From contig JAQDDS010000003.1 of NCBI GenBank assembly GCA_027665725.1, forward strand, positions 1-64,000: a stretch of 64,000 nt of DNA, read 5' to 3'. This DNA comes from Streptococcaceae bacterium AF77-01CM03A. GTDB lineage: Bacteria > Bacillota > Bacilli > Lactobacillales > Streptococcaceae. The position numbers were made by a program, and so were the translations under genes. Position 1 is the first letter of the stretch. The number at the start of each line of letters is the position of its first letter. The notes beneath the pieces were generated by a model, which ran no database searches, had not been told where the DNA came from, and was given only the letters and a program-made list of their open reading frames with translations. Below are positions 1-64,000 of this stretch, piece after piece.

Positions 1-150
1 ACAACAACTGAGGCTCCAACTACAACAACAGAGGCTCCAACTACAACAACAGAGGCTCCAACTACAACAACAGAGGCTCCAACTACAACAACTGAAGCTC
101 CAACAACCACTACAACAACTGAAGCTCCAGCAACAACTGAAGCTCCAACA
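1..150 (+). repeat. Tandem 21-nt coding repeat (TTTTEAP)
   Basis: About five consecutive 21-nt units encode T-T-T-T-E-A-P, followed by shortened or altered units (TTEAPA, TTEAPT). Nearly identical DNA between units suggests recent slippage or recombination, so stalk length probably varies between strains. Confidence 0.9.
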
Positions 151-270
151 ACAACTGAAAACAAACCAGGACTTCCAAATACTGGTGAGGCTACAAGCCT
201 AGTACTTGTATTGGCTGGTGTGGTAATCATGTCAGGAACTGTTGTTATGAAACGTAAATTTACTAAATAA
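1..270 (+). CDS. LPXTG cell-wall-anchored surface protein, C-terminal end (partial)
   Basis: Frame 1 is open from the window edge to the TAA at 268-270. It encodes about 50 residues of near-perfect TTTTEAP heptads, then a sortase signal: LPNTG at about 178-192, a hydrophobic stretch, and a positively charged KRKFTK tail. Family knowledge: sortase A cleaves between T and G and links the protein to peptidoglycan, so the threonine-rich repeat would be the wall-spanning stalk. The repeat is a tandem array of 21-nt units such as ACTACAACAACAGAGGCTCCA. The functional N-terminus lies outside the window, so the ligand or enzymatic role cannot be given. Confidence 0.93.
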   Translation, partial: TTTEAPTTTTEAPTTTTEAPTTTTEAPTTTTEAPTTTTTTEAPATTEAPTTTENKPGLPNTGEATSLVLVLAGVVIMSGTVVMKRKFTK

Positions 271-291
271 TATTAGATAAATTATATTAGA

Positions 292-320
292 GAGGAGAGA
301 GCATTGCTCTCTCCTTTTTT
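292..320 (+). terminator. Rho-independent terminator of the surface protein gene
   Basis: GGAGAGA (294-300) pairs with TCTCTCC (308-314) around a 7-nt loop and is followed by six T. It lies 24 nt after the stop codon. Confidence 0.9.
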
Positions 321-480
321 AAATGTTAAAATGATGGAGTAGTAGATACCTATCCTTCCCTTTTCAAGGGGAAAAACCACTTATCACGAAGTCACAAAGC
401 CAACATTACAATACTAGCTAACGTAGCCGGTAGCAAACAGCAAACAGAAGTTGGCTAAAAACATAGAGGAGAAATCAATA

Positions 481-3441
481 ATGGAAAATTGGTTGACACA
501 ATGGCAGAAATTAAAGGAAAAATATCCGAAGGGTGTCCTTTATGTCAGTAGTGCCTTGCTACCGATGACCATCATGCTGGTGGTATGGTTTTTCATGGGG
601 AGTTATCCTTTTGGAAATAAAAGTTTAATGACCGTTGTCTTTGATCAACAGTACATTAGTTTTTATGGATTGCTAAAGAATGCCATTCTATCTGGTGATT
701 TAAGTAGTCTGACATATTCCTTTACTAAATCTTTAGGTGGAGATATGATTGGTGAGTTGGGCTATTATTTGATGAGCCCTTTCAATTTTATTTATGTTTT
801 GCTGCCTTTAAAGTATATAGGATTATCTGTTTTTCTAACGATCTGGCTCAGATATGGTGCCTTTGGACTTTCCTTTGCTCATCTCTTAGTTAAACGTTAT
901 AAGGGTGCAGAGTCAAAACGATGGATGGTTCCCTTGTTTGCGACAGCTTATGCCCTGTCTGGTATGTTGGTATCCTACCAGATGAATGTTATCTTTTATG
1001 ATGCCATGTTCATGCTTCCCCTCGTCATCCTATATCTAGAGCAGTTATTAGATGGCAAAGCGGCTTATCCCTATGCCTTTGTACTAGGCTTAACGGTATT
1101 CCTTCAATTCTACATGGGCTATATGATATCGCTATTTGTTGTCTTATATGCCTGCTATTATCTTTCGCCTCGTTTTTCTATCGAGGGGACATGGAAAGTA
1201 AAACTCAAACATTACGTCCAACCCTTATGGGATGTCTTTCTCTACTCTATCCTAGGGGTTGCGGCTGCTTCAATATTATTGGTTCCAGTATTTTTCAACT
1301 TGCTTGAAAGTAAGGGACAAGCAGGAGGAGCCATGACATTTTCCATGGCCTTTCAGATTAATCCCTTAGACATTTTATCCAAACTAACTATCGGGGGCTT
1401 TGATGCGCAATCAGGTTGGGCAGCTGGACCAAACCTGCCAAATATCTATATTGGAGCTCTCGGGTTTATCGGCTTTATCTTGTACTTTTTATCAAGAAGG
1501 ATAGTCAAAGAAAGAAGATGGGCTGCGGGAGTGGTTACTCTTATTTTCTTTACTTCCTTTGTCAATGAATTTGTGAGTAAGATTTGGCATATGGGACAAA
1601 ATCCTGCCGGATTTTTCTTCCGCTTTTCATGGCTATTCTCTTTCTTCATGCTAATCTTAGCCTATCAAGCATTAAAAGAGAAATTTAAAATCTCTCGCCG
1701 AGGGAAATTGCTATCAGTTGTAGCCCTAGTCTTATCGGCAATCTACCTCTATACTAAAGACTTTACCTATCTACCAAAAAAACAACCTGAGGCTCTAATT
1801 CTGTTTATCAATAGCCATTTTATTGCTATTGTGATACTGGTTGTATCAGCTACAGCTACAGGATATCTATACTGGGAACGCTCTGCCAAGTCCCAGAAAG
1901 AAAAGAAAAGGGTATTGGTGATTGCAGCTGGATCTGTAGTGGTATTGCTGTTATTATTACAAACAGGTTATCTCTTTTCTCGTGTAGTCTTAACTCTACT
2001 CATTTACTTAGCTGTACTGGCCTTGCTACGCCCACGAATGATTCGCTTAGCTGTTGTCTTATTATCAACTCTGACAGTATTTGAGCTAGGATACAATGCC
2101 TATCTATCACAAGTGACCTTTAGTTATGCAAATGTTGATGAATTTGTGGACGGAACGCTTTCGGTTAAACGTGTGACGGATAAAATCCAAGAAAACGCAG
2201 CTCAGCCTTTCTATAGAATTGCAACGACCTTTGCCTATTCTCGAACAACTCCATCTCTGATAGGTTATCCAGGTTTGAGTACTTTTAGTTCTAATTTGGA
2301 GAGGTCCACTATGAATCACTTTGCCTATATGGGTGATCAAGCGGGCGATGAAGCAATTGAATACGAAAATGGAACTCCTCTGACAGATGCCTTATACGGT
2401 GTTCGTTACTATATGGATGTCAAAGACCTAGATCCTACTGAGAAAGAAGCTCATCCTGAGAGAATGTATTTCACTCGCTTTGCCAGTCGTTTTGATATGA
2501 ACCGTTACTTCACGAAGAAAGTCTACGAGAATGAGCGTTATATCGTGTACGAAAATCCAAATTCTTTCCCATTAGCCTATGGAACAAATGATTTGGTAAG
2601 AAATATCAACTTCGGCAGAAACAACGCAATTCAAAATCAAAATATCATACTCAACTCGATGGAAGGCGTGAAAAAAGGCGAGGAAAACTACCTCGACTAC
2701 TTCAAACCTTTAGCCTATGGAGATGTCGAAACAGAAAATCTTACAGAAGAAAATGTCGACAAAGAAAAAGGAACCGCAGTTTACAAGCGTGTAGATTCTT
2801 CTAAGGATGCAATCGTTCGCTACCGAATTACTCCTCGAACAAACTTGACCTATTACTTCTTCGTACCAGCAAGTCTAAATTCTGAGAAAGATTACTCCGT
2901 CCTTCTGAACGGCAAGTGGTTTACTCATTCCAAGAGAAATACTCAACGTCAACTATGGCAAATCGCTGACAAGGCGGAGAATCAAGAATCTGTACTGGAG
3001 TTCCGCTTTAAAACAGACAAGGTTGACCTTTCAAACGCAGGAGTTTACCGCGCAGAAATCAGTCAAATTCAAAGTGCTTTAGAAAAGCGGAAGGCACAAG
3101 GCCTGCAAGTTGAGAAATTTACGAACACTCATATCGTAGGTTCCGTGAATATTACTGATGACAGCAAATTTATGATGACCTCTATCCCTTATAGTGAAGG
3201 TTGGAAGGTGAAAGTTGATGGTAAGGCTGTCCCAGTGACAAAAGCATGGAATAGTTTTATTTCCTTCCCGATTACTTCTGGACAACACAAAGTAGAATTT
3301 ACCTTCTCTCAAAAAGGGACGATTACAGGCGCTATTTTGACTCTAATCAGTCTATCAACGCTCTATATCATCCGAAAAGATTACAAAAAGGATGATAAAA
3401 AGCAGCTGAAAGAAAATCAAGACGCTCCATCAGCTGAGTAA
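481..3441 (+). CDS. YfhO family membrane protein
   Basis: This 986-residue protein has about a dozen hydrophobic segments in its first ~550 residues, a long hydrophilic and probably extracellular part (~560-945), and one more membrane segment before a charged tail rich in K and D. This is the architecture of YfhO-type proteins, GT-C-like enzymes linked in other Firmicutes to glycosylation of lipoteichoic acid. I chose the ATG at 481 because AGAGGAG (465-471) sits 9 nt upstream; an in-frame TTG at 451 has no such site. The gene is monocistronic, with terminators on both sides. The sugar donor and acceptor cannot be told from sequence. The family call is fairly safe, the role inferred. Confidence 0.85.
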   Translation: MENWLTQWQKLKEKYPKGVLYVSSALLPMTIMLVVWFFMGSYPFGNKSLMTVVFDQQYISFYGLLKNAILSGDLSSLTYSFTKSLGGDMIGELGYYLMSPFNFIYVLLPLKYIGLSVFLTIWLRYGAFGLSFAHLLVKRYKGAESKRWMVPLFATAYALSGMLVSYQMNVIFYDAMFMLPLVILYLEQLLDGKAAYPYAFVLGLTVFLQFYMGYMISLFVVLYACYYLSPRFSIEGTWKVKLKHYVQPLWDVFLYSILGVAAASILLVPVFFNLLESKGQAGGAMTFSMAFQINPLDILSKLTIGGFDAQSGWAAGPNLPNIYIGALGFIGFILYFLSRRIVKERRWAAGVVTLIFFTSFVNEFVSKIWHMGQNPAGFFFRFSWLFSFFMLILAYQALKEKFKISRRGKLLSVVALVLSAIYLYTKDFTYLPKKQPEALILFINSHFIAIVILVVSATATGYLYWERSAKSQKEKKRVLVIAAGSVVVLLLLLQTGYLFSRVVLTLLIYLAVLALLRPRMIRLAVVLLSTLTVFELGYNAYLSQVTFSYANVDEFVDGTLSVKRVTDKIQENAAQPFYRIATTFAYSRTTPSLIGYPGLSTFSSNLERSTMNHFAYMGDQAGDEAIEYENGTPLTDALYGVRYYMDVKDLDPTEKEAHPERMYFTRFASRFDMNRYFTKKVYENERYIVYENPNSFPLAYGTNDLVRNINFGRNNAIQNQNIILNSMEGVKKGEENYLDYFKPLAYGDVETENLTEENVDKEKGTAVYKRVDSSKDAIVRYRITPRTNLTYYFFVPASLNSEKDYSVLLNGKWFTHSKRNTQRQLWQIADKAENQESVLEFRFKTDKVDLSNAGVYRAEISQIQSALEKRKAQGLQVEKFTNTHIVGSVNITDDSKFMMTSIPYSEGWKVKVDGKAVPVTKAWNSFISFPITSGQHKVEFTFSQKGTITGAILTLISLSTLYIIRKDYKKDDKKQLKENQDAPSAE

Positions 3442-3472
3442 GCAATCTTCTCTCAAATATAAGAAAAAATAC

Positions 3473-3502
3473 GGTCAGGATAGCAGTCCTGACCTTTTTC
3501 TT
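3473..3502 (+). terminator. Terminator of the YfhO gene
   Basis: GGTCAGGA (3473-3480) pairs with TCCTGACC (3487-3494), followed by TTTTTCTTTT. Confidence 0.9.
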
Positions 3503-3510
3503 TTGCAAAA

Positions 3511-3572
3511 TGACAAAAATCTTAAACTTTTTGACAAAAATACTTGTCAAAAATAAAAAGATGTGTTACAAT
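3511..3572 (+). promoter_or_regulatory. Promoter and putative operator of the XRE cassette
   Basis: A -35 box TTGTCA (3544-3549) and a -10 box TACAAT (3567-3572) are separated by 17 nt. The -35 box is one arm of an inverted repeat, TTGACA (3531-3536) and TGTCAA (3545-3550). The left arm lies in a second copy of TGACAAAAAT (3511-3520 and 3532-3541, 21 nt apart, about two helical turns). This layout fits autoregulation by the XRE protein encoded just downstream; the binding itself is inferred. Confidence 0.65.
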
Positions 3573-3603
3573 AAAATCAAGTTAAGAACAAAGGAGTAAA
3601 GAC

Positions 3604-3807
3604 ATGCTAAAAAATCGTCTAAAAGAGCTTCGAGCTCGCGATGGCCTCAATCAAACCGAACTGGCCAAACTAGCAGGTGTGTCCAGGCAAACCGTCAGTT
3701 TGCTAGAGCGGGATGAGTACACGCCATCCATCGTCATTGCCCTAAAGATTGCTCAGATATTCCATGAGCCAGTCGAGTCAGTCTTCCGCTTAGAGGAGGA
3801 TGAGTGA
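3604..3807 (+). CDS. XRE-type helix-turn-helix regulator, YozG-like
   Basis: A 67-residue protein that is almost entirely a HTH_3 domain: LKELRARDGLNQTELAKLAG, then the recognition helix SRQTVSLLERDEYTPS. Such single-domain regulators typically control the small membrane-protein genes beside them. AAAGGAG lies just upstream of the ATG. The stop overlaps the next start (TGATG), so this is the first gene of an operon reaching at least to 5958. The inverted repeat over the promoter is the likely operator. No ligand-sensing domain is visible, so any signal would have to come through a partner protein. Confidence 0.88.
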   Translation: MLKNRLKELRARDGLNQTELAKLAGVSRQTVSLLERDEYTPSIVIALKIAQIFHEPVESVFRLEEDE

Positions 3808-4010
3808 TGAACAAGTATAAAGTGATTTATTATCTATCTATAGTCGTGTTTATCGTAAATCTTATGGCTATGATTGGAAGCCTATTTGGTTGGTTTACAA
3901 TTGTTGAAAGTAAATACCTCTTCTGGATTAACATAGTGCTACTATTAGTCTTTAGATGGGTAGAGAGAAAGATAAAGTTTAAAGAGATCCTAAAAGGAGA
4001 AAAGTTATGA
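3807..4010 (+). CDS. Small membrane protein of unknown function
   Basis: A 67-residue protein with two hydrophobic segments (about residues 5-28 and 38-52) and a basic end. I place the start at the ATG at 3807, sharing one base with the preceding stop, with AGAGGAGG (3792-3799) upstream; the GTG at 3804 is a poorer choice. It is translationally coupled to the XRE gene on one side and overlaps the PspC gene by 4 nt (ATGA) on the other. Small two-helix proteins beside YozG-type regulators are common in Firmicutes, but I cannot give this one a function. Confidence 0.75.
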   Translation: MNKYKVIYYLSIVVFIVNLMAMIGSLFGWFTIVESKYLFWINIVLLLVFRWVERKIKFKEILKGEKL

Positions 4011-4357
4011 AAGAGTTTTTAGCAGGTTTTCAAGTCGATACAGAGAACAAAGCACTTGCCGGTGTTTGTGCAGGTCTAGGAAATTATTTTAACATTCAAG
4101 CCAATATCGTTCGTTTGGTGACAGTCTTGTTATTCCTCTCTTCGACTGAGGTCGGGATTATAACAGTAACTCTCTATGCCTATCTAGCAGGTTGGCTTGG
4201 GAATGAACCCTTGGGAGATGGAGCAAAAAAAGCTAGAAATCAAGCTATTCTCTTGTTTGCTGTTTGTATGATTTTGGTATCACTTGGAACAGAAGGCTTG
4301 ACCGCTATCTTCGAATCAGGTAAAGCTTTTGGTCAATGGTTGTCTGGCTTGTTTTAG
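4007..4357 (+). CDS. PspC domain membrane protein
   Basis: A 116-residue protein. Residues ~10-75 match the PspC domain (ALAGVCAGLGNYFNI, then a hydrophobic helix ending in AYLAGWLG). A second hydrophobic helix follows at ~80-100. In enterobacteria PspC senses membrane stress; many Firmicutes homologs are uncharacterised envelope proteins. This PspC domain is unrelated to the choline-binding PspC/CbpA of pneumococci. The ATG overlaps the preceding stop, with AAAAGGAG upstream. It is the third gene of the XRE cassette, suggesting an envelope-stress or peptide-defence role, which is inference. Confidence 0.85.
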   Translation: MKEFLAGFQVDTENKALAGVCAGLGNYFNIQANIVRLVTVLLFLSSTEVGIITVTLYAYLAGWLGNEPLGDGAKKARNQAILLFAVCMILVSLGTEGLTAIFESGKAFGQWLSGLF

Positions 4358-4371
4358 AAAGAGGTTGAAAT

Positions 4372-5073
4372 ATGGAAAAGAAACAAATCATTTTTGCACT
4401 GAAGATTTTTCTTGCAAGTGTTTTATTAGCAATATTTGCTGGTTTCCTTGGTGCTAATCCTTTAGGTATCGGTCAAGAGCAAGTAGTCGTTGCCTTGAAA
4501 TCATTCTTTCTTGGTTTAGGGATGCTTACGGTGATTCTAACCTTTTATTTCACTAGAAAAAGCCATCAGGCCTATCAGAGTTATCAAAGAGAAGAAGAGG
4601 ACGAAGAAAACGAACAAGACTACCTTGCCATGTATCGTTTCTTAGATTATGGTACAGTAGCTTGGAATGTTTGCCAAATTAGTATGCTTTCCTGTCTACT
4701 AATAGATTTGGGAGCTTTAGGCCTATCAGCAGCATCCTTACTTTTGATAGTTTTAGGTATCTGGGCGGGTGCTTACTGTCTAAAAATCACCAGCAAGATT
4801 CGTAACTACAAACTTTCTATTACGGCGACTCCCAAGGAAGTTTTAGACTACCTCGATACTTATGACGAGGGAGAAAAACAGGCTGAAATGGAAGAAGCTT
4901 ACTTGATCTTGTTCAAGGTCAATCAGCTCCTCATTCCTGGTATCTACGTTGTCTTAGTAGTTCTATCTGTAGTATTAGGCCAAGTACAGTTGGTTGCTCT
5001 GCTTGTGGCAGTTGTCATCCATTTGTACACGAATGTTGCACAATTGCGCAAAACAAAACGTTATTTCAAATAG
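4372..5073 (+). CDS. DUF3169-like membrane protein
   Basis: A 233-residue protein with four to six hydrophobic segments arranged as two N-terminal helices, an acidic linker (EREEEDEENEQD region, ~residues 62-75), a middle pair, a cytoplasmic part and a C-terminal pair ending in LRKTKRYFK. Size and pattern fit DUF3169 proteins, which usually sit beside a small XRE regulator as here. I assign the family from memory of its layout rather than a diagnostic motif. A weak purine-rich site (AGAAAGAGG) precedes the ATG. No enzymatic residues are recognisable. Confidence 0.65.
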   Translation: MEKKQIIFALKIFLASVLLAIFAGFLGANPLGIGQEQVVVALKSFFLGLGMLTVILTFYFTRKSHQAYQSYQREEEDEENEQDYLAMYRFLDYGTVAWNVCQISMLSCLLIDLGALGLSAASLLLIVLGIWAGAYCLKITSKIRNYKLSITATPKEVLDYLDTYDEGEKQAEMEEAYLILFKVNQLLIPGIYVVLVVLSVVLGQVQLVALLVAVVIHLYTNVAQLRKTKRYFK

Positions 5074-5082
5074 GAGAATATT

Positions 5083-5724
5083 ATGAAAACACTTAAAAAT
5101 ATCGGCTGGTATAGCCTTGCCTTCTTATCATTTCTTATGGTCTATAGTTTTATTCAGGGCGTAGGTTTAGCCGCCTTGATAATGGGAGCACCTAGCTACG
5201 TTGCTGTCCCTGTTTATGTCTTATTAGCAGGAATCTTCACCTTCGTTACCTACAAGTGGTATAAGACAGGAACTGTTACAATAGAAAAAACGGCCCTTAA
5301 CAAATACATCTGGCTACCTGCCTTGGTATGGGTCCTTGTCATTGTTGCAGAAAACTTTTTACCAAATGATCCATCAGTCAATCAAAAGATGGTAGAAGAA
5401 TTGACTCATAATCAACCTCTTTTCTCTTTCTTTATGGTGGTTGTCTTTGCACCTCTGACAGAAGAGTTAACCTTTAGAGGTATGTTAGCTCGCTTTGTCT
5501 TCCCTCAGCAAGATAACATCAAGCAAACAGCTCTCTTTCTTCTTGTAAGTAGTCTCATTTTTGCTCTTGTTCATTTTCCTGGAACTCCACTACAGTTCCT
5601 AGTTTATGCTTCACTTGGGTTTAGCATGGGCTTGGCTTATATCAGCAAAGGTGGTTTGGCTTATAGTATAGCCCTACATGCTTTGAATAATTTAATCGCA
5701 TTTTTAATGATAGTCATGCTATAA
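5083..5724 (+). CDS. CPBP family intramembrane glutamic endopeptidase
   Basis: A 213-residue multi-pass protein carrying the CPBP (Abi, Rce1-like) motifs: EELTFRGML (EExxxR, ~residues 127-134), then FALVHFP with the second-motif histidine, and HALNNLIA near the C-terminus. These glutamate and histidine residues form the intramembrane active site. In streptococci and lactobacilli the family is associated with bacteriocin maturation or self-immunity. It starts 9 nt after the DUF3169-like gene, with GGAGAATATT upstream of the ATG. Its substrate is unknown. A second, divergent CPBP protein occurs at 30410-31093. Confidence 0.88.
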   Translation: MKTLKNIGWYSLAFLSFLMVYSFIQGVGLAALIMGAPSYVAVPVYVLLAGIFTFVTYKWYKTGTVTIEKTALNKYIWLPALVWVLVIVAENFLPNDPSVNQKMVEELTHNQPLFSFFMVVVFAPLTEELTFRGMLARFVFPQQDNIKQTALFLLVSSLIFALVHFPGTPLQFLVYASLGFSMGLAYISKGGLAYSIALHALNNLIAFLMIVML

Positions 5725-5742
5725 TAGACTCAGGAGGAAATC

Positions 5743-5958
5743 ATGAAACGAGTACTATTATTAGCAGTCATTCAGGCTGTCTTTCTCTTCTTTGTCATCG
5801 GCCTACTTGTCTATTTCATTAAGGGGGATTTCTTTTATAACAATCTAGCGGTTATCTTTGCTCCTATCGCAGGAGTGATACGATTTGCGACGGCTTATGT
5901 GACAGAAATTGTCCTACCAAAGAAGACAGAAGAGATTGATGAAAAGCGTAAAAAATAA
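5743..5958 (+). CDS. Small membrane protein, last gene of the XRE cassette
   Basis: A 71-residue protein with two hydrophobic helices (about 3-25 and 32-55) and a strongly charged tail ([13 protein letters not shown]). AGGAGGAAATC gives a good ribosome site. A terminator follows, marking the end of the operon. No family recognised. Confidence 0.75.
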
Positions 5959-5970
5959 AGAAAACTCAAA

Positions 5971-5999
5971 TCCAGCGAATGACTTTGCTGGATTTTTTC
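5971..5999 (+). terminator. Terminator of the XRE cassette
   Basis: TCCAGCGAA (5971-5979) pairs, with one G-T position, with TTTGCTGGA (5984-5992), followed by TTTTTTC. Confidence 0.85.
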
Positions 6000-6058
6000 A
6001 TTTATAAGAGGATTCTCTCAACTTTTCTGCTGATTTTCATGAAGAGCCTGCGCTTTTA

Positions 6059-6067
6059 TGGTAAAAT
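6059..6067 (+). promoter_or_regulatory. Extended -10 promoter of aspS
   Basis: TGGTAAAAT (6059-6067) is an extended -10 element, 28 nt before the start codon. No T-box or other tRNA-sensing leader fits in the short 5' region. Confidence 0.6.
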
Positions 6068-6095
6068 AGTAACAGAATACAAGAGGAGAGAAAAC

Positions 6096-7859
6096 ATGAA
6101 ACGTAGTATGTATGCTGGTCGTGTTCGTGAGGAGCACATCGGACAAGAAATTACCTTGAAAGGATGGGTTGCCCGTCGCCGTGACTTGGGTGGATTGATC
6201 TTCATCGACCTTCGTGACCGTGAAGGGATCATGCAGTTAGTTATCAACCCTGAAAAAGTTTCTGCAGAGGTGATGGCAACAGCTGAAAGCCTTCGTAGTG
6301 AATTTGTCATCGAGGTTACTGGTCAGGTTGCAGCACGTGAGCAGGCAAATGATAAACTGGCAACCGGAGCGGTTGAACTGAATGTAACGGCTCTTACTGT
6401 GCTTAATACAGCCAAAACAACACCATTTGAAATCAAGGATGGCATTGAAGCAAACGATGATACGCGTCTACGTTACCGTTACCTTGACCTTCGTCGTCCA
6501 GAGATGTTGGAAAACCTTAAGCTTCGTGCCAAGGTAACACATTCTATCCGCAACTACTTGGACGAGTTGGAATTTATCGATGTGGAAACGCCATTCCTTT
6601 CTAAGTCAACACCAGAAGGGGCGCGTGACTACTTGGTGCCATCTCGTGTCAATAAAGGGCATTTCTACGCACTTCCTCAAAGTCCGCAGATTACAAAACA
6701 GTTGTTGATGAATGCTGGATTTGACCGTTACTACCAAATCGTCAAATGTTTCCGTGATGAGGACTTGCGTGGTGACCGTCAGCCTGAATTTACCCAGGTC
6801 GACTTGGAAACTTCATTCCTGACTGAGCAAGAAATCCAAGATATCACAGAAGGCTTGATTGCGCGCGTGATGAAGGAAACAAAAGGGATCGAAGTAACGC
6901 TGCCATTCCCTCGTATGAAGTATGATGATGCCATGGCTCTTTATGGTTCTGACAAACCTGATACTCGTTTTGAGATGTTGCTTCAGGACTTGACAGAAGT
7001 GGTCAAAGGTGTAGACTTTAAAGTCTTCTCGGAAGCTCCTGCAGTTAAAGCTATTGTTGTCAAAGGAGCTGCGGATAACTATTCACGTAAAGACATCGAC
7101 AAGATGACCGAAGTAGCCAAACAGTATGGTGCTAAGGGTCTTGCTTGGGTCAAGGTTGTTGATGGAGAATTGAACGGACCAGTGGCTAAATTCTTAACTG
7201 CTATCCAGGAAGAATTGAAAACAGCGCTTGGTCTTGAAGATAAGGACTTGGTTCTCTTTGTAGCCGATACACTTGAAGTGGCTAATGCAACCCTTGGTGC
7301 CCTTCGTGGACGTATTGCTAAAGAACTCGACTTGATTGACTCTGACAAATTTAACTTCCTTTGGGTTGTTGACTGGCCAATGTTTGAATGGTCTGAAGAA
7401 GAAGGTCGCTATATGAGTGCCCACCATCCATTTACGCTTCCTCAAGCAGATACTGCCCATGAGCTTGAAGGTGAATTGGCCAATGTCCGTGCTATTGCCT
7501 ATGACATCGTCTTGAACGGTTATGAGCTTGGCGGTGGTAGCCTTCGTATCAACCAAAAAGAACTCCAAGAACGCATGTTCAAGGCCCTTGGATTCTCAAC
7601 AGAAGAAGCAAATGACCAGTTTGGATTCCTTTTGGAAGCCATGGACTATGGATTCCCACCACACGGTGGCTTGGCTATCGGACTTGACCGCTTTGTAATG
7701 CTCTTAGCAGGCGAAGAAAATATCCGTGAAGTGATTGCCTTTCCTAAGAACAACAAAGCAACTGACCCAATGACCCAAGCGCCATCAACAGTAGCTCTTA
7801 AACAACTAGAAGAACTCAATCTACAAGTAGAACAAGATGAAACAAACGAAACTAACTAA
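6096..7859 (+). CDS. aspS: Aspartyl-tRNA synthetase
   Basis: A 587-residue class II synthetase that charges tRNA-Asp. An N-terminal OB-fold anticodon-binding domain (~1-105) begins [10 protein letters not shown]. Motif 2 ([18 protein letters not shown]) is near residue 219, a bacterial GAD insertion follows, and motif 3 ([13 protein letters not shown]) is near 525. The reading frame is open upstream to 5979, but the ATG at 6096 has AGAGGAGAG 5 nt before it and gives the standard length. Its 3' end overlaps the following YitT gene by 23 nt, so the two are co-transcribed. Confidence 0.97.
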
Positions 7860-8778
7860 AAAGTGGCACTATTATCTACGCCGCTTTGCTCATCGGGTGA
7901 AGATTTTGCGTGTCTTACAAGGGATTTCTAAAGAAAAATACGATGAAAAAATTTCAGCTTCTCTGGTATATGGTTTTCTATCAGCAGTAGCCGTCAATTT
8001 CTTCTTCCAGCCAGGACACGTTTATTCAAGTGGAGCAACAGGTTTAGCTCAGATTATCTCAAGCCTTAGTAACTACTGGTTTAATTTCCATATTCCAATT
8101 TCTGTAGCTTTCTACTGTATCAATATACCACTCATGATTTTAGCTTGGCGCCTGATTGGACATAAGTTTACGATATTTACCTTTATCACGGTATCCATGA
8201 GCTCGCTCTTTATCCAGTTTGTGCCAGTGGTGGTACTGACAGAGGACCCAATCATCAATGCCCTTTTTGGGGGTGTCGTTATGGGATTGGGAATCGGTTT
8301 TGCTTTACGCCATAACATTTCCAGTGGTGGAACAGATATTGTCAGTCTTACCATTCGTAAGAAGACAGGTCGTAACGTTGGAAGTATCTCTTTCCTAGTG
8401 AACGGGACAATCATGCTGATTGCTGGTTTGACCTTTGGTTGGAAATATGCCCTCTATTCTATGATTACCATCTTTGTCTCAAGCCGTGTGACAGATGCAG
8501 TTTTCACCAAACAAAAACGCATGCAGGCTATGATTGTTACTAGTAATCCAGATGCTGTGATTGAGAAAATTCACAATAAATTGCACCGTGGAGCGACCAT
8601 GATTCACGATGCTGAAGGGACTTATAACCACGAACGTAAGGCAGTTTTGATTACGGTTATCACTCGTGCAGAGTTTAATGATTTTAAACTAATCATGAAG
8701 CAAGTGGATCCAACAGCCTTTGTATCGGTCTCAGAGAATGTTCATATTCTTGGACGATTTGTCGAAGTTGAAAACTAG
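7837..8778 (+). CDS. YitT family membrane protein (DUF161/DUF2179)
   Basis: A 313-residue protein with five to six membrane helices (~45-210) containing the family pattern GxxxGxGxxxxxxxxxSSGGTDI (residues ~147-169), followed by a cytoplasmic DUF2179 domain (~225-313) ending [17 protein letters not shown]. YitT proteins are widespread in Firmicutes; a transporter or regulatory role is suspected but not established. The start lies inside the end of aspS, and the spacing suggests translational coupling. Terminator at 8801-8834. Confidence 0.88.
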
Positions 8779-8800
8779 TTGTTCAGGTAAATAGAATACA

Positions 8801-8834
8801 AAAAAACCAACTCAAAATAGAGAGTTGGTTTTTA
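8801..8834. terminator. Bidirectional terminator between the YitT gene and malR
   Basis: AAACCAACTC and GAGTTGGTTT form a stem around a 7-8 nt loop, with A-rich and T-rich flanks on opposite sides, so it can serve both converging genes. Confidence 0.88.
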
Positions 8835-9818
8835 TTTTTCAACGATTTCGTGTGCAATTACTTGTCGATAGCAGATTTGACGATTTTCCTTGACATCATT
8901 AATGATTTGCAGAATGGTTTCAAATGAAGTTCGGCCAAGAGCAAGACCATTGATATCAACATAGGCAGCTAGATTCAATCTTGGATTCACCGAATCAAAG
9001 CTGAGAACCGGAACATCAAGCTGGTGTTCGTTGAGGTAGTTACAGACACCTTCAGCTAAGAGACTATCGGTTGTAATAATAGCATCGGTCTGAGGGTCGT
9101 GTTTAAAGAGTTGTTTACTAAAGTTATAGCCCTTTTCTTCTAGAAACTCGTCTGCAAAGAAGGTACGGTGACTATCAAGAGGCAGATTGTGTTCTTGAAG
9201 TGCTTGCTCGTAACCTGTCAGACGGTCCTGGGTAACGAAGAGCTTCTTGGTACCACCAATGAAAGCAATGCGACTGCATCCTTTTTTGATGAAATATTCG
9301 GTCGCATCAAATCCGGCTTGGATGTTATCATTATCAACAAGCGGAATGAAAGGAGAAAGTGATTTTCCAAGAATGAGGAAGGGAAATTGCTCATCGACAA
9401 CTAGTTGCACCAAGGGATCATTTTCTTGAGCATACAAGAAGATAAGCCCATCCACACGTTTTCCGTAGACCATTTGTGAAATGGCGTTTAAACGCTCTTT
9501 CTCATCTTTACCAGTCGCAATCTGAATAGCATAGTGATTTTCCGAGGCAACCTGTGCAATCCCTCTAAGAACAGAAGGGAAGAAAGGGTTTTGGTAGAAA
9601 ACATCTGAATCATCTGGAAGGACTAAGCCAATAACTTGCGTATAACTGCTAACGAGACTTCGAGCATTTAGATTAGGATGATAATTGAGTTCTTTCATTG
9701 CTTTTCGAACTCTTTTTTTTGTTTCGTCGCTAATCGTTGATTTGTTTTGAATAACACGGGTTACGGTTGAAGGTGAAACTCCTGCAGCCTTGGCCACGTC
9801 TTTAATCGTAACAGGCAT
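8832..9818 (-). CDS. malR: Maltose operon repressor MalR (LacI family)
   Basis: A 328-residue LacI-type repressor. The N-terminal HTH (TIKDVAKAAGVSPSTVTRVIQ, residues 3-22) and hinge are followed by a periplasmic-binding-protein-like sensor domain (~60-328). Its position directly after malA and beside malDCX/malQP, as in pneumococcus, supports MalR. In S. pneumoniae MalR represses malXCD and malMP and is released by maltose or maltodextrin. The matching palindromic operators lie at 14415-14428 and 14731-14746. TAGGAGA lies before the ATG. It starts 10 nt after malA and shares its promoter. Confidence 0.95.
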   Translation of the reverse strand: MPVTIKDVAKAAGVSPSTVTRVIQNKSTISDETKKRVRKAMKELNYHPNLNARSLVSSYTQVIGLVLPDDSDVFYQNPFFPSVLRGIAQVASENHYAIQIATGKDEKERLNAISQMVYGKRVDGLIFLYAQENDPLVQLVVDEQFPFLILGKSLSPFIPLVDNDNIQAGFDATEYFIKKGCSRIAFIGGTKKLFVTQDRLTGYEQALQEHNLPLDSHRTFFADEFLEEKGYNFSKQLFKHDPQTDAIITTDSLLAEGVCNYLNEHQLDVPVLSFDSVNPRLNLAAYVDINGLALGRTSFETILQIINDVKENRQICYRQVIAHEIVEK

Positions 9819-9827
9819 AATAATCTC

Positions 9828-10628
9828 CTACTTTTGGTAGTCTGGATCACGATAATGAGTCTTATAAAAGATAGTGACCAGGTATAGAACAAATAAAATG
9901 TTTTGAACAGTGATCAAAGTTGCCATATTTTGACCCAAGAGACCTAGAATCAAGGTAATTAAAGTTGGCAATCCTAAACAGTTCAAAATAAAATGATAGC
10001 ACTCTTTATAGGTCTTAAATGAGAAGAGACGTGATTTTTTCGTAAAGTAGAGCAAAAGGCTCGCACCTAAAGCTACAATGAAAAAATTAAGTCCAAAGAG
10101 GAAACTAGCACCTAAGACAAGGAAGAGGCTGATATAGACGCGGTTCTGTTGGTACCAGTCTTTAGAAATGGCTTGCGTTAAGCTTTCCTTGTTTTGGAAA
10201 CTTTCAGTCGTGATAGCATGATAGCGAATGCTGGTTAGTTCTTTTCCTTGCTTGCTGATGACAAGTTGCTCAGGTTCGAAGTTAAGGAGCAATTCCTCAG
10301 GGAAACTAGCACTAGAAGTATCCCCAATTTGAACAGAAGCTTGATGAGGAGTCGAACCCGTATAGCTTAGTTTACCATCTACAATCTGAGCATTCTTAGC
10401 TAGATCCTGAACGACTTCGTCCGTCAAAGGAGCGTAGACATCATCGATGAAAGTTTCTAAAGGATATGTCTCTTGAGAGCTGTTCTGAATGGCGATAGGG
10501 ACCATAGACAAGCTAATCAAGAAAATACTGGTAAAAATCAGTTGAAACCAGTTTAGACCAAAACGATGAGAGAGGGGCTTACGGAATCCCCAAATACTAT
10601 TAAAATAAGAAAATGGATATGGTAACAT
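9828..10628 (-). CDS. malA: MalA, DUF1189 family membrane protein of the maltose locus
   Basis: A 266-residue DUF1189 protein: one N-terminal membrane helix (~30-48), an extracellular domain (~50-150), then about four helices and a short basic tail. The gene between malD and malR in pneumococcus is called malA; its biochemical role is not established, and it is probably an accessory to maltodextrin use. It has its own promoter (10663-10691) behind the malD terminator, so malA-malR is a separate unit from malXCD. The ribosome site is AGAAAGAGA. Confidence 0.85.
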
Positions 10629-10662
10629 AAATCTCTTTCTATAGGCATTTTTCTATATGAGT

Positions 10663-10691
10663 ATTATATAGAGAAATGTTTTTAATTTCAA
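10663..10691 (-). promoter_or_regulatory. Promoter of malA-malR
   Basis: On the minus strand TTGAAA (10691-10686), a 17-nt spacer and a perfect TATAAT (10668-10663). No MalR-type palindrome is evident here, so the repressor unit may be expressed constitutively. Confidence 0.8.
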
Positions 10692-10809
10692 GCGGGGATA
10701 GTAGAATCCTTGGAAAAAGTGAATGTTTGTTATGATTCGTCCACTAACTAACAAGGTAATCTCAGCAAGCTCTTGTATCTCACCAGACAATCGATGTACA
10801 AGTTCAAAA

Positions 10810-10852
10810 ATGAAAAAGGGTGGCGGGGGGTAATATTACCCCTTCTCGCCAC
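10810..10852 (-). terminator. Terminator at the end of malXCD
   Basis: On the minus strand the last codons of malD form the left arm of a hairpin (GGTGGCG with CGCCACC, inner GGGGTAATATTACCCC), followed by CCCTTTTTCATTTTTG. The terminator overlaps the malD stop codon at 10836-10838. Confidence 0.85.
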
Positions 10853-11678
10853 CACTTGTAAGTCCTGAAACAAAGTTCTTTTGTAGGAAGAAGAAGAGAA
10901 TACAAATTGGAAGGGCGATGAGGATAGCGCCTGCTGAGAAGTAGGCAATCTTCATGTTTTTCGCGTTGTTAACGAAGGTTTGTAGACCAACGGCAACAGT
11001 AAAGTATTCTTTTTCACGAAGCAAGAAACTAGAGAGGATATAGTCCCCAAAAGGTCCCATGAAGGCCCAGAGAGCTTGTACGGCGATCATTGGGCGAACA
11101 AGAGGAAGAACAATTTGCCAGAAACGGCGGAAGTGTCCTGCACCATCAAGTTTTGCAGACTCATCAAGAGACATTGGCACGGTGTCAAAGTAACCTTTCA
11201 TCAACCAAGCATTCATCGGGATACCTCCACCAACGTAGAGGAAGATGAGGAACCAGCTTTGGTTAAGGGCGTTCAACATAAGAGCCATAACGAAGAAGGC
11301 TGTCAAAGCGGCCATAGTAGGTACCATTTGAATAATCAAGAAGAATACCAAACTTTGTTTACGTGCCAAGAAATTGTAGCGGCTATAGGCATAACCTGCT
11401 AGAACGATGATACTTGTTTGAACAGCCATTGTAATCAAGGCGATGATCAAAGTATTTAGATACCAAGTACCATATAAAGTTTCAGAGAAGAGTCCCTGGA
11501 AGTTAGCAAAACTAAAGTCAACGTTACTATCTAGTTTAAAGGCTACTACGTTACCAGTCTTGAAGGCCGACATAATCGTAATCAAAAGAGGATAGATAAT
11601 GACGATTGAAAGGCCAACCAAGTAGAGGTAAGTGAGAGTTTGAGTCAGTCTACGTTTGAGTTTAATTGAATTATTCAT
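10836..11678 (-). CDS. malD: Maltodextrin ABC transporter permease MalD
   Basis: A 280-residue permease with six membrane helices and the binding-protein-dependent transport EAA loop ([27 protein letters not shown], ~residues 175-201) that contacts the ATPase. It pairs with MalC to form the channel for maltodextrins delivered by MalX. I start at the ATG at 11678, with GGAGG upstream and one base after the malC stop; this matches the usual length. No ATPase gene is present in the locus; in pneumococcus the shared ATPase MsmK fills this role. Confidence 0.95.
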
Positions 11679-11679
11679 C

Positions 11680-12972
11680 TTAGACGTCCTCCATATCAAA
11701 TGCGTGTAGTTTCTTGAATGCAATCATAGAAATAGAGATGACAATGATAGAGATAATCAAGGTAACAGCTGCCGCCATTGAGTATTGTGGAGATGTACCT
11801 GTTGTCAAACGGTAAATCCATGAGATCAAGATATCTGTAGAACCTGCTCCACCTCCGACACTACCAGGTCCTCCAGCGTTGAAGAGGTACATGATAGAGA
11901 AGTTGTTAAAGTTGAAGGTGTATTGACTGATCAATGTAGGCGCCGCAACAGCCAAAATCATAGGGAAAGTGATGTTACGGAATTTTTGCCAAGCATTAGC
12001 ACCGTCGATATAAGCTGCTTCATACAAGTCGTTAGGAATAGACTGTAAGATACCCAAGGTCAAAACGTAGATGTATGGGAAACCAAGCCAACCTTGCATC
12101 ATAATCAAAGCAATCTTAGTCCAAGTTGGGTCTGTTTTCCAAGGGATAAGTGCTCCATCGAGGAAAGGAAGAAACTTGGCAAAGATTGGTAATACTTGAG
12201 TGTTGATAGCTCCAACACTATCGTTAAACATATTTGAGAATGTCAAGATAGTGATGAAGGCTGGGACAGCCCAAGGAAGAAGGAAAATAACACCAAAAAT
12301 ACGTTTTCCTTTGATAAATGGTTGGTTAGCGATAATAGCTGTAAAGATACCAATAACAATCTGCAAAGTAGATGCAGACAGAGCCCAGATGATAGTCCAA
12401 GAAAGAACTGCACCAAAGGCTGAACGGAAGGTACTCAAGCTCCAGATATTGCTAAAGTTTGTCAATCCAACCCAATCCAAGAGCTTATTTGGTGGCAAGT
12501 GTTGGAAGTCGTAGTTTGTAAAGGCAATCATCAATGTTACGATAACAGGGAAGATGATGGCAAATGTCATAGCTACGTAAGATGGAATGATTAAAAGATA
12601 AGGGAATCCATTCTCATAGATACCTTTAATCATTTCGTTTAATGTCCGTGGGACTGGAATACCATTGTTAATTTGTTTTGCAATAGTGTGAGCGTCTTTA
12701 ATATTGAGAATATAAAAGGCTAGATAAACAATTACAAAAATAGAGTGGAATGCACCACGAATCAACATGAAGAGAGAGTTGTCACGACCAGGTTTGTCAC
12801 CAAGCGTGATCAAGTTGCTCAATTCAGGCGCTGCAAGCGATAGGAAATAAAGGACAAATACGATAGTTACACCAAGGAAAATGAATCCTTTGACTTTTTG
12901 TTTATTGTAGATTTGTCCTAACCCAGGAATGATAGACAGCAAGGCTGCTTTACTAGGTTGTTGTTTTTCCAT
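11680..12972 (-). CDS. malC: Maltodextrin ABC transporter permease MalC
   Basis: A 430-residue permease of the MalF type. An N-terminal extension contains the pattern [23 protein letters not shown] and two extra helices. The core permease follows (~125-430), with the EAA loop [22 protein letters not shown]. It forms the membrane channel together with MalD. The start at 12972 follows AAGGAGTAATT; an in-frame ATG 15 nt upstream is less well placed. A hairpin at 13059-13085 separates it from malX, a common way to make more binding protein than permease. Confidence 0.95.
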
Positions 12973-13058
12973 AATTACTCCTTTCATAGGATACGAGATT
13001 GAAGTTTGTCTCCAATCACTAAATAGGCAACTGCAATCATTCGTAAATTTATAAAATC

Positions 13059-13085
13059 AAAGGGGGATTTGTATTCTCCCCCCTT
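13059..13085 (-). terminator. Intercistronic hairpin between malX and malC
   Basis: On the minus strand AAGGGGGGA and TCCCCCTTT form a GC-rich stem with a 9-nt loop. The downstream tract is not a clean T-run, so I read it as a partial terminator or mRNA-stabilising hairpin that lowers malC-malD expression relative to malX. Confidence 0.65.
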
Positions 13086-13098
13086 GTAACGAATTCAA

Positions 13099-14370
13099 TT
13101 ATTCACCAAATTTTTGTTTGATTGTTTCTTTGATCAATGTTACAGCATCATCTGCAGCTGTTTTAGCATCTTTCTTGCCACTTACAGCGTCAAAGAGCAT
13201 GGTTGCAGCTGGTTCCCAAACTGCTGACATTTGTGAGATGTTTGGCATTGGTTGAGCGTTCTTGAACTGTTTGATAACAGCTGTTGTCAACTCATCGTTT
13301 TTGCCTTCAGCGTATGCACGTGCTTCAGTGTTAGCTGGGATTTCGTTAGTTGCTTCGTAGAATGCTTTTTGTTGTTCAGTTGATACAAGGTAGTCTACAA
13401 ATTTTTGTGCGCCTTCAAGGTTCTTAGTGCTTGATGGGATGATCCAAGCTTTACCACCACCGAATGCTGAGTATTCTTTTCCGTTTGGAAGAGTTGGGAT
13501 AGTAGCAACACCGTAGTTTACTTTAGCATCTTTGAATGCTTGAGCTTTCCAAGGACCATCGATGATAGCGGCTGTTTTACCTTCTTGGAATGAAGTTTGG
13601 ATCAAGTTTGCAGCAGCTGTTCCATCTTGCATACCTTTAGGCCATTTTTCGTACCAAGATTTAGCGTAGTTGATACCTGCGATTGCACCTTCGTTAGCAA
13701 GACCGATATCTTTAGGATTTTTACCGTTGTCACCAAATACGTAAGCTCCGTTACCAGAAAGAAGTCCGTATGCGTAGTAGAAGTTAGTCCAGTCAGCTAG
13801 GAATGCAGAAGTTTTTCCGTCTTCTCCAGCGAAAGCGTATTTGCTATCTTTAGCAAGTTCTTCTAATTCAGCGAAAGTTTTTGGAGCTTCTTTGAGCAAG
13901 TCTTTGTTGTAGTACATAACAAGCGACTCGATAACTGCTGGGGCACCGTAAACTTTACCGTCAGATGCTGTTACAAGAGATTTAGTAGTATCGTCTGTTT
14001 TAGCACCGTCGCTTAGTTTAACTTCTGAAAGTTGTCCATCAGTACCAAGGCTACCTACACGGTCGTATGGTGCCATCATAACGTCAGCAGCTTGACCTGA
14101 TTGGTTGTCAAGTGAAAGTTTGTCAAGTCCGCCAAGTTGGTCACCAGATTTGATGTTAACTTTTGTTCCTGATTCTTTTTCATAAGCAGCAGCAACTTTC
14201 TCAGCGTAAGCTTTATATTGGTCTTCAACGTAGAAAGTGATTTCTTGGCTTCCTGATGCAGAAGAATCAGCTGCTTTATCAGCAGTTTTGCTTCCGCAAG
14301 CTACCAAAAGCAAGCTAGCAAGAGTAGCAGTACCAAGTACAGCAGCGCTCTTCATGAATTTAGTTGACAT
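13099..14370 (-). CDS. malX: Maltose/maltodextrin-binding lipoprotein MalX
   Basis: A 423-residue solute-binding lipoprotein. The lipobox LLVACG places the lipidated cysteine near residue 25, and a serine/alanine linker follows (DKAADSSASGS). The rest is a family 1 extracellular binding protein (EITFYVEDQYKAYAEKVAAAYE, AAIIDGPWKAQAFK, FGGGKAWIIP). It captures maltodextrins outside the cell and delivers them to MalC-MalD. TAGGAGGAATACACT precedes the ATG. The promoter at 14440-14468 carries MalR-like operators. Confidence 0.96.
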   Translation of the reverse strand: MSTKFMKSAAVLGTATLASLLLVACGSKTADKAADSSASGSQEITFYVEDQYKAYAEKVAAAYEKESGTKVNIKSGDQLGGLDKLSLDNQSGQAADVMMAPYDRVGSLGTDGQLSEVKLSDGAKTDDTTKSLVTASDGKVYGAPAVIESLVMYYNKDLLKEAPKTFAELEELAKDSKYAFAGEDGKTSAFLADWTNFYYAYGLLSGNGAYVFGDNGKNPKDIGLANEGAIAGINYAKSWYEKWPKGMQDGTAAANLIQTSFQEGKTAAIIDGPWKAQAFKDAKVNYGVATIPTLPNGKEYSAFGGGKAWIIPSSTKNLEGAQKFVDYLVSTEQQKAFYEATNEIPANTEARAYAEGKNDELTTAVIKQFKNAQPMPNISQMSAVWEPAATMLFDAVSGKKDAKTAADDAVTLIKETIKQKFGE

Positions 14371-14789
14371 AGTGTATTCCTCCTAAAGAATAACAAATTT
14401 TAATTTCGAGGAAACGCAAACGTTTTCCCTTATGACCTTAGTATAGCACAAACAGAAAACGGTTGCAAGCGTTTTTTTGAAAAAATTTTAAAAAGCTTGT
14501 GACTGGCTAATTCCTAAAATTGTTTGTATAATAGAAGAGAAATAGGAAATCGTGTAAATTTCAATTCAAAAATAATTGAAGGGAAACGATTGCATGATTA
14601 GGATGATGATTAAAAGGGTGTTAAAAATAAGAATATAGTAACTTGAAAGTTTGTCAAAAAAAGATTAAACAATAAAAAGTTTTTTTAAAAACGCTTGCAT
14701 TTCTTTTTGAAATGGGTTATACTTTAAGTAGCGCAAACGTTTGCGCAAAAATTGAAATAATTAACAATATAAACACTTGAGGTGCTAAT
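14371..14789. promoter_or_regulatory. Divergent malX / malQ control region with MalR-like operators
   Basis: A 419-nt region with no supported gene. Leftward malX promoter: TTGCAA (14468-14463), 17 nt, TATACT (14445-14440). Rightward malQ promoter: TTGCAT (14695-14700), 17 nt, TATACT (14718-14723). Palindromes lie just downstream of each -10: CGCAAACGTTTTCC (14415-14428) and the perfect GCGCAAACGTTTGCGC (14731-14746). LacI/CcpA-type half-sites overlap each -35: AACGGTTGCAAGCGTT (14458-14473) and ACGCTTGCAT (14691-14700). A further AAACGATTGCATGATT lies at 14584-14599. Which sites belong to MalR and which to CcpA is inferred. Confidence 0.85.
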
Positions 14790-16307
14790 ATGAAAAAACG
14801 TCAAAGCGGTGTGTTGATGCACATCTCATCACTTCCAGGAGCATACGGAATCGGATCATTTGGTCAAAGCGCCTATGATTTCGTTGACTTCTTGGTTCGC
14901 ACGAAGCAACGCTACTGGCAAATCCTTCCTTTGGGAACAACTAGCTATGGAGATTCTCCTTACCAATCATTCTCAGCTTTTGCTGGAAACACTCATTTTA
15001 TCGACCTTGATATTTTGGTGGAGCAAGGTTTGTTGGAAGCAAGTGATCTTGAAGGTGTGGACTTTGGTAGCAACCCAACTGAAGTTGACTACGCTAAAAT
15101 CTACTATGCACGTCGTCCACTTCTAGAGAAAGCTGTCAAACGTTTCCTTGAAGTCGGAGATGTCAAAGACTTCGAAAAATTTGCTCAAGAAAATCAATCA
15201 TGGCTTGAATTATTTGCAGAGTACATGGCTATCAAGGAGCATTTTGATAATCTTGCTTGGACAGAATGGCCAGATGCAGATGCTCGTGCTCGTAAAGCTT
15301 CAACTCTTGAAAGCTACCGTGAGAAATTAGCTGACAAGCTTGTTTACCACCGTGTAACCCAATACCTTTTCTTCCAACAATGGTTGAAATTGAAAGCATA
15401 CGCTAACGAAAACCACATCGAGATTGTCGGAGATATGCCTATCTATGTAGCGGAAGATTCAAGCGACATGTGGGCAAATCCACATCTCTTTAAAACAGAT
15501 GAAAACGGGAAAGCAACTTGCATCGCAGGTTGCCCACCAGATGAATTCTCTGCTACTGGTCAGCTCTGGGGTAACCCAATCTATGACTGGGAAGCTATGG
15601 ACAAAGATGGTTACAAATGGTGGATTGAACGCTTGCGTGAAAGCTTCAAAATCTACGATATCGTTCGTATCGACCACTTCCGTGGATTTGAGTCTTACTG
15701 GGAAATTCCTGCTGGTTCTGAAACAGCAGCACCTGGTAAATGGGTGAAAGGGCCTGACTACAAACTCTTTGCAGCGGTTAAAGAAGAGCTTGGTGACTTG
15801 AACATCATCGCAGAAGACCTTGGATTCATGACTGACGAAGTTATTGAACTACGTGAACGCACTGGCTTCCCAGGAATGAAAGTCCTTCAATTTGCCTTTA
15901 ACCCAGAGCACGAAAGTATCGACAGCCCACACTTGGCACCAGCCAACTCAGTTATGTACACAGGAACACACGATAACAACACTGTTCTTGGTTGGTATCG
16001 CAATGAAATCGACGATCCAACTCGTGAGTACATGGCACGTTACACAAACCGCAAGGAATATGAAACAGTAGTACATGCTATGCTTCGTACAGTCTTCTCA
16101 TCAGTAAGCTTTATGGCTATCGCTACCATGCAAGACTTGCTAGAGTTGGATGGTTCAGCTCGTATGAACTTCCCATCTACTCTTGGTGGAAACTGGTCAT
16201 GGCGTATGACAGAGGATCAATTGACTCCTGCTGTCGAAGAAACTTTGCTTGACTTGACTACAATTTATCGCCGAATCAATGAAAATTTGGTAGAATTAAA
16301 GAAATAA
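14790..16307 (+). CDS. malQ: 4-alpha-glucanotransferase (amylomaltase), GH77
   Basis: A 505-residue GH77 enzyme (called MalM in pneumococcus) that transfers glucan chains between maltodextrins and releases glucose. The nucleophile region [16 protein letters not shown] lies near residue 293 with Asp ~295. The acid/base region IIAEDLG is near 340, and [11 protein letters not shown] near 391 supplies the transition-state aspartate. GAGGTGC precedes the ATG. It is the first gene of malQP, 23 nt before malP, under the operator-flanked promoter at 14695-14746. Confidence 0.97.
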
Positions 16308-16330
16308 GACATTATCAGGAGACACAAAAA

Positions 16331-18589
16331 ATGTTACCATTAAAAGAATTTGTACAAAATCGTTACAATAAATCTATCGCAGAATGTAGTAACGAAGAGC
16401 TTTACCTTGCTCTTCTTAACTACAGCAAATTTGCAAGTAGCCAAAAACCAGTCAACACTGGTAAGAAAAAAGTTTACTATATCTCAGCTGAGTTCTTGAT
16501 CGGTAAACTCTTGTCTAACAACTTGATTAACCTTGGTCTTTATGACGAAGTTAAAAAAGAACTTGCTGACGCAGGTAAAGAGTTGATCGAAATCGAAGAA
16601 GTAGAATTGGAACCATCACTTGGTAATGGTGGTTTGGGACGCTTGGCAGCCTGCTTTATCGACTCAATCGCTACACTTGGATTGAACGGTGACGGTGTTG
16701 GTTTGAACTACCACTTTGGTCTTTTCCAACAAGTGCTTAAAAACAACCAACAAGAAACAATACCTAACGCTTGGTTGACTGACCAAAACTGGTTGGTTCG
16801 CTCAAGCCGTAGCTACCAAGTACCATTTGCACACTTCACATTGACATCTACTCTTTACGATATCGATGTACCTGGTTACAAAACAGCTACGAAAAACCGC
16901 TTGCGTTTGTTTGACTTGGATTCAGTTGATTCATCTATCATTGAAGATGGCATTAACTTTGATAAGACAGACATCGCTCGCAACTTGACACTCTTCTTGT
17001 ACCCAGATGATAGTGACCGTCAAGGTGAATTGCTCCGTATTTTCCAACAATATTTCATGGTTTCAAACGGTGCTCAATTGATCATCGACGAAGCGATCGA
17101 AAAAGGAAGCAACTTGCATGACCTTGCTGACTACGCAGTTGTACAAATCAACGATACTCACCCATCAATGGTGATTCCTGAATTGATCCGTCTTTTGACT
17201 GAACGTGGTATCGAACTTGATGAAGCAATCTCTATCGTTCGTAGCATGACTGCTTACACAAACCACACAATCCTTGCTGAAGCCCTTGAAAAATGGCCTC
17301 TTGAATTCTTAGAAGAAGTGGTTCCTCACTTGGTACCAATCATCAAAGAATTGGACCGTCGTGTTCGTGCTGAATACAAAGATCCAGCTGTTCAAATCAT
17401 TGATGAACAGGATCGTGTACACATGGCTCACATGGATATCCACTATGGATACAGTGTTAACGGGGTAGCAGCTCTTCACACTGAAATCTTGAAGAACTCT
17501 GAGTTGAAAGCTTTCTACGATCTTTACCCAGAAAAATTCAACAACAAAACAAACGGTATCACTTTCCGTCGTTGGCTCATGCATGCTAACCCAAGCCTGT
17601 CTCACTACTTGGATGAGATCCTTGGACGCGAATGGCACCATGAAGCTTCTAAATTGGAAGACCTTCTTTCATACGAAGACAAGGCTGCTGTCAAAGAAAA
17701 ATTGGAAAGCATCAAAGCTCACAACAAACGTAAGTTGGCTCGTCACTTGAAAGAGCACCAAGGTGTGGAAATCAATACAAACTCTATCTTTGATATCCAA
17801 ATCAAACGTCTTCACGAGTACAAACGTCAACAAATGAACGCTTTGTATGTGATTCACAAATACTTAGACATCAAGGCTGGTAATATCCCTGCTCGTCCAA
17901 TCACAGTATTCTTTGGTGGTAAAGCAGCTCCTGCCTACACAATCGCTCAAGACATCATCCACTTGATCCTTTGCTTGTCAGAAGTGATTGCTAACGACCC
18001 AGCAGTAGCTCCACACTTGCAAGTGGTAATGGTTGAAAACTACAACGTTACTGCAGCAAGCTTCCTCATCCCAGCATGTGATATCTCAGAACAAATCTCA
18101 CTTGCTTCTAAAGAAGCTTCAGGTACTGGTAACATGAAATTCATGTTGAATGGAGCTTTGACTCTTGGTACTATGGACGGGGCTAACGTGGAAATCGCTG
18201 AGTTGGTTGGTGACGAAAACATCTACATCTTTGGTGAAGATTCAGAAACTGTTATCGATCTTTACGCAAAATCAGCTTACAAATCAAGCGAATTCTACGC
18301 TCGTGAAGCTATCAAACCATTGGTTGACTTTATCGTGAGCGACGCTGTTCTTGCAGTTGGTAAGAAAGAACGCTTGGAACGTCTTTACAATGAATTGATC
18401 AACAAAGACTGGTTCATGACACTTCTTGACTTGGAAGACTACATCAAAGTGAAAGAGCAAATGCTTGCTGATTACGAAAACCGTGATGCATGGTTGGATA
18501 AAGTGATCGTCAACATTGCTAAAGCAGGATTCTTCTCATCTGACCGTACTATCGCTCAGTATAACGAAGATATCTGGCACTTGAACTAA
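16331..18589 (+). CDS. malP: Maltodextrin (glycogen) phosphorylase, GT35
   Basis: A 752-residue phosphorylase that releases glucose-1-phosphate from maltodextrin chains shortened or lengthened by MalQ. The pyridoxal-phosphate site [23 protein letters not shown] is near residues 594-616, with the Schiff-base lysine about 602. [17 protein letters not shown] substrate and PLP contacts lie near residue 98. It is somewhat shorter than the ~797-residue E. coli enzyme, as usual in streptococci. ATCAGGAGACAC precedes the ATG. Terminator at 18624-18658. Confidence 0.97.
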
Positions 18590-18623
18590 GATATATAATT
18601 TAATAGTTATTACACTATCTAGC

Positions 18624-18658
18624 AAAAAAGCGAATTTCAATTGAAACTCGCTTTTTTT
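18624..18658 (+). terminator. Terminator of malQP
   Basis: AAAAAGCGAATTTC and GAAACTCGCTTTTT pair around AATT with one mismatch, ending in seven T. Confidence 0.9.
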
Positions 18659-18771
18659 GAATACTTGAGTAGAGATAGACCTCAGATACTATATTAAAAT
18701 GGGTCAGTTATATAGAGTGGTGGCTTAAAACTATTCCTTATCATTATTTTTATCTGAAAATTGTAAGAAAG

Positions 18772-18791
18772 TATGTTAAAATAGGAACATA
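18772..18791 (+). promoter_or_regulatory. Palindrome on the promoter of the PlcR-like regulator
   Basis: TATGTT (18772-18777) and AACATA (18786-18791) are perfect inverted arms. They enclose the extended -10 element TGTTAAAAT (18774-18782). Its form resembles the AT-rich TATG...CATA operators of PlcR-type regulators. It suggests autoregulation of the gene at 18839; not verified. Confidence 0.5.
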
Positions 18792-18838
18792 TACAAGTAA
18801 TTGTTTGAATATCAAATTAGAATTTGAAGAGGTGCATT

Positions 18839-19735
18839 ATGAGTAATTTGGAAATAGGGAAAAGAATTCGTACCTTACGGACTGAAAAAGGATTGAGTAG
18901 AGAAGCCTTTTGTGGAGATGAAAAAGAACTTACTGTTCGTCAGTTGGGCCGAATTGAAACAGGGAATAACTTGCCCAGCTTAGCGAAACTAGACTATATA
19001 GCCAAAGTATTGGGAGTTCCAATATCTCAGTTAATTGACGAGGGATTGTTAATTGTTCCTAAAGAGTATTTAAAACTAAAAACAAAATTGATTCGTCAAT
19101 CTATTCATGGAGATGAAGAAAAAATCCGCCAACGTGAGGCTATCTTTGAAGATATTCAAGAACGTTTTTATGACCAACTTCCTGAGGATGAGCAAGTAGC
19201 AGTTGAAGTTCTACAAGCCATTGATGATGTGTATGTTTCTGAAAACTCTGAATTTGGAGAAGGTTTGATTGAGGAATACTTTGAGCAAACAATGTTGCGA
19301 ACAGAATATTCGACAAATGATCTACTACTATTGTACTTGTATTTCTTATCTTTAGCGGTTAATGCAGAACGAGATGAAATAACTTTAAAAAAAGTTTGTC
19401 TAAATATTGTATCTCAGACAAATTATGATGATACAAACTATATTCACTTGCTTCAAAGAGTACTAATAGGTTTAGTCCTTTATCAGCTTGACATTAATTA
19501 TCATGAATTTATTCCTGAAATATTGAGTATGTTAAGAGAAATTATGATTGACATCGGAGATACTAGTTTAAAACCAACTGTAGACTTCATTGAAGCAAAA
19601 TATTACTTATACGGAGAAAAAGATAAAGAAAAAGCCCTGCAATACTATGAAAAAGCTATCAATGGGGCAGAATTTTTGAATGACATGAATTTTAAAAATC
19701 GAGTGATAGAGGAAAAAAATAAGGATTTTCCATAA
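18839..19735 (+). CDS. XRE/PlcR-like (TprA/Rgg-type) regulator with TPR-like C-terminus
   Basis: A 298-residue protein. An N-terminal HTH (IGKRIRTLRTEKGLSREAFC ... VRQLGRIETGNNLPS, residues ~5-60) is joined to a helical C-terminal part (~70-298), with repeats such as EKALQYYEKAINGAEFLNDMNFKNR typical of the TPR domains of PlcR, TprA and Rgg proteins. Those domains bind short secreted signalling peptides. I start at the ATG at 18839 (GAAGAGGTGC upstream) rather than a TTG at 18824. No peptide precursor is convincing next to it. It precedes a 73-aa unknown gene and an ABC exporter, its likely targets by context only. Confidence 0.8.
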   Translation: MSNLEIGKRIRTLRTEKGLSREAFCGDEKELTVRQLGRIETGNNLPSLAKLDYIAKVLGVPISQLIDEGLLIVPKEYLKLKTKLIRQSIHGDEEKIRQREAIFEDIQERFYDQLPEDEQVAVEVLQAIDDVYVSENSEFGEGLIEEYFEQTMLRTEYSTNDLLLLYLYFLSLAVNAERDEITLKKVCLNIVSQTNYDDTNYIHLLQRVLIGLVLYQLDINYHEFIPEILSMLREIMIDIGDTSLKPTVDFIEAKYYLYGEKDKEKALQYYEKAINGAEFLNDMNFKNRVIEEKNKDFP

Positions 19736-19747
19736 TTTCAATTTAAA

Positions 19748-19790
19748 AACAGGACATAAATGTCAGTGGACATAAATGTCCTGTTTTTTT
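19748..19790 (+). terminator. Terminator built from a duplicated palindrome
   Basis: AACAGGACAT and ATGTCCTGTT form the outer stem, ending in seven T. Inside, the 13-mer GGACATAAATGTC occurs twice (19752-19764 and 19768-19780), each copy self-complementary (GACAT-AA-ATGTC). Confidence 0.85.
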
Positions 19791-19894
19791 ACTCTCATAA
19801 GGGATATACTGTTATTGTAAATAAGTTAAGCAGAACGCAATGCTAGAAACATTTCTATTTAAACGGGATGTAGATTAGCAGGCGGGAGGAAAAT

Positions 19895-20116
19895 ATGGTA
19901 AAAACAATTGACTATTATATGGATGAAAAGTTTGTCAAGAAAGACTATCTGATTATCAAAAATAGTCTCGATAGCAGACGCCTATGTAAAGTAACACTTG
20001 ATGAGAAGTTGCTAAAATTAGTTCTCTTACTTCCAAATGAAATGAGAGAAATCAAAATGGACTCCAACTTAAAGCCTAGAATTAGAGTTGTTGACATAAC
20101 CGATGAGAGTGAGTAA
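19895..20116 (+). CDS. Hypothetical 73-residue protein upstream of an ABC exporter
   Basis: Start supported by GGCGGGAGG 5 nt before the ATG. The product is soluble and highly charged, with no signal peptide, no double-glycine leader and no cysteine pair, so it does not look like a bacteriocin or pheromone precursor. It begins MVKTIDYYMDEKFVKKD and ends VDITDESE. It lies 42 nt before the ABC ATPase gene, with no terminator between, so it is probably the first gene of that operon. I recognise no family. Confidence 0.65.
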   Translation: MVKTIDYYMDEKFVKKDYLIIKNSLDSRRLCKVTLDEKLLKLVLLLPNEMREIKMDSNLKPRIRVVDITDESE

Positions 20117-20158
20117 AGTTTTCTAAAATACAATTTATCATTAGAAAGAGGTAATACA

Positions 20159-20983
20159 ATGATTAAGGTAGAAAGAGTTACAAAGCGATTTGGAGATAAT
20201 ATTGCTTTAAATCAAATTAGTTTTTCAATAAACGAAGGAGAAATTTTTGGATTCCTAGGTCCATCTGGTTCAGGGAAAACAACAATGATCAATATTCTGA
20301 CAGGACAGCTACAGGCTAACAGCGGAAAGACAGAATTATTAGGGAAAGATTCTCAAAAATTACTTCCGTCAGATTTTGAAGAGTTAGGTTTAGTAGGTGA
20401 CACAAGTGGTTATTACGAAAAATTAAGTTTGTACAATAACTTGTTGCTATTTGCAAGACTATACGGAGTTTCAAAATCCCGAATTGAAGAAATTCTAAAA
20501 CAAGTTGGTCTGTATGATAGTAAAGACACTCCAGCTGAGAAGCTTTCTACAGGAATGCGTCAACGAATGCTTTTAGCTCGTGCTTTAATCAATTATCCTA
20601 AAGTTCTATTTTTAGATGAACCTACAAGTGGGTTAGATCCCACCACCTCAAAGAAGATTCACAAATTACTACAGGAGTTAAAGGAAAGAGGAACAACCAT
20701 TTTCTTAACTACTCATGATATGAATGAGGCGACTTTATTATGTGATAACCTAGCTCTTTTGAATAAAGGTGATCTTATTGAACAAGGAAGCCCAATCGAA
20801 ATTATCCAAAAATACAACACGGAAAAGAATGTTGCAGTAACCTATAGTGATTCGACTAAAAAAGTAGTGCGATTCGAAGACTTACAGCAAGAAGATTATA
20901 AAAAAATAATGACGATTCACTCATGTGAACCAACTTTAGAAGATATTTTTATTAAATTGACAGGAGAAAAATTAGATGTTTAA
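20159..20983 (+). CDS. ABC transporter ATP-binding protein (drug/peptide export type)
   Basis: A 274-residue CcmA/DrrA-type ATPase. Walker A GPSGSGKTT lies at about residues 34-42, the signature LSTGMRQRM near 127, Walker B VLFLDEPTSGLD near 148, and the switch histidine in LTTHDMNE. The C-terminal extension is common in ABC-2 export pairs. It overlaps the permease gene by 8 nt. Together they would export a hydrophobic compound or peptide; the substrate is unknown. Context (PlcR-like regulator upstream) hints at regulated export or self-protection. Confidence 0.9.
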   Translation: MIKVERVTKRFGDNIALNQISFSINEGEIFGFLGPSGSGKTTMINILTGQLQANSGKTELLGKDSQKLLPSDFEELGLVGDTSGYYEKLSLYNNLLLFARLYGVSKSRIEEILKQVGLYDSKDTPAEKLSTGMRQRMLLARALINYPKVLFLDEPTSGLDPTTSKKIHKLLQELKERGTTIFLTTHDMNEATLLCDNLALLNKGDLIEQGSPIEIIQKYNTEKNVAVTYSDSTKKVVRFEDLQQEDYKKIMTIHSCEPTLEDIFIKLTGEKLDV

Positions 20984-21725
20984 GAGAATTTTAGCCCTTA
21001 TCTGGTTGAGGACACAAGTATTATTAACAAACAAAAACACTTTGGTTCAGGTAGTATTCCCATTCTTTATGGTTCTACTCTTCCAAAATTTTATGAATAC
21101 AGATGGCACTCAAGGGAAAACACTATTGTTTAGTTCTTTAACAATGGCATTCTCATTTTCTTCTGGGTCAATGATTTCAAACTCTATTGCAGAGGAAAAA
21201 GAAAAAAGAATTTTTAAAACACTCATTTTAAGCGGAGTTCGCCGTGGAGAATATCTTGTTTCCGTGTTGTTTTATCCTGTAATCTTTGCCTTAGCTTCAG
21301 TTATTTCCTTCCCTATTATGGTTGAAGTGGATTTCGCAAAAGATTATCCTGTATACCTTGTAGTAGCTTCTCTGGTAGCATTATGTACAATCCTCTTAAA
21401 TCTAGTGATTGGAGCTATTTCAGAGACACAAACTCAGGCTCAGGTTTATGGTTTGATTCCAATGCTTGGTCTTTCATTCTTGCCGATGTTTTCTCAAGTT
21501 AGCTCAGAGGTCAAGAAATTTATGGATACAACCTTCTTAGGAGTTTATGTAGATTTCTTTAATAAACCAGATTTCAAGTTGAATTTTGACAGTTTAGGGA
21601 TCACTTTTGCTTGGGTTGTAGCATTACTTGCCCTTAGTTATTGGGGTTTAAAAAATAAAAATAGAGTACAGTTTGGGAAATTAACAATCGCTAAACTTCA
21701 TAAACTAACTTTTTTTAAAGCTTAG
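20976..21725 (+). CDS. ABC-2 type transporter permease
   Basis: A 249-residue membrane protein with six predicted helices and the ABC-2 feature EEKEKRIFKTLILSGVRRGEYL (~residues 70-91), the cytoplasmic coupling element. It overlaps the ATPase gene and ends with a charged tail. It probably works as a homodimer with the ATPase encoded upstream. Terminator at 21764-21790. Confidence 0.88.
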   Translation: MFKRILALIWLRTQVLLTNKNTLVQVVFPFFMVLLFQNFMNTDGTQGKTLLFSSLTMAFSFSSGSMISNSIAEEKEKRIFKTLILSGVRRGEYLVSVLFYPVIFALASVISFPIMVEVDFAKDYPVYLVVASLVALCTILLNLVIGAISETQTQAQVYGLIPMLGLSFLPMFSQVSSEVKKFMDTTFLGVYVDFFNKPDFKLNFDSLGITFAWVVALLALSYWGLKNKNRVQFGKLTIAKLHKLTFFKA

Positions 21726-21763
21726 TGTTAGTAAGTTTTGTAAGGAACCTAGTTTTAAAAAAT

Positions 21764-21790
21764 AAACCAGCACTAAAAATGCTGGTTTTT
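21764..21790 (+). terminator. Terminator of the ABC exporter operon
   Basis: AACCAGCA (21765-21772) and TGCTGGTT (21780-21787) form the stem with loop CTAAAAA, followed by T. Confidence 0.88.
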
Positions 21791-21838
21791 GCTGTCTTTC
21801 ATCCTTATGTTTCGTTGTAGGTGATCACCTCATATTCC

Positions 21839-21867
21839 TTGCATCCGCTTATATAAAGTATTATAAT
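21839..21867 (+). promoter_or_regulatory. Consensus-like promoter of the small membrane protein gene
   Basis: TTGCAT (21839-21844), a 17-nt spacer, and perfect TATAAT (21862-21867). Confidence 0.8.
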
Positions 21868-21893
21868 ATGATTATAGGGAAGAAGGTGTTCTT

Positions 21894-22100
21894 ATGTGGA
21901 AAAAATATTTTTCAAAATACAAATGGACTGATTTATTTTGGATTTCATTTATAATTTTGACCTGCCTCTATATAGGTAACCACGATTTGTTTCCTCTCAA
22001 TCATCAAGAAATCTCTTTTCGTGGTAGTTTATGGGGTTTGGTACTGGCCTTATATCACTTACTGTTCATTGATAAATTTTTCATCTCGAATCGAAAATAA
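21894..22100 (+). CDS. Small membrane protein of unknown function
   Basis: A 68-residue protein with two hydrophobic helices (~12-30 and ~46-62) and basic ends. GAAGAAGGTG precedes the ATG and a strong promoter lies 27 nt upstream, so it is expressed alone. No family recognised. Confidence 0.7.
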   Translation: MWKKYFSKYKWTDLFWISFIILTCLYIGNHDLFPLNHQEISFRGSLWGLVLALYHLLFIDKFFISNRK

Positions 22101-22166
22101 AGATTAGAGCTTAGAAATGTTAAATTTCTTAAATTTTCGGATAGATAGTTTAAAAATTGAAATTTA

Positions 22167-22198
22167 AAACCGCAGATCTTCTTGAAATGCGGTTTTTG
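22167..22198. terminator. Bidirectional terminator before rlmA
   Basis: AAAACCGCA (22167-22175) and TGCGGTTTTT (22189-22198) serve both the small membrane protein gene and the converging rlmA gene. Confidence 0.88.
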
Positions 22199-22208
22199 TA
22201 TATGTCAA

Positions 22209-23057
22209 TTACAGTGCTCTCCCAACCAAAATCTCAGCCTCGATGGTAATCTCTGTCAAATCGCTCCAGTCAATCTTGCTCTGGTCAACGTGAAAGAGAA
22301 GGGGTGTCATGCTGAGTAGGGATTGGAGCTGCTCTGTTGTGATGGTCTTAGTCAGTGAGGCTGTTTGGCTAGATAGGATGGTAAAATGTTCTTGGAAATG
22401 ATTTTTGATATCTTGATTAGAATAATCCTTGTTTGTTAGCTGGTCTTGTATCCTCTGACGAATTTCCTTGAGGTGATTTTCAGTTGGGATAACCTTTATC
22501 AAGATACCGTCTTTGGATAAAACGCGACGAAATTCTCCATAGTTGGCAGGTGAGAAGATATCAAGCAGGATATCCATGCTAGCATCTTTTATAGGAAGGC
22601 GAGCCAAGTCACCAACGAACCAATTGACTGCCCAGTTGGGTTCGCTCTTGGCAGCGATTTGGACCGAATCTTTGGAAATATCAAAGGCGTAAAAGGTCTT
22701 GTCAGGATGAACCTCTTGAAGTTTGCGAGAGTAAAAACCTTCACCACAACCGATATCCAAGATTGTTTTGGCATTTTTTGAATTTGAAAGTAAATCAGAG
22801 ATGGCCTCTAAGATAGCTTGGTAAAATCCAGCTTCTAGAATTTGTTGTCGGTTTTGAAAGTTTTCCTTGTCGTAGTTAGCAGATTGCTTGATTTGAGGTG
22901 CCAGATTGACATAGCCAAATTTCGCCAAGTCAAAAGAATGACGATTGCAGCACTTGAGACTAGTCTCTAGAAGAGCCAGATTTTCTTGACAGATGGGGCA
23001 GGCAAAGGCAGTTGCAGAAGCAAAACGCTGAAGTTTAGGTTTGAGGTTTGTATTCAT
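22209..23057 (-). CDS. rlmA: 23S rRNA (guanine-N1) methyltransferase RlmA
   Basis: A 282-residue methyltransferase. The N-terminal zinc site uses C20, C23, C36 or C37 and H40 (ACPICQ ... CCNRH). The SAM-binding motif ILDIGCGEGFYS begins at residue 99. Streptococcal RlmA(II) methylates G748 in 23S rRNA, the G745 position being the E. coli counterpart; loss or presence affects sensitivity to tylosin and telithromycin. The assignment to the type II enzyme is by taxon. It is transcribed alone. Confidence 0.9.
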   Translation of the reverse strand: MNTNLKPKLQRFASATAFACPICQENLALLETSLKCCNRHSFDLAKFGYVNLAPQIKQSANYDKENFQNRQQILEAGFYQAILEAISDLLSNSKNAKTILDIGCGEGFYSRKLQEVHPDKTFYAFDISKDSVQIAAKSEPNWAVNWFVGDLARLPIKDASMDILLDIFSPANYGEFRRVLSKDGILIKVIPTENHLKEIRQRIQDQLTNKDYSNQDIKNHFQEHFTILSSQTASLTKTITTEQLQSLLSMTPLLFHVDQSKIDWSDLTEITIEAEILVGRAL

Positions 23058-23134
23058 AGTTTAAGTGTATCAAAAGAGGCAAATGAAAGCAACTTTAGGA
23101 ATAAGTAGATGGGAGATTCAGTAGAAATAAAACT

Positions 23135-23242
23135 AATACTCTTCGAAAATCAAATTCAAACCACGTCAACGTCGCCTTGCCGTACTCAAGTACAGCCTGC
23201 GGCTAGTTTCCTAGTTTGCTCTTTGATTTTCATTGAGTATAA
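23135..23242. repeat. BOX element (boxA-boxC, no boxB)
   Basis: A ~107-nt element runs from AATACTCTTCGAAAATC to GATTTTCATTGAGTATAA, whose ends are partly complementary. It contains the reverse complement of the boxA core (CCACGTCAACGTCGCCTTGC) and a boxC-like half (GGCTAGTTTCCTAGTTTGC). BOX elements are mobile, probably transposase-dependent repeats of Mitis-group streptococci. It lies between rlmA and the DUF6110-like gene. Confidence 0.85.
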
Positions 23243-23314
23243 TTCTCCAATTTATGAAATGACATTGCTTTTATATCTAAATTGCTATATAATAATGATA
23301 AGGAGGAAATAAGT

Positions 23315-23593
23315 ATGTTAAAAGAAGTACTAACCGTCGCAAAAGTTGCGAAAAAATCATCACTCTTTTTGGGTGGTGTCGCATTTGGTACCCTTGGCTT
23401 GAAAATCTTAGCAAGTAAGGAAGCTAAAAAAGGTTATTCTAAAGCTTTGGCTAAGGCTTACAAGTTGAAAGACGGGCTAGATGCATCTGTTTCTGTTGTG
23501 AAACAACATGGAGACGATGTCTTGCAAGATGCCAAATATTTGTACGAGCAAGAGAAAAAAGAAGAGCAATTAGATAGCCTTATAGGGGAATAA
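23315..23593 (+). CDS. DUF6110-like small protein paired with the P-type ATPase
   Basis: A 92-residue protein with a short hydrophobic glycine-rich segment (SSLFLGGVAFGTLGLKILAS, ~13-32) and a lysine-rich helical tail. It starts at the ATG at 23315 behind AAGGAGG. It is separated by one base from the P-type ATPase gene and is thus coupled to it. Comparable small proteins accompany this type of ATPase in other Firmicutes and may be membrane-anchored partners. The family name is from memory. Confidence 0.7.
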   Translation: MLKEVLTVAKVAKKSSLFLGGVAFGTLGLKILASKEAKKGYSKALAKAYKLKDGLDASVSVVKQHGDDVLQDAKYLYEQEKKEEQLDSLIGE

Positions 23594-23594
23594 T

Positions 23595-25658
23595 ATGTCT
23601 TTTAAAGTGCTACATAGAGGATACCAACATATCCGACTATCATCTTCTTTTTCACTCACCTTGGATATTCAAGACTATCTTCGTTCCTTGGCGAGAGATG
23701 AAAAGGGGATTGAGTCCATCCAGTTTTACATGGATCAACAGCACTTTACTCTACGTATAAAAGAAGGCTTCTCTGTATTAGACAATGCAGAAGCCTTTTT
23801 AAAAAGAATTGATAAAGGGAAAGTTTCTGAGTTGATGACTCTTCCCATTCGTAGAGAAGAGAGTGCTTATTCTATTGTTTCAGGTGCAGCGATTAAGCGT
23901 ATACTTTTTCGTAGTTTTGTGCCGTATCCTATTCGCTATATATGGACTTGTTATCAGGCTTTTGGCTATATTAGAGAAGCCTATCAAACACTAGCGCGTA
24001 AGGAACTAACGATGGAGGTCTTGGACTGTTCGGCGATTTTCTTGTCCTTGTTTATGAACCAATCCAAGACAGCTAGCAATATCATGTTTATGCTTGATTT
24101 GGGGAATCATTTAGATCAGTGGTCCTTGAAAAAAACGGCAACAGATTTAGAACAAAGCCTTCTTGCAAAAGAGAGCGATGTATTCCTAGTACAGGGCGAT
24201 ACGGTTGTTAGTATCAAGAGTTCCGATGTTCAAATAGGAGATGTCTTGGTCCTATCTCAAGGAAATGAAATTCTGTTTGATGGACAAGTAGTTTCAGGTT
24301 TAGGTATGGTCAACGAAAGTTCCTTGACAGGAGAGAGTTTTCCAGTTGAAAAAAGAGAGTCTGATTTGGTTTGTGCAAATACAGTATTAGAAACTGGAGA
24401 ATTACGCATTCGTGTAACCGATAATCAGATGAACAGCCGGATTTTACAACTGATTGAGTTGATGAAGAAATCTGAAGAAAACAAGAAAACGAAACAACGC
24501 TATTTCATCAAGATGGCGGATAAGGTCGTCAAATATAATTTCTTGGGGGCTGGTCTGACTTACCTATTAACAGGTTCTTTTTCTAAGGCTATTTCTTTCC
24601 TATTGGTCGATTTCTCCTGCGCTTTGAAAATCTCTACTCCTGTAGCTTATTTGACAGCTATCAAGGAAGGGTTGAATCGTGAAATGGTGATTAAGGATGG
24701 GGATGTTCTGGAGAAATATCTGGAAGTTGATACTTTCTTGTTTGATAAGACGGGAACAATCACAACTAGTTATCCTATAGTTGAAAAGGTGTTACCTTTT
24801 GGGGACTATAGTGAGGAAGATATTCTCAGAATCAGTGCCTGTCTTGAGGAACACATTTATCATCCTATTGCTAATGCTATCGTCAAGCAAGCTGAGATAG
24901 AGGGAATTGAACATGAGGAAATGCATGGGAAACTCCAATATATCGCAAGCAAGGGGATCAAATCTCATATAGATGGGCAACCAGTTCTTATTGGGAATTA
25001 TGTTTTGATGCAGGATGAGCAAATTCATATCAGTTCAGAACAAAATGCTTTAATTGAAGAGTACAAGAGTCACTATAATCTCTTATTCTTGGCTTATCAG
25101 AATGAATTGATTGGAATGTTCTGTATTCATACTCCTTTGAGAAAAGAAGCAAAAGCAGCCTTGGAGAAACTTAAGGCACAAGGGAAAAAATTGATTCTGG
25201 CAACAGGGGACACCTTGGTTAGAACAGAGGAATTAGTCAAAGATTTGCCCTTTGATCAGGTCTATACAGACTTGAAACCTGATGGAAAATTTGAGTTAGT
25301 AGAGGAACTGCAGAAAGCAGGTCACACTATTTTGATGGTTGGGGATGGGTTGAATGACTCAGCGGCTCTAACCCTATCAGATATCGGTGTGGTGATGAAT
25401 GAGAGTGCAGACATTTCTAAGCAGATGAGCGATATCTTATTGTTAGATAATCGCTTGGATTTCTTCCAAGAGTTGGATTGGCTATCATCATCTTTGCAAA
25501 CACTCATCAAGAAGAATATTCAAGATACCGTTGTCGTAAATAGTAGTTTGATTGGCTTTGGCTTGTTTAATTGGCTCAGTCCTTCAAACCTCTCTATCCT
25601 ACATAATCTAACAACCTTGCGCATAGTCCTACGTAGTCTGTCTATTAAGCCTAGATAG
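23595..25658 (+). CDS. P1B-like heavy-metal-translocating P-type ATPase
   Basis: A 687-residue P-type ATPase: TGES in the actuator domain (~residue 245), phosphorylation motif FLFDKTGTIT (Asp ~384), HP motif YHPIANAIV (~425) and hinge GDGLNDSAAL (~580). The N-terminal ~90 residues are compatible with a degenerate metal-binding fold but lack CxxC. In the membrane ion site the canonical CPC or SPC motif is replaced by DFSCALKISTP, with no proline and one cysteine. I therefore cannot predict the metal. It is co-transcribed with the small protein upstream; terminator at 25678-25712. Confidence 0.88.
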   Translation: MSFKVLHRGYQHIRLSSSFSLTLDIQDYLRSLARDEKGIESIQFYMDQQHFTLRIKEGFSVLDNAEAFLKRIDKGKVSELMTLPIRREESAYSIVSGAAIKRILFRSFVPYPIRYIWTCYQAFGYIREAYQTLARKELTMEVLDCSAIFLSLFMNQSKTASNIMFMLDLGNHLDQWSLKKTATDLEQSLLAKESDVFLVQGDTVVSIKSSDVQIGDVLVLSQGNEILFDGQVVSGLGMVNESSLTGESFPVEKRESDLVCANTVLETGELRIRVTDNQMNSRILQLIELMKKSEENKKTKQRYFIKMADKVVKYNFLGAGLTYLLTGSFSKAISFLLVDFSCALKISTPVAYLTAIKEGLNREMVIKDGDVLEKYLEVDTFLFDKTGTITTSYPIVEKVLPFGDYSEEDILRISACLEEHIYHPIANAIVKQAEIEGIEHEEMHGKLQYIASKGIKSHIDGQPVLIGNYVLMQDEQIHISSEQNALIEEYKSHYNLLFLAYQNELIGMFCIHTPLRKEAKAALEKLKAQGKKLILATGDTLVRTEELVKDLPFDQVYTDLKPDGKFELVEELQKAGHTILMVGDGLNDSAALTLSDIGVVMNESADISKQMSDILLLDNRLDFFQELDWLSSSLQTLIKKNIQDTVVVNSSLIGFGLFNWLSPSNLSILHNLTTLRIVLRSLSIKPR

Positions 25659-25677
25659 ATGTGCTTATCAACAACAA

Positions 25678-25712
25678 AAAGGAGTTACCTTTCTCGAGGT
25701 TAACTCCTTTAT
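25678..25712. terminator. Bidirectional terminator between the P-type ATPase gene and tyrS
   Basis: AAAGGAGTTA (25678-25687) and TAACTCCTTT (25701-25710) form a perfect 10-bp stem, with A- and T-rich sides for both directions. Confidence 0.9.
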
Positions 25713-25734
25713 TTATAGATCAATGTTGAACAGT

Positions 25735-26991
25735 TTAGTAAGTCAATACAAAGTATTTTTTCTTCCCACGACGGATAACAGTCAGTTCGTTCTCTAACTT
25801 ATCTGCGTCACTCAAGACATAGTCAAGGTCTTGGATGCGGTCGCCGTTGACGTAGATAGCTCCGTTTTGGACGTCTTCACGGGCTTGGCGTTTTGAGTTA
25901 ACTACACCAGATGAGACGAGCAGTTCCACGATATTGTGGTTTTCATCTGCTTGAACTTGGTAGTTTGGCACACCACGAAGTCCTTGTTTGAGCTCTTTAA
26001 CAGAAAGGTTTTTGATGTTTCCTGCAAAGAGTTGCTCAGTGATGTTAAGAGCTTCTTTGTAGGCTTCTTCTCCATGAACAAGTGTAACGACTTCACGAGC
26101 CAAGACTTTTTGAGCCAAGCGTTCGTGTGGCGCTGCTTCAAATTGTTTGCGGATGTCTTCAATCTCATCAAGTGACAAGAAAGTAAAGATTTTCAAGAAG
26201 CGAACAGCGTCAGCGTCCATAACGTTCATCCAGAATTGGTACATTTCGTATGGAGAAGTCTTTTCAGGATTGAGCCAAACTGCATTTCCTTCTGATTTAC
26301 CAAATTTCTTACCAGTTGCGTCTGTAATCAGTGGAACAGTAATTACGTGACCAGTCTTGTCAGCCTTACGACGAAGCAACTCAGTACCAGCAGTCATATT
26401 TCCCCATTGGTCAGAACCACCGATTTGCAGGGTAACATTGTGCTCTTGGTTGAGGACGAAGAAGTCGTAACCTTGCATGATTTGGTAGGCAAACTCAGTG
26501 TAAGAAATCCCTGTTTCAATCCGTTTCTTCACAGATTCCTTGCTCATCATGTAGTTGACAGTGAAGTATTTTCCGATATCACGGAGGAAGTCAATGAAGC
26601 TGATGCTGCCAAACCAGTCGTAGTTGTTGACCATGACAGCTTTATTTTCCCCATTTTCAAAGTCAAGAAAGCGAGAAAGTTGTCCTTGGATAGACTTGAC
26701 CCAGCCATCCACTGTGTCTTTTGTTTGGAGACTACGTTCAGCATCTTTGAAGGACGGATCTCCGATGAGACCTGTAGCACCGCCAACGAGCGCATAAGGT
26801 TTGTGACCTGCTAACTGCAAACGACGACTTGTCAAGATAGCGACAAGGTGGCCTAGGTGAAGGCTGTCAGCAGTTGGATCGTAGCCAGTATAATAAGAAA
26901 CTTGACCTTCTTCTAGGGCTTTACGCAAAGCTTCTTCATCAGTCGTTTGAAAAATCAAACCACGCTCTTTTAGCTCATCAAAAATGTGCAT
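25735..26991 (-). CDS. tyrS: Tyrosyl-tRNA synthetase
   Basis: A 418-residue class I synthetase. It has the HIGH-type motif DSLHLGHLV near residue 43, the KMSKS-type motif [11 protein letters not shown] near 230, and a C-terminal S4 RNA-binding domain (~350-418). AAAGGAGAAAAGACAC precedes the ATG. Minus-strand transcription seems to start from an extended -10 element, TGGTAAAAT (27036-27028), only ~35 nt before the gene, leaving no room for a T-box leader. It is divergent from mutL. Confidence 0.97.
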
Positions 26992-27109
26992 GTGTCTTTT
27001 CTCCTTTTTAAAATATTGTTTCTACCTATTTTACCACAAACTTGGCAAATAACCTAGTAAAATCGGGAAGAAAGTTGCTGCTTGGACTTTTTTGGAAACG
27101 AGTGAAATA

Positions 27110-27118
27110 TGGTATAAT
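27110..27118 (+). promoter_or_regulatory. Extended -10 promoter of mutL
   Basis: TGGTATAAT at 27110-27118 with an imperfect TTTGGA 16 nt upstream (27091-27096). Confidence 0.7.
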
Positions 27119-27174
27119 AGCACTAGCTTATTTTCAGAGAAATAGATAAAAATAGTTGAGAAAGGGGCTGGAAA

Positions 27175-29124
27175 ATGTCTCATATTATTGAATTACCAGA
27201 AGTATTGGCCAACCAAATTGCAGCAGGAGAAGTTATCGAGCGTCCTGCTAGCGTTGTCAAAGAATTAGTTGAAAATGCTATCGACGCTGGCTCAAGCCAG
27301 ATTATCGTTGAGATTGAAGAAGCTGGTCTTAAGAAAATCCAAATAACAGATAATGGTCACGGGATTGCCCACGATGAAGTAGAGTTGGCTCTCCGTCGTC
27401 ATGCCACTAGTAAGATAAAGAATCAGGCAGATCTCTTTCGAATTCGCACGCTGGGTTTTCGTGGTGAAGCCCTGCCTTCAATCGCTTCTGTTAGTGTACT
27501 GACTCTTTTGACAGCAGTGGATGGAGCAAGTCACGGGACCAAGTTAGTTGCTCGTGGAGGAGAAGTTGAAGAAATCATCCCTGCGACTAGTCCTGTTGGG
27601 ACCAAGGTTTGTGTGGAGGATCTCTTTTTTAACACACCAGCTCGTCTCAAATATATGAAGAGCCAACAGGCAGAGTTATCTCATATCATCGATATTGTCA
27701 ATCGTCTAGGCTTGGCCCATCCTGAGATTTCCTTTAGCCTGATTAGCGATGGCAAGGAAATGACGCGAACAGCAGGGACTGGTCAACTGCGTCAAGCCAT
27801 CGCAGGGATTTACGGTTTGGCGAGTGCCAAGAAGATGATTGAAATTGAGAACTCTGACTTAGATTTCGAAATTACAGGTTTTGTGTCTCTGCCTGAGTTA
27901 ACTCGAGCTAATCGCAACTATATCAGCCTCTTCATCAATGGCCGTTATATCAAGAACTTCTTGCTCAACCGTGCTATTTTGGATGGTTACGGAAGCAAGC
28001 TCATGGTGGGGCGTTTTCCACTAGCCGTTATTCACATTCATATCGATCCTTATCTAGCGGATGTCAATGTGCATCCAACCAAGCAAGAAGTGCGAATTTC
28101 TAAGGAAAAAGAATTGATGGCGTTAGTTTCAGAAGCTATCGCAAAGAGTCTCAAGGAACAGACCTTGATTCCAGATGCCTTGGAAAATCTTGCCAAATCT
28201 ACCGTTCGCAATCGTGAAAAAGTAGAACAAACCATCCTCCCACTTAAAGAAAATAATCTTTACTACGATCAAACGGAGCTGACAAGACCGCCTCAAGCTG
28301 AGGTAGCAGACCATCAGGTGAATCTGACTGAAGAAAGACAGGATTTGAACCTCTTCGCCAAGGAAACCTTGGATCAGCTGACCAAGCCAGCAAAACTGCA
28401 TTTTGCAGAGAGAAAGCCTATCAGCTACGACCAACTAGACCATCCAGAGTTGGATATGGCAAGTCTGGATAAGGCTTATGATAAGCTGGAGCGTGAAGAA
28501 TCTTCGAGCTTCCCAGAGTTGGAATTTTTCGGGCAGATGCATGGAACCTATCTTTTTGCCCAAGGGCGAGATGGGCTCTACATCATAGATCAACATGCAG
28601 CTCAGGAGCGGGTTAAGTACGAGGAGTACCGCGAGAGCATTGGAAATGTTGACCAGAGTCAACAACAACTCCTAGTGCCCTATATCTTTGAATTTCCTGC
28701 GGATGATGCCCTTCGTCTCAAGGAAAGAATGTCTCTTTTAGAGGAAGTAGGTGTCTATCTGGCAGAGTACGGAGAAAATCAATTTATCTTGCGCGAACAT
28801 CCCATTTGGATGGCAGAGGAGGAAATCGAGTCAGGTATCTATGAAATGTGCGACATGCTCCTTTTGACTAAGGAAGTTTCTATCAAGAAATACCGAGCAG
28901 AGCTAGCGATCATGATGTCCTGCAAGCGTTCCATCAAGGCCAACCATCGTATCGATGATCACTCAGCCAGACAGCTCCTCTATCAGCTCTCTCAATGTGA
29001 CAATCCATATAACTGTCCGCACGGACGCCCTGTTTTGGTCCACTTTACCAAGTCAGATATGGAAAAGATGTTCCGTCGCATTCAGGAAAATCATACTAGC
29101 CTCCGAGAGCTAGGAAAATACTAA
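27175..29124 (+). CDS. mutL: DNA mismatch repair protein MutL (HexB)
   Basis: A 649-residue MutL. The N-terminal GHKL ATPase has [14 protein letters not shown] and [14 protein letters not shown] variable linker (~340-450) precedes the C-terminal dimerisation domain, which keeps the endonuclease motif [12 protein letters not shown] (DQHAx2Ex4E, near residue 471), as expected in bacteria without MutH. The stop codon abuts a BOX element, which separates mutL from ruvA. In pneumococcus the homolog is HexB, acting with HexA on recombination and replication mismatches. Confidence 0.97.
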
Positions 29125-29228
29125 TACTCTTCGAAAATCTCTCTAAACTGCGTCAGCCTTACCTTGTCTAACTTAAGTTATGCCTACGGTTAGCTTCCTA
29201 GTTTACTCTTTGATTTTCATTGAGTATA
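29123..29228. repeat. Degenerate BOX element between mutL and ruvA
   Basis: It has the same ends as the element at 23135 (AATACTCTTCGAAAATC and GATTTTCATTGAGTATAA) and the boxC-like TTAGCTTCCTAGTTTACTC, with a diverged boxA core (TGCGTCAGCCTTACCTTGTC). Its first bases coincide with the mutL stop codon at 29122-29124. It occupies almost all of the 120-nt mutL-ruvA gap. Confidence 0.8.
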
Positions 29229-29244
29229 AATTGAAGGGAAAATT

Positions 29245-29838
29245 ATGTACGAATATCTAAAGGGTATTATTACCAAAATTACTGCTAAATACATCGTCCT
29301 AGAAGCAAACGGAATCGGCTATATCCTACACGTAGCAAATCCCTATGCTTACTCAGGCCAGGTCAATCAAGAGACACAAATCTATGTGCACCAAGTTGTC
29401 CGTGAGGACGCGCATCTGCTCTACGGCTTTCGCACAGAAGATGAGAAGAAGCTCTTTCTCAGTCTGATTTCGGTCTCAGGTATTGGACCTGTATCAGCTC
29501 TTGCTATTATTGCTGCTGATGACAATGCTGGTTTGGTTCAAGCCATCGAGACTAAGAACATCACCTACTTGACCAAGTTCCCTAAAATTGGTAAGAAAAC
29601 AGCCCAACAGATGGTCTTGGACCTAGAAGGTAAGGTGATTGTGGCAGGAGATGACCTCCCTGCTAAGACTGCAGCTCCATCTAGCAATGACAACCAAGAA
29701 TTGGAAGAAGCTATGGAAGCCATGTTGGCATTGGGCTACAAGGCAACTGAACTCAAGAAGATCAAGAAATTCTTTGAAGGAACTTCAGATACTGCTGAAA
29801 ACTACATCAAATCTGCCCTTAAGATGTTGGTGAAATAG
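29245..29838 (+). CDS. ruvA: Holliday junction helicase subunit RuvA
   Basis: A 197-residue RuvA: N-terminal OB-fold ([20 protein letters not shown]), two helix-hairpin-helix motifs ([15 protein letters not shown] and [19 protein letters not shown]) that contact DNA, and the C-terminal RuvB-contacting domain. It binds four-way junctions and directs RuvB-driven branch migration. It lies 9 nt before tag, with a weak site GAAGGGAAAATT upstream. ruvB is not in the window. Confidence 0.96.
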
Positions 29839-29847
29839 GAGAAGAAG

Positions 29848-30420
29848 ATGCCAAAACGCTGTGGCTGGGTTAAAATGAACAACCCGCTCTATGTAGCCTA
29901 TCACGATGAGGAATGGGGGCAGCCCCTACATGATGACCAAGCGCTTTTTGAGTTGCTTTGTTTGGAGACCTATCAGGCAGGCCTATCTTGGGAAACGGTG
30001 CTCAATAAACGCCAAGCCTTCCGTCAAGCTTTTCAGGGTTACCAAATTCAAGCTGTTGCAGACATGACGGATGAAGAGCTGGAAGCTTTGATGAATAATC
30101 CAGCAATTATCCGCAATCGTGCCAAGATTTTTGCGACGCGAGCTAATGCCCAGGCCTTTCTACAAGTTCAGAAAGAGTATGGCTCTTTTGATGCTTATCT
30201 CTGGTCTTTTGTGGATGGGAAAACCATAGTCAATGATATCCCGGACTACCGTCAAGCACCAGCCAAAACGCCTTTGTCTGAAAAAATATCCAAGGAACTC
30301 AAAAAACGTGGCTTCAAGTTCACAGGACCAGTCGCTGTTTTGTCCTTTCTACAGGCTGCAGGGTTGGTTGATGACCATGAGAATGATTGTGAATGGAAAG
30401 GAAAATTAAATGATGTCTAA
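29848..30420 (+). CDS. tag: DNA-3-methyladenine glycosylase I
   Basis: A 190-residue glycosylase that excises 3-methyladenine. The zinc-binding residues typical of Tag are visible: Cys5 (PKRCGWVKMN), the His in YHDEEWG, and the C-terminal His and Cys in DDHENDCEWK. The catalytic region LCLETYQAGLSWETVLNKR is present. AGGAGAAG precedes the ATG. It overlaps the next gene by 11 nt. The ruvA-tag pairing is typical in streptococci. Confidence 0.95.
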   Translation: MPKRCGWVKMNNPLYVAYHDEEWGQPLHDDQALFELLCLETYQAGLSWETVLNKRQAFRQAFQGYQIQAVADMTDEELEALMNNPAIIRNRAKIFATRANAQAFLQVQKEYGSFDAYLWSFVDGKTIVNDIPDYRQAPAKTPLSEKISKELKKRGFKFTGPVAVLSFLQAAGLVDDHENDCEWKGKLNDV

Positions 30421-31093
30421 CAAATATAAGGGAATTCTGATTTTTTCGATTCTCTATACAGTTCTTTTTGTGTTTGATGGTGATAAATTGCTGGCTTCTG
30501 TGATGCCATCTGCCATTGCGAATTATCTAGAATATCTAGTCTATGTAGTATTAGCTCTATATGGCTCTTTCTTGTTCAAGGATAAATTAATCCAACAATG
30601 GAATGAGATTAGAAAAACTAAGAGAAAATTCTTCTTTGGCGTTTTAAAAGGCTGCCTCTTTCTCATTCTGATGGCTGTTGTCTTTGGCTCTATATCAGAA
30701 ATGTTGAGGCAGTTTTTGGGACTGGACGGACAAGGTCTAAACCAGTCTAATATTCAAAGCACCTTTCAAGAGCAACCATTACTGATAGCAGTTTTCGCCT
30801 GTATCATTGGACCTCTGGTAGAAGAATTATTTTTCCGTCAAACTCTATTGAGATATTTGAGAAAAAGTCTGCCAACTTGGTTGAGTATCTTTATAGTCGG
30901 ACTTGCATTTGCGCTTACTCATATGCACAGTTTGGATTTATCCGAGTGGATCAGTGCAGTCGGTTACCTAGGTGGGGGCCTTGCCTTTTCTATTATTTAT
31001 GTGAAAGAAAAGGAGAATATTTACTATCCCCTACTTGTTCACATGTTAGGGAACAGCCTCAACTTTATCATTTTAGTTATCAGTAGTATGTGA
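30410..31093 (+). CDS. CPBP family intramembrane glutamic endopeptidase
   Basis: A 227-residue multi-pass protein with EELFFRQTLLR (EExxxR, near residue 140), FALTHMHS, and LLVHMLGNSLNF near the C-terminus, the three CPBP motifs. It starts inside the end of tag (ATGATG; either ATG is possible) and so is translationally coupled. The substrate is unknown; it is only distantly similar to the protein at 5083-5724. A bidirectional terminator follows. Confidence 0.88.
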   Translation: MMSNKYKGILIFSILYTVLFVFDGDKLLASVMPSAIANYLEYLVYVVLALYGSFLFKDKLIQQWNEIRKTKRKFFFGVLKGCLFLILMAVVFGSISEMLRQFLGLDGQGLNQSNIQSTFQEQPLLIAVFACIIGPLVEELFFRQTLLRYLRKSLPTWLSIFIVGLAFALTHMHSLDLSEWISAVGYLGGGLAFSIIYVKEKENIYYPLLVHMLGNSLNFIILVISSM

Positions 31094-31115
31094 CATTTTA
31101 GTAGTTATACAAGAG

Positions 31116-31147
31116 AAAAAACTGAGAAATTCATCTCAGCTTTTTTT
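31116..31147. terminator. Bidirectional terminator
   Basis: CTGAGA and TCTCAG form the stem around AATTCA, with A6 on the left and T7 on the right, between the CPBP gene and the converging S66 peptidase gene. Confidence 0.88.
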
Positions 31148-32173
31148 ATTATAGTCAAAGCGAATGACTTGCTCCGTTGCATCTACATGGGCGTGGACTC
31201 CAAAGGGGACAATAGCTCTTGGAGTTGTATGACCAACATTCAAATTATAGACAATTGGGATATTGCTATCAATGATATCCAATAGTGCCTCCTTATAGTC
31301 GTCATAGAAGGTTTCATCCATAGGTTTCCCGACCAAGAGTCCACTGATGACATCAAATATCCTAGTTTCTTTTAAAGTTTGCAACATTTTTTTGAAATCA
31401 TCAGGTTCAGGCTTTTCTTCGCTTGTTTCTAGCAAGAGAATCTTTCCTTCCCAGTCTGACAAGTCAGGGAAAAGTTTGTATTTTTGGCAGAGGTCTGTGC
31501 TATCTGCATATCGAGAGTTGTCAAAGATATCGTAGAGGGATTCGAGGCAACCGCCGAGGATTTCCCCCTCGAACTGTGCAGTTCCTTGTAACAAGTCAAA
31601 ACCTGTATTTGTATGGCTGACACGAGGTGTTCCCAGAGCCTTGGGACTAAAATCAGTCCGTTCCTCATACCAAATGTTACTAGGGCAGATTTCCGAGATT
31701 CTTCCCGTTTCAATCAATTCTTTGAAGTAGTGGAGGCTATATGGCAACATTTCTTTGTCTAACTCACAAATGTCTGCTAGAAATGATTGGCCGTAAAAAG
31801 TCTTGATTCCTAGTTTATGCAACATGAGATGGTTCATAGTTGTATCCGAGAAGCCAAGAAAAATTTTTTGTTTGATAACTTTTTCTAGTTGGTCATTTTC
31901 AAAAAGGTAGGGTAGCAAGCGATAGGTATCATCCCCACCGATGGCGCATAGGATCATGTCGATACTATCATCAGAAAAGGCCTGAATCAAATCCTCTGCA
32001 CGAGCTTCAGGATGTTCTTTTACAAAGTCTAAGCCTTTTAGTGAATGAGGTAAAAAGATAGGATTGAGTCCCAAGTCCTTGAGACGTTGAACACCCAAGT
32101 CCACCTCGTGTTTGACAAAGTCCTCTCCGATAATGCCACTAGACAAGCTCACAATACCAATAGTAGAAACCAT
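31136..32173 (-). CDS. Peptidase S66 family (LD-carboxypeptidase / MccF-like)
   Basis: A 345-residue S66 serine peptidase. The nucleophile serine lies in FLGFSDTT (near residue 110), the glutamate in GGCLESLYDIF, and the histidine in LNVGHTTPRAIVPFG (near 317), in the order Ser-Glu-His. Members are either LD-carboxypeptidases that trim peptidoglycan tetrapeptides or MccF-type enzymes that inactivate microcin-C-like peptide-nucleotides; length and GGDDTYR-type motif lean toward the MccF-like branch. It is cytoplasmic and transcribed alone. Confidence 0.88.
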   Translation of the reverse strand: MVSTIGIVSLSSGIIGEDFVKHEVDLGVQRLKDLGLNPIFLPHSLKGLDFVKEHPEARAEDLIQAFSDDSIDMILCAIGGDDTYRLLPYLFENDQLEKVIKQKIFLGFSDTTMNHLMLHKLGIKTFYGQSFLADICELDKEMLPYSLHYFKELIETGRISEICPSNIWYEERTDFSPKALGTPRVSHTNTGFDLLQGTAQFEGEILGGCLESLYDIFDNSRYADSTDLCQKYKLFPDLSDWEGKILLLETSEEKPEPDDFKKMLQTLKETRIFDVISGLLVGKPMDETFYDDYKEALLDIIDSNIPIVYNLNVGHTTPRAIVPFGVHAHVDATEQVIRFDYNKKS

Positions 32174-32277
32174 ATCTTATCCTCCGGGAAATAAATTGAT
32201 GCTATTGTATCACAAAAGAAGAGGAGAAACAACAAGAATTAGAATCAGAAAAAGGCTTTTAGATTAAGAAAGTAAAC

Positions 32278-32307
32278 AAAAAGCAACCAATCGTGTGGTT
32301 GCTTTTT
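32278..32307 (-). terminator. Terminator of the SemiSWEET-DUF1129-corA group
   Basis: AAAAAGCAACCA (32278-32289) and TGGTTGCTTTTT (32296-32307) form a perfect 12-bp stem with loop ATCGTG; symmetrical, usable in both directions. Confidence 0.9.
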
Positions 32308-32322
32308 ATAGTAGTTGTATTC

Positions 32323-32586
32323 TTATAGAGCAGTAAGGAAAGTCAGTCCGCCAAGGATAACCCCGGCTGAGTTTGGAATGATTAGAATCCAGTCTTTCTT
32401 AGGCTCTTTTGTCCATCCATAAATGACCCAGATTAAGCAAGAGACTGCTGCTGATAAAGGTTGGAATGGTTGAGCTTTGTTCCCTTGTAAATTGGCAAAA
32501 ATTTGGGGGATGTAGGCTATAAATACAATAATCCCGATAAAGGCACCAATTGAACCAACAATTTGATTAATTCTCTGTTTAGTCAT
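32323..32586 (-). CDS. SemiSWEET-type sugar transporter (PQ-loop)
   Basis: An 87-residue protein with three membrane helices and the PQ motif in FIAYIPQIFANL, with paired proline and tryptophan positions in the third helix (SCLIWVIYGW). SemiSWEETs are dimeric facilitators, mainly of sugars. The start at 32586 follows AAGGAGAAATATAT; the frame is open upstream, but that part has no ribosome site and overlaps the DUF1129 gene. It is 25 nt downstream of the DUF1129 gene on the same strand. The substrate is not predictable. Confidence 0.82.
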   Translation of the reverse strand: MTKQRINQIVGSIGAFIGIIVFIAYIPQIFANLQGNKAQPFQPLSAAVSCLIWVIYGWTKEPKKDWILIIPNSAGVILGGLTFLTAL

Positions 32587-32611
32587 ATATATTTCTCCTT
32601 TATTGTTTATC

Positions 32612-33286
32612 TTAATATCTAGCTGGACCTGCACTTGCACTCTTGATGTTGAAACGTTTTTTGAGGTAGAAACGTAGGGCAAGGAGAGCTCCTCCAATCA
32701 CCAATAAAACAAGTGGTGGGAGACTAATGTTGATGGCTTGTGGAAGGAAGTTACTCAAGAAGAGGATGAAGACCCAAGCAAACATAGTCGCTAACATAAC
32801 CAAAAGTGATTTCCAGAATGGAGGGCGTTGGCTGCGGTCGGTATCTGGTCCGTAGTAACGGTAAATGAAGTGATAGAGAAGGTAGAAGGCAACTCCACCA
32901 AAGGCCCCTACACTGATAAGTGTTACCAATCCGTAAGCTACGGGTTGGTTTGAGAAGAAGCTCATCAAGGCGCTAACCACTGCAAACAGTCCTGTGATGA
33001 AAAGGGCTGAATCCAACATCATCAATTTTGGATCGTCGTTTTCTTTTGGATGTTCTTTTTCGTATTGCTCTTTTTCGCTGAAACTATGAGCCCAGTGAGT
33101 TGGTGCTCCGTAGATAGAACGAGCTGTCACTCCCTTTGGTTGTTCTTTAAGGATATGAGGAATGACTTCTTCAAGGATAGCCTTGATTTCGGCATCGGTT
33201 TTCCCGTCCTTGAGAAATTGCTGGGTTGCAATATGGATAAATTCTTGGTTTTTCTTTGTTAATTCTTTTAAATCAATCTGTGACAT
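32612..33286 (-). CDS. DUF1129 family membrane protein
   Basis: A 224-residue protein: a charged N-terminal cytoplasmic part (~1-85) with TKKNQEFIHIATQQFLKDGKTD, then four hydrophobic helices (~92-115, 120-140, 158-178, 188-208) and a basic tail. This matches DUF1129, a streptococcal/lactobacillal family that usually lies beside corA, as here (12 nt downstream of corA). Function unknown; a helper of ion transport or membrane homeostasis is a guess from context. Confidence 0.82.
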   Translation of the reverse strand: MSQIDLKELTKKNQEFIHIATQQFLKDGKTDAEIKAILEEVIPHILKEQPKGVTARSIYGAPTHWAHSFSEKEQYEKEHPKENDDPKLMMLDSALFITGLFAVVSALMSFFSNQPVAYGLVTLISVGAFGGVAFYLLYHFIYRYYGPDTDRSQRPPFWKSLLVMLATMFAWVFILFLSNFLPQAINISLPPLVLLVIGGALLALRFYLKKRFNIKSASAGPARY

Positions 33287-33298
33287 AATAACTCCTGT

Positions 33299-34243
33299 TT
33301 AGAACCATTTTTTATGGATGAGGTAAAGAGTGAGAGAAACACTCATAGCAAAGGCGATAAAGACGATGAGCCAGAAAGCATGCGGTTCTCCGTTTAAAGG
33401 GATTTCATTGTCCTTAAAGTTCATTCCGTAAGCTGAGAAAATCATAGTCGGGATAGACATAACGATGGTCACGAGGGCCAAGGTTTTCATGATATTGTTC
33501 TGGTTGTTTGAAATGATAGAGGCAAAGGTCTCTGTCATAGAGTGAAGGACGTTTCCATAGATATCCGCCATCTCGATGGCCTGTTGCGTTTCAATCAAGG
33601 TATCTTCAAGTAAGTCTTCGTCTTCAAGGTATTTCTTAATATTGCTAGTTGCGCTTGTCAATTTTTTAATCACGCGCTCATTTGTCTTGAGAGAGGCCTT
33701 GAAGTAGACGATGGTCTTTTCCAACTCCATGAGTTCAATCAATTCTTCATTTCGAGTAGATTTGTGAAGTTGGGTTTCGATTTGCTCACTCTTACGTTCA
33801 ATTGAACGAAGGGCTGTCAGATAAATTTCAGCGTTGCGGTAGAGGATTTGAAAGATAAAGCGCGAACGCATAAAGGTATAGAAATTCCGAAGTCTCCGAT
33901 TGATAAAGACATCTAGAAGTGGGAGAGGCTCCAAACAAGTGGTAATGATAGCCTCCTCTGTGATGATAATCCCCAAGGGGATAGTTACATAGTAGATACG
34001 GTTATTTCTCTCCTCGGTAATGGGAACGTCTACGATAATCAGAGTGTATTCATCTTCAATGGTAATACGAGACATTTCTTCCGCATCGAGTGGTGCACGG
34101 AGGTCAGCGATATCAATATCAAAGGCAGAAGCGATTTCCATCGATTCGCTTTGTGTAGGATTGACGAGATTGATCCAAGTGCCCGGTTGGAGCGTATCGA
34201 TCTCTTTAAATTCTGTTGTTGTTGAGAGAAAGACTTGTTTCAT
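33299..34243 (-). CDS. CorA family magnesium transporter
   Basis: A 314-residue CorA/MIT protein with a large N-terminal cytoplasmic domain and two C-terminal helices joined by the selectivity motif YGMN (IFSAYGMNF, ~residue 276). The homopentamer imports Mg2+ (some members Co2+). The minus-strand -10 element TATAAT lies at 34304-34299. In the same window the mgtA-type ATPase supplies a second, inducible Mg2+ route. First gene of a three-gene unit. Confidence 0.93.
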   Translation of the reverse strand: MKQVFLSTTTEFKEIDTLQPGTWINLVNPTQSESMEIASAFDIDIADLRAPLDAEEMSRITIEDEYTLIIVDVPITEERNNRIYYVTIPLGIIITEEAIITTCLEPLPLLDVFINRRLRNFYTFMRSRFIFQILYRNAEIYLTALRSIERKSEQIETQLHKSTRNEELIELMELEKTIVYFKASLKTNERVIKKLTSATSNIKKYLEDEDLLEDTLIETQQAIEMADIYGNVLHSMTETFASIISNNQNNIMKTLALVTIVMSIPTMIFSAYGMNFKDNEIPLNGEPHAFWLIVFIAFAMSVSLTLYLIHKKWF

Positions 34244-34345
34244 ATCCCCTATCCTTTCCTAATCTATTCTGTGTTTAAGTGATTTTTAGCACCGTACTAT
34301 TATACTACAAATTCGGCTTTTTTGGTAATAGAATTTCACTTTTTT

Positions 34346-34354
34346 TGGTATAAT
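34346..34354 (+). promoter_or_regulatory. Extended -10 promoter of uvrA
   Basis: TGGTATAAT at 34346-34354, preceded by a T-rich stretch, 31 nt before the ATG. It faces the divergent corA promoter. Confidence 0.75.
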
Positions 34355-34385
34355 GGAAAGCAACAATGGACTAGAAAGAAGTAAT

Positions 34386-37217
34386 ATGCAAGATAAGATT
34401 GTCATCCATGGGGCACGCGCCCATAATTTAAAAAATATTGACGTGGAAATTCCACGTGACAAGCTAGTTGTGGTGACGGGGCTGTCGGGTTCGGGCAAGT
34501 CGAGTCTTGCTTTTGATACCCTTTATGCAGAAGGGCAACGTCGCTATGTAGAGAGTCTATCAGCCTACGCTCGTCAGTTTTTGGGCAATATGGAAAAACC
34601 AGATGTGGACTCTATCGATGGTCTCAGCCCTGCCATTTCCATTGACCAGAAAACGACCAGTAAAAATCCTCGTTCGACGGTTGGGACAACGACGGAAATC
34701 AACGATTATCTACGTCTTCTCTATGCACGTGTAGGGACACCCTACTGTATCAATGGACATGGGGCTATCAAGGCTTCGTCTGTAGAGCAGATTGTGGACA
34801 AGGTTTTGGAATTACCAGAACGCCAGCGTCTGCAGATTTTGGCTCCTGTTGTTCGTAAGAAAAAAGGGCAACACAAGACGTTGATTGAAAAGATTCAAAA
34901 AGATGGTTACGTACGTGTCCGTGTCGATGGAGTTGTCTATGATGTGACTGAAGTTCCTGAACTTGAAAAGAATAAACAACACAACATTGACGTGGTGGTA
35001 GACCGTATTATCATCAAAGAAGGTATCCGTAGTCGTCTCTTTGACTCAATTGAAGCAGCTCTCCGCATCGCTGAAGGTTATGTCGTTATTGATACCATGG
35101 ATGATTCAGAGTTACTCTTTTCAGAACACTATGCTTGTCCAGTTTGTGGCTTTACGGTTCCAGAACTAGAACCTCGTCTCTTCTCTTTCAATGCACCATT
35201 TGGTTCTTGTAGTGAGTGTGATGGTTTGGGGATCAAGCTAGAGGTTGATACAGACTTGGTAGTGCCAGATGCTAGCAAGACCCTTCGTGAGGGAGCCTTA
35301 GCGCCTTGGAACCCGATCTCTTCTAACTATTATCCAAATATGCTAGAACAAGCCATGACAGCCTTTGGAGTGGATATGGATACTCCTTTTGAGGACTTGT
35401 CTGAGGAGGAGAAACATCTCATTTTCTATGGTTCAGATGGTAAGGAATTCCATTTCCATTATGAAAATGAATTTGGTGGGGTTCGTGACATCGACATTCC
35501 TTTTGAAGGTATTATAGGGAATATTAAGCGACGTTATCATGAAACCAATAGCGACTACACCCGCACACAGATGCGTCTTTATATGAATGAGCTAACTTGT
35601 GGCACTTGTCACGGTTATCGCCTCAACGATCAGGCCTTATCCGTTCGTGTAGGAGGAGAGAAAGCCCCTCATATTGGAGAAATTTCAGACCTCTCCATCG
35701 CAGACCATTTGGAGGTTATTGAACAACTAAGCCTATCTGAAAATGAAGCCATCATTGCTCGTCCGATTCTTAAGGAAATCAAGGACCGCTTGACCTTCCT
35801 TAATAACGTTGGTCTCAACTATCTGACACTTTCTCGTTCAGCAGGAACACTATCAGGTGGGGAGAGTCAGCGTATTCGCTTAGCAACCCAGATTGGTTCC
35901 AACCTCTCAGGAGTCCTCTATATCTTAGATGAGCCGTCTATCGGTCTTCACCAGAGGGACAATGACCGCCTGATTGCCAGTCTGAAAAAGATGCGTGACT
36001 TGGGGAACACTTTAATCGTGGTAGAACACGATGAAGACACCATGCGAGAGGCTGATTATTTGATTGACGTTGGCCCTGGTGCAGGTGTCTTTGGTGGAGA
36101 AATTGTCGCAGCAGGAACGCCTAAGCAGGTAGCTCGAAACAGTAAGTCAATTACAGGACAGTATCTATCAGGAAAACGTGCGATTCCAGTGCCGTCAGAA
36201 CGCCGTGTAGGAAATGGTCGCTTTATCGAGGTGACTGGAGCGCGTGAAAATAACCTACAAAATATCACTGCTCGTTTCCCACTCGGGAAATTCATTGCGG
36301 TGACGGGGGTCTCTGGCTCAGGGAAGTCGACACTTATTAACAGCATTCTCAAAAAAGCCATTGCTCAAAAACTTAATCGCAATTCAGACAAGCCTGGTAA
36401 GTTTAAGACGATTACAGGGATTGAGCATATCGACCGTCTGATTGATATTGACCAGAGTCCTATTGGACGAACACCGAGGTCTAATCCTGCTACCTATACA
36501 GGTGTTTTCGATGACATCCGAGACCTCTTTGCTCAGACAAATGAAGCCAAAATCCGTGGTTACAAAAAGGGTCGTTTCAGCTTCAATGTTAAGGGTGGTC
36601 GCTGTGAGGCCTGCTCTGGTGACGGGATTATCAAGATTGAAATGCACTTCTTGCCAGACGTATACGTAGCTTGTGAAGTCTGCCACGGAACCCGTTATAA
36701 TAGTGAAACGCTAGAAGTTCACTACAAGGAAAAGAATATCTCGCAAGTCTTGGATATGACCGTCAACGATGCGGTAGAATTTTTCAAACATATTCCGAAA
36801 ATTCAACGCAAACTCCAGACCATTAAGGATGTAGGTCTAGGCTATGTGACCTTGGGACAACCTGCCACAACTCTTTCTGGTGGAGAAGCGCAACGTATGA
36901 AGCTGGCTAGCGAGCTCCATAAACGCTCGACTGGTAAATCCTTCTACATTCTAGATGAACCGACAACTGGTCTTCATACCGAGGATATCGCGCGTCTACT
37001 GAAGGTTTTGTCTCGCTTTGTAGACGATGGTAATACAGTTCTCGTGATTGAGCATAATCTAGATGTCATCAAAACAGCAGACCATATCATCGATTTAGGT
37101 CCAGAAGGCGGTGTCGGTGGTGGTACCATCATTGCAACAGGAACTCCAGAAGAAGTAGCTGCCAATGAAGCAAGCTATACAGGACAGTATTTGAAAGGAA
37201 AGTTACATCATGAATAA
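34386..37217 (+). CDS. uvrA: Excinuclease ABC subunit A
   Basis: A 943-residue damage-recognition ATPase of nucleotide excision repair. Two ABC modules have Walker [10 protein letters not shown] (~30) and GVSGSGKST (~643), and signatures LSGGESQRI and LSGGEAQRM. Two zinc modules have CPVCGF...CSECDG and CEACSGDG...CEVCHG. The ATG at 34386 gives the usual N-terminus [15 protein letters not shown]; upstream in-frame codons to 34353 overlap the promoter. It overlaps the peptidase gene downstream by 8 nt. Confidence 0.97.
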
Positions 37218-38271
37218 ACGTGTGCAAGCATTTCTCGATAAAATGCAAGAAAAAGAACTAGATGGAATCATTATCAATAACCTTAAAAATGTCTACTATT
37301 TGACAGGATTTTGGGGTTCAAATGGAACAGTCTTTATCAGTCGTGACCGTCAAATTTTGGTGACGGATGCCCGCTATATCATCGCTGCTAAGCAGGAAGT
37401 TACTGGTTTTGAGATTTTTGCAGAACGTGACGAGTTGGCTGTTATTGCAAAGATTGCGAAAGACATGGGCCTTTCACGGATTGGTTTTGAAGATGAAATT
37501 TCGGTTTCTTATTACCACCGCATGCAAGTCGCTTTTGAAGGTTTGGAATTAATTCCTCAGACACAGTTTGTTGAAGCCCTTCGCATGATTAAGGACGAGA
37601 CAGAGATTGCGACTATTCGTAAGGCTTGTTCCATCTCAGACCAAGCTTTCCACGATGCTCTTGACTTTATCAAGCCAGGTAAGACAGAAATTGAAATTGC
37701 CAACTTCCTGGACTTCCGTATGCGTGAATTAGGAGCTGCTGGTTTGTCTTTTGACACGATTCTAGCTAGTGGAATCAACTCTTCTAAACCTCACGCCCAC
37801 CCAATGCACAAGCCAGTAGAACTAGGCGAAGCAATCACTATGGATTTTGGGTGTCTTTATGACCACTATGTGAGTGATATGACACGTACCATCTACCTAG
37901 GCCATGTCAGCGACGAACAAGCAGAAATCTACAATACCGTTTTGAAGGCCAATCAAGCATTGATTGACCAAGCTAAGGATGGCTTAGGCTTCCGTGACTT
38001 TGATAAAATTCCTCGTGATATTATTGTGGAAGCAGGCTATGGAGAATACTTTACACACGGTATCGGGCATGGTATCGGACTCGATATCCACGAAGAACCT
38101 TACTTTAGCCAAACTTCTAAAGAAGTTATCAAAACTGGTATGGTCTTGACTGATGAACCTGGTATTTATATTGAAGGTAAATACGGAGTTCGTATCGAAG
38201 ATGATATCTTGATTACAGATACAGGTTGTGAGTTATTAACCCTTGCTCCAAAAGAATTAATCGTAATCTAA
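37210..38271 (+). CDS. M24 family Xaa-Pro peptidase
   Basis: A 353-residue aminopeptidase-P-like enzyme. The N-terminal creatinase-like domain (~1-120) is followed by the pita-bread domain with five metal ligands: two Asp in [17 protein letters not shown], His in [17 protein letters not shown], Glu in [10 protein letters not shown] and Glu in GVRIEDD. It removes N-terminal residues preceding proline in the cytoplasm. The uvrA-M24 overlap (8 nt) is conserved in streptococci to my knowledge and implies coupling, not functional linkage. Confidence 0.92.
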
Positions 38272-38289
38272 GAAAAATGAGATAAATCG

Positions 38290-38318
38290 TTGACTTTTAC
38301 TAGTTAAAGGTTTATACT
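38290..38318 (+). promoter_or_regulatory. Promoter of the mgtA leader
   Basis: TTGACT (38290-38295), a 17-nt spacer and TATACT (38313-38318), a near-consensus promoter directly upstream of the riboswitch. Confidence 0.85.
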
Positions 38319-38323
38319 GAAAG

Positions 38324-38470
38324 GCGAAAACGGTAGGTGAGGCTACCATAGGGATACGGATGACTACCGCAAAGCAGTGGAGACACTACTCGTTGGTCAA
38401 CAGTCCTGGTCGCGAAGGTCAAGACTAAGCTCATTACATCGCCCTATGGAGTTAAAGCTTGAACGAAAAC
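38324..38470 (+). promoter_or_regulatory. M-box (ykoK) Mg2+ riboswitch
   Basis: The leader contains the hallmark GGTAGGTGAGGCTACC (38332-38347). CATAGGG (38347-38353) pairs with CCCTATG (38442-38448), with conserved-looking joints GGTCAACAG (38394-38402) and GGAGTTAAAGCTTGAAC (38448-38464). This is the M-box class, which binds Mg2+ ions and ends transcription when Mg2+ is high. It lies before an Mg2+-type ATPase, as expected. AGTCCTG occurs both in the aptamer (38402-38408) and in the terminator's left arm, so the right arm has alternative partners. Confidence 0.9.
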
Positions 38471-38486
38471 AGATAATAAGTTTTTT

Positions 38487-38523
38487 AGTCCTGCCATTTT
38501 ATGGCAGGACTTTCTGCTGTTTT
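38487..38523 (+). terminator. Riboswitch expression-platform terminator
   Basis: AGTCCTGCCA (38487-38496) and TGGCAGGACT (38502-38511) form a perfect 10-bp stem with loop TTTTA, followed by TTCTGCTGTTTT, an interrupted T tract. It precedes the leader ORF and the ATPase gene. Confidence 0.85.
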
Positions 38524-38546
38524 AAAACAAAGAAAGGAGAAAAACG

Positions 38547-38618
38547 ATGCAAATTGACGACCATCCAGAACCGCACATACACAGCCAATCGCTGATTTGT
38601 GTCGTTTTGTCCTTATAA
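38547..38618 (+). CDS. Short leader ORF of mgtA (23 codons)
   Basis: ATG at 38547 with an excellent ribosome site, AAAGGAG (38533-38539, 7 nt away); stop TAA 38616-38618. The peptide starts MQIDDHPEPHIH and ends in a hydrophobic CVVLSL. The Asp-Asp-His-Pro-Glu-Pro run recalls the acidic and proline-rich MgtL leader peptides of enterobacterial mgtA, which make ribosomes stall or fall apart when Mg2+ is low. Complementary segments in and after the ORF (CCAATC 38585-38590 with GATTGG 38622-38627; ACACA 38579-38583 with TGTGT 38598-38602) exclude each other. That it is translated is inferred. Confidence 0.6.
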   Translation: MQIDDHPEPHIHSQSLICVVLSL

Positions 38619-38633
38619 AGTGATTGGTCCCTG

Positions 38634-38660
38634 TGTATGAAATTATCATTCATACAGATA
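38634..38660 (+). promoter_or_regulatory. Hairpin just before the mgtA ribosome site
   Basis: TATGAA (about 38636-38641) pairs with TTCATA (38649-38654), flanked by CTG and CAG that can extend the stem across a 2-nt bulge. It ends right before ATAGGAG, the Shine-Dalgarno sequence of the ATPase gene. Confidence 0.5.
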
Positions 38661-38670
38661 GGAGAAGCCA

Positions 38671-41331
38671 ATGAAAACTACAAAAGAAAGATTAGCAGCA
38701 GCTATTCAAACCCCATTTAAAGAGAGTCTAGTTTTTTACCATACAAGTCTAAAAGGTTTAGATTCAGAACAAGTCGAAGAAAACCGTGACCTATATGGTG
38801 AAAACACTATCACCAAGGGTCAAGAGGATTCCATCTTTAAGAAAATTTATGAGTCTATTATCAATCCCTTCACAATTATTTTGCTTGTAATTGCCTTTAT
38901 TTCTCTCGTTACAAACGTCTGGCTTGCCAAACCTGGCCAAGAAGACCCAACAACCTCTATCATTATTGTTGTCTTGGTTTTGATTTCAGGAGGTATCCGT
39001 TTTGTCCAAGAATTGCGGAGCGACAAGGCAACAACTAACCTTTCAAAAATGATTGTCAACACTGCAACTGTTATTCGTGATGGTCTTGAACAAGAGTTAC
39101 CCATCGATGAGTTGGTTGTGGGAGATCTCGTGAAATTAAGTGCGGGAGATATGATTCCAGCAGATGTCATCTTATTCGAATCGCGCGACTTTTTCGTTCA
39201 ACAGTCAGGTTTGACTGGAGAAAGTGATGCAGTTGAAAAGCTTGCTTTAAATAAAGCCACCAATCAAAATGTAGATAGCCTCTTAGAAGCAGAATCTTTG
39301 GCATTCATGGGGACAAACGTTATCTCAGGAAGTGCGACAGCTATGGTTCTAGCGGTTGGTGATGACACCATGATGGGAGCTATTGAGCAAACTCTCAACA
39401 CCTATGATGAGCCAACTTCTTTTGAACGTGAAATGAACAGCATTTCTTGGCTCTTGATCCGCTTGATGCTTGTCATGGTTCCGATTGTGTTTTTTGCAAA
39501 TGGTTTAACCGATGGAGATTGGCTAGAAGCGGGAGTGTTTGCCTTGAGCGTTGGTGTCGGACTGACACCAGAAATGCTGCCAATGATTATTACAGCCAGC
39601 TTAGCAAAAGGTTCCATTATCATGGCCAAGGAAAAGGTAGTCATCAAAAAACTCAATGCTATCCAGGACTTAGGAGCAATCGATATCCTTTGTACGGATA
39701 AAACTGGAACTTTAACGCAAGATGAGATTGTCTTAGAATACCCCTTGGATATCCATGGTGATTTGGATATGGCGGTCTTAAGAAGAGCTTATCTAAATTC
39801 ACATTTTCAAACAGGTTTGAAAAACTTGATGGACCGTGCCATCATCAGTAGAACTGAAAAAGAAGCCAAAGAACACGCTATCCTACAAAATCTCGATACC
39901 AGTTTCCAAAAAATCGACGAGCTTCCATTTGACTTTGAGCGCAGACGCATGAGTGTCATTGTCAAAGATGATAGCAATGTTGTTAGTATGGTGACCAAAG
40001 GCGCCTTGGAAGAAATGTTGACCATTTCGACACATGTGGAATATCGTGGAGAAGTCATCCCTCTTACTGAAGACATTCGTCAAGAAGTACTGGCAGAAGT
40101 TGGTCAATTAAACCGTCAAGGTTTACGTGTATTAGGTGTTGGTTACAAGTCAGGTCTACGTGAAGATTATGCCTATGCTGTGACTGATGAAAGTGACATG
40201 ATCCTTACAGGTTACCTTGCCTTTTTGGATCCACCAAAACCATCTGCAGCACCCGCTATTCAAGCTCTACTTGAGCATGGTGTCAAAACAAAAATTTTAA
40301 CTGGAGATAACGAGAAAGTAACCCAAGCTATCTGTGAAAAGGTTGGATTGGACGTTGAGCATATGCTCTTAGGTGCTGACATTGATCAAATGACAGACCA
40401 AGAATTGGCAGAAGCGGTTGAAAGTGTAACAGTCTTTGCCAAATTGTCTCCTGACCAAAAAGCTCGAATTATTCTACAATTGAAGAAAAATGGTCATGGT
40501 GTTGGTTATATGGGAGATGGTATTAACGATGCTCCATCTATGAAAGTGGCAGATGTTGGAATTTCCGTTGATACGGCAGTAGATATCGCAAAGGAAACAG
40601 CGGATGTTATCTTGCTAGACAAGGATCTCATGGTTCTTGAAACAGGTATCGTTGAAGGCCGGAAGGTCTACGCCAACATGACCAAATACATCAAGATGAC
40701 CGTTAGTTCAAACTTTGGGAATATCTTCTCACTATTGGTTGCAAGTATTTTCTTGCCATTTTTACCAATGGCTCCTGTTCATCTCATTGTCCTAAACCTA
40801 GTCTACGATTTATCTTGTGTGGCATTGCCGTTTGATAACGTGGATCAAGACTTCCTAAAACAACCTCATACATGGGAAGCAAAATCTATTACGCGATTTA
40901 TGGTTTGGATGGGTCCAATCTCATCTATCTTTGACATTTTGACCTTTATTTTCCTCTACTTTATCATTGTTCCTTTGGTGACAGGTCACCATTATGTTCA
41001 TGGGTCAGAATCTGCCCTTCAGTTTATTATCTTGTTCCAAACAGGATGGTTCATCGAATCTATGTGGTCTCAAACCATGGTCATCCATATGCTTCGTACA
41101 GCAAAAGTTCCTTTTGTACAAAGCAGACCAGCTTGGCTTGTGATTTTTATGACTCTTATTGCAGCCTTTTTCGTAACCAGTCTACCTTATGGACCGCTAG
41201 TAAATATACTTCGTTTAGCACCGTTAGGACTTCCTTACTTCTTGTTCTTAATCTGTATTATTTTCTTGTACATGTTTAGCGTCACAGTTATTAAGAAATG
41301 TTACATTAGGAAGTACAAAGAATGGTTATAG
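38671..41331 (+). CDS. mgtA: MgtA-type magnesium-transporting P-type ATPase
   Basis: An 886-residue P3B ATPase. It has an N-terminal cytoplasmic region, QSGLTGESD in the actuator domain (~182), phosphorylation site LCTDKTGTLT (Asp ~343), hinge GDGINDAPSMKVADVGISVDTAVD (~625-648), and MgtA-like last helices with PHLIVLNLVYD-type sequence. The hydrophobic core and length match MgtA/MgtB importers. The M-box leader strongly supports Mg2+ as substrate; some streptococcal P-type ATPases with a yybP-ykoY leader export Mn2+, but that leader is not seen here. GGAGAAGCCA precedes the ATG. Confidence 0.93.
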   Translation: MKTTKERLAAAIQTPFKESLVFYHTSLKGLDSEQVEENRDLYGENTITKGQEDSIFKKIYESIINPFTIILLVIAFISLVTNVWLAKPGQEDPTTSIIIVVLVLISGGIRFVQELRSDKATTNLSKMIVNTATVIRDGLEQELPIDELVVGDLVKLSAGDMIPADVILFESRDFFVQQSGLTGESDAVEKLALNKATNQNVDSLLEAESLAFMGTNVISGSATAMVLAVGDDTMMGAIEQTLNTYDEPTSFEREMNSISWLLIRLMLVMVPIVFFANGLTDGDWLEAGVFALSVGVGLTPEMLPMIITASLAKGSIIMAKEKVVIKKLNAIQDLGAIDILCTDKTGTLTQDEIVLEYPLDIHGDLDMAVLRRAYLNSHFQTGLKNLMDRAIISRTEKEAKEHAILQNLDTSFQKIDELPFDFERRRMSVIVKDDSNVVSMVTKGALEEMLTISTHVEYRGEVIPLTEDIRQEVLAEVGQLNRQGLRVLGVGYKSGLREDYAYAVTDESDMILTGYLAFLDPPKPSAAPAIQALLEHGVKTKILTGDNEKVTQAICEKVGLDVEHMLLGADIDQMTDQELAEAVESVTVFAKLSPDQKARIILQLKKNGHGVGYMGDGINDAPSMKVADVGISVDTAVDIAKETADVILLDKDLMVLETGIVEGRKVYANMTKYIKMTVSSNFGNIFSLLVASIFLPFLPMAPVHLIVLNLVYDLSCVALPFDNVDQDFLKQPHTWEAKSITRFMVWMGPISSIFDILTFIFLYFIIVPLVTGHHYVHGSESALQFIILFQTGWFIESMWSQTMVIHMLRTAKVPFVQSRPAWLVIFMTLIAAFFVTSLPYGPLVNILRLAPLGLPYFLFLICIIFLYMFSVTVIKKCYIRKYKEWL

Positions 41332-41415
41332 TTCGGTTTTGTCAAGAAAAAAGATAGAAAACTGGGGAAAAAGTTAAATTTTTTTAAAAATAGGTCGCAA
41401 GTCGGATGTTTTTTA

Positions 41416-41424
41416 TGGTATAAT
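41416..41424 (+). promoter_or_regulatory. Extended -10 promoter of spx
   Basis: TGGTATAAT at 41416-41424, 42 nt before the ATG. Confidence 0.75.
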
Positions 41425-41465
41425 AGAATAAACTGATAGTAACATGTAGCGAAAGGGGTAGGTAC

Positions 41466-41864
41466 ATGATCAAAATTTATACAGTCTCAAGTTGTACTAG
41501 CTGTAAAAAAGCTAAGACCTGGCTCAATGCCCACCAGTTAAGTTATAAAGAACAAAACCTCGGTAAAGAGGGGATTTCTAGAGAAGAATTATTAGATATT
41601 CTAACAAAAACAGACAATGGAATTGCGAGCATTGTATCATCAAAGAATCGCTACGCTAAAGCTCTCGGAGTTGATATCGAAGATTTGAGTGTCAATGAAG
41701 TGCTTAATTTAATCATGGAAACACCACGCATCCTAAAAAGTCCAATTCTTGTTGACGAGAAACGTTTGCAAGTTGGCTATAAAGAAGATGACATTCGTGC
41801 CTTCTTGCCACGCTCTGTCCGCAATGTAGAAAATGCAGAAGCACGTTTACGTGCAGCACTATAA
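41466..41864 (+). CDS. spx: Spx/ArsC family transcriptional regulator
   Basis: A 132-residue ArsC-fold protein with the redox switch C10-x-x-C13 (SSCTSCKKAK). Spx binds the C-terminal domain of RNA polymerase alpha and redirects transcription under disulfide or envelope stress; in streptococci several paralogs (SpxA1, SpxA2) exist. Which paralog this is cannot be settled from one copy. Ribosome site GAAAGGGGTAGGTAC. A hairpin (41871-41895) separates it from the lipoprotein gene. Confidence 0.92.
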   Translation: MIKIYTVSSCTSCKKAKTWLNAHQLSYKEQNLGKEGISREELLDILTKTDNGIASIVSSKNRYAKALGVDIEDLSVNEVLNLIMETPRILKSPILVDEKRLQVGYKEDDIRAFLPRSVRNVENAEARLRAAL

Positions 41865-41870
41865 AACATA

Positions 41871-41899
41871 AAGGCTGGGAGTGACTCCTAGCCTTATTT
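41871..41899 (+). terminator. Terminator or hairpin after spx
   Basis: AAGGCTGGGAG and CTCCTAGCCTT pair around TGA with one mismatch; followed by ATTTG, a weak T tract, so some read-through to the lipoprotein gene is likely. Confidence 0.7.
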
Positions 41900-41923
41900 G
41901 ATAGATAAATAAGGAAAATAAAT

Positions 41924-42496
41924 ATGAAGAAGATAGTTATCGGTACAGTTGCGCTCCTATTTTTGCTAGCTGGCTGTGGACAGAAAAAAGAGTCTGCGGA
42001 ACCTTCTAAAGATACAACGACAGAAGCTCTTCAATCAACTTTGCCAGTTCTAGAAAATGCCAATAACAATACAGTTGTAACAAAGACGCTTGTTCTACCT
42101 GCTGACGAAAATGGGGTTCAACAAACCCAGACCATTACCTATAAGGGCAAACAGTTCTTGACCTTAACGATTCAGCAAAAACGACAAGTTTCAGAAGACC
42201 TCAAGAACTTTATTGCTGAGCATGGATTAGAGGAAGCAAAAAAGGCCTTGAAAGAAGGAGAAGACAAGGATGAATCGGTCCAAGAAGCACGTAAAATTCC
42301 TGGATTTAACATTGAAACCAATCTTTTAAGTGAAACCGAGATTGAAACAAAAACAAGTTATGATTTTCAAGTTCTAGACGTTAAAAAGGCAAGCGAAAGC
42401 GAATATTTAAAAAATGTGGGATTAGAAAATCTACTAAAAAACGAACCAGAAGAATATATTGAAAATCGAGTTGCAAGTGGCGCGACTGTCCAGTAA
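41924..42496 (+). CDS. Lipoprotein, YehR/DUF1307-like
   Basis: A 190-residue lipoprotein: signal peptide MKKIVIGTVALLFLLAGC with the lipidated Cys18, a polar linker, then a soluble domain with QTITYKGKQFLTLTIQQKR that resembles the YehR/DUF1307 fold. Function unknown; probably an envelope protein. A second lipoprotein of similar fold lies at 61817-62362. AATAAGGAAAATAAAT precedes the ATG. Confidence 0.75.
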   Translation: MKKIVIGTVALLFLLAGCGQKKESAEPSKDTTTEALQSTLPVLENANNNTVVTKTLVLPADENGVQQTQTITYKGKQFLTLTIQQKRQVSEDLKNFIAEHGLEEAKKALKEGEDKDESVQEARKIPGFNIETNLLSETEIETKTSYDFQVLDVKKASESEYLKNVGLENLLKNEPEEYIENRVASGATVQ

Positions 42497-42554
42497 GGAA
42501 GTCACAGAAAATCAGCAAAATCAGGCTGTGTCATTTGTAGAATGGCTGTGAATG

Positions 42555-42563
42555 TGCTATAAT
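42555..42563 (+). promoter_or_regulatory. Extended -10 promoter of the ireB-ruvX operon
   Basis: TGCTATAAT at 42555-42563, 31 nt before the ATG of the ireB/reoM gene. Confidence 0.7.
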
Positions 42564-42593
42564 AGTACTATTCTAAGGAAAGAGGGTGTTAGA

Positions 42594-42860
42594 ATGGGAT
42601 TTACTGAAGAAACCGTACGTTTTAAATTGGATGATTCCAATAAAAAAGAAATTAGTGAAACATTGACAGAAGTCTATGCTTCCTTGAATGAGAAGGGGTA
42701 TAACCCTATTAATCAAATTGTGGGCTATGTTCTCAGTGGAGACCCAGCTTACGTTCCTCGTTACAATAACGCAAGAAATCAAATCCGTAAATACGAACGC
42801 GATGAGATTGTTGAAGAATTGGTCCGCTACTACCTTAAGGGACAAGGAGTCGATCTATAA
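42594..42860 (+). CDS. IreB/ReoM family regulatory phosphoprotein
   Basis: An 88-residue protein with the family core TVRFKLDD and [25 protein letters not shown] sequence. In enterococci IreB and in Listeria ReoM is phosphorylated by the PASTA kinase IreK/PrkA and controls MurA stability and so peptidoglycan synthesis. Threonine residues near the N-terminus (TEETVRF) are in the region phosphorylated in homologs. First gene of the operon with ruvX (3 nt apart) and the DUF1292 gene, the conserved Firmicutes trio. AGAGGGTG precedes the ATG. Confidence 0.92.
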
Positions 42861-42863
42861 CCA

Positions 42864-43283
42864 ATGAGAATTATGGGGTTGGACGTTGGTTCCAAAACAG
42901 TAGGAGTAGCGATTAGCGATCCGTTAGGGTTTACAGCACAAGGGCTCGAAATCATCCAAATCAATGAAGATCAAGGAGAGTTCGGCTTTGAACGACTCAA
43001 GGAATTGGTTGACACCTATAAGGTGGAGCGCTTTGTTGTTGGTTTACCTAAAAATATGAACAATACCAGTGGACCGCGAGTGGAAGCGAGTCAAGCCTAT
43101 GGAGAAAAACTGGAAGAACTCTTTGGTTTGCCAGTAGAATACCAGGATGAGCGCCTGACCACGGTTGCTGCTGAGCGCATGTTGATTGAGCAAGCAGACA
43201 TTAGTCGCAATAAGCGTAAAAAAGTTATTGATAAATTAGCAGCTCAATTGATTTTGCAAAATTATTTAGATAGAAAATTTTAA
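42864..43283 (+). CDS. ruvX: Putative pre-16S rRNA nuclease (Holliday junction resolvase-like) RuvX/YqgF
   Basis: A 139-residue RNase H-fold protein: [16 protein letters not shown] with the first catalytic Asp, [30 protein letters not shown] with the Glu/Asp pair, and [20 protein letters not shown]. coli YqgF takes part in 16S rRNA 5' processing, and a junction-resolvase role has also been proposed. It lies between the ireB and DUF1292 genes, as is usual. Confidence 0.93.
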
Positions 43284-43298
43284 GACAGAGGAGAAACT

Positions 43299-43604
43299 AT
43301 GTCACACGATCACAACCACGATCACGAAGAACGTGAATTGATTACACTTGTAGATGAGCAAGGAAACGAAACTTTATTTGAAATCCTTTTGACTATTGAC
43401 GGAAAAGAAGAATTTGGTAAAAACTATGTTCTTCTTGTACCAGTTAATGCAGAAGAAGATGAAAACGGTGAAGTTGAAATCCAAGCTTACTCATTCATCG
43501 AAAATGAAGATGGAACTGAAGGCGAATTGCAACCAATTCCTGAAGATTCAGATGACGAATGGAACATGATTGAAGAAGTCTTCAACAGCTTTATGGAGGA
43601 GTGA
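43299..43604 (+). CDS. DUF1292 family protein (YrzB-like)
   Basis: A 101-residue, very acidic protein (runs such as [18 protein letters not shown]) with an N-terminal His-rich tip ([11 protein letters not shown]) and the family core [17 protein letters not shown]. Function unknown; it is conserved as the third gene after ireB and ruvX. GAGGAGAAACT precedes the ATG. Confidence 0.9.
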
Positions 43605-43762
43605 TACAGTCTGGGAGACTGTATCAGCCCAGTTCCTTAAAATAAGAGAGAACTGGTAATTTCGGGGATGTTTTTAGCCCAACTCCTAGAAACTAGAAAG
43701 AGTTGGAACATCCGGGGGGTGATTTTACCCCATATTGAAATTAAAACAAGCTAGGTTCTAGC
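43603..43762 (+). other. Intergenic region with five hairpins before folC
   Basis: Perfect stems follow each other: 43603-43612/43616-43625 (10 bp, loop GGG), 43629-43635/43650-43656, and a two-part long stem 43666-43672/43707-43713 plus 43679-43685/43700-43706 with CTAG/CTAG at its tip. Then come 43716-43720/43727-43731 and 43750-43754/43758-43762. No ORF with a ribosome site is seen. It could be a structured RNA or the remains of repeat elements; neither is proven. Confidence 0.6.
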
Positions 43763-43771
43763 AAATGAAGT

Positions 43772-43800
43772 AAAAAGCGAAGAGAATCTTCGCTTTTTTA
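43772..43800 (+). terminator. Terminator after the hairpin region
   Basis: AAAAAGCGAAGA (43772-43783) and TCTTCGCTTTTT (43787-43798) form a 12-bp stem with loop GAA. Confidence 0.9.
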
Positions 43801-43821
43801 TTAAGGATTAAGGAGATAAGC

Positions 43822-45072
43822 GTGTTTGAAGTAGAAAAATGGCTCCATAGTCGGATTGGATTGAATTTTAGATCAGGTTTGGGACGGATGCAAAAAGCAG
43901 TGGATTTACTGGGGAATCCTGAGCAAACCTATCCAATTATCCATGTGACGGGGACGAATGGGAAAGGGTCGACCATTGCCTTTATGAGAGAGCTTTTTGT
44001 CTCTCACGGCAAGAATGTTGGGACCTTTACTTCGCCCCATATTGTTAGCATCCATGACCGTATCTGTATTAATGGTGAGCCTATATCGGATGATGATTTT
44101 ATCCGTTTAGCCGATAAAGTTAAAGCAATGGAGCAAAGACTTTTAGAAACCCACGATCAGCTATCTTTTTTTGAGTTGCTGACCTTGATTGCTTTGCTCT
44201 ATTTTAAAGAGCAAGAAGTAGATTTGGTCCTACTGGAAGTTGGGATAGGTGGACTTCTTGATACTACCAATGTAGTGACAGGAGAAATTGCAATCATCAC
44301 ATCAATCGGCCTCGATCACCAGGAGACCTTGGGCGATAGTCTGGAAGAAATCGCTAAACAGAAAGCAGGAATTTTTAAGCCCGGCAAGTCAGCTGTGATT
44401 GCAAATCTAGCATCGGAAGCCCAACTCGTTTGTCAAAGGACTGCTACTGATTTGGGTGTAAGTCTCTACCAAGCCGACCAAGATTTTTCTTTCCGAAATG
44501 GGAACTTTTCTTCTTCTCTAGCTGACTTGAACCACCTAATATTGGGATTAGAGGGAGCATATCAGGAGGAAAATGCAGCGCTTGCCTTGCAGGCTTTTCT
44601 ACTATTTATGGTACAAAGAGACGAGAAAGTAGAACAAGAAGCAGTACATGCTGCCTTGCAAGCTACTAAATGGGCAGGAAGGCTAGAAGCTATCACTGAG
44701 CACATCTATTTGGATGGGGCTCACAATTTACCAGCTCTAGAGCGTTTGGTTGAATTTATCCAAGAGAAAATTCAGCAAGGGTACCAGCCTCAAATTCTAT
44801 TTGGTGCGCTAAAGCGGAAAGATTATAGTGGGATGCTTACTTATTTAACAGAGCATTTACCTGATGTAGTTCTCTATGTTACGAGTTTTGACTATCAGGG
44901 TTCCTTGGAAGAGCAAGATCTTGGAGATTATACAAGCATTGCTTCATATCGAGATTTTATAGATAATCTTGAAGCTTCTGCACAAGAGAAAGACTTGCTA
45001 TTTGTGACAGGCTCTCTCTATTTTATATCTGAGGTTCGAGCTTGTATCATGGCCTCAGAGTCATTTGATTGA
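43822..45072 (+). CDS. folC: Folylpolyglutamate synthase / dihydrofolate synthase
   Basis: A 416-residue Mur-ligase-fold enzyme that adds glutamate to folates. P-loop HVTGTNGKGST near residue 40-50, folate-binding loop FTSPHIVSIHDRICINGEPIS, carbamylated-lysine region QKAGIFKPGKSAVI, and a C-terminal ADP-binding domain with YLDGAHN. The start is GTG at 43822 behind AAGGAG (43810-43815), 22 nt after the terminator. The final part DLLFVTGSLYFISEVR is typical. Confidence 0.94.
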   Translation: MFEVEKWLHSRIGLNFRSGLGRMQKAVDLLGNPEQTYPIIHVTGTNGKGSTIAFMRELFVSHGKNVGTFTSPHIVSIHDRICINGEPISDDDFIRLADKVKAMEQRLLETHDQLSFFELLTLIALLYFKEQEVDLVLLEVGIGGLLDTTNVVTGEIAIITSIGLDHQETLGDSLEEIAKQKAGIFKPGKSAVIANLASEAQLVCQRTATDLGVSLYQADQDFSFRNGNFSSSLADLNHLILGLEGAYQEENAALALQAFLLFMVQRDEKVEQEAVHAALQATKWAGRLEAITEHIYLDGAHNLPALERLVEFIQEKIQQGYQPQILFGALKRKDYSGMLTYLTEHLPDVVLYVTSFDYQGSLEEQDLGDYTSIASYRDFIDNLEASAQEKDLLFVTGSLYFISEVRACIMASESFD

Positions 45073-45158
45073 CTCTCCAATCTTTATTTGTTATAGTGAA
45101 GGTGTGGTGGCTCAGCAGGATTATTCTGATTTTAAGTCACTGAAAGAAAGGAGACATT

Positions 45159-45590
45159 ATGTCACTCAAAAAATTCACACTTTCTCTTGCCTCTTTGGCA
45201 AGTCTTAGTCTCTTAGTTGCATGTTCGCCAAAAGAGCAGGCAACTCCTTCAACTCAAGCTAACACTAGTGCTAGTACGGAAGTAAGGACTAGCCAGCAAG
45301 CAGAAATGACTGTTTCTAGTTCGACAGCTAGCTCAGTAACTAACATTGATGGGACCTATAAAGGGCAAGATGAGGGAGATAGCATTACTCTCGTTGTTAC
45401 TGGAAATACTGGAACATGGACAGAAGTCGAAGCTGATGGTGATCAGGAAATTAAGAAGGTCACTTTCGAACCAGAAAGTCAGAGAGTCTTTATTGGAGAT
45501 GATATCAAGGTTTATGTAGCTGATGGCAATCAAATGATCATTGATGATATGGATCGCGAAATTTCTGATCGTATCGTTCTAAAAAAATAG
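45159..45590 (+). CDS. Small lipoprotein of unknown function
   Basis: A 143-residue protein with signal peptide and lipobox LLVACS (Cys about residue 22), a serine/threonine-rich linker (~25-62) and a small C-terminal domain beginning IDGTYKGQDEGDSITLVV, which may be a beta-rich fold. GAAAGGAGACATT precedes the ATG. It has its own terminator. A homolog lies after folC in pneumococcus as I recall. Function not known. Confidence 0.8.
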   Translation: MSLKKFTLSLASLASLSLLVACSPKEQATPSTQANTSASTEVRTSQQAEMTVSSSTASSVTNIDGTYKGQDEGDSITLVVTGNTGTWTEVEADGDQEIKKVTFEPESQRVFIGDDIKVYVADGNQMIIDDMDREISDRIVLKK

Positions 45591-45602
45591 ATATCTTTTG
45601 TA

Positions 45603-45642
45603 AGGACTTGAATCTCGTTAACACGGATTCGGGTCCTTTTTT
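45603..45642 (+). terminator. Terminator of the small lipoprotein gene
   Basis: GGACTTGAATC and GATTCGGGTCC form a stem with G-T pairs and an inner CG/CG pair, then TTTTTTC. Confidence 0.85.
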
Positions 45643-45662
45643 CTTTAATCGATTTTTGGCAT

Positions 45663-45712
45663 AAAAAAATCCATACGATTAAGGTAGCTATTTTCTACCC
45701 AAAAAGTATGGA
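45663..45712 (-). terminator. Terminator of the Cof-type phosphatase gene
   Basis: On the minus strand CCATAC and GTATGG (outer) plus GGTAG and CTACC (inner) form a two-step stem, followed by ATTTTTTTATG. Confidence 0.8.
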
Positions 45713-45725
45713 GGGATAGGTTTTA

Positions 45726-46538
45726 TTAAAGGAACTGCTCTTGTAAAAAGTGAGCGACTCCGTCTTCTTCGTTGGTTAGCGGTAATTGCTCGTCTGCGAA
45801 AGAAAGTAGAGCGGGATTAGCATTTTTCATGGCATATCCTCTACCTGCAAAGGAGAGCATTTCTTGGTCATTGTGTTCGTCACCAAAGGCAATCAAGTTC
45901 TGTCTGTCTATATTCATGACATTGAGGAGGTATTCAAGAGCAAAGGCTTTGTGAACACCTTTGGGTGCGCATTCGAGGATGTTTAAAGGACCACCCCAAG
46001 TATTAATGTTGAGTTGATGCTTGTAAAAACTGTTCATTTCTTCTGCGAGAGCATATTTGTCACTTGCGCGAGTCTGAAATAAAATGCAGTTAGGGTCCTT
46101 GGTGACAAGTTCAGGATTAAATTGATTTTCAGGTCTGAAGTTTTCAACACCAAATAGCCTAGGGTCGGCAATCTCTTTGTTCGGAGCTGTAATGTAAAAC
46201 TTTTTACGGTATTCACCTGCGATAAAGTCTGCCTCAATCTCCTCTTTTCGTTTCACGATATCCAAGAGATATTTTTTGTCCACAGTAAGGCATTTTTCAT
46301 GTTTCCAAACCTTACCAGGTAGGTGAGTGAGTGAACCGTTGAAGTTGATCATAGGAGTCTCAAGTTCAAGTTGGTCATAAAAATCTTTGGCCATACGATA
46401 TGGGCGACCGGTTGCGATAACCACATGGTGGCCTTTTTTAGAGATTTTTTTAATGGTTTCTTTTGTAAAGTCAGAGAGTTTGCTTTCTCCATTAAGTAAG
46501 GTACCGTCTAAGTCCACGGCAATCATTTTTTTAGTCAT
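45726..46538 (-). CDS. Cof-type HAD family phosphatase
   Basis: A 270-residue HAD hydrolase with motif I AVDLDGTLLN (nucleophile Asp near residue 9), motif II VIATGRP, Lys in motif III, and motif IV FGDEHNDQEML. The type IIB cap lies between motifs II and III. Such enzymes dephosphorylate sugar phosphates or flavin precursors; the substrate cannot be told. It converges with the lipoprotein gene and diverges from the NCS2 permease gene. Confidence 0.92.
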   Translation of the reverse strand: MTKKMIAVDLDGTLLNGESKLSDFTKETIKKISKKGHHVVIATGRPYRMAKDFYDQLELETPMINFNGSLTHLPGKVWKHEKCLTVDKKYLLDIVKRKEEIEADFIAGEYRKKFYITAPNKEIADPRLFGVENFRPENQFNPELVTKDPNCILFQTRASDKYALAEEMNSFYKHQLNINTWGGPLNILECAPKGVHKAFALEYLLNVMNIDRQNLIAFGDEHNDQEMLSFAGRGYAMKNANPALLSFADEQLPLTNEEDGVAHFLQEQFL

Positions 46539-46668
46539 AAAATCCTCCCGAATCTAGTTTCAGATAAGATGTTTCCTATTATATCAAAAAGCTGAAAGAA
46601 AAGCTGACTATAAGCAAAAATAAGAAGAATAATATCCTCTAAGAATTTTTAAAAATAGGAAAAAAAGC

Positions 46669-46697
46669 TTGAAAATGTGAATGATCAATGATATAAT
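46669..46697 (+). promoter_or_regulatory. Promoter of the NCS2 permease gene
   Basis: TTGAAA (46669-46674), a 17-nt spacer and perfect TATAAT (46692-46697). The leader is short, and no purine-riboswitch pattern is visible. Confidence 0.8.
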
Positions 46698-46734
46698 AGT
46701 CATATTGTTCGTAAAATGACAAAGGAGATTAAAA

Positions 46735-48156
46735 ATGGACAAACTATTTAAACTAAAAGAGCACGGGACAGACGTCCGTACAGAGGTTCTTGCTGGTTTA
46801 ACAACTTTCTTTGCAATGAGTTATATTCTCTTTGTAAACCCTCAAATGCTTTCACAAACAGGAATGCCTGTTCAAGGTGTATTCTTGGCAACAATCATCG
46901 GTTCTGTTGTGGGAACTTTGATGATGGCTTTCTATGCTAACTTGCCATATGCACAAGCCCCAGGTATGGGACTAAACGCCTTCTTTACATTTACCGTCGT
47001 ATTTGGGATGGGCTATACTTGGAAAGAAGCTCTTGGGATGGTCTTCATCTGTGGAGTTATTTCACTCATTATCACATTAACCAATGTTCGTAAAATGATC
47101 ATTGAGTCTATTCCTACAACTCTTCGTTCAGCAATTTCAGCTGGTATTGGTGTTTTCCTCGCTTACGTTGGTATTAAGAATGCTGGTCTTTTGAAATTCT
47201 CAATTGACCCAGGTACATATACTGTAGCAGGTGAAGGAGCAGATAAGGCTCAAGCGGCGATTACTGCGAATTCAGCAGCTGTTCCAGGATTGGTAGATTT
47301 CAATACTACAGCAGTTTTGGTAGCTCTTGCAGGTCTTGCTATTACTATCTTCTTTGTTGTTAAAGGTATCAAAGGTGGGATTATCCTTTCTATTTTAACA
47401 ACGACTGTTCTTGCCATTGCGGTTGGTCTTGTTAATGTGTCAGGGATTGACTTCGCTAGCAACAATCTTTCATCAGCAGTTAACGACTTAGGTACTTTGT
47501 TTGGTGCTGCTCTTGGTTCAGAAGGTTTAGGATCTTTGATTTCAAATACTTCTCGTTTGCCAGAAACTTTGATGGCTATTCTTGCCTTCTCATTGACAGA
47601 TATTTTTGATACTATCGGTACTCTTATTGGTACTGGTGAAAAAGTTGGTATCGTTGCGACAAGTGGTGAAAACCATGAGTCAGCTAAATTGGATAAAGCT
47701 CTTTATTCTGACTTGGTAGCGACATCAGTAGGTGCCATTGCAGGTACTTCAAACGTTACAACTTATGTTGAGTCAGCAGCAGGTATCGGTGCTGGTGGAC
47801 GTACTGGATTGACAGCCTTAGTTGTTGCTATCTGTTTTGCCCTATCAAGCTTCTTTAGTCCACTTCTTGCCATTGTTCCTTCAGCTGCGACAGCACCAAT
47901 TTTGATTATCGTCGGAATTATGATGCTCTCTAACTTGAAAAATATTCCTTGGGATGATATGTCAGAAGCAGTTCCTGCCTTCTTCACCTCTATCTTTATG
48001 GGATTCAGTTACTCAATTACACAAGGGATTGCCGTTGGGTTCCTAACTTATACCTTGGCGAAGATTGTCAAAGGTCAAGTTAAGGAAGTGCATGTCATGA
48101 TTTGGATTTTAGATGCTCTATTCATCTTGAACTACATCAGCATGGCACTTAACTAA
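46735..48156 (+). CDS. NCS2 family purine permease (PbuG/PbuO-like)
   Basis: A 473-residue transporter with about 13-14 helices. AzgA-type signatures are GLTTFFAMSYILFVNP, QAPGMGLNAFFTFTVVFGMG and LTDIFDTIGTLIGT. These belong to the adenine/guanine/hypoxanthine branch rather than the uracil/xanthine branch. It imports purine bases by proton symport. AAAGGAGATTAAAA precedes the ATG. Monocistronic, with a strong terminator. Confidence 0.9.
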   Translation: MDKLFKLKEHGTDVRTEVLAGLTTFFAMSYILFVNPQMLSQTGMPVQGVFLATIIGSVVGTLMMAFYANLPYAQAPGMGLNAFFTFTVVFGMGYTWKEALGMVFICGVISLIITLTNVRKMIIESIPTTLRSAISAGIGVFLAYVGIKNAGLLKFSIDPGTYTVAGEGADKAQAAITANSAAVPGLVDFNTTAVLVALAGLAITIFFVVKGIKGGIILSILTTTVLAIAVGLVNVSGIDFASNNLSSAVNDLGTLFGAALGSEGLGSLISNTSRLPETLMAILAFSLTDIFDTIGTLIGTGEKVGIVATSGENHESAKLDKALYSDLVATSVGAIAGTSNVTTYVESAAGIGAGGRTGLTALVVAICFALSSFFSPLLAIVPSAATAPILIIVGIMMLSNLKNIPWDDMSEAVPAFFTSIFMGFSYSITQGIAVGFLTYTLAKIVKGQVKEVHVMIWILDALFILNYISMALN

Positions 48157-48177
48157 AGACAAAAACTTTAAAAAAAG

Positions 48178-48200
48178 AAGGAGGAATATCCTCCTTTTTT
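48178..48200 (+). terminator. Terminator of the NCS2 permease gene
   Basis: AAGGAGGA (48178-48185) and TCCTCCTT (48189-48196) around ATA, then TTTT. Confidence 0.9.
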
Positions 48201-48231
48201 ATTACTAGAAATATCGCAAAAGAAAACTTTT

Positions 48232-48240
48232 TGGTATAAT
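48232..48240 (+). promoter_or_regulatory. Extended -10 promoter of tsaE, placed right at the start codon
   Basis: TGGTATAAT-type element ending at 48240; the tsaE ATG is at 48247, i.e. at the expected transcription start. No Shine-Dalgarno sequence lies between. Confidence 0.7.
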
Positions 48241-48246
48241 GATAAC

Positions 48247-48690
48247 ATGCACATAAAAAATGAAGATGAACTAATCGCTCTTGGGCAAGAGTTGGGTAGT
48301 CTACTTGAAAAAAATGATGTATTGATTTTAACTGGTGAATTAGGTGCTGGAAAAACCACATTAACAAAAGGTCTAGCTAAAGGACTAGGGATTCATCAAA
48401 TGATCAAAAGTCCTACTTATACCATTGTTCGAGAATATGAAGGACGTCTACCCTTATATCACTTGGATGTTTATCGCATCGAAGGGGATGCAGATTCGAT
48501 CGACTTGGATGAATTTCTGTTTGGTTCAGGTGTGACAGTTATTGAATGGGGGCACCTATTAGGTGATGCTCTTCCAGCCGACTATCTGGAATTAGAAATT
48601 CTTAAAGATGATGAGGGCCGTGAAGTTGTCTTTCATGCCCACGGTCAACGAGCAGCAGAACTCTTGCAGAGGCTGACGAATGGAGTATGA
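48247..48690 (+). CDS. tsaE: tRNA threonylcarbamoyladenosine biosynthesis protein TsaE
   Basis: A 147-residue P-loop ATPase with Walker A GELGAGKTT (~residues 31-39), KSPTYTIVREYEG and HLDVYRI. It works with TsaB and TsaD in forming t6A at position 37 of ANN-decoding tRNAs. There is no ribosome site; the ATG follows the -10 box by 6 nt, suggesting a leaderless mRNA. It overlaps the acetyltransferase gene by 11 nt and heads the operon tsaE-acetyltransferase-lytR. Confidence 0.93.
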   Translation: MHIKNEDELIALGQELGSLLEKNDVLILTGELGAGKTTLTKGLAKGLGIHQMIKSPTYTIVREYEGRLPLYHLDVYRIEGDADSIDLDEFLFGSGVTVIEWGHLLGDALPADYLELEILKDDEGREVVFHAHGQRAAELLQRLTNGV

Positions 48691-49201
48691 TTTATTAATT
48701 CGTGAAGCAGAAGTTGAGGATGCAACAGAACTTATTGCACTTTTGGATCAGATTGGTCATGAATCTAGTTTTACCAGTCTGGATGAAAATGGAATTGCAA
48801 TGAGTGAATCTGAGATGCAGCGTTTTATTAACAAGCAGGCCCAGTCGGATAATCAGATTACTTTACTAGCTTATTTGAATGAAGAATTGGCAGGAGTGAT
48901 CAATATAACGGCTGATCAACGTCCGCGAGTTCGGCATATTGGGGATATCTTTTTGGGTATTAAAAAAGCCTATTGGGGAAATGGTCTCGGTAGTATCTTG
49001 ATGGAAGAAGCTATTGAATGGGCCCAATCGAGTGGAAGTATTCGACGCTTACAACTGACAGTTCAAAAACGAAATCTGGCAGCTGTTCATCTATATAAAA
49101 AGCTGGGCTTCATCATTGAAGGCCAGCAGGAACGTGGTGCTTGTATAGAAGGAGGAGAGTTTCTTGATGTTTACCTGATGGGTCGACTGATAGACGAATA
49201 A
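48680..49201 (+). CDS. GNAT family N-acetyltransferase
   Basis: A 173-residue acetyltransferase with GNAT motif A IFLGIKKAYWGNGLGSILMEEAIEWA (acetyl-CoA loop, ~95-120) and motif B VHLYKKLGFIIEGQQ. The RimL-like pattern suggests acetylation of a protein N-terminus or small amine; the substrate is unknown. Its start lies inside the end of tsaE, so the two are coupled. The next gene follows after 4 nt. Confidence 0.9.
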   Translation: MEYDLLIREAEVEDATELIALLDQIGHESSFTSLDENGIAMSESEMQRFINKQAQSDNQITLLAYLNEELAGVINITADQRPRVRHIGDIFLGIKKAYWGNGLGSILMEEAIEWAQSSGSIRRLQLTVQKRNLAAVHLYKKLGFIIEGQQERGACIEGGEFLDVYLMGRLIDE

Positions 49202-49205
49202 ATAC

Positions 49206-50246
49206 ATGGCAAAAAAAATAATCGGAATGTTTTTAGGCTTTGTTCTTGTGACAGTGCTTGGTGTGGGAGCTTATGCCTATACTATCTACCAACAAAGTAC
49301 ACAGACTTTAGCCAAAACTTATAAACAAATCGGAGAAGAAACCAAGGTTATCGAGGCAACTGAACCATTGACAATCCTATTGATGGGGGTAGATACGGGA
49401 AATGTTGAACGTACAGACCCATGGGCAGGAAATAGTGATTCAATGATTTTGGTAACAGTGAATCCTAAAACCAAGAAAGTTGTTATGATGAGTTTGGAAC
49501 GTGATATTCTGACACAAATCCAACAACCAGATGGTAGTGTTAGAGAAGCTAAACTCAACGCTGCCTATGCTGATGGTGGAGCAGAGCTTGCCATTTCGAC
49601 CATTCAAAAAATGATGAATATCCATATCGACCGCTATGTGATGGTTAATATGCACGGTCTTCAAAGAATGGTTGATGCTGTAGGTGGTATCACAGTAAAT
49701 AACACTCTAGGTTTCCCAATCTCTATCCAAGACCAGGAACCATTTAACACGATTTCTATCGGTGTTGGGGAACAAACCCTAAATGGTGACGAGGCGCTAG
49801 TGTATTCACGTATGCGCTATCAGGATCCAGAGGGGGACTACGGTCGTCAGAAACGTCAGCGCGAAGTCATTCAAAAGATTGTTGAAAAAATTCTTAGTTT
49901 GAATAGTGTCAGCCACTACCAAGAAATTTTGAAGGCTCTTAGTGATAATATGCAGACTAATATTGAGATTACAACAACAACAATCCCTCAGTTGATGGGC
50001 TACCAAGATTCCTTTAAGAATATTGAATCTCAGCAATTACGTGGAGAGGATGCAATGATTGATGAGACATCTTACCAAATCGTGACATCTGAGCATATGT
50101 TAGAAATGCAAAATCTCTTGCGTCGTTCATTGGATAAGCCAGAAGTTACCGAATTGGAGACAAATGTAGTCTTGTATGAAAATATTTATGGTCGTCTACC
50201 ACAAATAACTGGTTCTGTTGCAGATCAGGAACAACAAGGCCAATAA
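49206..50246 (+). CDS. LytR-CpsA-Psr (LCP) family protein
   Basis: A 346-residue protein with one N-terminal membrane helix (~6-28) and an extracellular LCP domain: LLMGVDTGNVER, DSMILVTVNPKTKKVVMMSLERD with catalytic Arg/Asp positions, and YGRQKRQREVIQKI. LCP enzymes transfer teichoic acid or capsule precursors from undecaprenyl phosphate to peptidoglycan. By position before cinA-recA it corresponds to the gene called lytR in pneumococcus. A terminator separates it from cinA. Confidence 0.92.
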   Translation: MAKKIIGMFLGFVLVTVLGVGAYAYTIYQQSTQTLAKTYKQIGEETKVIEATEPLTILLMGVDTGNVERTDPWAGNSDSMILVTVNPKTKKVVMMSLERDILTQIQQPDGSVREAKLNAAYADGGAELAISTIQKMMNIHIDRYVMVNMHGLQRMVDAVGGITVNNTLGFPISIQDQEPFNTISIGVGEQTLNGDEALVYSRMRYQDPEGDYGRQKRQREVIQKIVEKILSLNSVSHYQEILKALSDNMQTNIEITTTTIPQLMGYQDSFKNIESQQLRGEDAMIDETSYQIVTSEHMLEMQNLLRRSLDKPEVTELETNVVLYENIYGRLPQITGSVADQEQQGQ

Positions 50247-50268
50247 GAACAATAAGAAATGAAAACTA

Positions 50269-50297
50269 AAATCGTAGGAATTTTCCTGCGATTTTTT
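50269..50297 (+). terminator. Terminator before the cinA promoter
   Basis: AATCGTAGGAA and TTCCTGCGATT pair around TT with one mismatch, followed by TTTTC. Its T tract doubles as the T-rich element upstream of the cin-box. Confidence 0.85.
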
Positions 50298-50305
50298 CAA
50301 AGAAA

Positions 50306-50313
50306 TCCGAATA
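50306..50313 (+). promoter_or_regulatory. Competence cin-box (ComX/SigX promoter) of cinA
   Basis: TCCGAATA at 50306-50313 matches the cin-box consensus TNCGAATA, with a T-rich stretch (50291-50298) upstream and the cinA ATG at 50332. This is the known regulatory arrangement of late competence genes in streptococci, and cinA-recA is a classic target. Confidence 0.85.
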
Positions 50314-50331
50314 GATAGGTAGGAGGAAAAA

Positions 50332-51588
50332 ATGAAAGCGGAAATCATAGCTGTTGGAACAGAGATTCTAACAGGTCAAATTGTCAATACCAATGCTCAG
50401 TTTTTATCTGAAAAGTTGGCTGAAATCGGTGTTGATGTCTACTTCCAAACGGCTGTAGGAGATAATGAATCTCGTCTTTTATCCTTGTTGGAGATTGCTA
50501 AGAATCGTAGCAATCTGGTTATCCTAACAGGAGGATTGGGTCCGACAGAGGATGATTTGACCAAACAAACCTTGGCCCATTTTCTAGGGCGTGATTTAAC
50601 TTTTGATGCTCAAGCGCAGGCTAAACTAGATGACTTTTTTGCTCATCGACCGGACTATGCCCGAACTCCAAATAATGAACGCCAAGCTCAAATCGTTGAG
50701 GGTTCAATCCCACTACCCAATGAAACAGGACTAGCAGTCGGAGGCATGATTGAGGTGGCTGGCGTGACCTATGTCGTCCTACCAGGTCCGCCAAGTGAAC
50801 TGAAACCCATGGTTTTAAATGAATTGCTTCCGAGATTGACCACTGGAGCTAAGTTATACTCACGCGTGCTACGTTTCTTTAGCATTGGCGAGAGCCAGCT
50901 AGTAACGATTCTGTCGGATTTGATTGAAGAGCAGACAGATCCAACCATAGCACCGTATGCAAAAACAGGAGAAGTGACTCTGCGCTTGTCTACCAAGGCT
51001 ACTAGTCAAGAAGAGGCAAGAAAAGCTTTGGATAATCTGGAGGAAAAAATTCTTGCCCGCCAGACTTTTGAAGGTGTTGCTTTAAAGGATATCTGCTATG
51101 GATATGGCGAGGAAGTGAGTCTAGCCAGTGTAGTTGTTGAGGAGTTGAAAAAGCAGCATAAAACCATAACGGTTGCGGAAAGTTTGACAGCAGGGCTTTT
51201 TCAAGCAACTTTGGCAGACTTTTCGGGAGTGTCAGCTATCTTTAAAGGTGGTTTTGTGACTTATAGTCTAGAAGAAAAGGCTAAGATGTTAGATATTCCA
51301 CAAGTAGAGTTGGAAAAACACGGAGTTGTTTCAGCCTTTACGGCGGAAAAAATGGCAGAGCAGGCACGACTTAAAACTCAATCAGACTTTGGGGTTAGCT
51401 TGACAGGAGTGGCTGGTCCGGATAGTCTAGAAGGACATCCAGCAGGCACAGTTTTTATCGGTTTATCTCAAGCATCCGACACAGAAGTTGTTCAGGTCAA
51501 TATTGCAGGAAGAAGTCGAGCAGACGTTCGTAAAATTGCAGTCATGCATGCTTTTAACTTAGTTCGCAAAGCTTTATTAAGTGACTGA
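50332..51588 (+). CDS. cinA: Competence-induced protein CinA
   Basis: A 418-residue two-domain protein: N-terminal molybdopterin-binding/COG1058 domain ([44 protein letters not shown]) and C-terminal CinA domain ([39 protein letters not shown]). Homologs have ADP-ribose pyrophosphatase and NMN deamidase activities; in pneumococcus CinA binds RecA at the membrane during transformation. GTAGGAGG precedes the ATG. It is followed by recA 54 nt later. Confidence 0.96.
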
Positions 51589-51591
51589 CTT

Positions 51592-51604
51592 TTGATATAA
51601 TAGA
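51592..51604 (+). promoter_or_regulatory. Internal promoter of recA
   Basis: TGATATAAT just after the cinA stop is an extended -10 element, about 40 nt before the recA ATG, which gives recA competence-independent expression. Confidence 0.65.
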
Positions 51605-51642
51605 AGAAGGTTCTAAGAATCATTAAAATATAGGAGAACAAA

Positions 51643-52794
51643 ATGGCGAAAAAACCAACAAAAAAATTGGATGAAATTGGGAAAAAGTTTGGAGCTGATC
51701 GTGAAAAAGCTTTGAATGATGCTCTTAAATTGATTGAAAAAGACTTCGGTAAGGGTTCAATCATGCGCTTGGGTGAACGCGCAGAGCAAAAGGTGCAAGT
51801 GATGAGTTCAGGTTCATTGGCACTTGATATTGCACTTGGTTCAGGTGGTTATCCAAAGGGACGTATCATTGAAATCTACGGTCCAGAATCATCAGGTAAG
51901 ACAACAGTAGCGCTTCATGCTGTAGCGCAAGCGCAAAAAGAAGGTGGAATTGCTGCCTTTATCGATGCGGAGCATGCTCTTGATCCAGCTTATGCAGCGG
52001 CACTTGGAGTAAACATTGATGAATTGCTCTTGTCACAACCAGACTCAGGTGAACAAGGTCTTGAAATTGCAGGGAAATTGATTGACTCAGGTGCGGTTGA
52101 CCTTGTGGTTATCGACTCTGTTGCAGCTCTTGTACCTCGTGCAGAAATCGATGGAGATATCGGAGATAGCCACGTTGGTCTTCAAGCTCGTATGATGAGT
52201 CAGGCTATGCGTAAGCTTGGAGCTTCTATCAATAAAACAAAGACAATTGCAATCTTCATCAACCAGTTGCGTGAAAAAGTAGGGGTTATGTTTGGTAATC
52301 CAGAAACAACTCCTGGTGGACGTGCCCTTAAATTCTATGCTTCTGTCCGTTTGGATGTTCGTGGAAGCACACAAATCAAGGGAACTGGTGACCAAAAAGA
52401 CACTAACGTCGGTAAAGAAACTAAGATTAAAGTTGTGAAAAACAAGGTTGCTCCACCGTTCAAAGAAGCTCTTGTTGAAATCATGTACGGAGAAGGTATT
52501 TCTAGAACTGGTGAACTCTTGAAGATTGCTAGTGATTTGGATATCATTCAAAAAGCAGGTGCTTGGTACTCATACAAGGGTGAAAAAATCGGACAAGGAT
52601 CTGAGAATGCGAAGAAATACTTGGCAGATCATCCAGAAATCTTTGATGAGATTGACCACCAAGTTCGTGTTCAATATGGTTTGATTGAAGAGGAAGAAGG
52701 CTCTAAAGCAAGTGCGGCAGCAGTTGATGCAGATTCTAACCAAGAAGTAACACTTGATTTGGGAGACGCTCTTGAAATCGAAATTGAAGAATAA
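51643..52794 (+). CDS. recA: Recombinase RecA
   Basis: A 383-residue RecA. Walker [10 protein letters not shown] is at residues 80-88, Walker [11 protein letters not shown] near 150, L1 and L2 loop regions follow, and the C-terminal tail is acidic ([12 protein letters not shown]). It forms the filament for transformation recombination, repair and SOS-like responses. TATAGGAGAACAAA precedes the ATG. It is transcribed from the cin-box upstream of cinA and probably from its own -10 element. A strong terminator follows directly, so dinF is not in the same transcript here. Confidence 0.98.
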
Positions 52795-52800
52795 AAAGAA

Positions 52801-52828
52801 AAGTAGCAGTAAAACTGCTACTTTTTTT
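52801..52828 (+). terminator. Terminator of cinA-recA
   Basis: AAGTAGCAGT (52801-52810) and ACTGCTACTT (52814-52823), then TTTTT. Confidence 0.92.
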
Positions 52829-52840
52829 ATTTCATGAGAA

Positions 52841-53395
52841 CTAATGTTCGCTAAAACGTCGGTATTTGATGCGAAAGTCGAAGTAATTCTCTTCTTGCAA
52901 TTTTTGAAAGATATTACGATAGGCTTCCTCATCAAAGTGGTCGCCACGGTAGAGAATTTCAAAGCTCATACCCTCGTATTCCAAGAAGGCATTGGCTGTT
53001 TTAAAGCCATTTTGTAGGTAGAAGTCCATGCGGGCTTTTCGCTGTTCGAGGTTATCGCAGTCTTCATCCAGTCTTTCCACTTCAAGAATCATGGTCCGCT
53101 GATAAAAGTCAATCAACTTTTCAATAATTTCTTTTCCATAACCATGGCTACGCAAATGAGGCATGATAGCGAAAAAACTGATGTAGAAAGCTTTTTGATT
53201 GGAGACGGCAAAGGCAAAGCCAACAAACTCCTCCTCATTATAAAAGGCGAAAAAGTGAGCGTCATCCCTATCTTGATACAGTAAAAATTCGTCTAAGGGA
53301 ACCCGCTCTTCCTCAGGGAAGGCCTCCTTGTTTAATTTTTCCACTTTCTCAAGGTTTGGGAATACATCTGTAATTAACTGACTTGTTAAGCTCAT
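52841..53395 (-). CDS. GNAT family N-acetyltransferase
   Basis: A 184-residue GNAT protein with HFFAFYNEEEFVGFAFAV, the acetyl-CoA motif MPHLRSHGYGKEIIEKLID, and a C-terminal FYLQNGFKTAN. Substrate unknown. AAGGAGGGTATGT precedes the ATG, and a minus-strand extended -10 TGATATAAT lies upstream. It lies in the opposite direction between recA and dinF, which are adjacent in the pneumococcal competence operon as I recall it. Confidence 0.88.
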   Translation of the reverse strand: MSLTSQLITDVFPNLEKVEKLNKEAFPEEERVPLDEFLLYQDRDDAHFFAFYNEEEFVGFAFAVSNQKAFYISFFAIMPHLRSHGYGKEIIEKLIDFYQRTMILEVERLDEDCDNLEQRKARMDFYLQNGFKTANAFLEYEGMSFEILYRGDHFDEEAYRNIFQKLQEENYFDFRIKYRRFSEH

Positions 53396-53479
53396 ACATA
53401 CCCTCCTTTTCAGTCATGATTATATCAAATTGGTTATTAGAAGGCAATCGCTTTCTTAGGAGAGATGCTGTTCTTGACC

Positions 53480-53508
53480 TTGTTCAAGCTCTTGAAAGCT
53501 GATATAAT
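53480..53508 (+). promoter_or_regulatory. Promoter of dinF, placed right at the start codon
   Basis: TTGTTC (53480-53485), a 17-nt spacer and perfect TATAAT (53503-53508). The ATG at 53515 is at the expected transcription start, with no ribosome site in between. Confidence 0.75.
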
Positions 53509-53514
53509 AGCCTT

Positions 53515-54885
53515 ATGAATAAAAAATCAACGGTGGACTTGATTCATGGTCCCATCCTTCCTGCTCTTATTAGTTTTGCTTTTCCGATTCTTTTATCTAA
53601 TATCTTTCAGCAACTCTACAATACGGCTGATATTTTGATTGTTGGGCGTTTTTTAGGACAAAATTCCTTGGCGGCAGTCGGAGCTACGACAGCCATTTTT
53701 GATTTGATTATTGGCTTTGCTCTCGGAGTCGGAAATGGGATGGGAGTTGTTATTGCTCGGTTTTATGGCGCTCGTAATTTTACAAAGATTAAAGAGGCTG
53801 TCGCAGCGACTTGGATTTTAGGTGCAATCCTGAGTGGTTTTGTGATGCTGATGGGTTTCTTCGGTCTTTATCCGCTCTTACAATATCTCGAAACACCTGC
53901 AGAAATCCTCCCCCAATCCTATGAATACATCTCTATGATTGTCAGCTGTGTGGGAGTTAGCTTTGCTTATAATCTTTTTGCAGGATTACTACGCTCGATT
54001 GGTGATAGCCTTGCGGCGCTTGCCTTTCTTATCTTTTCAGCCATTGTTAATGTCATTCTAGATTTATATTTTATTACACAACTGCAGTTGGGAGTTCAGT
54101 CTGCAGGTCTTGCAACCATCATCTCGCAAGGTTTGTCCGCTATTCTCTGTTATTTCTATATCCGAAAGAGTGTTCCAGAGCTTCTTCCAGATCTTAAACA
54201 TTTCAGATGGAATAAGGATCTCTATGTTGATCTCTTGGAGCAAGGGCTAGCCATGGGGCTGATGGGTTCAATCGTCTCTGTCGGAAGTGTAATCTTACAA
54301 TCCTCTGTTAATGGATTTGGAGCAGTTATTATCAGTGCCCAAACGGCAGCACGTAGAATCATGGCTTTTGCTCTATTGCCAATGACGGCAATTTCGGCTT
54401 CTATGACGACTTTTATCTCTCAAAACTTTGGGGCAAAACGTCCAGATCGTATCGTCCAAGGTCTTCGTTTAGGGAGCTATTTGAGTATGGCTTGGGCAAC
54501 CTTTGCTTGTGTACTCCTATTTTTTGCAAGTCCTAGCCTAGTTTCTTTCTTAGCGAGTTCAACAGATGGTTACTTGATTGAAAATGGGACCTTGTACCTA
54601 CGTATTAGTTCTGTATTCTATCCGTTTTTGAGTCTTTTATTGATTTATAGAAATAGTTTGCAGGGACTCGGTCAAAAACTCTTACCCCTCATATCTAGTT
54701 TTATCGAGTTTATCGGGAAAATTGTTTTCGTCGCTTGGATTATTCCTTGGGCAGGTTATACAGGTGTGATTCTATGTGAACCGCTACTTTGGCTTGTTAT
54801 GACTGCACAGCTTTATATCTCACTCTCTCAGCACCCTTGGATAAAAGAAGGCAAGAAAATCTTGGCTGTCGGCGGACAATCCTAG
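53515..54885 (+). CDS. dinF: MATE family efflux transporter DinF
   Basis: A 456-residue MATE transporter with 12 helices in two halves, each with MATE-type patterns (SNIFQQLYNTADILIVGRFLG, LGVGNGMGVVIARFYGA, AVIISAQTAARRIMAFALLP). It exports organic cations or toxic compounds using an ion gradient. The name follows its position after recA, as in pneumococcus. There it belongs to the cinA-recA operon; here it has its own promoter and seems to be leaderless. Confidence 0.9.
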   Translation: MNKKSTVDLIHGPILPALISFAFPILLSNIFQQLYNTADILIVGRFLGQNSLAAVGATTAIFDLIIGFALGVGNGMGVVIARFYGARNFTKIKEAVAATWILGAILSGFVMLMGFFGLYPLLQYLETPAEILPQSYEYISMIVSCVGVSFAYNLFAGLLRSIGDSLAALAFLIFSAIVNVILDLYFITQLQLGVQSAGLATIISQGLSAILCYFYIRKSVPELLPDLKHFRWNKDLYVDLLEQGLAMGLMGSIVSVGSVILQSSVNGFGAVIISAQTAARRIMAFALLPMTAISASMTTFISQNFGAKRPDRIVQGLRLGSYLSMAWATFACVLLFFASPSLVSFLASSTDGYLIENGTLYLRISSVFYPFLSLLLIYRNSLQGLGQKLLPLISSFIEFIGKIVFVAWIIPWAGYTGVILCEPLLWLVMTAQLYISLSQHPWIKEGKKILAVGGQS

Positions 54886-54938
54886 CTTCATTTATAAAAG
54901 AAAAATCCGTTTCCTCTAGTGAAAATCGACTAGACTTG

Positions 54939-54947
54939 TGTTATAAT
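54939..54947 (+). promoter_or_regulatory. Extended -10 promoter of the yebC-type gene
   Basis: TGTTATAAT at 54939-54947, preceded by the inverted repeat CTAGT (54916-54920) and ACTAG (54929-54933). Confidence 0.7.
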
Positions 54948-54982
54948 AAGAAAGATTAAAATGTGAAAAAAGGAGATTCCTA

Positions 54983-55699
54983 ATGGGACGTAAATGGGCC
55001 AATATCGTAGCCAAGAAAACGGCTAAAGATGGAGCTAACTCTAAAGTCTATGCAAAATTTGGTGTAGAAATCTATGTAGCAGCTAAAAAAGGTGATCCAG
55101 ATCCAGAATCAAACTCAGCTTTGAAATTCGTTATCGACCGTGCTAAACAAGCGCAAGTGCCAAAACACGTTATTGATAAGGCAATCGATAAAGCAAAAGG
55201 GAATACAGACGAAACCTTTACAGAAGGACGTTACGAAGGCTTTGGACCAAATGGTTCTATGTTGATCGTGGATACCTTGACTTCAAACGTGAACCGTACA
55301 GCTGCCAATGTTCGTGCAGCCTTTGGTAAAAATGGTGGAAACATGGGAGCTTCAGGTTCTGTATCTTACCTCTTTGACAACAAAGGAGTCATCGTATTTG
55401 CTGGTGACGACGCTGATGCTATCTTTGAACTCTTGCTTGAAGCAGATGTCGATGTAGACGATGTAGAAGCAGAAGAAGGAACAATTACTGTTTATACAGC
55501 CCCAACTGACCTTCACAAGGCTATCGTTGCTTTGCGTGAATCTGGTATCGAAGAATTCCAAGTAACTGAATTGGAAATGATTCCTCAATCAGAAGTGGAG
55601 TTGTCAGGTGAAGATTTGGAAACATTTGAGAAACTATACAGCGTACTTGAAGACGACGAAGACGTACAAAAAATCTATACCAATGTTGATGGGTTCTAA
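54983..55699 (+). CDS. YebC/PmpR family protein
   Basis: A 238-residue TACO1/YebC protein beginning [27 protein letters not shown], the family signature, with [11 protein letters not shown] and an acidic C-terminal half. The family was long annotated as transcriptional regulators; recent work links YebC to translation of proline-rich stretches. AAAAGGAGATTCCT precedes the ATG. It directly follows dinF here, unlike in pneumococcus. Confidence 0.94.
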
Positions 55700-55701
55700 T
55701 T

Positions 55702-55735
55702 AAAAAACAGTGACCAAGAGTCACTGTTTTTTAAT
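55702..55735. terminator. Bidirectional terminator
   Basis: AAAAAACAGTGAC and GTCACTGTTTTTT form a perfect stem around CAAGA, with A6 and T6 on the two sides. The stop codon of the small HTH gene lies in its right arm. Confidence 0.92.
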
Positions 55736-55900
55736 TGTAGCAAATTCATAAAGTTTTTCTGCGGTTAGGAGGGCCATTTTGTCCATGCTTGTTTTTCCTT
55801 TTCTAAGGTCAGAAACAGTAGTCCATGGAACTCCAGCGCCTTGCGAAATAGCAGATGTAGACATCGAACTGTCTAATAATTCTTGAATAACTTTTCTCAT
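55721..55900 (-). CDS. Small helix-turn-helix protein (59 residues)
   Basis: The minus-strand ORF starts at 55900 with AAAGGACAAATAAGT upstream and ends at the TGA at 55723-55721. The N-terminus MRKVIQELLDSSMSTSAISQ leads into an HTH with GAGVPWTTVSDLRKGKTSMD, like the single-domain Cro/XRE proteins found as antitoxins or phage-type regulators. It starts 2 nt after the small membrane-peptide gene, so the two form one unit. Confidence 0.75.
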   Translation of the reverse strand: MRKVIQELLDSSMSTSAISQGAGVPWTTVSDLRKGKTSMDKMALLTAEKLYEFATIKKQ

Positions 55901-55902
55901 AC

Positions 55903-56028
55903 TTATTTGTCCTTTTTATTTTTGAGATAAATGTATACATTAATGGCGATTATAAATATAGCTATTGCACTAACCATTGGTTCCCTCTTTTCATTTGAAT
56001 AAAATAGAAGTTCGAAGGCCTTTCGCAT
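55903..56028 (-). CDS. Small membrane peptide upstream of the HTH gene
   Basis: The minus-strand frame is open from ATG 56028 to TAA 55905-55903 (41 residues). An internal ATG at 55977 has the better ribosome site (AGAGGGAACC) and would give 24 residues. Either form contains one hydrophobic helix (VSAIAIFIIAINVYIYL) and a lysine-rich end (KNKKDK), the layout of small membrane-acting toxins or regulatory peptides. No family recognised; the pairing with an HTH protein is seen in sequence. Confidence 0.5.
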   Translation of the reverse strand: MRKAFELLFYSNEKREPMVSAIAIFIIAINVYIYLKNKKDK

Positions 56029-56069
56029 CTACTTCTTAGCACTTCCCTTTTTCTTTTACTGAATTTGGG

Positions 56070-56155
56070 CTTTATTTTGCGATAGATGTTACTGTTTTAG
56101 GAATATTTTCTATCGCCTTTTCAAGTTATTTGAGCCGATCTTCTTTGTACATCTC
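56070..56155 (-). pseudogene. Remnant of a small gene in the same transcript
   Basis: On the minus strand, ATG followed by codons for YKEDRLK, then TAA, then in the same frame LEKAIENIPKTVTSIAK and another TAA. Protein-like sequence continues across the first stop (TAA would be CAA, Gln, after one change), so this looks like a decayed small gene. It lies downstream of the minus-strand extended -10 TGATATAAT (56186-56178). Confidence 0.4.
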
Positions 56156-56177
56156 AGCTAGCCCTTACCTTATCTTG

Positions 56178-56186
56178 ATTATATCA
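56178..56186 (-). promoter_or_regulatory. Promoter of the small HTH / membrane-peptide unit
   Basis: Minus-strand TGATATAAT (56186-56178), an extended -10 element. A possible TTGCAT lies further upstream at non-standard spacing. Confidence 0.6.
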
Positions 56187-56280
56187 TATCACGGTACGCC
56201 GATAGATGCAAGAGTTTTTACGAAGTTTAAAAAATAAGGGGAAAATGTCGTAAATCACTGAAAAACTAAGCTATTTTATG

Positions 56281-56970
56281 TTAGATTCTGATACCAGTAT
56301 CATGTTGTTTTTGAGATTCCAAGCCTAGGGCAAATTTACGGATGAGAAGAAACTGGCCGTTCTCCTGCTTTACGAAAGTGAGTACGACTGTCTTAGTGTT
56401 TGAACCGAGGGATAAATAGGTGATTCTCTTGATGTCGTAGTCACCTGAGGTTGACTCTATTTCAGAATCCGGCTGGCCATGCTTGCTGATGATATCTTTG
56501 TAGTTGGAGCCCCCTTTTCCTCTGTTTGCAGTATCACCTTCTATCAAAGCATCGAATTGCTCCTGGGTCCAAGCGAAGGAATCGGTATCTTCTTCATCAT
56601 TACTCTCATCTGATCTATAATCTGGTAAGTTTCCAAATTCCTCATCCTCTGTTAAAGAGGTTAGATTTCTGTATGGGTTGCGAAAATTTCTAGCTAGGTC
56701 GGTAAAGACACCAGAAGGTAATACTTGCGTCATTAAGACAAGGAAAATAGATAGAGTACCTAGGCTCGTTCCGATAATAGCCAATATTTTACGATTTTTG
56801 AGATTACGGCCGATACCACAAACTCCTAGGACTATAGCGATAATGGCAAAGAAAAAGGCTAGTATGCTAATGATTGGTAGCCAGGATCCAAGAAGTGCCA
56901 GGGAGCCAAAGATAATGGCCAAGATTCCTAAAATTTTCTCTTCTTTTTGTTTCATTTGTGATTTTCTCAT
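56281..56970 (-). CDS. DUF4190-like membrane protein
   Basis: A 229-residue protein with two to three N-terminal hydrophobic segments (residues ~12-85) in the DUF4190 style (ILGILAIIFGSLALLG ... IAIVLGVCGIG ... ILAIIGTSLG). An acidic linker (ESNDEEDTDSF) and a C-terminal domain with FDALIEGD and GSNYKDIISKHGQPD follow, the latter like the small extracellular domains with a GxP turn in streptococcal lipoproteins. Neither ATG (56970 or 56955) has a clear ribosome site, so the start is uncertain. The promoter is a perfect consensus (57012-57040). Confidence 0.75.
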   Translation of the reverse strand: MRKSQMKQKEEKILGILAIIFGSLALLGSWLPIISILAFFFAIIAIVLGVCGIGRNLKNRKILAIIGTSLGTLSIFLVLMTQVLPSGVFTDLARNFRNPYRNLTSLTEDEEFGNLPDYRSDESNDEEDTDSFAWTQEQFDALIEGDTANRGKGGSNYKDIISKHGQPDSEIESTSGDYDIKRITYLSLGSNTKTVVLTFVKQENGQFLLIRKFALGLESQKQHDTGIRI

Positions 56971-57011
56971 TTCTAATCAGGAAGTATTCTTATCGGTGTG
57001 AGATAGTGTTT

Positions 57012-57090
57012 ATTATAGATAAAATGAGAACTAATGTCAATTTCTGCTTAGATAGTTCTCATTGAAACTTAAATGTTCTTATGAGAACTA
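57012..57090. promoter_or_regulatory. Divergent control region with three ATGAGAACTA boxes
   Basis: Minus-strand promoter TTGACA (57040-57035), 17 nt, TATAAT (57017-57012) for the DUF4190-like gene. The 10-mer ATGAGAACTA lies in the spacer of that promoter (57024-57033) and again at 57081-57090, with an inverted copy TAGTTCTCAT at 57053-57062. The pair at 57053-57062 and 57081-57090 forms an interrupted palindrome just before the exporter remnant. This is the layout of a MarR- or TetR-type operator set. Confidence 0.7.
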
Positions 57091-57113
57091 TTTTTACTTA
57101 GAAGGGAGAAAGA

Positions 57114-57465
57114 ATGGATAAACCGATGTTGGTCTTTAAACGTTTTTCAATCCCCAGTCTATTGACTCGGACGACTAATGATATCACGCAGGTTCAGATG
57201 CTCTTTACCATGGGACTCCAGGTGGTCACTCGTGGTCCTATCATGGCTATTTGGGCCATTGGGAAAATCCTTGGCAAGTTAGAATACTGGATTTGGGCAG
57301 TAGTGGTGGCAATCATTGTCAACGATCCGCAATGCTGACTTGATTCTGGTCATGAAAGAAGGAAACATCATCGAGCAAGGAAATCATGAAGAACTTATGG
57401 CTCAGGGTGGTTTCTATGCCGACCTCTACAATAGTCAATTTACAGAAGACCAAGCAGAAGAATAA
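57114..57465 (+). pseudogene. Remnant of a multidrug-type ABC exporter
   Basis: GAAGGGAGAAAGA and ATG at 57114 lead into FSIPSLLTRTTNDITQVQML and further transmembrane-domain sequence of an ABC exporter (frame ends at 57338). From about 57318 another frame encodes the very end of an exporter ATPase domain: [20 protein letters not shown] ... [10 protein letters not shown], ending with TAA at 57463-57465. The first helices, most of the membrane domain, Walker A, the signature and Walker B are missing. At least one internal deletion with frame change has occurred. It is not functional. Confidence 0.88.
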
Positions 57466-57577
57466 ATCTCAGAAGGCTTGACGGTCTTCTTTTTCTGCAC
57501 TATACTAGAGTAGGAGATGCTAGCGGACTCGTTCTGTCAGGCTTCTTGTGTAAAATCTAGAAACAACGAGAAAACAG

Positions 57578-58081
57578 ATGAAAAACTATCAAGAGTGGTA
57601 CGAGAAGAGGAAATCAAGTCTTCTTCGACACCCACAATTATTGCAATTGATGCGAGTTTTTAATCGCATAATGACAGTTCTGATGCCCCTGGCATACTTG
57701 ACCTTGTTGGGGACAAGCTTTATGAGCAAGGGATTGGGGAAAGAATTTGCCACCTATATCTTAGCGCCAGCTTCTGGCTTTGTCCTATTGACGCTTGTTC
57801 GAAAGTGGATCAATCAACCACGTCCTTATGAAGCTTGGGAAATTATCCCGCTACTAGACAAGGACAGTTCTGGCAATTCAATGCCCAGTCGCCATGTCTT
57901 TTCGGCAACTATCATTTCCATGGCTTGCTTACATGCAAATCTGCCTGTGGGGTTGGTTTTGTTGGTCTTGTCAGCCCTTCTCGGTCTGGTGCGAGTCTTG
58001 GGTGGCGTTCATTATCCCAAGGATGTCCTGGTTGGCTATGCCTGTGGACTCCTCTGGGGAATTCTTTTCTTTATGTTGTGA
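57578..58081 (+). CDS. PAP2 superfamily phosphatase
   Basis: A 167-residue membrane phosphatase with the three PAP2 motifs: KWINQPRPYE (KxxxxxRP), MPSRHVFSA (PSRH, first catalytic His) and RVLGGVHYPKDV (second catalytic His). Family members remove phosphate from undecaprenyl pyrophosphate or phosphatidic acid at the outer membrane face. About five helices. No good ribosome site is seen before the ATG at 57578. Terminator-like stems follow at 58087-58146. Confidence 0.9.
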   Translation: MKNYQEWYEKRKSSLLRHPQLLQLMRVFNRIMTVLMPLAYLTLLGTSFMSKGLGKEFATYILAPASGFVLLTLVRKWINQPRPYEAWEIIPLLDKDSSGNSMPSRHVFSATIISMACLHANLPVGLVLLVLSALLGLVRVLGGVHYPKDVLVGYACGLLWGILFFML

Positions 58082-58086
58082 GAAGC

Positions 58087-58146
58087 AAAGCAAGTGGGCT
58101 TGGCCTCGTAACCACTTACGGGTCAAAAGTGACCACTTGCTTTTTT
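58087..58146 (+). terminator. Terminator with two alternative stems after the PAP2 gene
   Basis: AAGCAAGTGG pairs with CCACTTGCTT (58133-58142), followed by TTTT. The left arm AAGTGG can instead pair with the nearer CCACTT (58111-58116), so two exclusive structures are possible. Confidence 0.75.
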
Positions 58147-58199
58147 GCCCTTGTAAAGTCTTTTAGGCTTTGGTATAGTAGATGCAGAAAGGAGATAGG

Positions 58200-58646
58200 A
58201 TGAAGTTACGAATCGAGATTGATAGTGAATTAACTGAGACAGAGATTGTCATCAAGGCTGCAGCCCTGACAGATGAGATAGCTGACTTGCAACGACTTTT
58301 GCAAGAAACCAAGGCTCCTAGGTTGATCTTTTATAAGGGGACGGGTGAGTACTACTTAGACTTGGCAGAAATCCTCTTTTTTGAAACAGAAGGTAGCAAG
58401 ATTTACGCCCACACCCAGAAAGAGGCCTACGAGGTTCGGCTCAAGCTCTATGAACTAGAGTCCATCCTGCCCCGCTATTTCAGTCGGGTATCCAAGTCGA
58501 CCATAGCCAATCTTCGGCAGGTCTACTCGGTGGACAAGTCCTTCTCAGGGACAGGCACTATTTCCTTTTATCAGACCCACAAGGAGGTTCACGTGTCGCG
58601 GCACTACCAATCCCTCCTAAAAGAAAATCTAAGAAACATGAGGTAA
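58200..58646 (+). CDS. LytTR DNA-binding domain protein
   Basis: A 148-residue protein: a short N-terminal part (~1-45) and a LytTR domain (~50-148) with DLAEILFFETEGSKIYAHT, YEVRLKLYELESILPRYFSRVSKSTIANL and FSGTGTISFYQ. No receiver domain is present, so it is not a standard response regulator. The ATG at 58200 follows AAGGAG (58189-58194). It lies 5 nt before the LiaF-like gene, a conserved pair in streptococci, where LytTR proteins of this kind often control the neighbouring membrane protein. Confidence 0.92.
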   Translation: MKLRIEIDSELTETEIVIKAAALTDEIADLQRLLQETKAPRLIFYKGTGEYYLDLAEILFFETEGSKIYAHTQKEAYEVRLKLYELESILPRYFSRVSKSTIANLRQVYSVDKSFSGTGTISFYQTHKEVHVSRHYQSLLKENLRNMR

Positions 58647-58651
58647 CAGAC

Positions 58652-59326
58652 ATGAAAAAGAAAGCATTTGGTATTGTTTTATTGGTTTTAGCAGCCTGGA
58701 TCTTGCTACAAGGGAATTTTGGCATTCCTTCTTTGGATGGTAAAATATGGCCTTTGATTGGTATCGCCTTTTTTGCTTACCAATCAGTTGAAGCTTTGCT
58801 TCGTCGTCATCTAACATCAGCAGTTTTTACCGCTCTAGTAGCCTTAATGATTGCGAATCATTTTTATGACATTTTGCCAATTCCAAATCAGTCACTGTTT
58901 TGGGCTAGTATCTTAGCGGTGCTAGGTGTTGGTTATCTGACGCATTCAAGTAAGTTTTGGTATGGCAAAAAATGGTGGTACAACGGTGAACGAACAGTCG
59001 TCACGGATAAGGAAGTCGCTTTTGGTAGTGGAACCTTCTATAAACAAGATCAAGATCTTGTAGATGACCAAGTTGAAGTCGCTTTTGGAGATGCTAAAAT
59101 CTACTATGATAATGCAGAGATGTTAGGAGATAGCGCAACCTTGAAGATAGAAGTCGGATTTGGGAATGCAGTTATCTATGTGCCCCAACACTGGAGAGTT
59201 GACCTGAAGGTGGAAACTTTTTGTGGTGCGGCCAAGGCAGATGCTCCTGTAGCCCCAACCAGCAAAACCTTGATTATCCGTGGAGACGTAGCTTTCGGGA
59301 AACTTGGTGTCGTCTACGTCAAATAA
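58652..59326 (+). CDS. LiaF-like membrane protein
   Basis: A 224-residue protein with an N-terminal block of four hydrophobic helices (~5-105) like LiaI/LiaF transmembrane regions and a C-terminal beta-repeat domain (~120-224) with VAFGSGTFY, VEVAFGDAKIYYDNAEM, VEVGFGNAVIYVP and GDVAFGKLGVVYV. It is typical of the DUF2154/LiaF-C family (cell-wall-active antibiotic response). Probably works with the coupled LytTR protein. Homologs of LiaF inhibit a stress histidine kinase; whether this one does is unknown. Confidence 0.85.
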   Translation: MKKKAFGIVLLVLAAWILLQGNFGIPSLDGKIWPLIGIAFFAYQSVEALLRRHLTSAVFTALVALMIANHFYDILPIPNQSLFWASILAVLGVGYLTHSSKFWYGKKWWYNGERTVVTDKEVAFGSGTFYKQDQDLVDDQVEVAFGDAKIYYDNAEMLGDSATLKIEVGFGNAVIYVPQHWRVDLKVETFCGAAKADAPVAPTSKTLIIRGDVAFGKLGVVYVK

Positions 59327-59345
59327 AAAAAGTCTTCCAATTCCC

Positions 59346-59425
59346 TTGCCAAAAATAAGAAAGTGTGATAACATAGTACGGTATGTGGTGCTAGCACATC
59401 CGCTATATTAGATCTAATAGGAGGA
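59346..59425 (+). promoter_or_regulatory. Promoter and leader of rpmB with two palindromes
   Basis: TTGCCA (59346-59351), a 17-nt spacer and TAACAT (59369-59374). The leader contains ATGTGGTGCTAGCACAT (59383-59399, stem ATGTG/CACAT with GTGCTAGCAC inside) and a perfect ATTAGATCTAAT (59407-59418) one base before AGGAGG. Confidence 0.7.
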
Positions 59426-59432
59426 AAACACA

Positions 59433-59621
59433 ATGGCTAAAGTATGTTACTTTACAGGTCGTAAGACTGTATCAGGAAACAACCGTTCACACGCGATGAA
59501 CCAAACTAAACGTGCCGTAAAACCAAACCTTCAAAAAGTTACTGTTCTTATCGATGGTAAACCTAAAAAAGTTTGGGCTTCAGCTCGTGCTTTGAAATCA
59601 GGAAAAGTAGAACGCGTTTAA
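59433..59621 (+). CDS. rpmB: Ribosomal protein L28
   Basis: A 62-residue basic protein with [21 protein letters not shown] and LKSGKVERV, the complete bL28 form for streptococci. It has the N-terminal YFTGRK form without the CxxC zinc site seen in C+ paralogs. TAGGAGG precedes the ATG. Monocistronic with a leader and a terminator. Confidence 0.97.
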
Positions 59622-59629
59622 TAAACATG

Positions 59630-59656
59630 AAAAGACCTACAGGGTCTTTTTTTTTT
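59630..59656 (+). terminator. Terminator of rpmB
   Basis: AAAAGACC and GGTCTTTT around a TACAG loop, followed by a long T run. Confidence 0.9.
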
Positions 59657-59773
59657 GCTCGAAAGCTGAAATCATTTGAAAAATCAAGCAAATATCCGCC
59701 GATACATCATTCTGCTTTTACAGTTGAGCTGAAATATGATAAAATAGAGTATCAACTATTTGAGGTAAAAAAA

Positions 59774-60139
59774 ATGACTGTAAAAATTAATACAAAAGAT
59801 GGTCAAGTCGAACTGACAGATGATGTAATCGCTACTGTCGTAGGTGGTGCAGCAACTGAAATTTTTGGTGTAGTCGGTATGGCTAGTAAAAATGCCCTCA
59901 AAGATAATTTCCAAGCCCTTCTTGGTAAGGAAAATTATTCAAAAGGTGTAGTCGTTAAAGCAGCTGAAGACGGTAGTATTGCAGTTGATGTATATACTGT
60001 ATTGAGCTACGGTACAAAAATCAGTGAAGTTTCAAAAAATATCCAAGAGCGTGTTCGCTTTAGTTTAGAGAACCAACTTGGAATCACTGCGCAAACTGTG
60101 AATGTCTACATTCAAAATATCAAAGTTGTAGGAGAATAA
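59774..60139 (+). CDS. Asp23/Gls24 family protein
   Basis: A 121-residue protein with VKINTKDGQVELTDDVIATVVGGAATEIFGVVGMASKN and a C-terminal GITAQTVNVYIQNIKVVGE, the DUF322/Asp23 pattern. The ATG at 59774 follows GAGGT. The frame is open upstream to the end of rpmB, but that part lies across a promoter (TGATAAAAT). The gene sits directly before the DAK2 gene in nearly all Firmicutes. A role in envelope stress or fatty-acid kinase function is plausible. Confidence 0.93.
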   Translation: MTVKINTKDGQVELTDDVIATVVGGAATEIFGVVGMASKNALKDNFQALLGKENYSKGVVVKAAEDGSIAVDVYTVLSYGTKISEVSKNIQERVRFSLENQLGITAQTVNVYIQNIKVVGE

Positions 60140-60141
60140 TC

Positions 60142-61806
60142 GTGTCAAATATTACTACAAGCTTATTTCAAGAAATGGTACAGGCTGCTTCAACTCGTTT
60201 GAACAAGCAAGCCGAATATGTCAATTCATTGAACGTCTTCCCAGTTCCAGATGGAGATACAGGAACAAACATGGGAATGACGATCGAAAATGGTGCTAAA
60301 GAAGTCGCAGACAAACCAGCTTCAACTGTTGGTGAGGCTGCAAGTATCTTGGCTAAAGGTCTTTTGATGGGTGCGCGTGGAAACTCAGGAGTTATCACTT
60401 CTCAACTTTTCCGCGGGTTCTCACAAGCTATCAAGACAAAAGAAGAGTTAACAGGGAAAGACCTAGCTCTTGCCTTCCAATCAGGTGTTGAAGTAGCCTA
60501 CAAGGCTGTTATGAAGCCAGTTGAAGGAACTATCTTGACCGTATCACGTGGTGCTGCCATCGGTGCTAAGAAAAAAGCAGAACAGACAGATGACGCAGTT
60601 GAAGTGATGCGTGCAGCCTTGGAAGGAGCTAAAGCAGCCCTTGCCAAAACTCCAGAAATGCTTCCAGTATTGAAGGAAGTTGGAGTTGTGGACTCAGGTG
60701 GTCAAGGTTTGGTCTTCATCTATGAAGGATTCCTTTCAGCTCTTACTGGTGAATACAGTGCGTCTGAAGACTTTGTAGCTACCCCAGCCAATATGGGTGA
60801 GATGATTAATGCAGAACACCACAAATCTGTAGCTGGACATGTAGCAACTGAAGACATTACCTTTGGTTACTGTACTGAGATCATGGTTGCCCTTAAACAA
60901 GGTCCAACTTATGCTAAAGAGTTTGACTACGAAGAATTCCGTAACTACTTGAACAATCTTGGGGATTCTCTACTTGTTGTCAATGACGACGAAATCGTTA
61001 AAGTTCACGTCCATACAGAAGATCCAGGACTTGTTATGCAAGAAGGTCTCAAATATGGTAGCTTGGTTAAGGTTAAAGTCGATAACATGCGTAACCAACA
61101 CGAAGCTCAAGTGGAAAAAGAAGCTCAAGTCAGCAAGCCAGCTGAAGAAAAAGAATATGCTCTTATCGCAGTAGTAGCTGGACAAGGATTGGCAGACATC
61201 TTCCGTGCTCAAGGTGTGGACTATGTCATCGAGGGTGGACAAACCATGAACCCTTCGACAGAAGACTTTGTCAAGGCTGTTGAGAAAGTTAATGCTCGTA
61301 ACATCATCTTCTTGCCAAACAACAAAAACATCTTCATGGCAGCTCAATCTGCAGCTGAAGTATTGGAACAACCAGCTGTTGTAGTAGAAGCGCGTACAAT
61401 TCCTCAAGGATTGACTAGCCTTCTAGCATTTGACCCAAGCAAGTCTATCGAAGAAAACCAAGAACGCATGACTGCAGCCCTTGGCGATGTTGTCAGCGGT
61501 AGTGTAACAACAGCCGTTCGTGACACGACTATTGATGGTCTAGAAATTCATGAAAATGACAATCTTGGTATGGTGGATGGTAAGATTCTCGTATCAAATC
61601 CTGATATGCACCAAACCTTGACTGAAACCTTGAAACACATGTTGGATGAAGACAGTGAAATCGTAACTTTCTATGTTGGCGAAGACGGAAGTGAAGAATT
61701 GGCAAATGAAATTGCTCAAGAAATCGCAGAAGAATTCGAAGATGTCGAAGTAGAAATTCACCAAGGTCAACAACCGGTTTATCCATATCTTTTCAGTGTG
61801 GAATAG
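60142..61806 (+). CDS. DAK2 domain protein (FakA-like, YloV)
   Basis: A 554-residue protein: an N-terminal DAK2 (dihydroxyacetone kinase L-like) ATP-binding domain (~1-200; LNVFPVPDGDTGTNMGMT with the Asp ligands, GARGNSGVITSQLFRGF), then a DAK1-like middle and C-terminal domain. FakA of Staphylococcus is the kinase subunit that phosphorylates fatty acids held by FakB, feeding phospholipid synthesis. Streptococcal homologs have the same order with an Asp23 gene. The start is GTG at 60142, 2 nt after the Asp23 stop. Confidence 0.93.
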   Translation: MSNITTSLFQEMVQAASTRLNKQAEYVNSLNVFPVPDGDTGTNMGMTIENGAKEVADKPASTVGEAASILAKGLLMGARGNSGVITSQLFRGFSQAIKTKEELTGKDLALAFQSGVEVAYKAVMKPVEGTILTVSRGAAIGAKKKAEQTDDAVEVMRAALEGAKAALAKTPEMLPVLKEVGVVDSGGQGLVFIYEGFLSALTGEYSASEDFVATPANMGEMINAEHHKSVAGHVATEDITFGYCTEIMVALKQGPTYAKEFDYEEFRNYLNNLGDSLLVVNDDEIVKVHVHTEDPGLVMQEGLKYGSLVKVKVDNMRNQHEAQVEKEAQVSKPAEEKEYALIAVVAGQGLADIFRAQGVDYVIEGGQTMNPSTEDFVKAVEKVNARNIIFLPNNKNIFMAAQSAAEVLEQPAVVVEARTIPQGLTSLLAFDPSKSIEENQERMTAALGDVVSGSVTTAVRDTTIDGLEIHENDNLGMVDGKILVSNPDMHQTLTETLKHMLDEDSEIVTFYVGEDGSEELANEIAQEIAEEFEDVEVEIHQGQQPVYPYLFSVE

Positions 61807-61816
61807 GAGATTCAAA

Positions 61817-62362
61817 TTGAAGAAGATTTTAGGATTAACACTTATTTCGGTAACTCTACTTGCGGGTTGCAGTAAGTTGTTACCTCACCGCTCAAGTGAC
61901 AAGAGTAAAGCGAGTGATCCGTCTACAAGTCAAACGACAACCAATCAAGCAAAAGAAGAAAAAACAAAAGTCCTTAAAGGGAAAATGGAAGAATTTGATG
62001 TCACCATGACCTTTGTTTATACGGATGTTGTTAAAAACTTCAAGATGGATATGCTTGGGAAAATAAATGAGGAGATTCCTGCTGGAGTTACTCCAGAAGA
62101 ATTCCAAACAATCTTCCGTGAAGCTATGGAAGATAGTCCAGAGTATCTTGAAATCAAGGACGAGCCTGGTGTTAATGTAGAATATTTTATCACCGAGGAC
62201 AAAAAGATGAGAGTCGTTATGGAACTCGATCTTGAAAAAGCAGACTTGAATAAAGTAAAAAATACATATTTCTTTAAACCACTTGCGGATAGTATAGAAG
62301 ACTTTAAAAAGCCTAATACACTAATCGCTGCATTAAAATTACACGGATTTAAAGAAGAATAA
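61817..62362 (+). CDS. DUF1307/YehR-like lipoprotein
   Basis: A 181-residue lipoprotein. The start is TTG at 61817, behind TAGGAGA (61804-61810), giving signal peptide LKKILGLTLISVTLLAGC with the lipidated Cys. A serine- and threonine-rich linker leads to a soluble domain (KGKMEEFDVTMTFVYTDVVKNFKMDM ... LAALKLHGFKEE) that matches DUF1307. Function unknown. It follows the DAK2 gene by 10 nt. Terminator at 62367-62395. Confidence 0.88.
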   Translation: MKKILGLTLISVTLLAGCSKLLPHRSSDKSKASDPSTSQTTTNQAKEEKTKVLKGKMEEFDVTMTFVYTDVVKNFKMDMLGKINEEIPAGVTPEEFQTIFREAMEDSPEYLEIKDEPGVNVEYFITEDKKMRVVMELDLEKADLNKVKNTYFFKPLADSIEDFKKPNTLIAALKLHGFKEE

Positions 62363-62366
62363 AAAG

Positions 62367-62395
62367 AGAGGTCGGGATTTTCCCGACCTCTTTTT
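62367..62395 (+). terminator. Terminator of the Asp23-DAK2-lipoprotein operon
   Basis: AGAGGTCGGGA (62367-62377) and TCCCGACCTCT (62381-62391) form an 11-bp stem with loop TTT, then TTTT. Confidence 0.93.
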
Positions 62396-62527
62396 GATTT
62401 TCAGAGAATTCTATTTTCATAGCGATTAGACTTTTTGTGACATTTGTCATATTTCCTCATGACAGAAGCTTCTAGTGATTCTACCTTCAAAGAATTATAC
62501 TAGATGTATCAAATGGAGGAAGAAAAA

Positions 62528-62719
62528 ATGAAAGATAAAGTAATTGTCGCAATGAGTTTAGTAGCAGCAGGAGTCATGACCTATCTCATGTTTTCTGGAT
62601 TGGATGAAGATTTCTATCATTTTCCTTGGGAGTTGTTTGCAAGTTTTGGAATCATGTCTTGGTTGATCCGAGAAGGTTTGAAATTAGTCTCAGATGTGAA
62701 AAAGGAGTTTGAAAAATGA
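62528..62719 (+). CDS. Small membrane protein upstream of an ABC transporter
   Basis: A 63-residue protein with two hydrophobic segments (~4-22 and ~33-48). The ATG at 62528 lies 7 nt after TGGAGGA (62514-62520); an in-frame ATG at 62504 lies before that site. Start and stop overlap the next gene (ATGA). Unknown function. Confidence 0.75.
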   Translation: MKDKVIVAMSLVAAGVMTYLMFSGLDEDFYHFPWELFASFGIMSWLIREGLKLVSDVKKEFEK

Positions 62720-62910
62720 AAAAAGCGATTCTCTATCTTTTTATTGGACTATCACTAGTGGTATGGTTGGTCGAAATGTTTACAGGTTGGTTTGATCAAG
62801 CCTTCCTTCATCAATTCATCCGTGGTGCCTGGGGATTAGGATTTATGATTTTTATCGCCTTTCCGATGGGGAAGGAGTGGCTGAAAGGAGAATATCATGA
62901 ACATGATTAA
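62716..62910 (+). CDS. Small membrane protein in the ABC transporter operon
   Basis: A 64-residue protein with two hydrophobic helices (~4-22 and ~34-52). It overlaps the preceding gene by 4 nt and the ABC ATPase gene by 14 nt, so the four genes 62528-64000 form a tightly coupled operon. No known family. Confidence 0.75.
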   Translation: MKKAILYLFIGLSLVVWLVEMFTGWFDQAFLHQFIRGAWGLGFMIFIAFPMGKEWLKGEYHEHD

Positions 62911-63781
62911 GGTAGAAAGCCTAAATAAAAACATCAAGGGCAAGGCTATTTTGAAGGATATATCCTTTGAGGTAGCTGAAGGTGAATGCGTCGCCTTGAT
63001 TGGTCCCAATGGTGCTGGGAAGACCACACTCTTGGACTGTTTGCTTGGAGATAAACTGGTCACCAGCGGTCAAGTATCCATCCAAGGCTTGCCAGTGACG
63101 AGTTCTCAGTTAGACTATATTAGAGGCTACCTCCCTCAAGAAAATGTCATCGTTCAGAAATTAAAGGTTAAAGAGTTGATTGCTTTCTTTCAAAGCATTT
63201 ACCCAAATCCCTTGAACAACCAGGAGATCGATCAACTATTGCAGTTTGACAAGCAGCAAAAAGAGCAATTGGCAGAAAAATTGTCAGGTGGGCAAAAGCG
63301 TCTCTTCTCTTTTGTCTTGGCTTTGATTGGCCGACCAAAGCTTGTCTTTTTAGATGAACCAACTGCTGCCATGGATACTTCAACCCGCCAACGCTTTTGG
63401 GAAATTGTTCAGGAGCTAAAAGCTAAGGGAGTTACCATTCTCTATTCGTCCCATTATATCGAAGAGGTAGAGCATACAGCGGACCGAATCTTGGTCTTAA
63501 ATAAGGGAGAGTTGATTCGCGATACAACACCTCTAGCCATGCGCAGTGAGGAGATTGAAAAGCATTTTATCCTTCCGCTAGCTTACATGGAAGTTGTTGA
63601 GCAGTCAAACTTGGTTGAAAACTGGGTACAAAAACAAGATGCTCTGCAAGTAGTTACACGTGAAGCGGATGCTTTTTGGGAACTGTTAGTTCAAGCAGGA
63701 TGTAGCATACAAGAAATCGAAGTTAATAACCGTAGTTTGCTAGATACAATCTTTGAAGAAACACAAAAGGGAGATGACTAA
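62897..63781 (+). CDS. ABC transporter ATP-binding protein
   Basis: A 294-residue ABC-2-type ATPase: Walker A GPNGAGKTT (~37-45), signature LSGGQKRLF near 130, Walker B KLVFLDEPTAAMD near 152, switch His in YSSHYIEE, and a C-terminal extension (~205-294). AAAGGAG lies 6 nt before the ATG. It pairs with the permease beginning at 63783. The substrate is unknown; operons of this form, with small membrane proteins and often a two-component system downstream, serve export or envelope-stress functions in streptococci. Confidence 0.92.
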   Translation: MNMIKVESLNKNIKGKAILKDISFEVAEGECVALIGPNGAGKTTLLDCLLGDKLVTSGQVSIQGLPVTSSQLDYIRGYLPQENVIVQKLKVKELIAFFQSIYPNPLNNQEIDQLLQFDKQQKEQLAEKLSGGQKRLFSFVLALIGRPKLVFLDEPTAAMDTSTRQRFWEIVQELKAKGVTILYSSHYIEEVEHTADRILVLNKGELIRDTTPLAMRSEEIEKHFILPLAYMEVVEQSNLVENWVQKQDALQVVTREADAFWELLVQAGCSIQEIEVNNRSLLDTIFEETQKGDD

Positions 63782-63782
63782 G

Positions 63783-64000
63783 ATGAAACGATGGATCGCA
63801 CTAAACAAGATAGAATTTCTATTGACCAAACGACAATTAGTCTATTATCTATTATCCGTAGGGATGCCGACGGCCTTCTATTTATTCTTTTCAGGCATGT
63901 ACCAGGACACACCAGGTGGACCGGCTAATTTTATGCGCGACTACCTCATCTCCATGACGGCTTTTTCCATGATGTCGACAGCTATCTTTTCATTTCCAGT
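63783..64000 (+). CDS. ABC-2 type permease (partial, runs off the window)
   Basis: ATG at 63783, one base after the ATPase stop, and open to the window end (72 codons). The product begins MKRWIALNKIEFLLTKRQ, then shows hydrophobic segments (LVYYLLSVGMPTAFYLFFSG) and MTAFSMMSTAIFSF, typical of the first two helices of ABC-2 permeases. It would form the exporter channel with the ATPase encoded upstream. Confidence 0.85.
   Translation, partial: MKRWIALNKIEFLLTKRQLVYYLLSVGMPTAFYLFFSGMYQDTPGGPANFMRDYLISMTAFSMMSTAIFSFP

Follow-up and report, generated by a model that had tools for sequence, protein, structure and literature searches.

Does the leader of a magnesium pump gene in a streptococcal genome read Mg2+ twice, once through a riboswitch and once through the ribosome that translates a leader peptide? 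The question arises from the window, i.e., the whole stretch of 64,000 nucleotides from Streptococcaceae bacterium AF77-01CM03A that was analyzed, in which a preliminary description had placed a good promoter, an M-box, a terminator, and a 23-codon open reading frame (ORF) with a near-perfect ribosome site upstream of a Mg2+ ATPase gene.

Anatomy of the mgtA leader

All features of this leader lie on the forward (+) strand. The downstream gene (38,671 to 41,331) is mgtA, as had been described: It encodes a Mg2+-translocating P-type ATPase (type IIIB) of 886 amino acids that matched TIGR01524 with 1078.8 bits, which exceeds the cut-off of 610.75. The proposed M-box was borne out by a full-model match to RF00380 at 38,325 to 38,478 (84.8 bits, above the gathering score of 44), corresponding to the aptamer of an M-box (ykoK) Mg2+ riboswitch. 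Upstream of it, a consensus scan located a promoter-like site, TTGACT-17-TATACT (38,290 to 38,318; 10 of 12 matches), a kind of site that occurred 6 times per 1201 bases compared to 3.3 times in shuffled sequences; the gene before the promoter is peptidase-like (its best NCBIfam match is PepQ, under the PepQ cut-off). Behind the aptamer, an 11-bp hairpin read from the sequence (38,487 to 38,511) is the probable terminator of the M-box expression platform. A simple terminator scan listed none at 38,487 to 38,511, missing the hairpin because the T-run after it is loose and weak. The description of a promoter and a terminator thus holds in the qualified form of a promoter-like site and a hairpin with only a loose T-run.

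The leader ORF, MQIDDHPEPHIHSQSLICVVLSL, was found in the list of open reading frames at 38,547 to 38,618 with the expected 23 codons, preceded by the Shine-Dalgarno (SD) sequence AAAGGAG at 38,533 to 38,539, in agreement with the near-perfect ribosome site that had been ascribed to it. Its codons 3 to 9 (38,553 to 38,573), which encode IDDHPEP, constitute an acidic/proline core that is delimited by coding selection on the mgtA tree (see below). The SD of mgtA itself, AGGAG, is located at 38,660 to 38,664. An M-box and an ORF with acidic residues and prolines do, as claimed, share a single leader 5′ of mgtA. The 184 nucleotides from 38,522 to 38,705 folded with −41.1 kcal/mol, compared to a mean of −27.9 kcal/mol for shuffled sequences (z = −3.79; 1 of 200 shuffles was as good). 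Since this folding beats the shuffles and since the ORF is conserved under coding selection, the leader is not a product of chance.

The complementary pairs that had been read as exclusive stems, CCAATC (38,585 to 38,590) with GATTGG (38,622 to 38,627) and ACACA with TGTGT, are present in the leader, as is a hairpin that ends immediately 5′ of the mgtA SD; the strongest predicted stems refine this picture into three. In stem 1:2 (38,534 to 38,614), the leader start region (38,534 to 38,560) pairs with the ORF end (38,589 to 38,614) at a predicted −22.0 kcal/mol. Stem 2:3, the antisequestrator (38,576 to 38,639), which holds CCAATC/GATTGG, joins the ORF end (38,576 to 38,601) to sequence past the stop codon (38,614 to 38,639) at a predicted −23.3 kcal/mol. 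Stem 3:4, the sequestrator (38,621 to 38,674), pairs 38,621 to 38,641 with 38,649 to 38,674 at a predicted −16.1 kcal/mol and would cover both the SD and the start codon of mgtA. As predicted, these stems are mutually exclusive, with stem 2:3 competing against the combination of 1:2 and 3:4, and in the full-length RNA without ribosomes, 1:2 and 3:4 are predicted to form together. A further candidate, an anti-SD in the last leader codons (TCCTTAT versus ATAGGA), was dropped; relatives have CCCTTAT at this position.

Coding selection in the ORF and covariation in the stems

The leader DNA (38,280 to 38,720) matched, in whole or in part, 148 of the 284 Streptococcus genomes that were searched. 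The set of related loci consisted of the best 80 of 217 loci encoding an MgtA relative and spans the Mitis group, S. sanguinis, S. parasanguinis, S. vestibularis, S. intermedius, S. massiliensis, and Abiotrophia, the leader peptide of the latter being MPNADSEPILRPKPEYRSQGAEHALVWLFG. Among these best 80 of 217, M-box similarity upstream of mgtA was detected by blastn at every locus (80 of 80), and an ORF with an SD-like site at 79, where the sole exception (L064) has Ns at the ORF position. The peptide measured 18 to 32 residues, except for 47 residues in L073.

Counting changes along the mgtA tree, we obtained 30 synonymous versus 3 nonsynonymous changes in codons 3 to 9, where a synonymous fraction of ~0.26 would be expected without selection (binomial p = 8e-15), compared to 9 synonymous versus 34 nonsynonymous changes in codons 10 to 20. 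The count used 76 of 81 sequences; the omission of the other five (L064, with Ns, and L101, L103, L105, and L110, which are without IDD[HY][PT]EP) favors the coding result, but four divergent lineages could not cancel an excess that large. From the difference between the two parts of the ORF, it follows that the acidic/proline core is under coding selection, which is confined to this core. The preliminary description had proposed, as a test, that the ORF and its ribosome site persist among relatives and that the Asp/Pro/Glu codons are kept while their third positions vary, and this is what the 79 loci and the counts in the core display. Pro7, Glu8, and Pro9 fall outside the stems predicted for the window, with amino acids kept and third positions varying, so that these stems cannot explain their conservation; in some relatives, e.g., L053, the free fold pairs part of codons 8 to 10.

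Outside the core, the leader looks like RNA, with compensatory changes in stems 1:2 and 2:3. When 29 leaders chosen by hand were aligned, 6 of the 19 pairs of stem 1:2 had changed on both sides, with 91.1% of cells paired, and the 10-pair core of stem 2:3 had 2 such pairs, with 97.6% paired. For both stems, nearly all measures exceeded the shuffled and slid controls, an excess of a kind that related sequences alone can give. Stem 3:4 had 89.6% of cells paired, and its covariation was not clearly above that of shuffles. Parasanguinis-type leaders carry a short anti-SD/SD hairpin in place of the long 3:4 hairpin, and two divergent leaders (L103 and L110) are predicted to form a stem equivalent to 1:2 from a markedly different sequence.

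Insertions occur within some of these leaders. At 7 of the 80 loci (best 80 of 217; L033, L038, L042, L046, L048, L050, and L109, at about 1364 to 1462), a repeat-like insertion (~106 nt, inverted ends) separates segments 3 and 4, with the short hairpin by the mgtA SD retained. At 1248 to 1500 of L073, the altered leader RNA past codon 9 includes another repeat-like insertion, and visual inspection suggests that the mgtA SD could be paired by a new hairpin.

Recurrence before mgtA in other Bacilli

From 246 Lactobacillales genomes that were searched with MgtA, 60 upstream regions were hand-picked for spread, 53 of which contained an M-box inside the fetched stretch. By a fixed rule, an ORF with an SD occurred at 41 of the 60 loci (shuffles: mean 10.4, maximum 21) and an acidic ORF before mgtA at 29 (shuffles: mean 1.84, maximum 6); the other 31 of 60 had no acidic ORF by this rule, which overlooks some ORFs, e.g., those of L158 and L197. 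Typical starts of these ORFs are MDDSSS, MEDSS, MDESP, MDHPAPE, and MEHPSPS, and in others, the acidic/proline run comes later, as in MPQFLEDDPAEPESS. At loci from other families of the class, 6 of 8 had an ORF before mgtA (MDDSSSS, MEDGHS, MEGSPS, MDSSPS), and the same 6 carried an M-box as well as a hairpin with a T-run after the ORF. Two of these 6 count as acidic by the fixed rule, a tally that leaves out L241 and L242, where neither ORF nor M-box was detected. In folding predictions for the six, a ribosome on some early codons lowered the terminator probability at three loci (L248, L249, and L251), at two of which (L248 and L251) a ribosome on some later codons lowered it as well; at the other three (L245, L246, and L250), an early-codon ribosome did not lower it. 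Hence, the combined leader that had been described for streptococci does occur there but is not restricted to them.

The link to mgtA was apparent from M-box leaders whose downstream gene does not encode a P-type ATPase, as none of them (0 of 23) had an acidic ORF by the fixed rule, in a control where many loci came from related genomes and the stretches were shorter (mean of 176 nt, over 24 loci) than in the mgtA set (280 nt). Of 36 loci, 24 had given a usable downstream gene, and L221 was removed from these as its downstream gene encodes a remote P-type ATPase (27% identity across 131 residues). Furthermore, at four loci (L155, L165, L169, and L170), 1.56 to 2.08 kb separate the M-box from the downstream mgtA match, yet the acidic ORF immediately precedes mgtA. 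As the ORF accompanies mgtA even when the M-box is distant, its position indicates that it belongs to mgtA and not to the M-box.

A spacing of ~780 nt between the M-box match and the leader region was also seen at 8 of the 80 loci (best 80 of 217), which are of the S. sanguinis/cristatus type. All three of these that were read (L072, L077, and L093) contain a gene in between, and the one in L093 (732 to 1340) matches glutathione S-transferase N-terminal domains. Located between the M-box and the mgtA leader ORF, this glutathione S-transferase–like gene is, for that reason, probably under M-box control.

Individual loci displayed further elements. In L215, a frame containing FNDDDAEPPHSS follows an M-box before a non-mgtA gene; if this frame is a further acidic leader, as it may be, the restriction of such leaders to mgtA would hold less well. 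Two tandem M-box aptamers precede mgtA in L154 (272 to 785), and the M-box leader of L149, an Abiotrophia-type locus, has a yjdF (azaaromatic) riboswitch on its upstream side (1030 to 1131). In L170 and L174, a hydrophobic stretch of ~30 codons (such as MKTLGEFVLFLGIGILLWRMFIGEKEEK) was noted by eye, in frame with mgtA and between the leader ORF and the start that we used; mgtA may start earlier in these two, with an extra membrane segment.

A candidate second Mg2+ sensor and its known relatives

To what extent a ribosome on the leader ORF could control mgtA was evaluated by computing the accessibility of the mgtA start. Masking the leader start and first codons raised it in 62 of 63 distinct leaders (the exception being L105), by at least 0.05 in 58 of the 63, and from 0.31 to 0.53 in the window; identical leaders, those with long insertions, and those without an ORF were left out of this set. 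In a scan with a single ribosome, the window opened at Asp5 only (0.31 to 0.47), i.e., there was almost no early opening, and with footprints of +10 to +14, there was none. A ribosome at the last codons opened the mgtA start as well in the model (0.67). Five relatives (L078, L085, L092, L103, and L107) opened with a ribosome at or before the DDHPE codons and closed right after. Among 37 hand-chosen loci, 18 opened more for early than for middle codons, compared to 3 to 7 in eight shuffled sets, and 7 showed the reverse order, compared to 10 to 19; the value for the window in this comparison was 0.00. In a transcript ending before region 4, stem 2:3 formed with a ribosome at codons 4 to 6 and not at codons 8, 10, 14, or 18, and such an unfinished transcript formed it without any ribosome too. 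Because a last-codon ribosome also opens the start and because 2:3 forms ribosome-free, folding alone cannot fix the direction of the effect, and for the window in particular, folding gives a weak model. A general rule by which opening of the RNA coincides exactly with the D/E/P codons was set aside as weakly supported (peptide-swap null, p = 0.025, over 43 hand-chosen loci with related sequences). In two related loci from another genus (L150 and L151), the DDHPE motif lies near the C terminus, and in L150, the one of the two that was scanned, the modeled open window lies there as well, a single case.

We consider it probable that mgtA is under two Mg2+ sensors in series, namely the M-box and, after it, an mgtQ-like sensor that is based on the ribosome and acts at the level of translation. 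At high Mg2+, the M-box would end transcription early, judging from the M-box family. A transcript that is read through would carry the leader ORF, with IDDHPEP encoded near its start. When Mg2+ is sufficient, ribosomes would pass the core and the ORF end, or leave the ORF and let stem 1:2 form, upon which stem 3:4 would shut the mgtA SD and start codon, such that mgtA would be little translated. At low Mg2+, the Asp-Asp-His-Pro-Glu-Pro codons would make ribosomes pause or drop off before these have cleared region 1; region 2 would then pair with region 3, region 4 with the mgtA SD would be freed, and mgtA would be translated. We infer that the ORF is translated, that ribosomes on it are unstable in a Mg2+-dependent manner, and that the effect runs in this direction.

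Other explanations would retain parts of this arrangement. The ORF might be translated and the same stems might control mgtA while the signal is, e.g., charged tRNA for proline or histidine, and not Mg2+ via ribosome stability. The Mitis-group peptide does have three His and two Pro in codons 6 to 12, and Salmonella mgtP responds to charged tRNA-Pro (PMC8092293, partial text), but we regard this option as unlikely: His10 and His12 are not conserved (3 and 6 nonsynonymous changes, respectively, and 0 synonymous), and several other Lactobacillales peptides (MDDSSSRQLG, MDDSSQMIKG) are without early Pro or His, whereas acidic residues recur. It also appears very unlikely that the RNA alone matters, with the stems acting as a constitutive or otherwise triggered gate and the frame being a by-product of conserved pairing. 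Codons 10 to 20 are indeed largely in stems and show no amino acid conservation, and the two ends of the ORF are complementary to each other in some lineages, so that part of the N-terminal conservation may stem from pairing. Against this stand the excess of synonymous changes in the core, the retention of MQIDDHPEP in L073, where much of the RNA 3′ of codon 9 differs and an insertion follows, and the parasanguinis group, where an extra codon shifts the start while IDDHPEP and an SD are retained.

Equally improbable, in our estimation, is an ORF that is translated and represses or couples mgtA translation at all Mg2+ levels, with an acidic start that limits its own output and no sensing. The anatomy alone is compatible with such coupling, as is the modeled opening of the mgtA start by a ribosome that terminates; the tie to the Mg2+ pump as opposed to other M-box genes would, however, be left unexplained. 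We give hardly any credence to a role of the peptide in trans, as a small protein that targets the MgtA pump: Mg2+ transporters do have small regulators such as MgtR and MgtU (PMC8092293, partial text), but only residues 3 to 9 of the peptide are under coding selection, and the remainder varies in sequence and length.

In titles and abstracts of the literature, with most subscription journals outside coverage, we found no description of an acidic mgtA leader in Gram-positives, which accords with the earlier statement that no combined leader was known from streptococci. The main text of an S. pneumoniae ribosome-profiling paper, as far as it was available, mentions neither mgtA nor magnesium (PMC9426450).

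The series of an M-box and a ribosome-based sensor thus is the reading that we prefer for the window. With less assurance, we lean toward seeing in it a widespread, undescribed class in Bacilli, in which acidic leader-peptide attenuators lie before mgtA behind an M-box and Mg2+ would be read twice, by the aptamer and by the stability of the translating ribosome. As the output, Lactobacillales would sequester the SD, whereas some other families would use an intrinsic terminator located past the ORF, and the origin of these attenuators would be independent of enterobacterial MgtL/MgtQ. How acidic residues early in a peptide destabilize the ribosome has been elucidated in enterobacteria. If the proposal is true, bacteria would have repeatedly used the ribosome's own Mg2+ need as a sensor, here stacked on a riboswitch. 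Two questions thereby become testable: do ribosomes of Gram-positives drop off such sequences when Mg2+ is low, and why does one gene need two Mg2+ sensors?

To our knowledge, a standard M-box carries no leader ORF, and the MgtL leader has no M-box. With the M-box (ykoK) riboswitch family RF00380, the leader shares a full-model aptamer and a hairpin behind it, and it differs from the standard M-box in the second predicted control layer that follows. An M-box followed by conserved small ORF(s) is also found at pe20 of Mycobacterium tuberculosis (uORF rv1805A), where the M-box controls the uORF via the uORF's SD together with Rho termination and the role of the peptide is undescribed (PMC12810186, partial text). 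The ORF studied here differs from that arrangement in lying between the M-box and mgtA and in its acidic/proline core; the words mgtL, leader peptide, and Streptococcus are absent from the available text of PMC12810186.

Both enterobacterial MgtL and mgtQ act through early acidic residues (PMC11282234 and PMC8092293, partial texts). The resemblance to MgtL that had been pointed out stands for the peptide, as a short leader ORF with early acidic residues and prolines precedes mgtA in both cases (EPDP there, IDDHPEP here), but not for the mechanism: MgtL needs a Rho-dependent terminator (PMC11282234, partial text), and Rho_RNA_bind (PF07497) had no match in any of 59 Streptococcus genomes but did in 9 of 14 control genomes. 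Since MgtL acts through Rho, the leader cannot work exactly like it, and a Rho-type mechanism was rejected for Streptococcus. The layout is instead that of Salmonella mgtQ-mgtB, where translation of a Mg2+ transporter is governed by the codons for Asp2 and Glu5 and by the choice between stems 1:2 plus 3:4 and stem 2:3 (PMC8092293, partial text). There, too, a short ORF with a strong SD and early Asp/Glu lies before a Mg2+ P-type ATPase, and the ribosome site of the transporter lies in stem 3:4; in the window and its relatives, this stem layout is found by prediction, with 1:2 and 2:3, and not 3:4, backed by compensatory changes. Whereas the 8-codon mgtQ is flanked by mgtC and mgtB within an operon under PhoP control (PMC8092293, partial text), a position that the locus in the window does not share, the ORF here has 23 codons and lies behind an M-box riboswitch, directly upstream of mgtA, in Bacilli. 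Overall, among the known systems, Salmonella mgtQ-mgtB comes closest to the anatomy of this leader.
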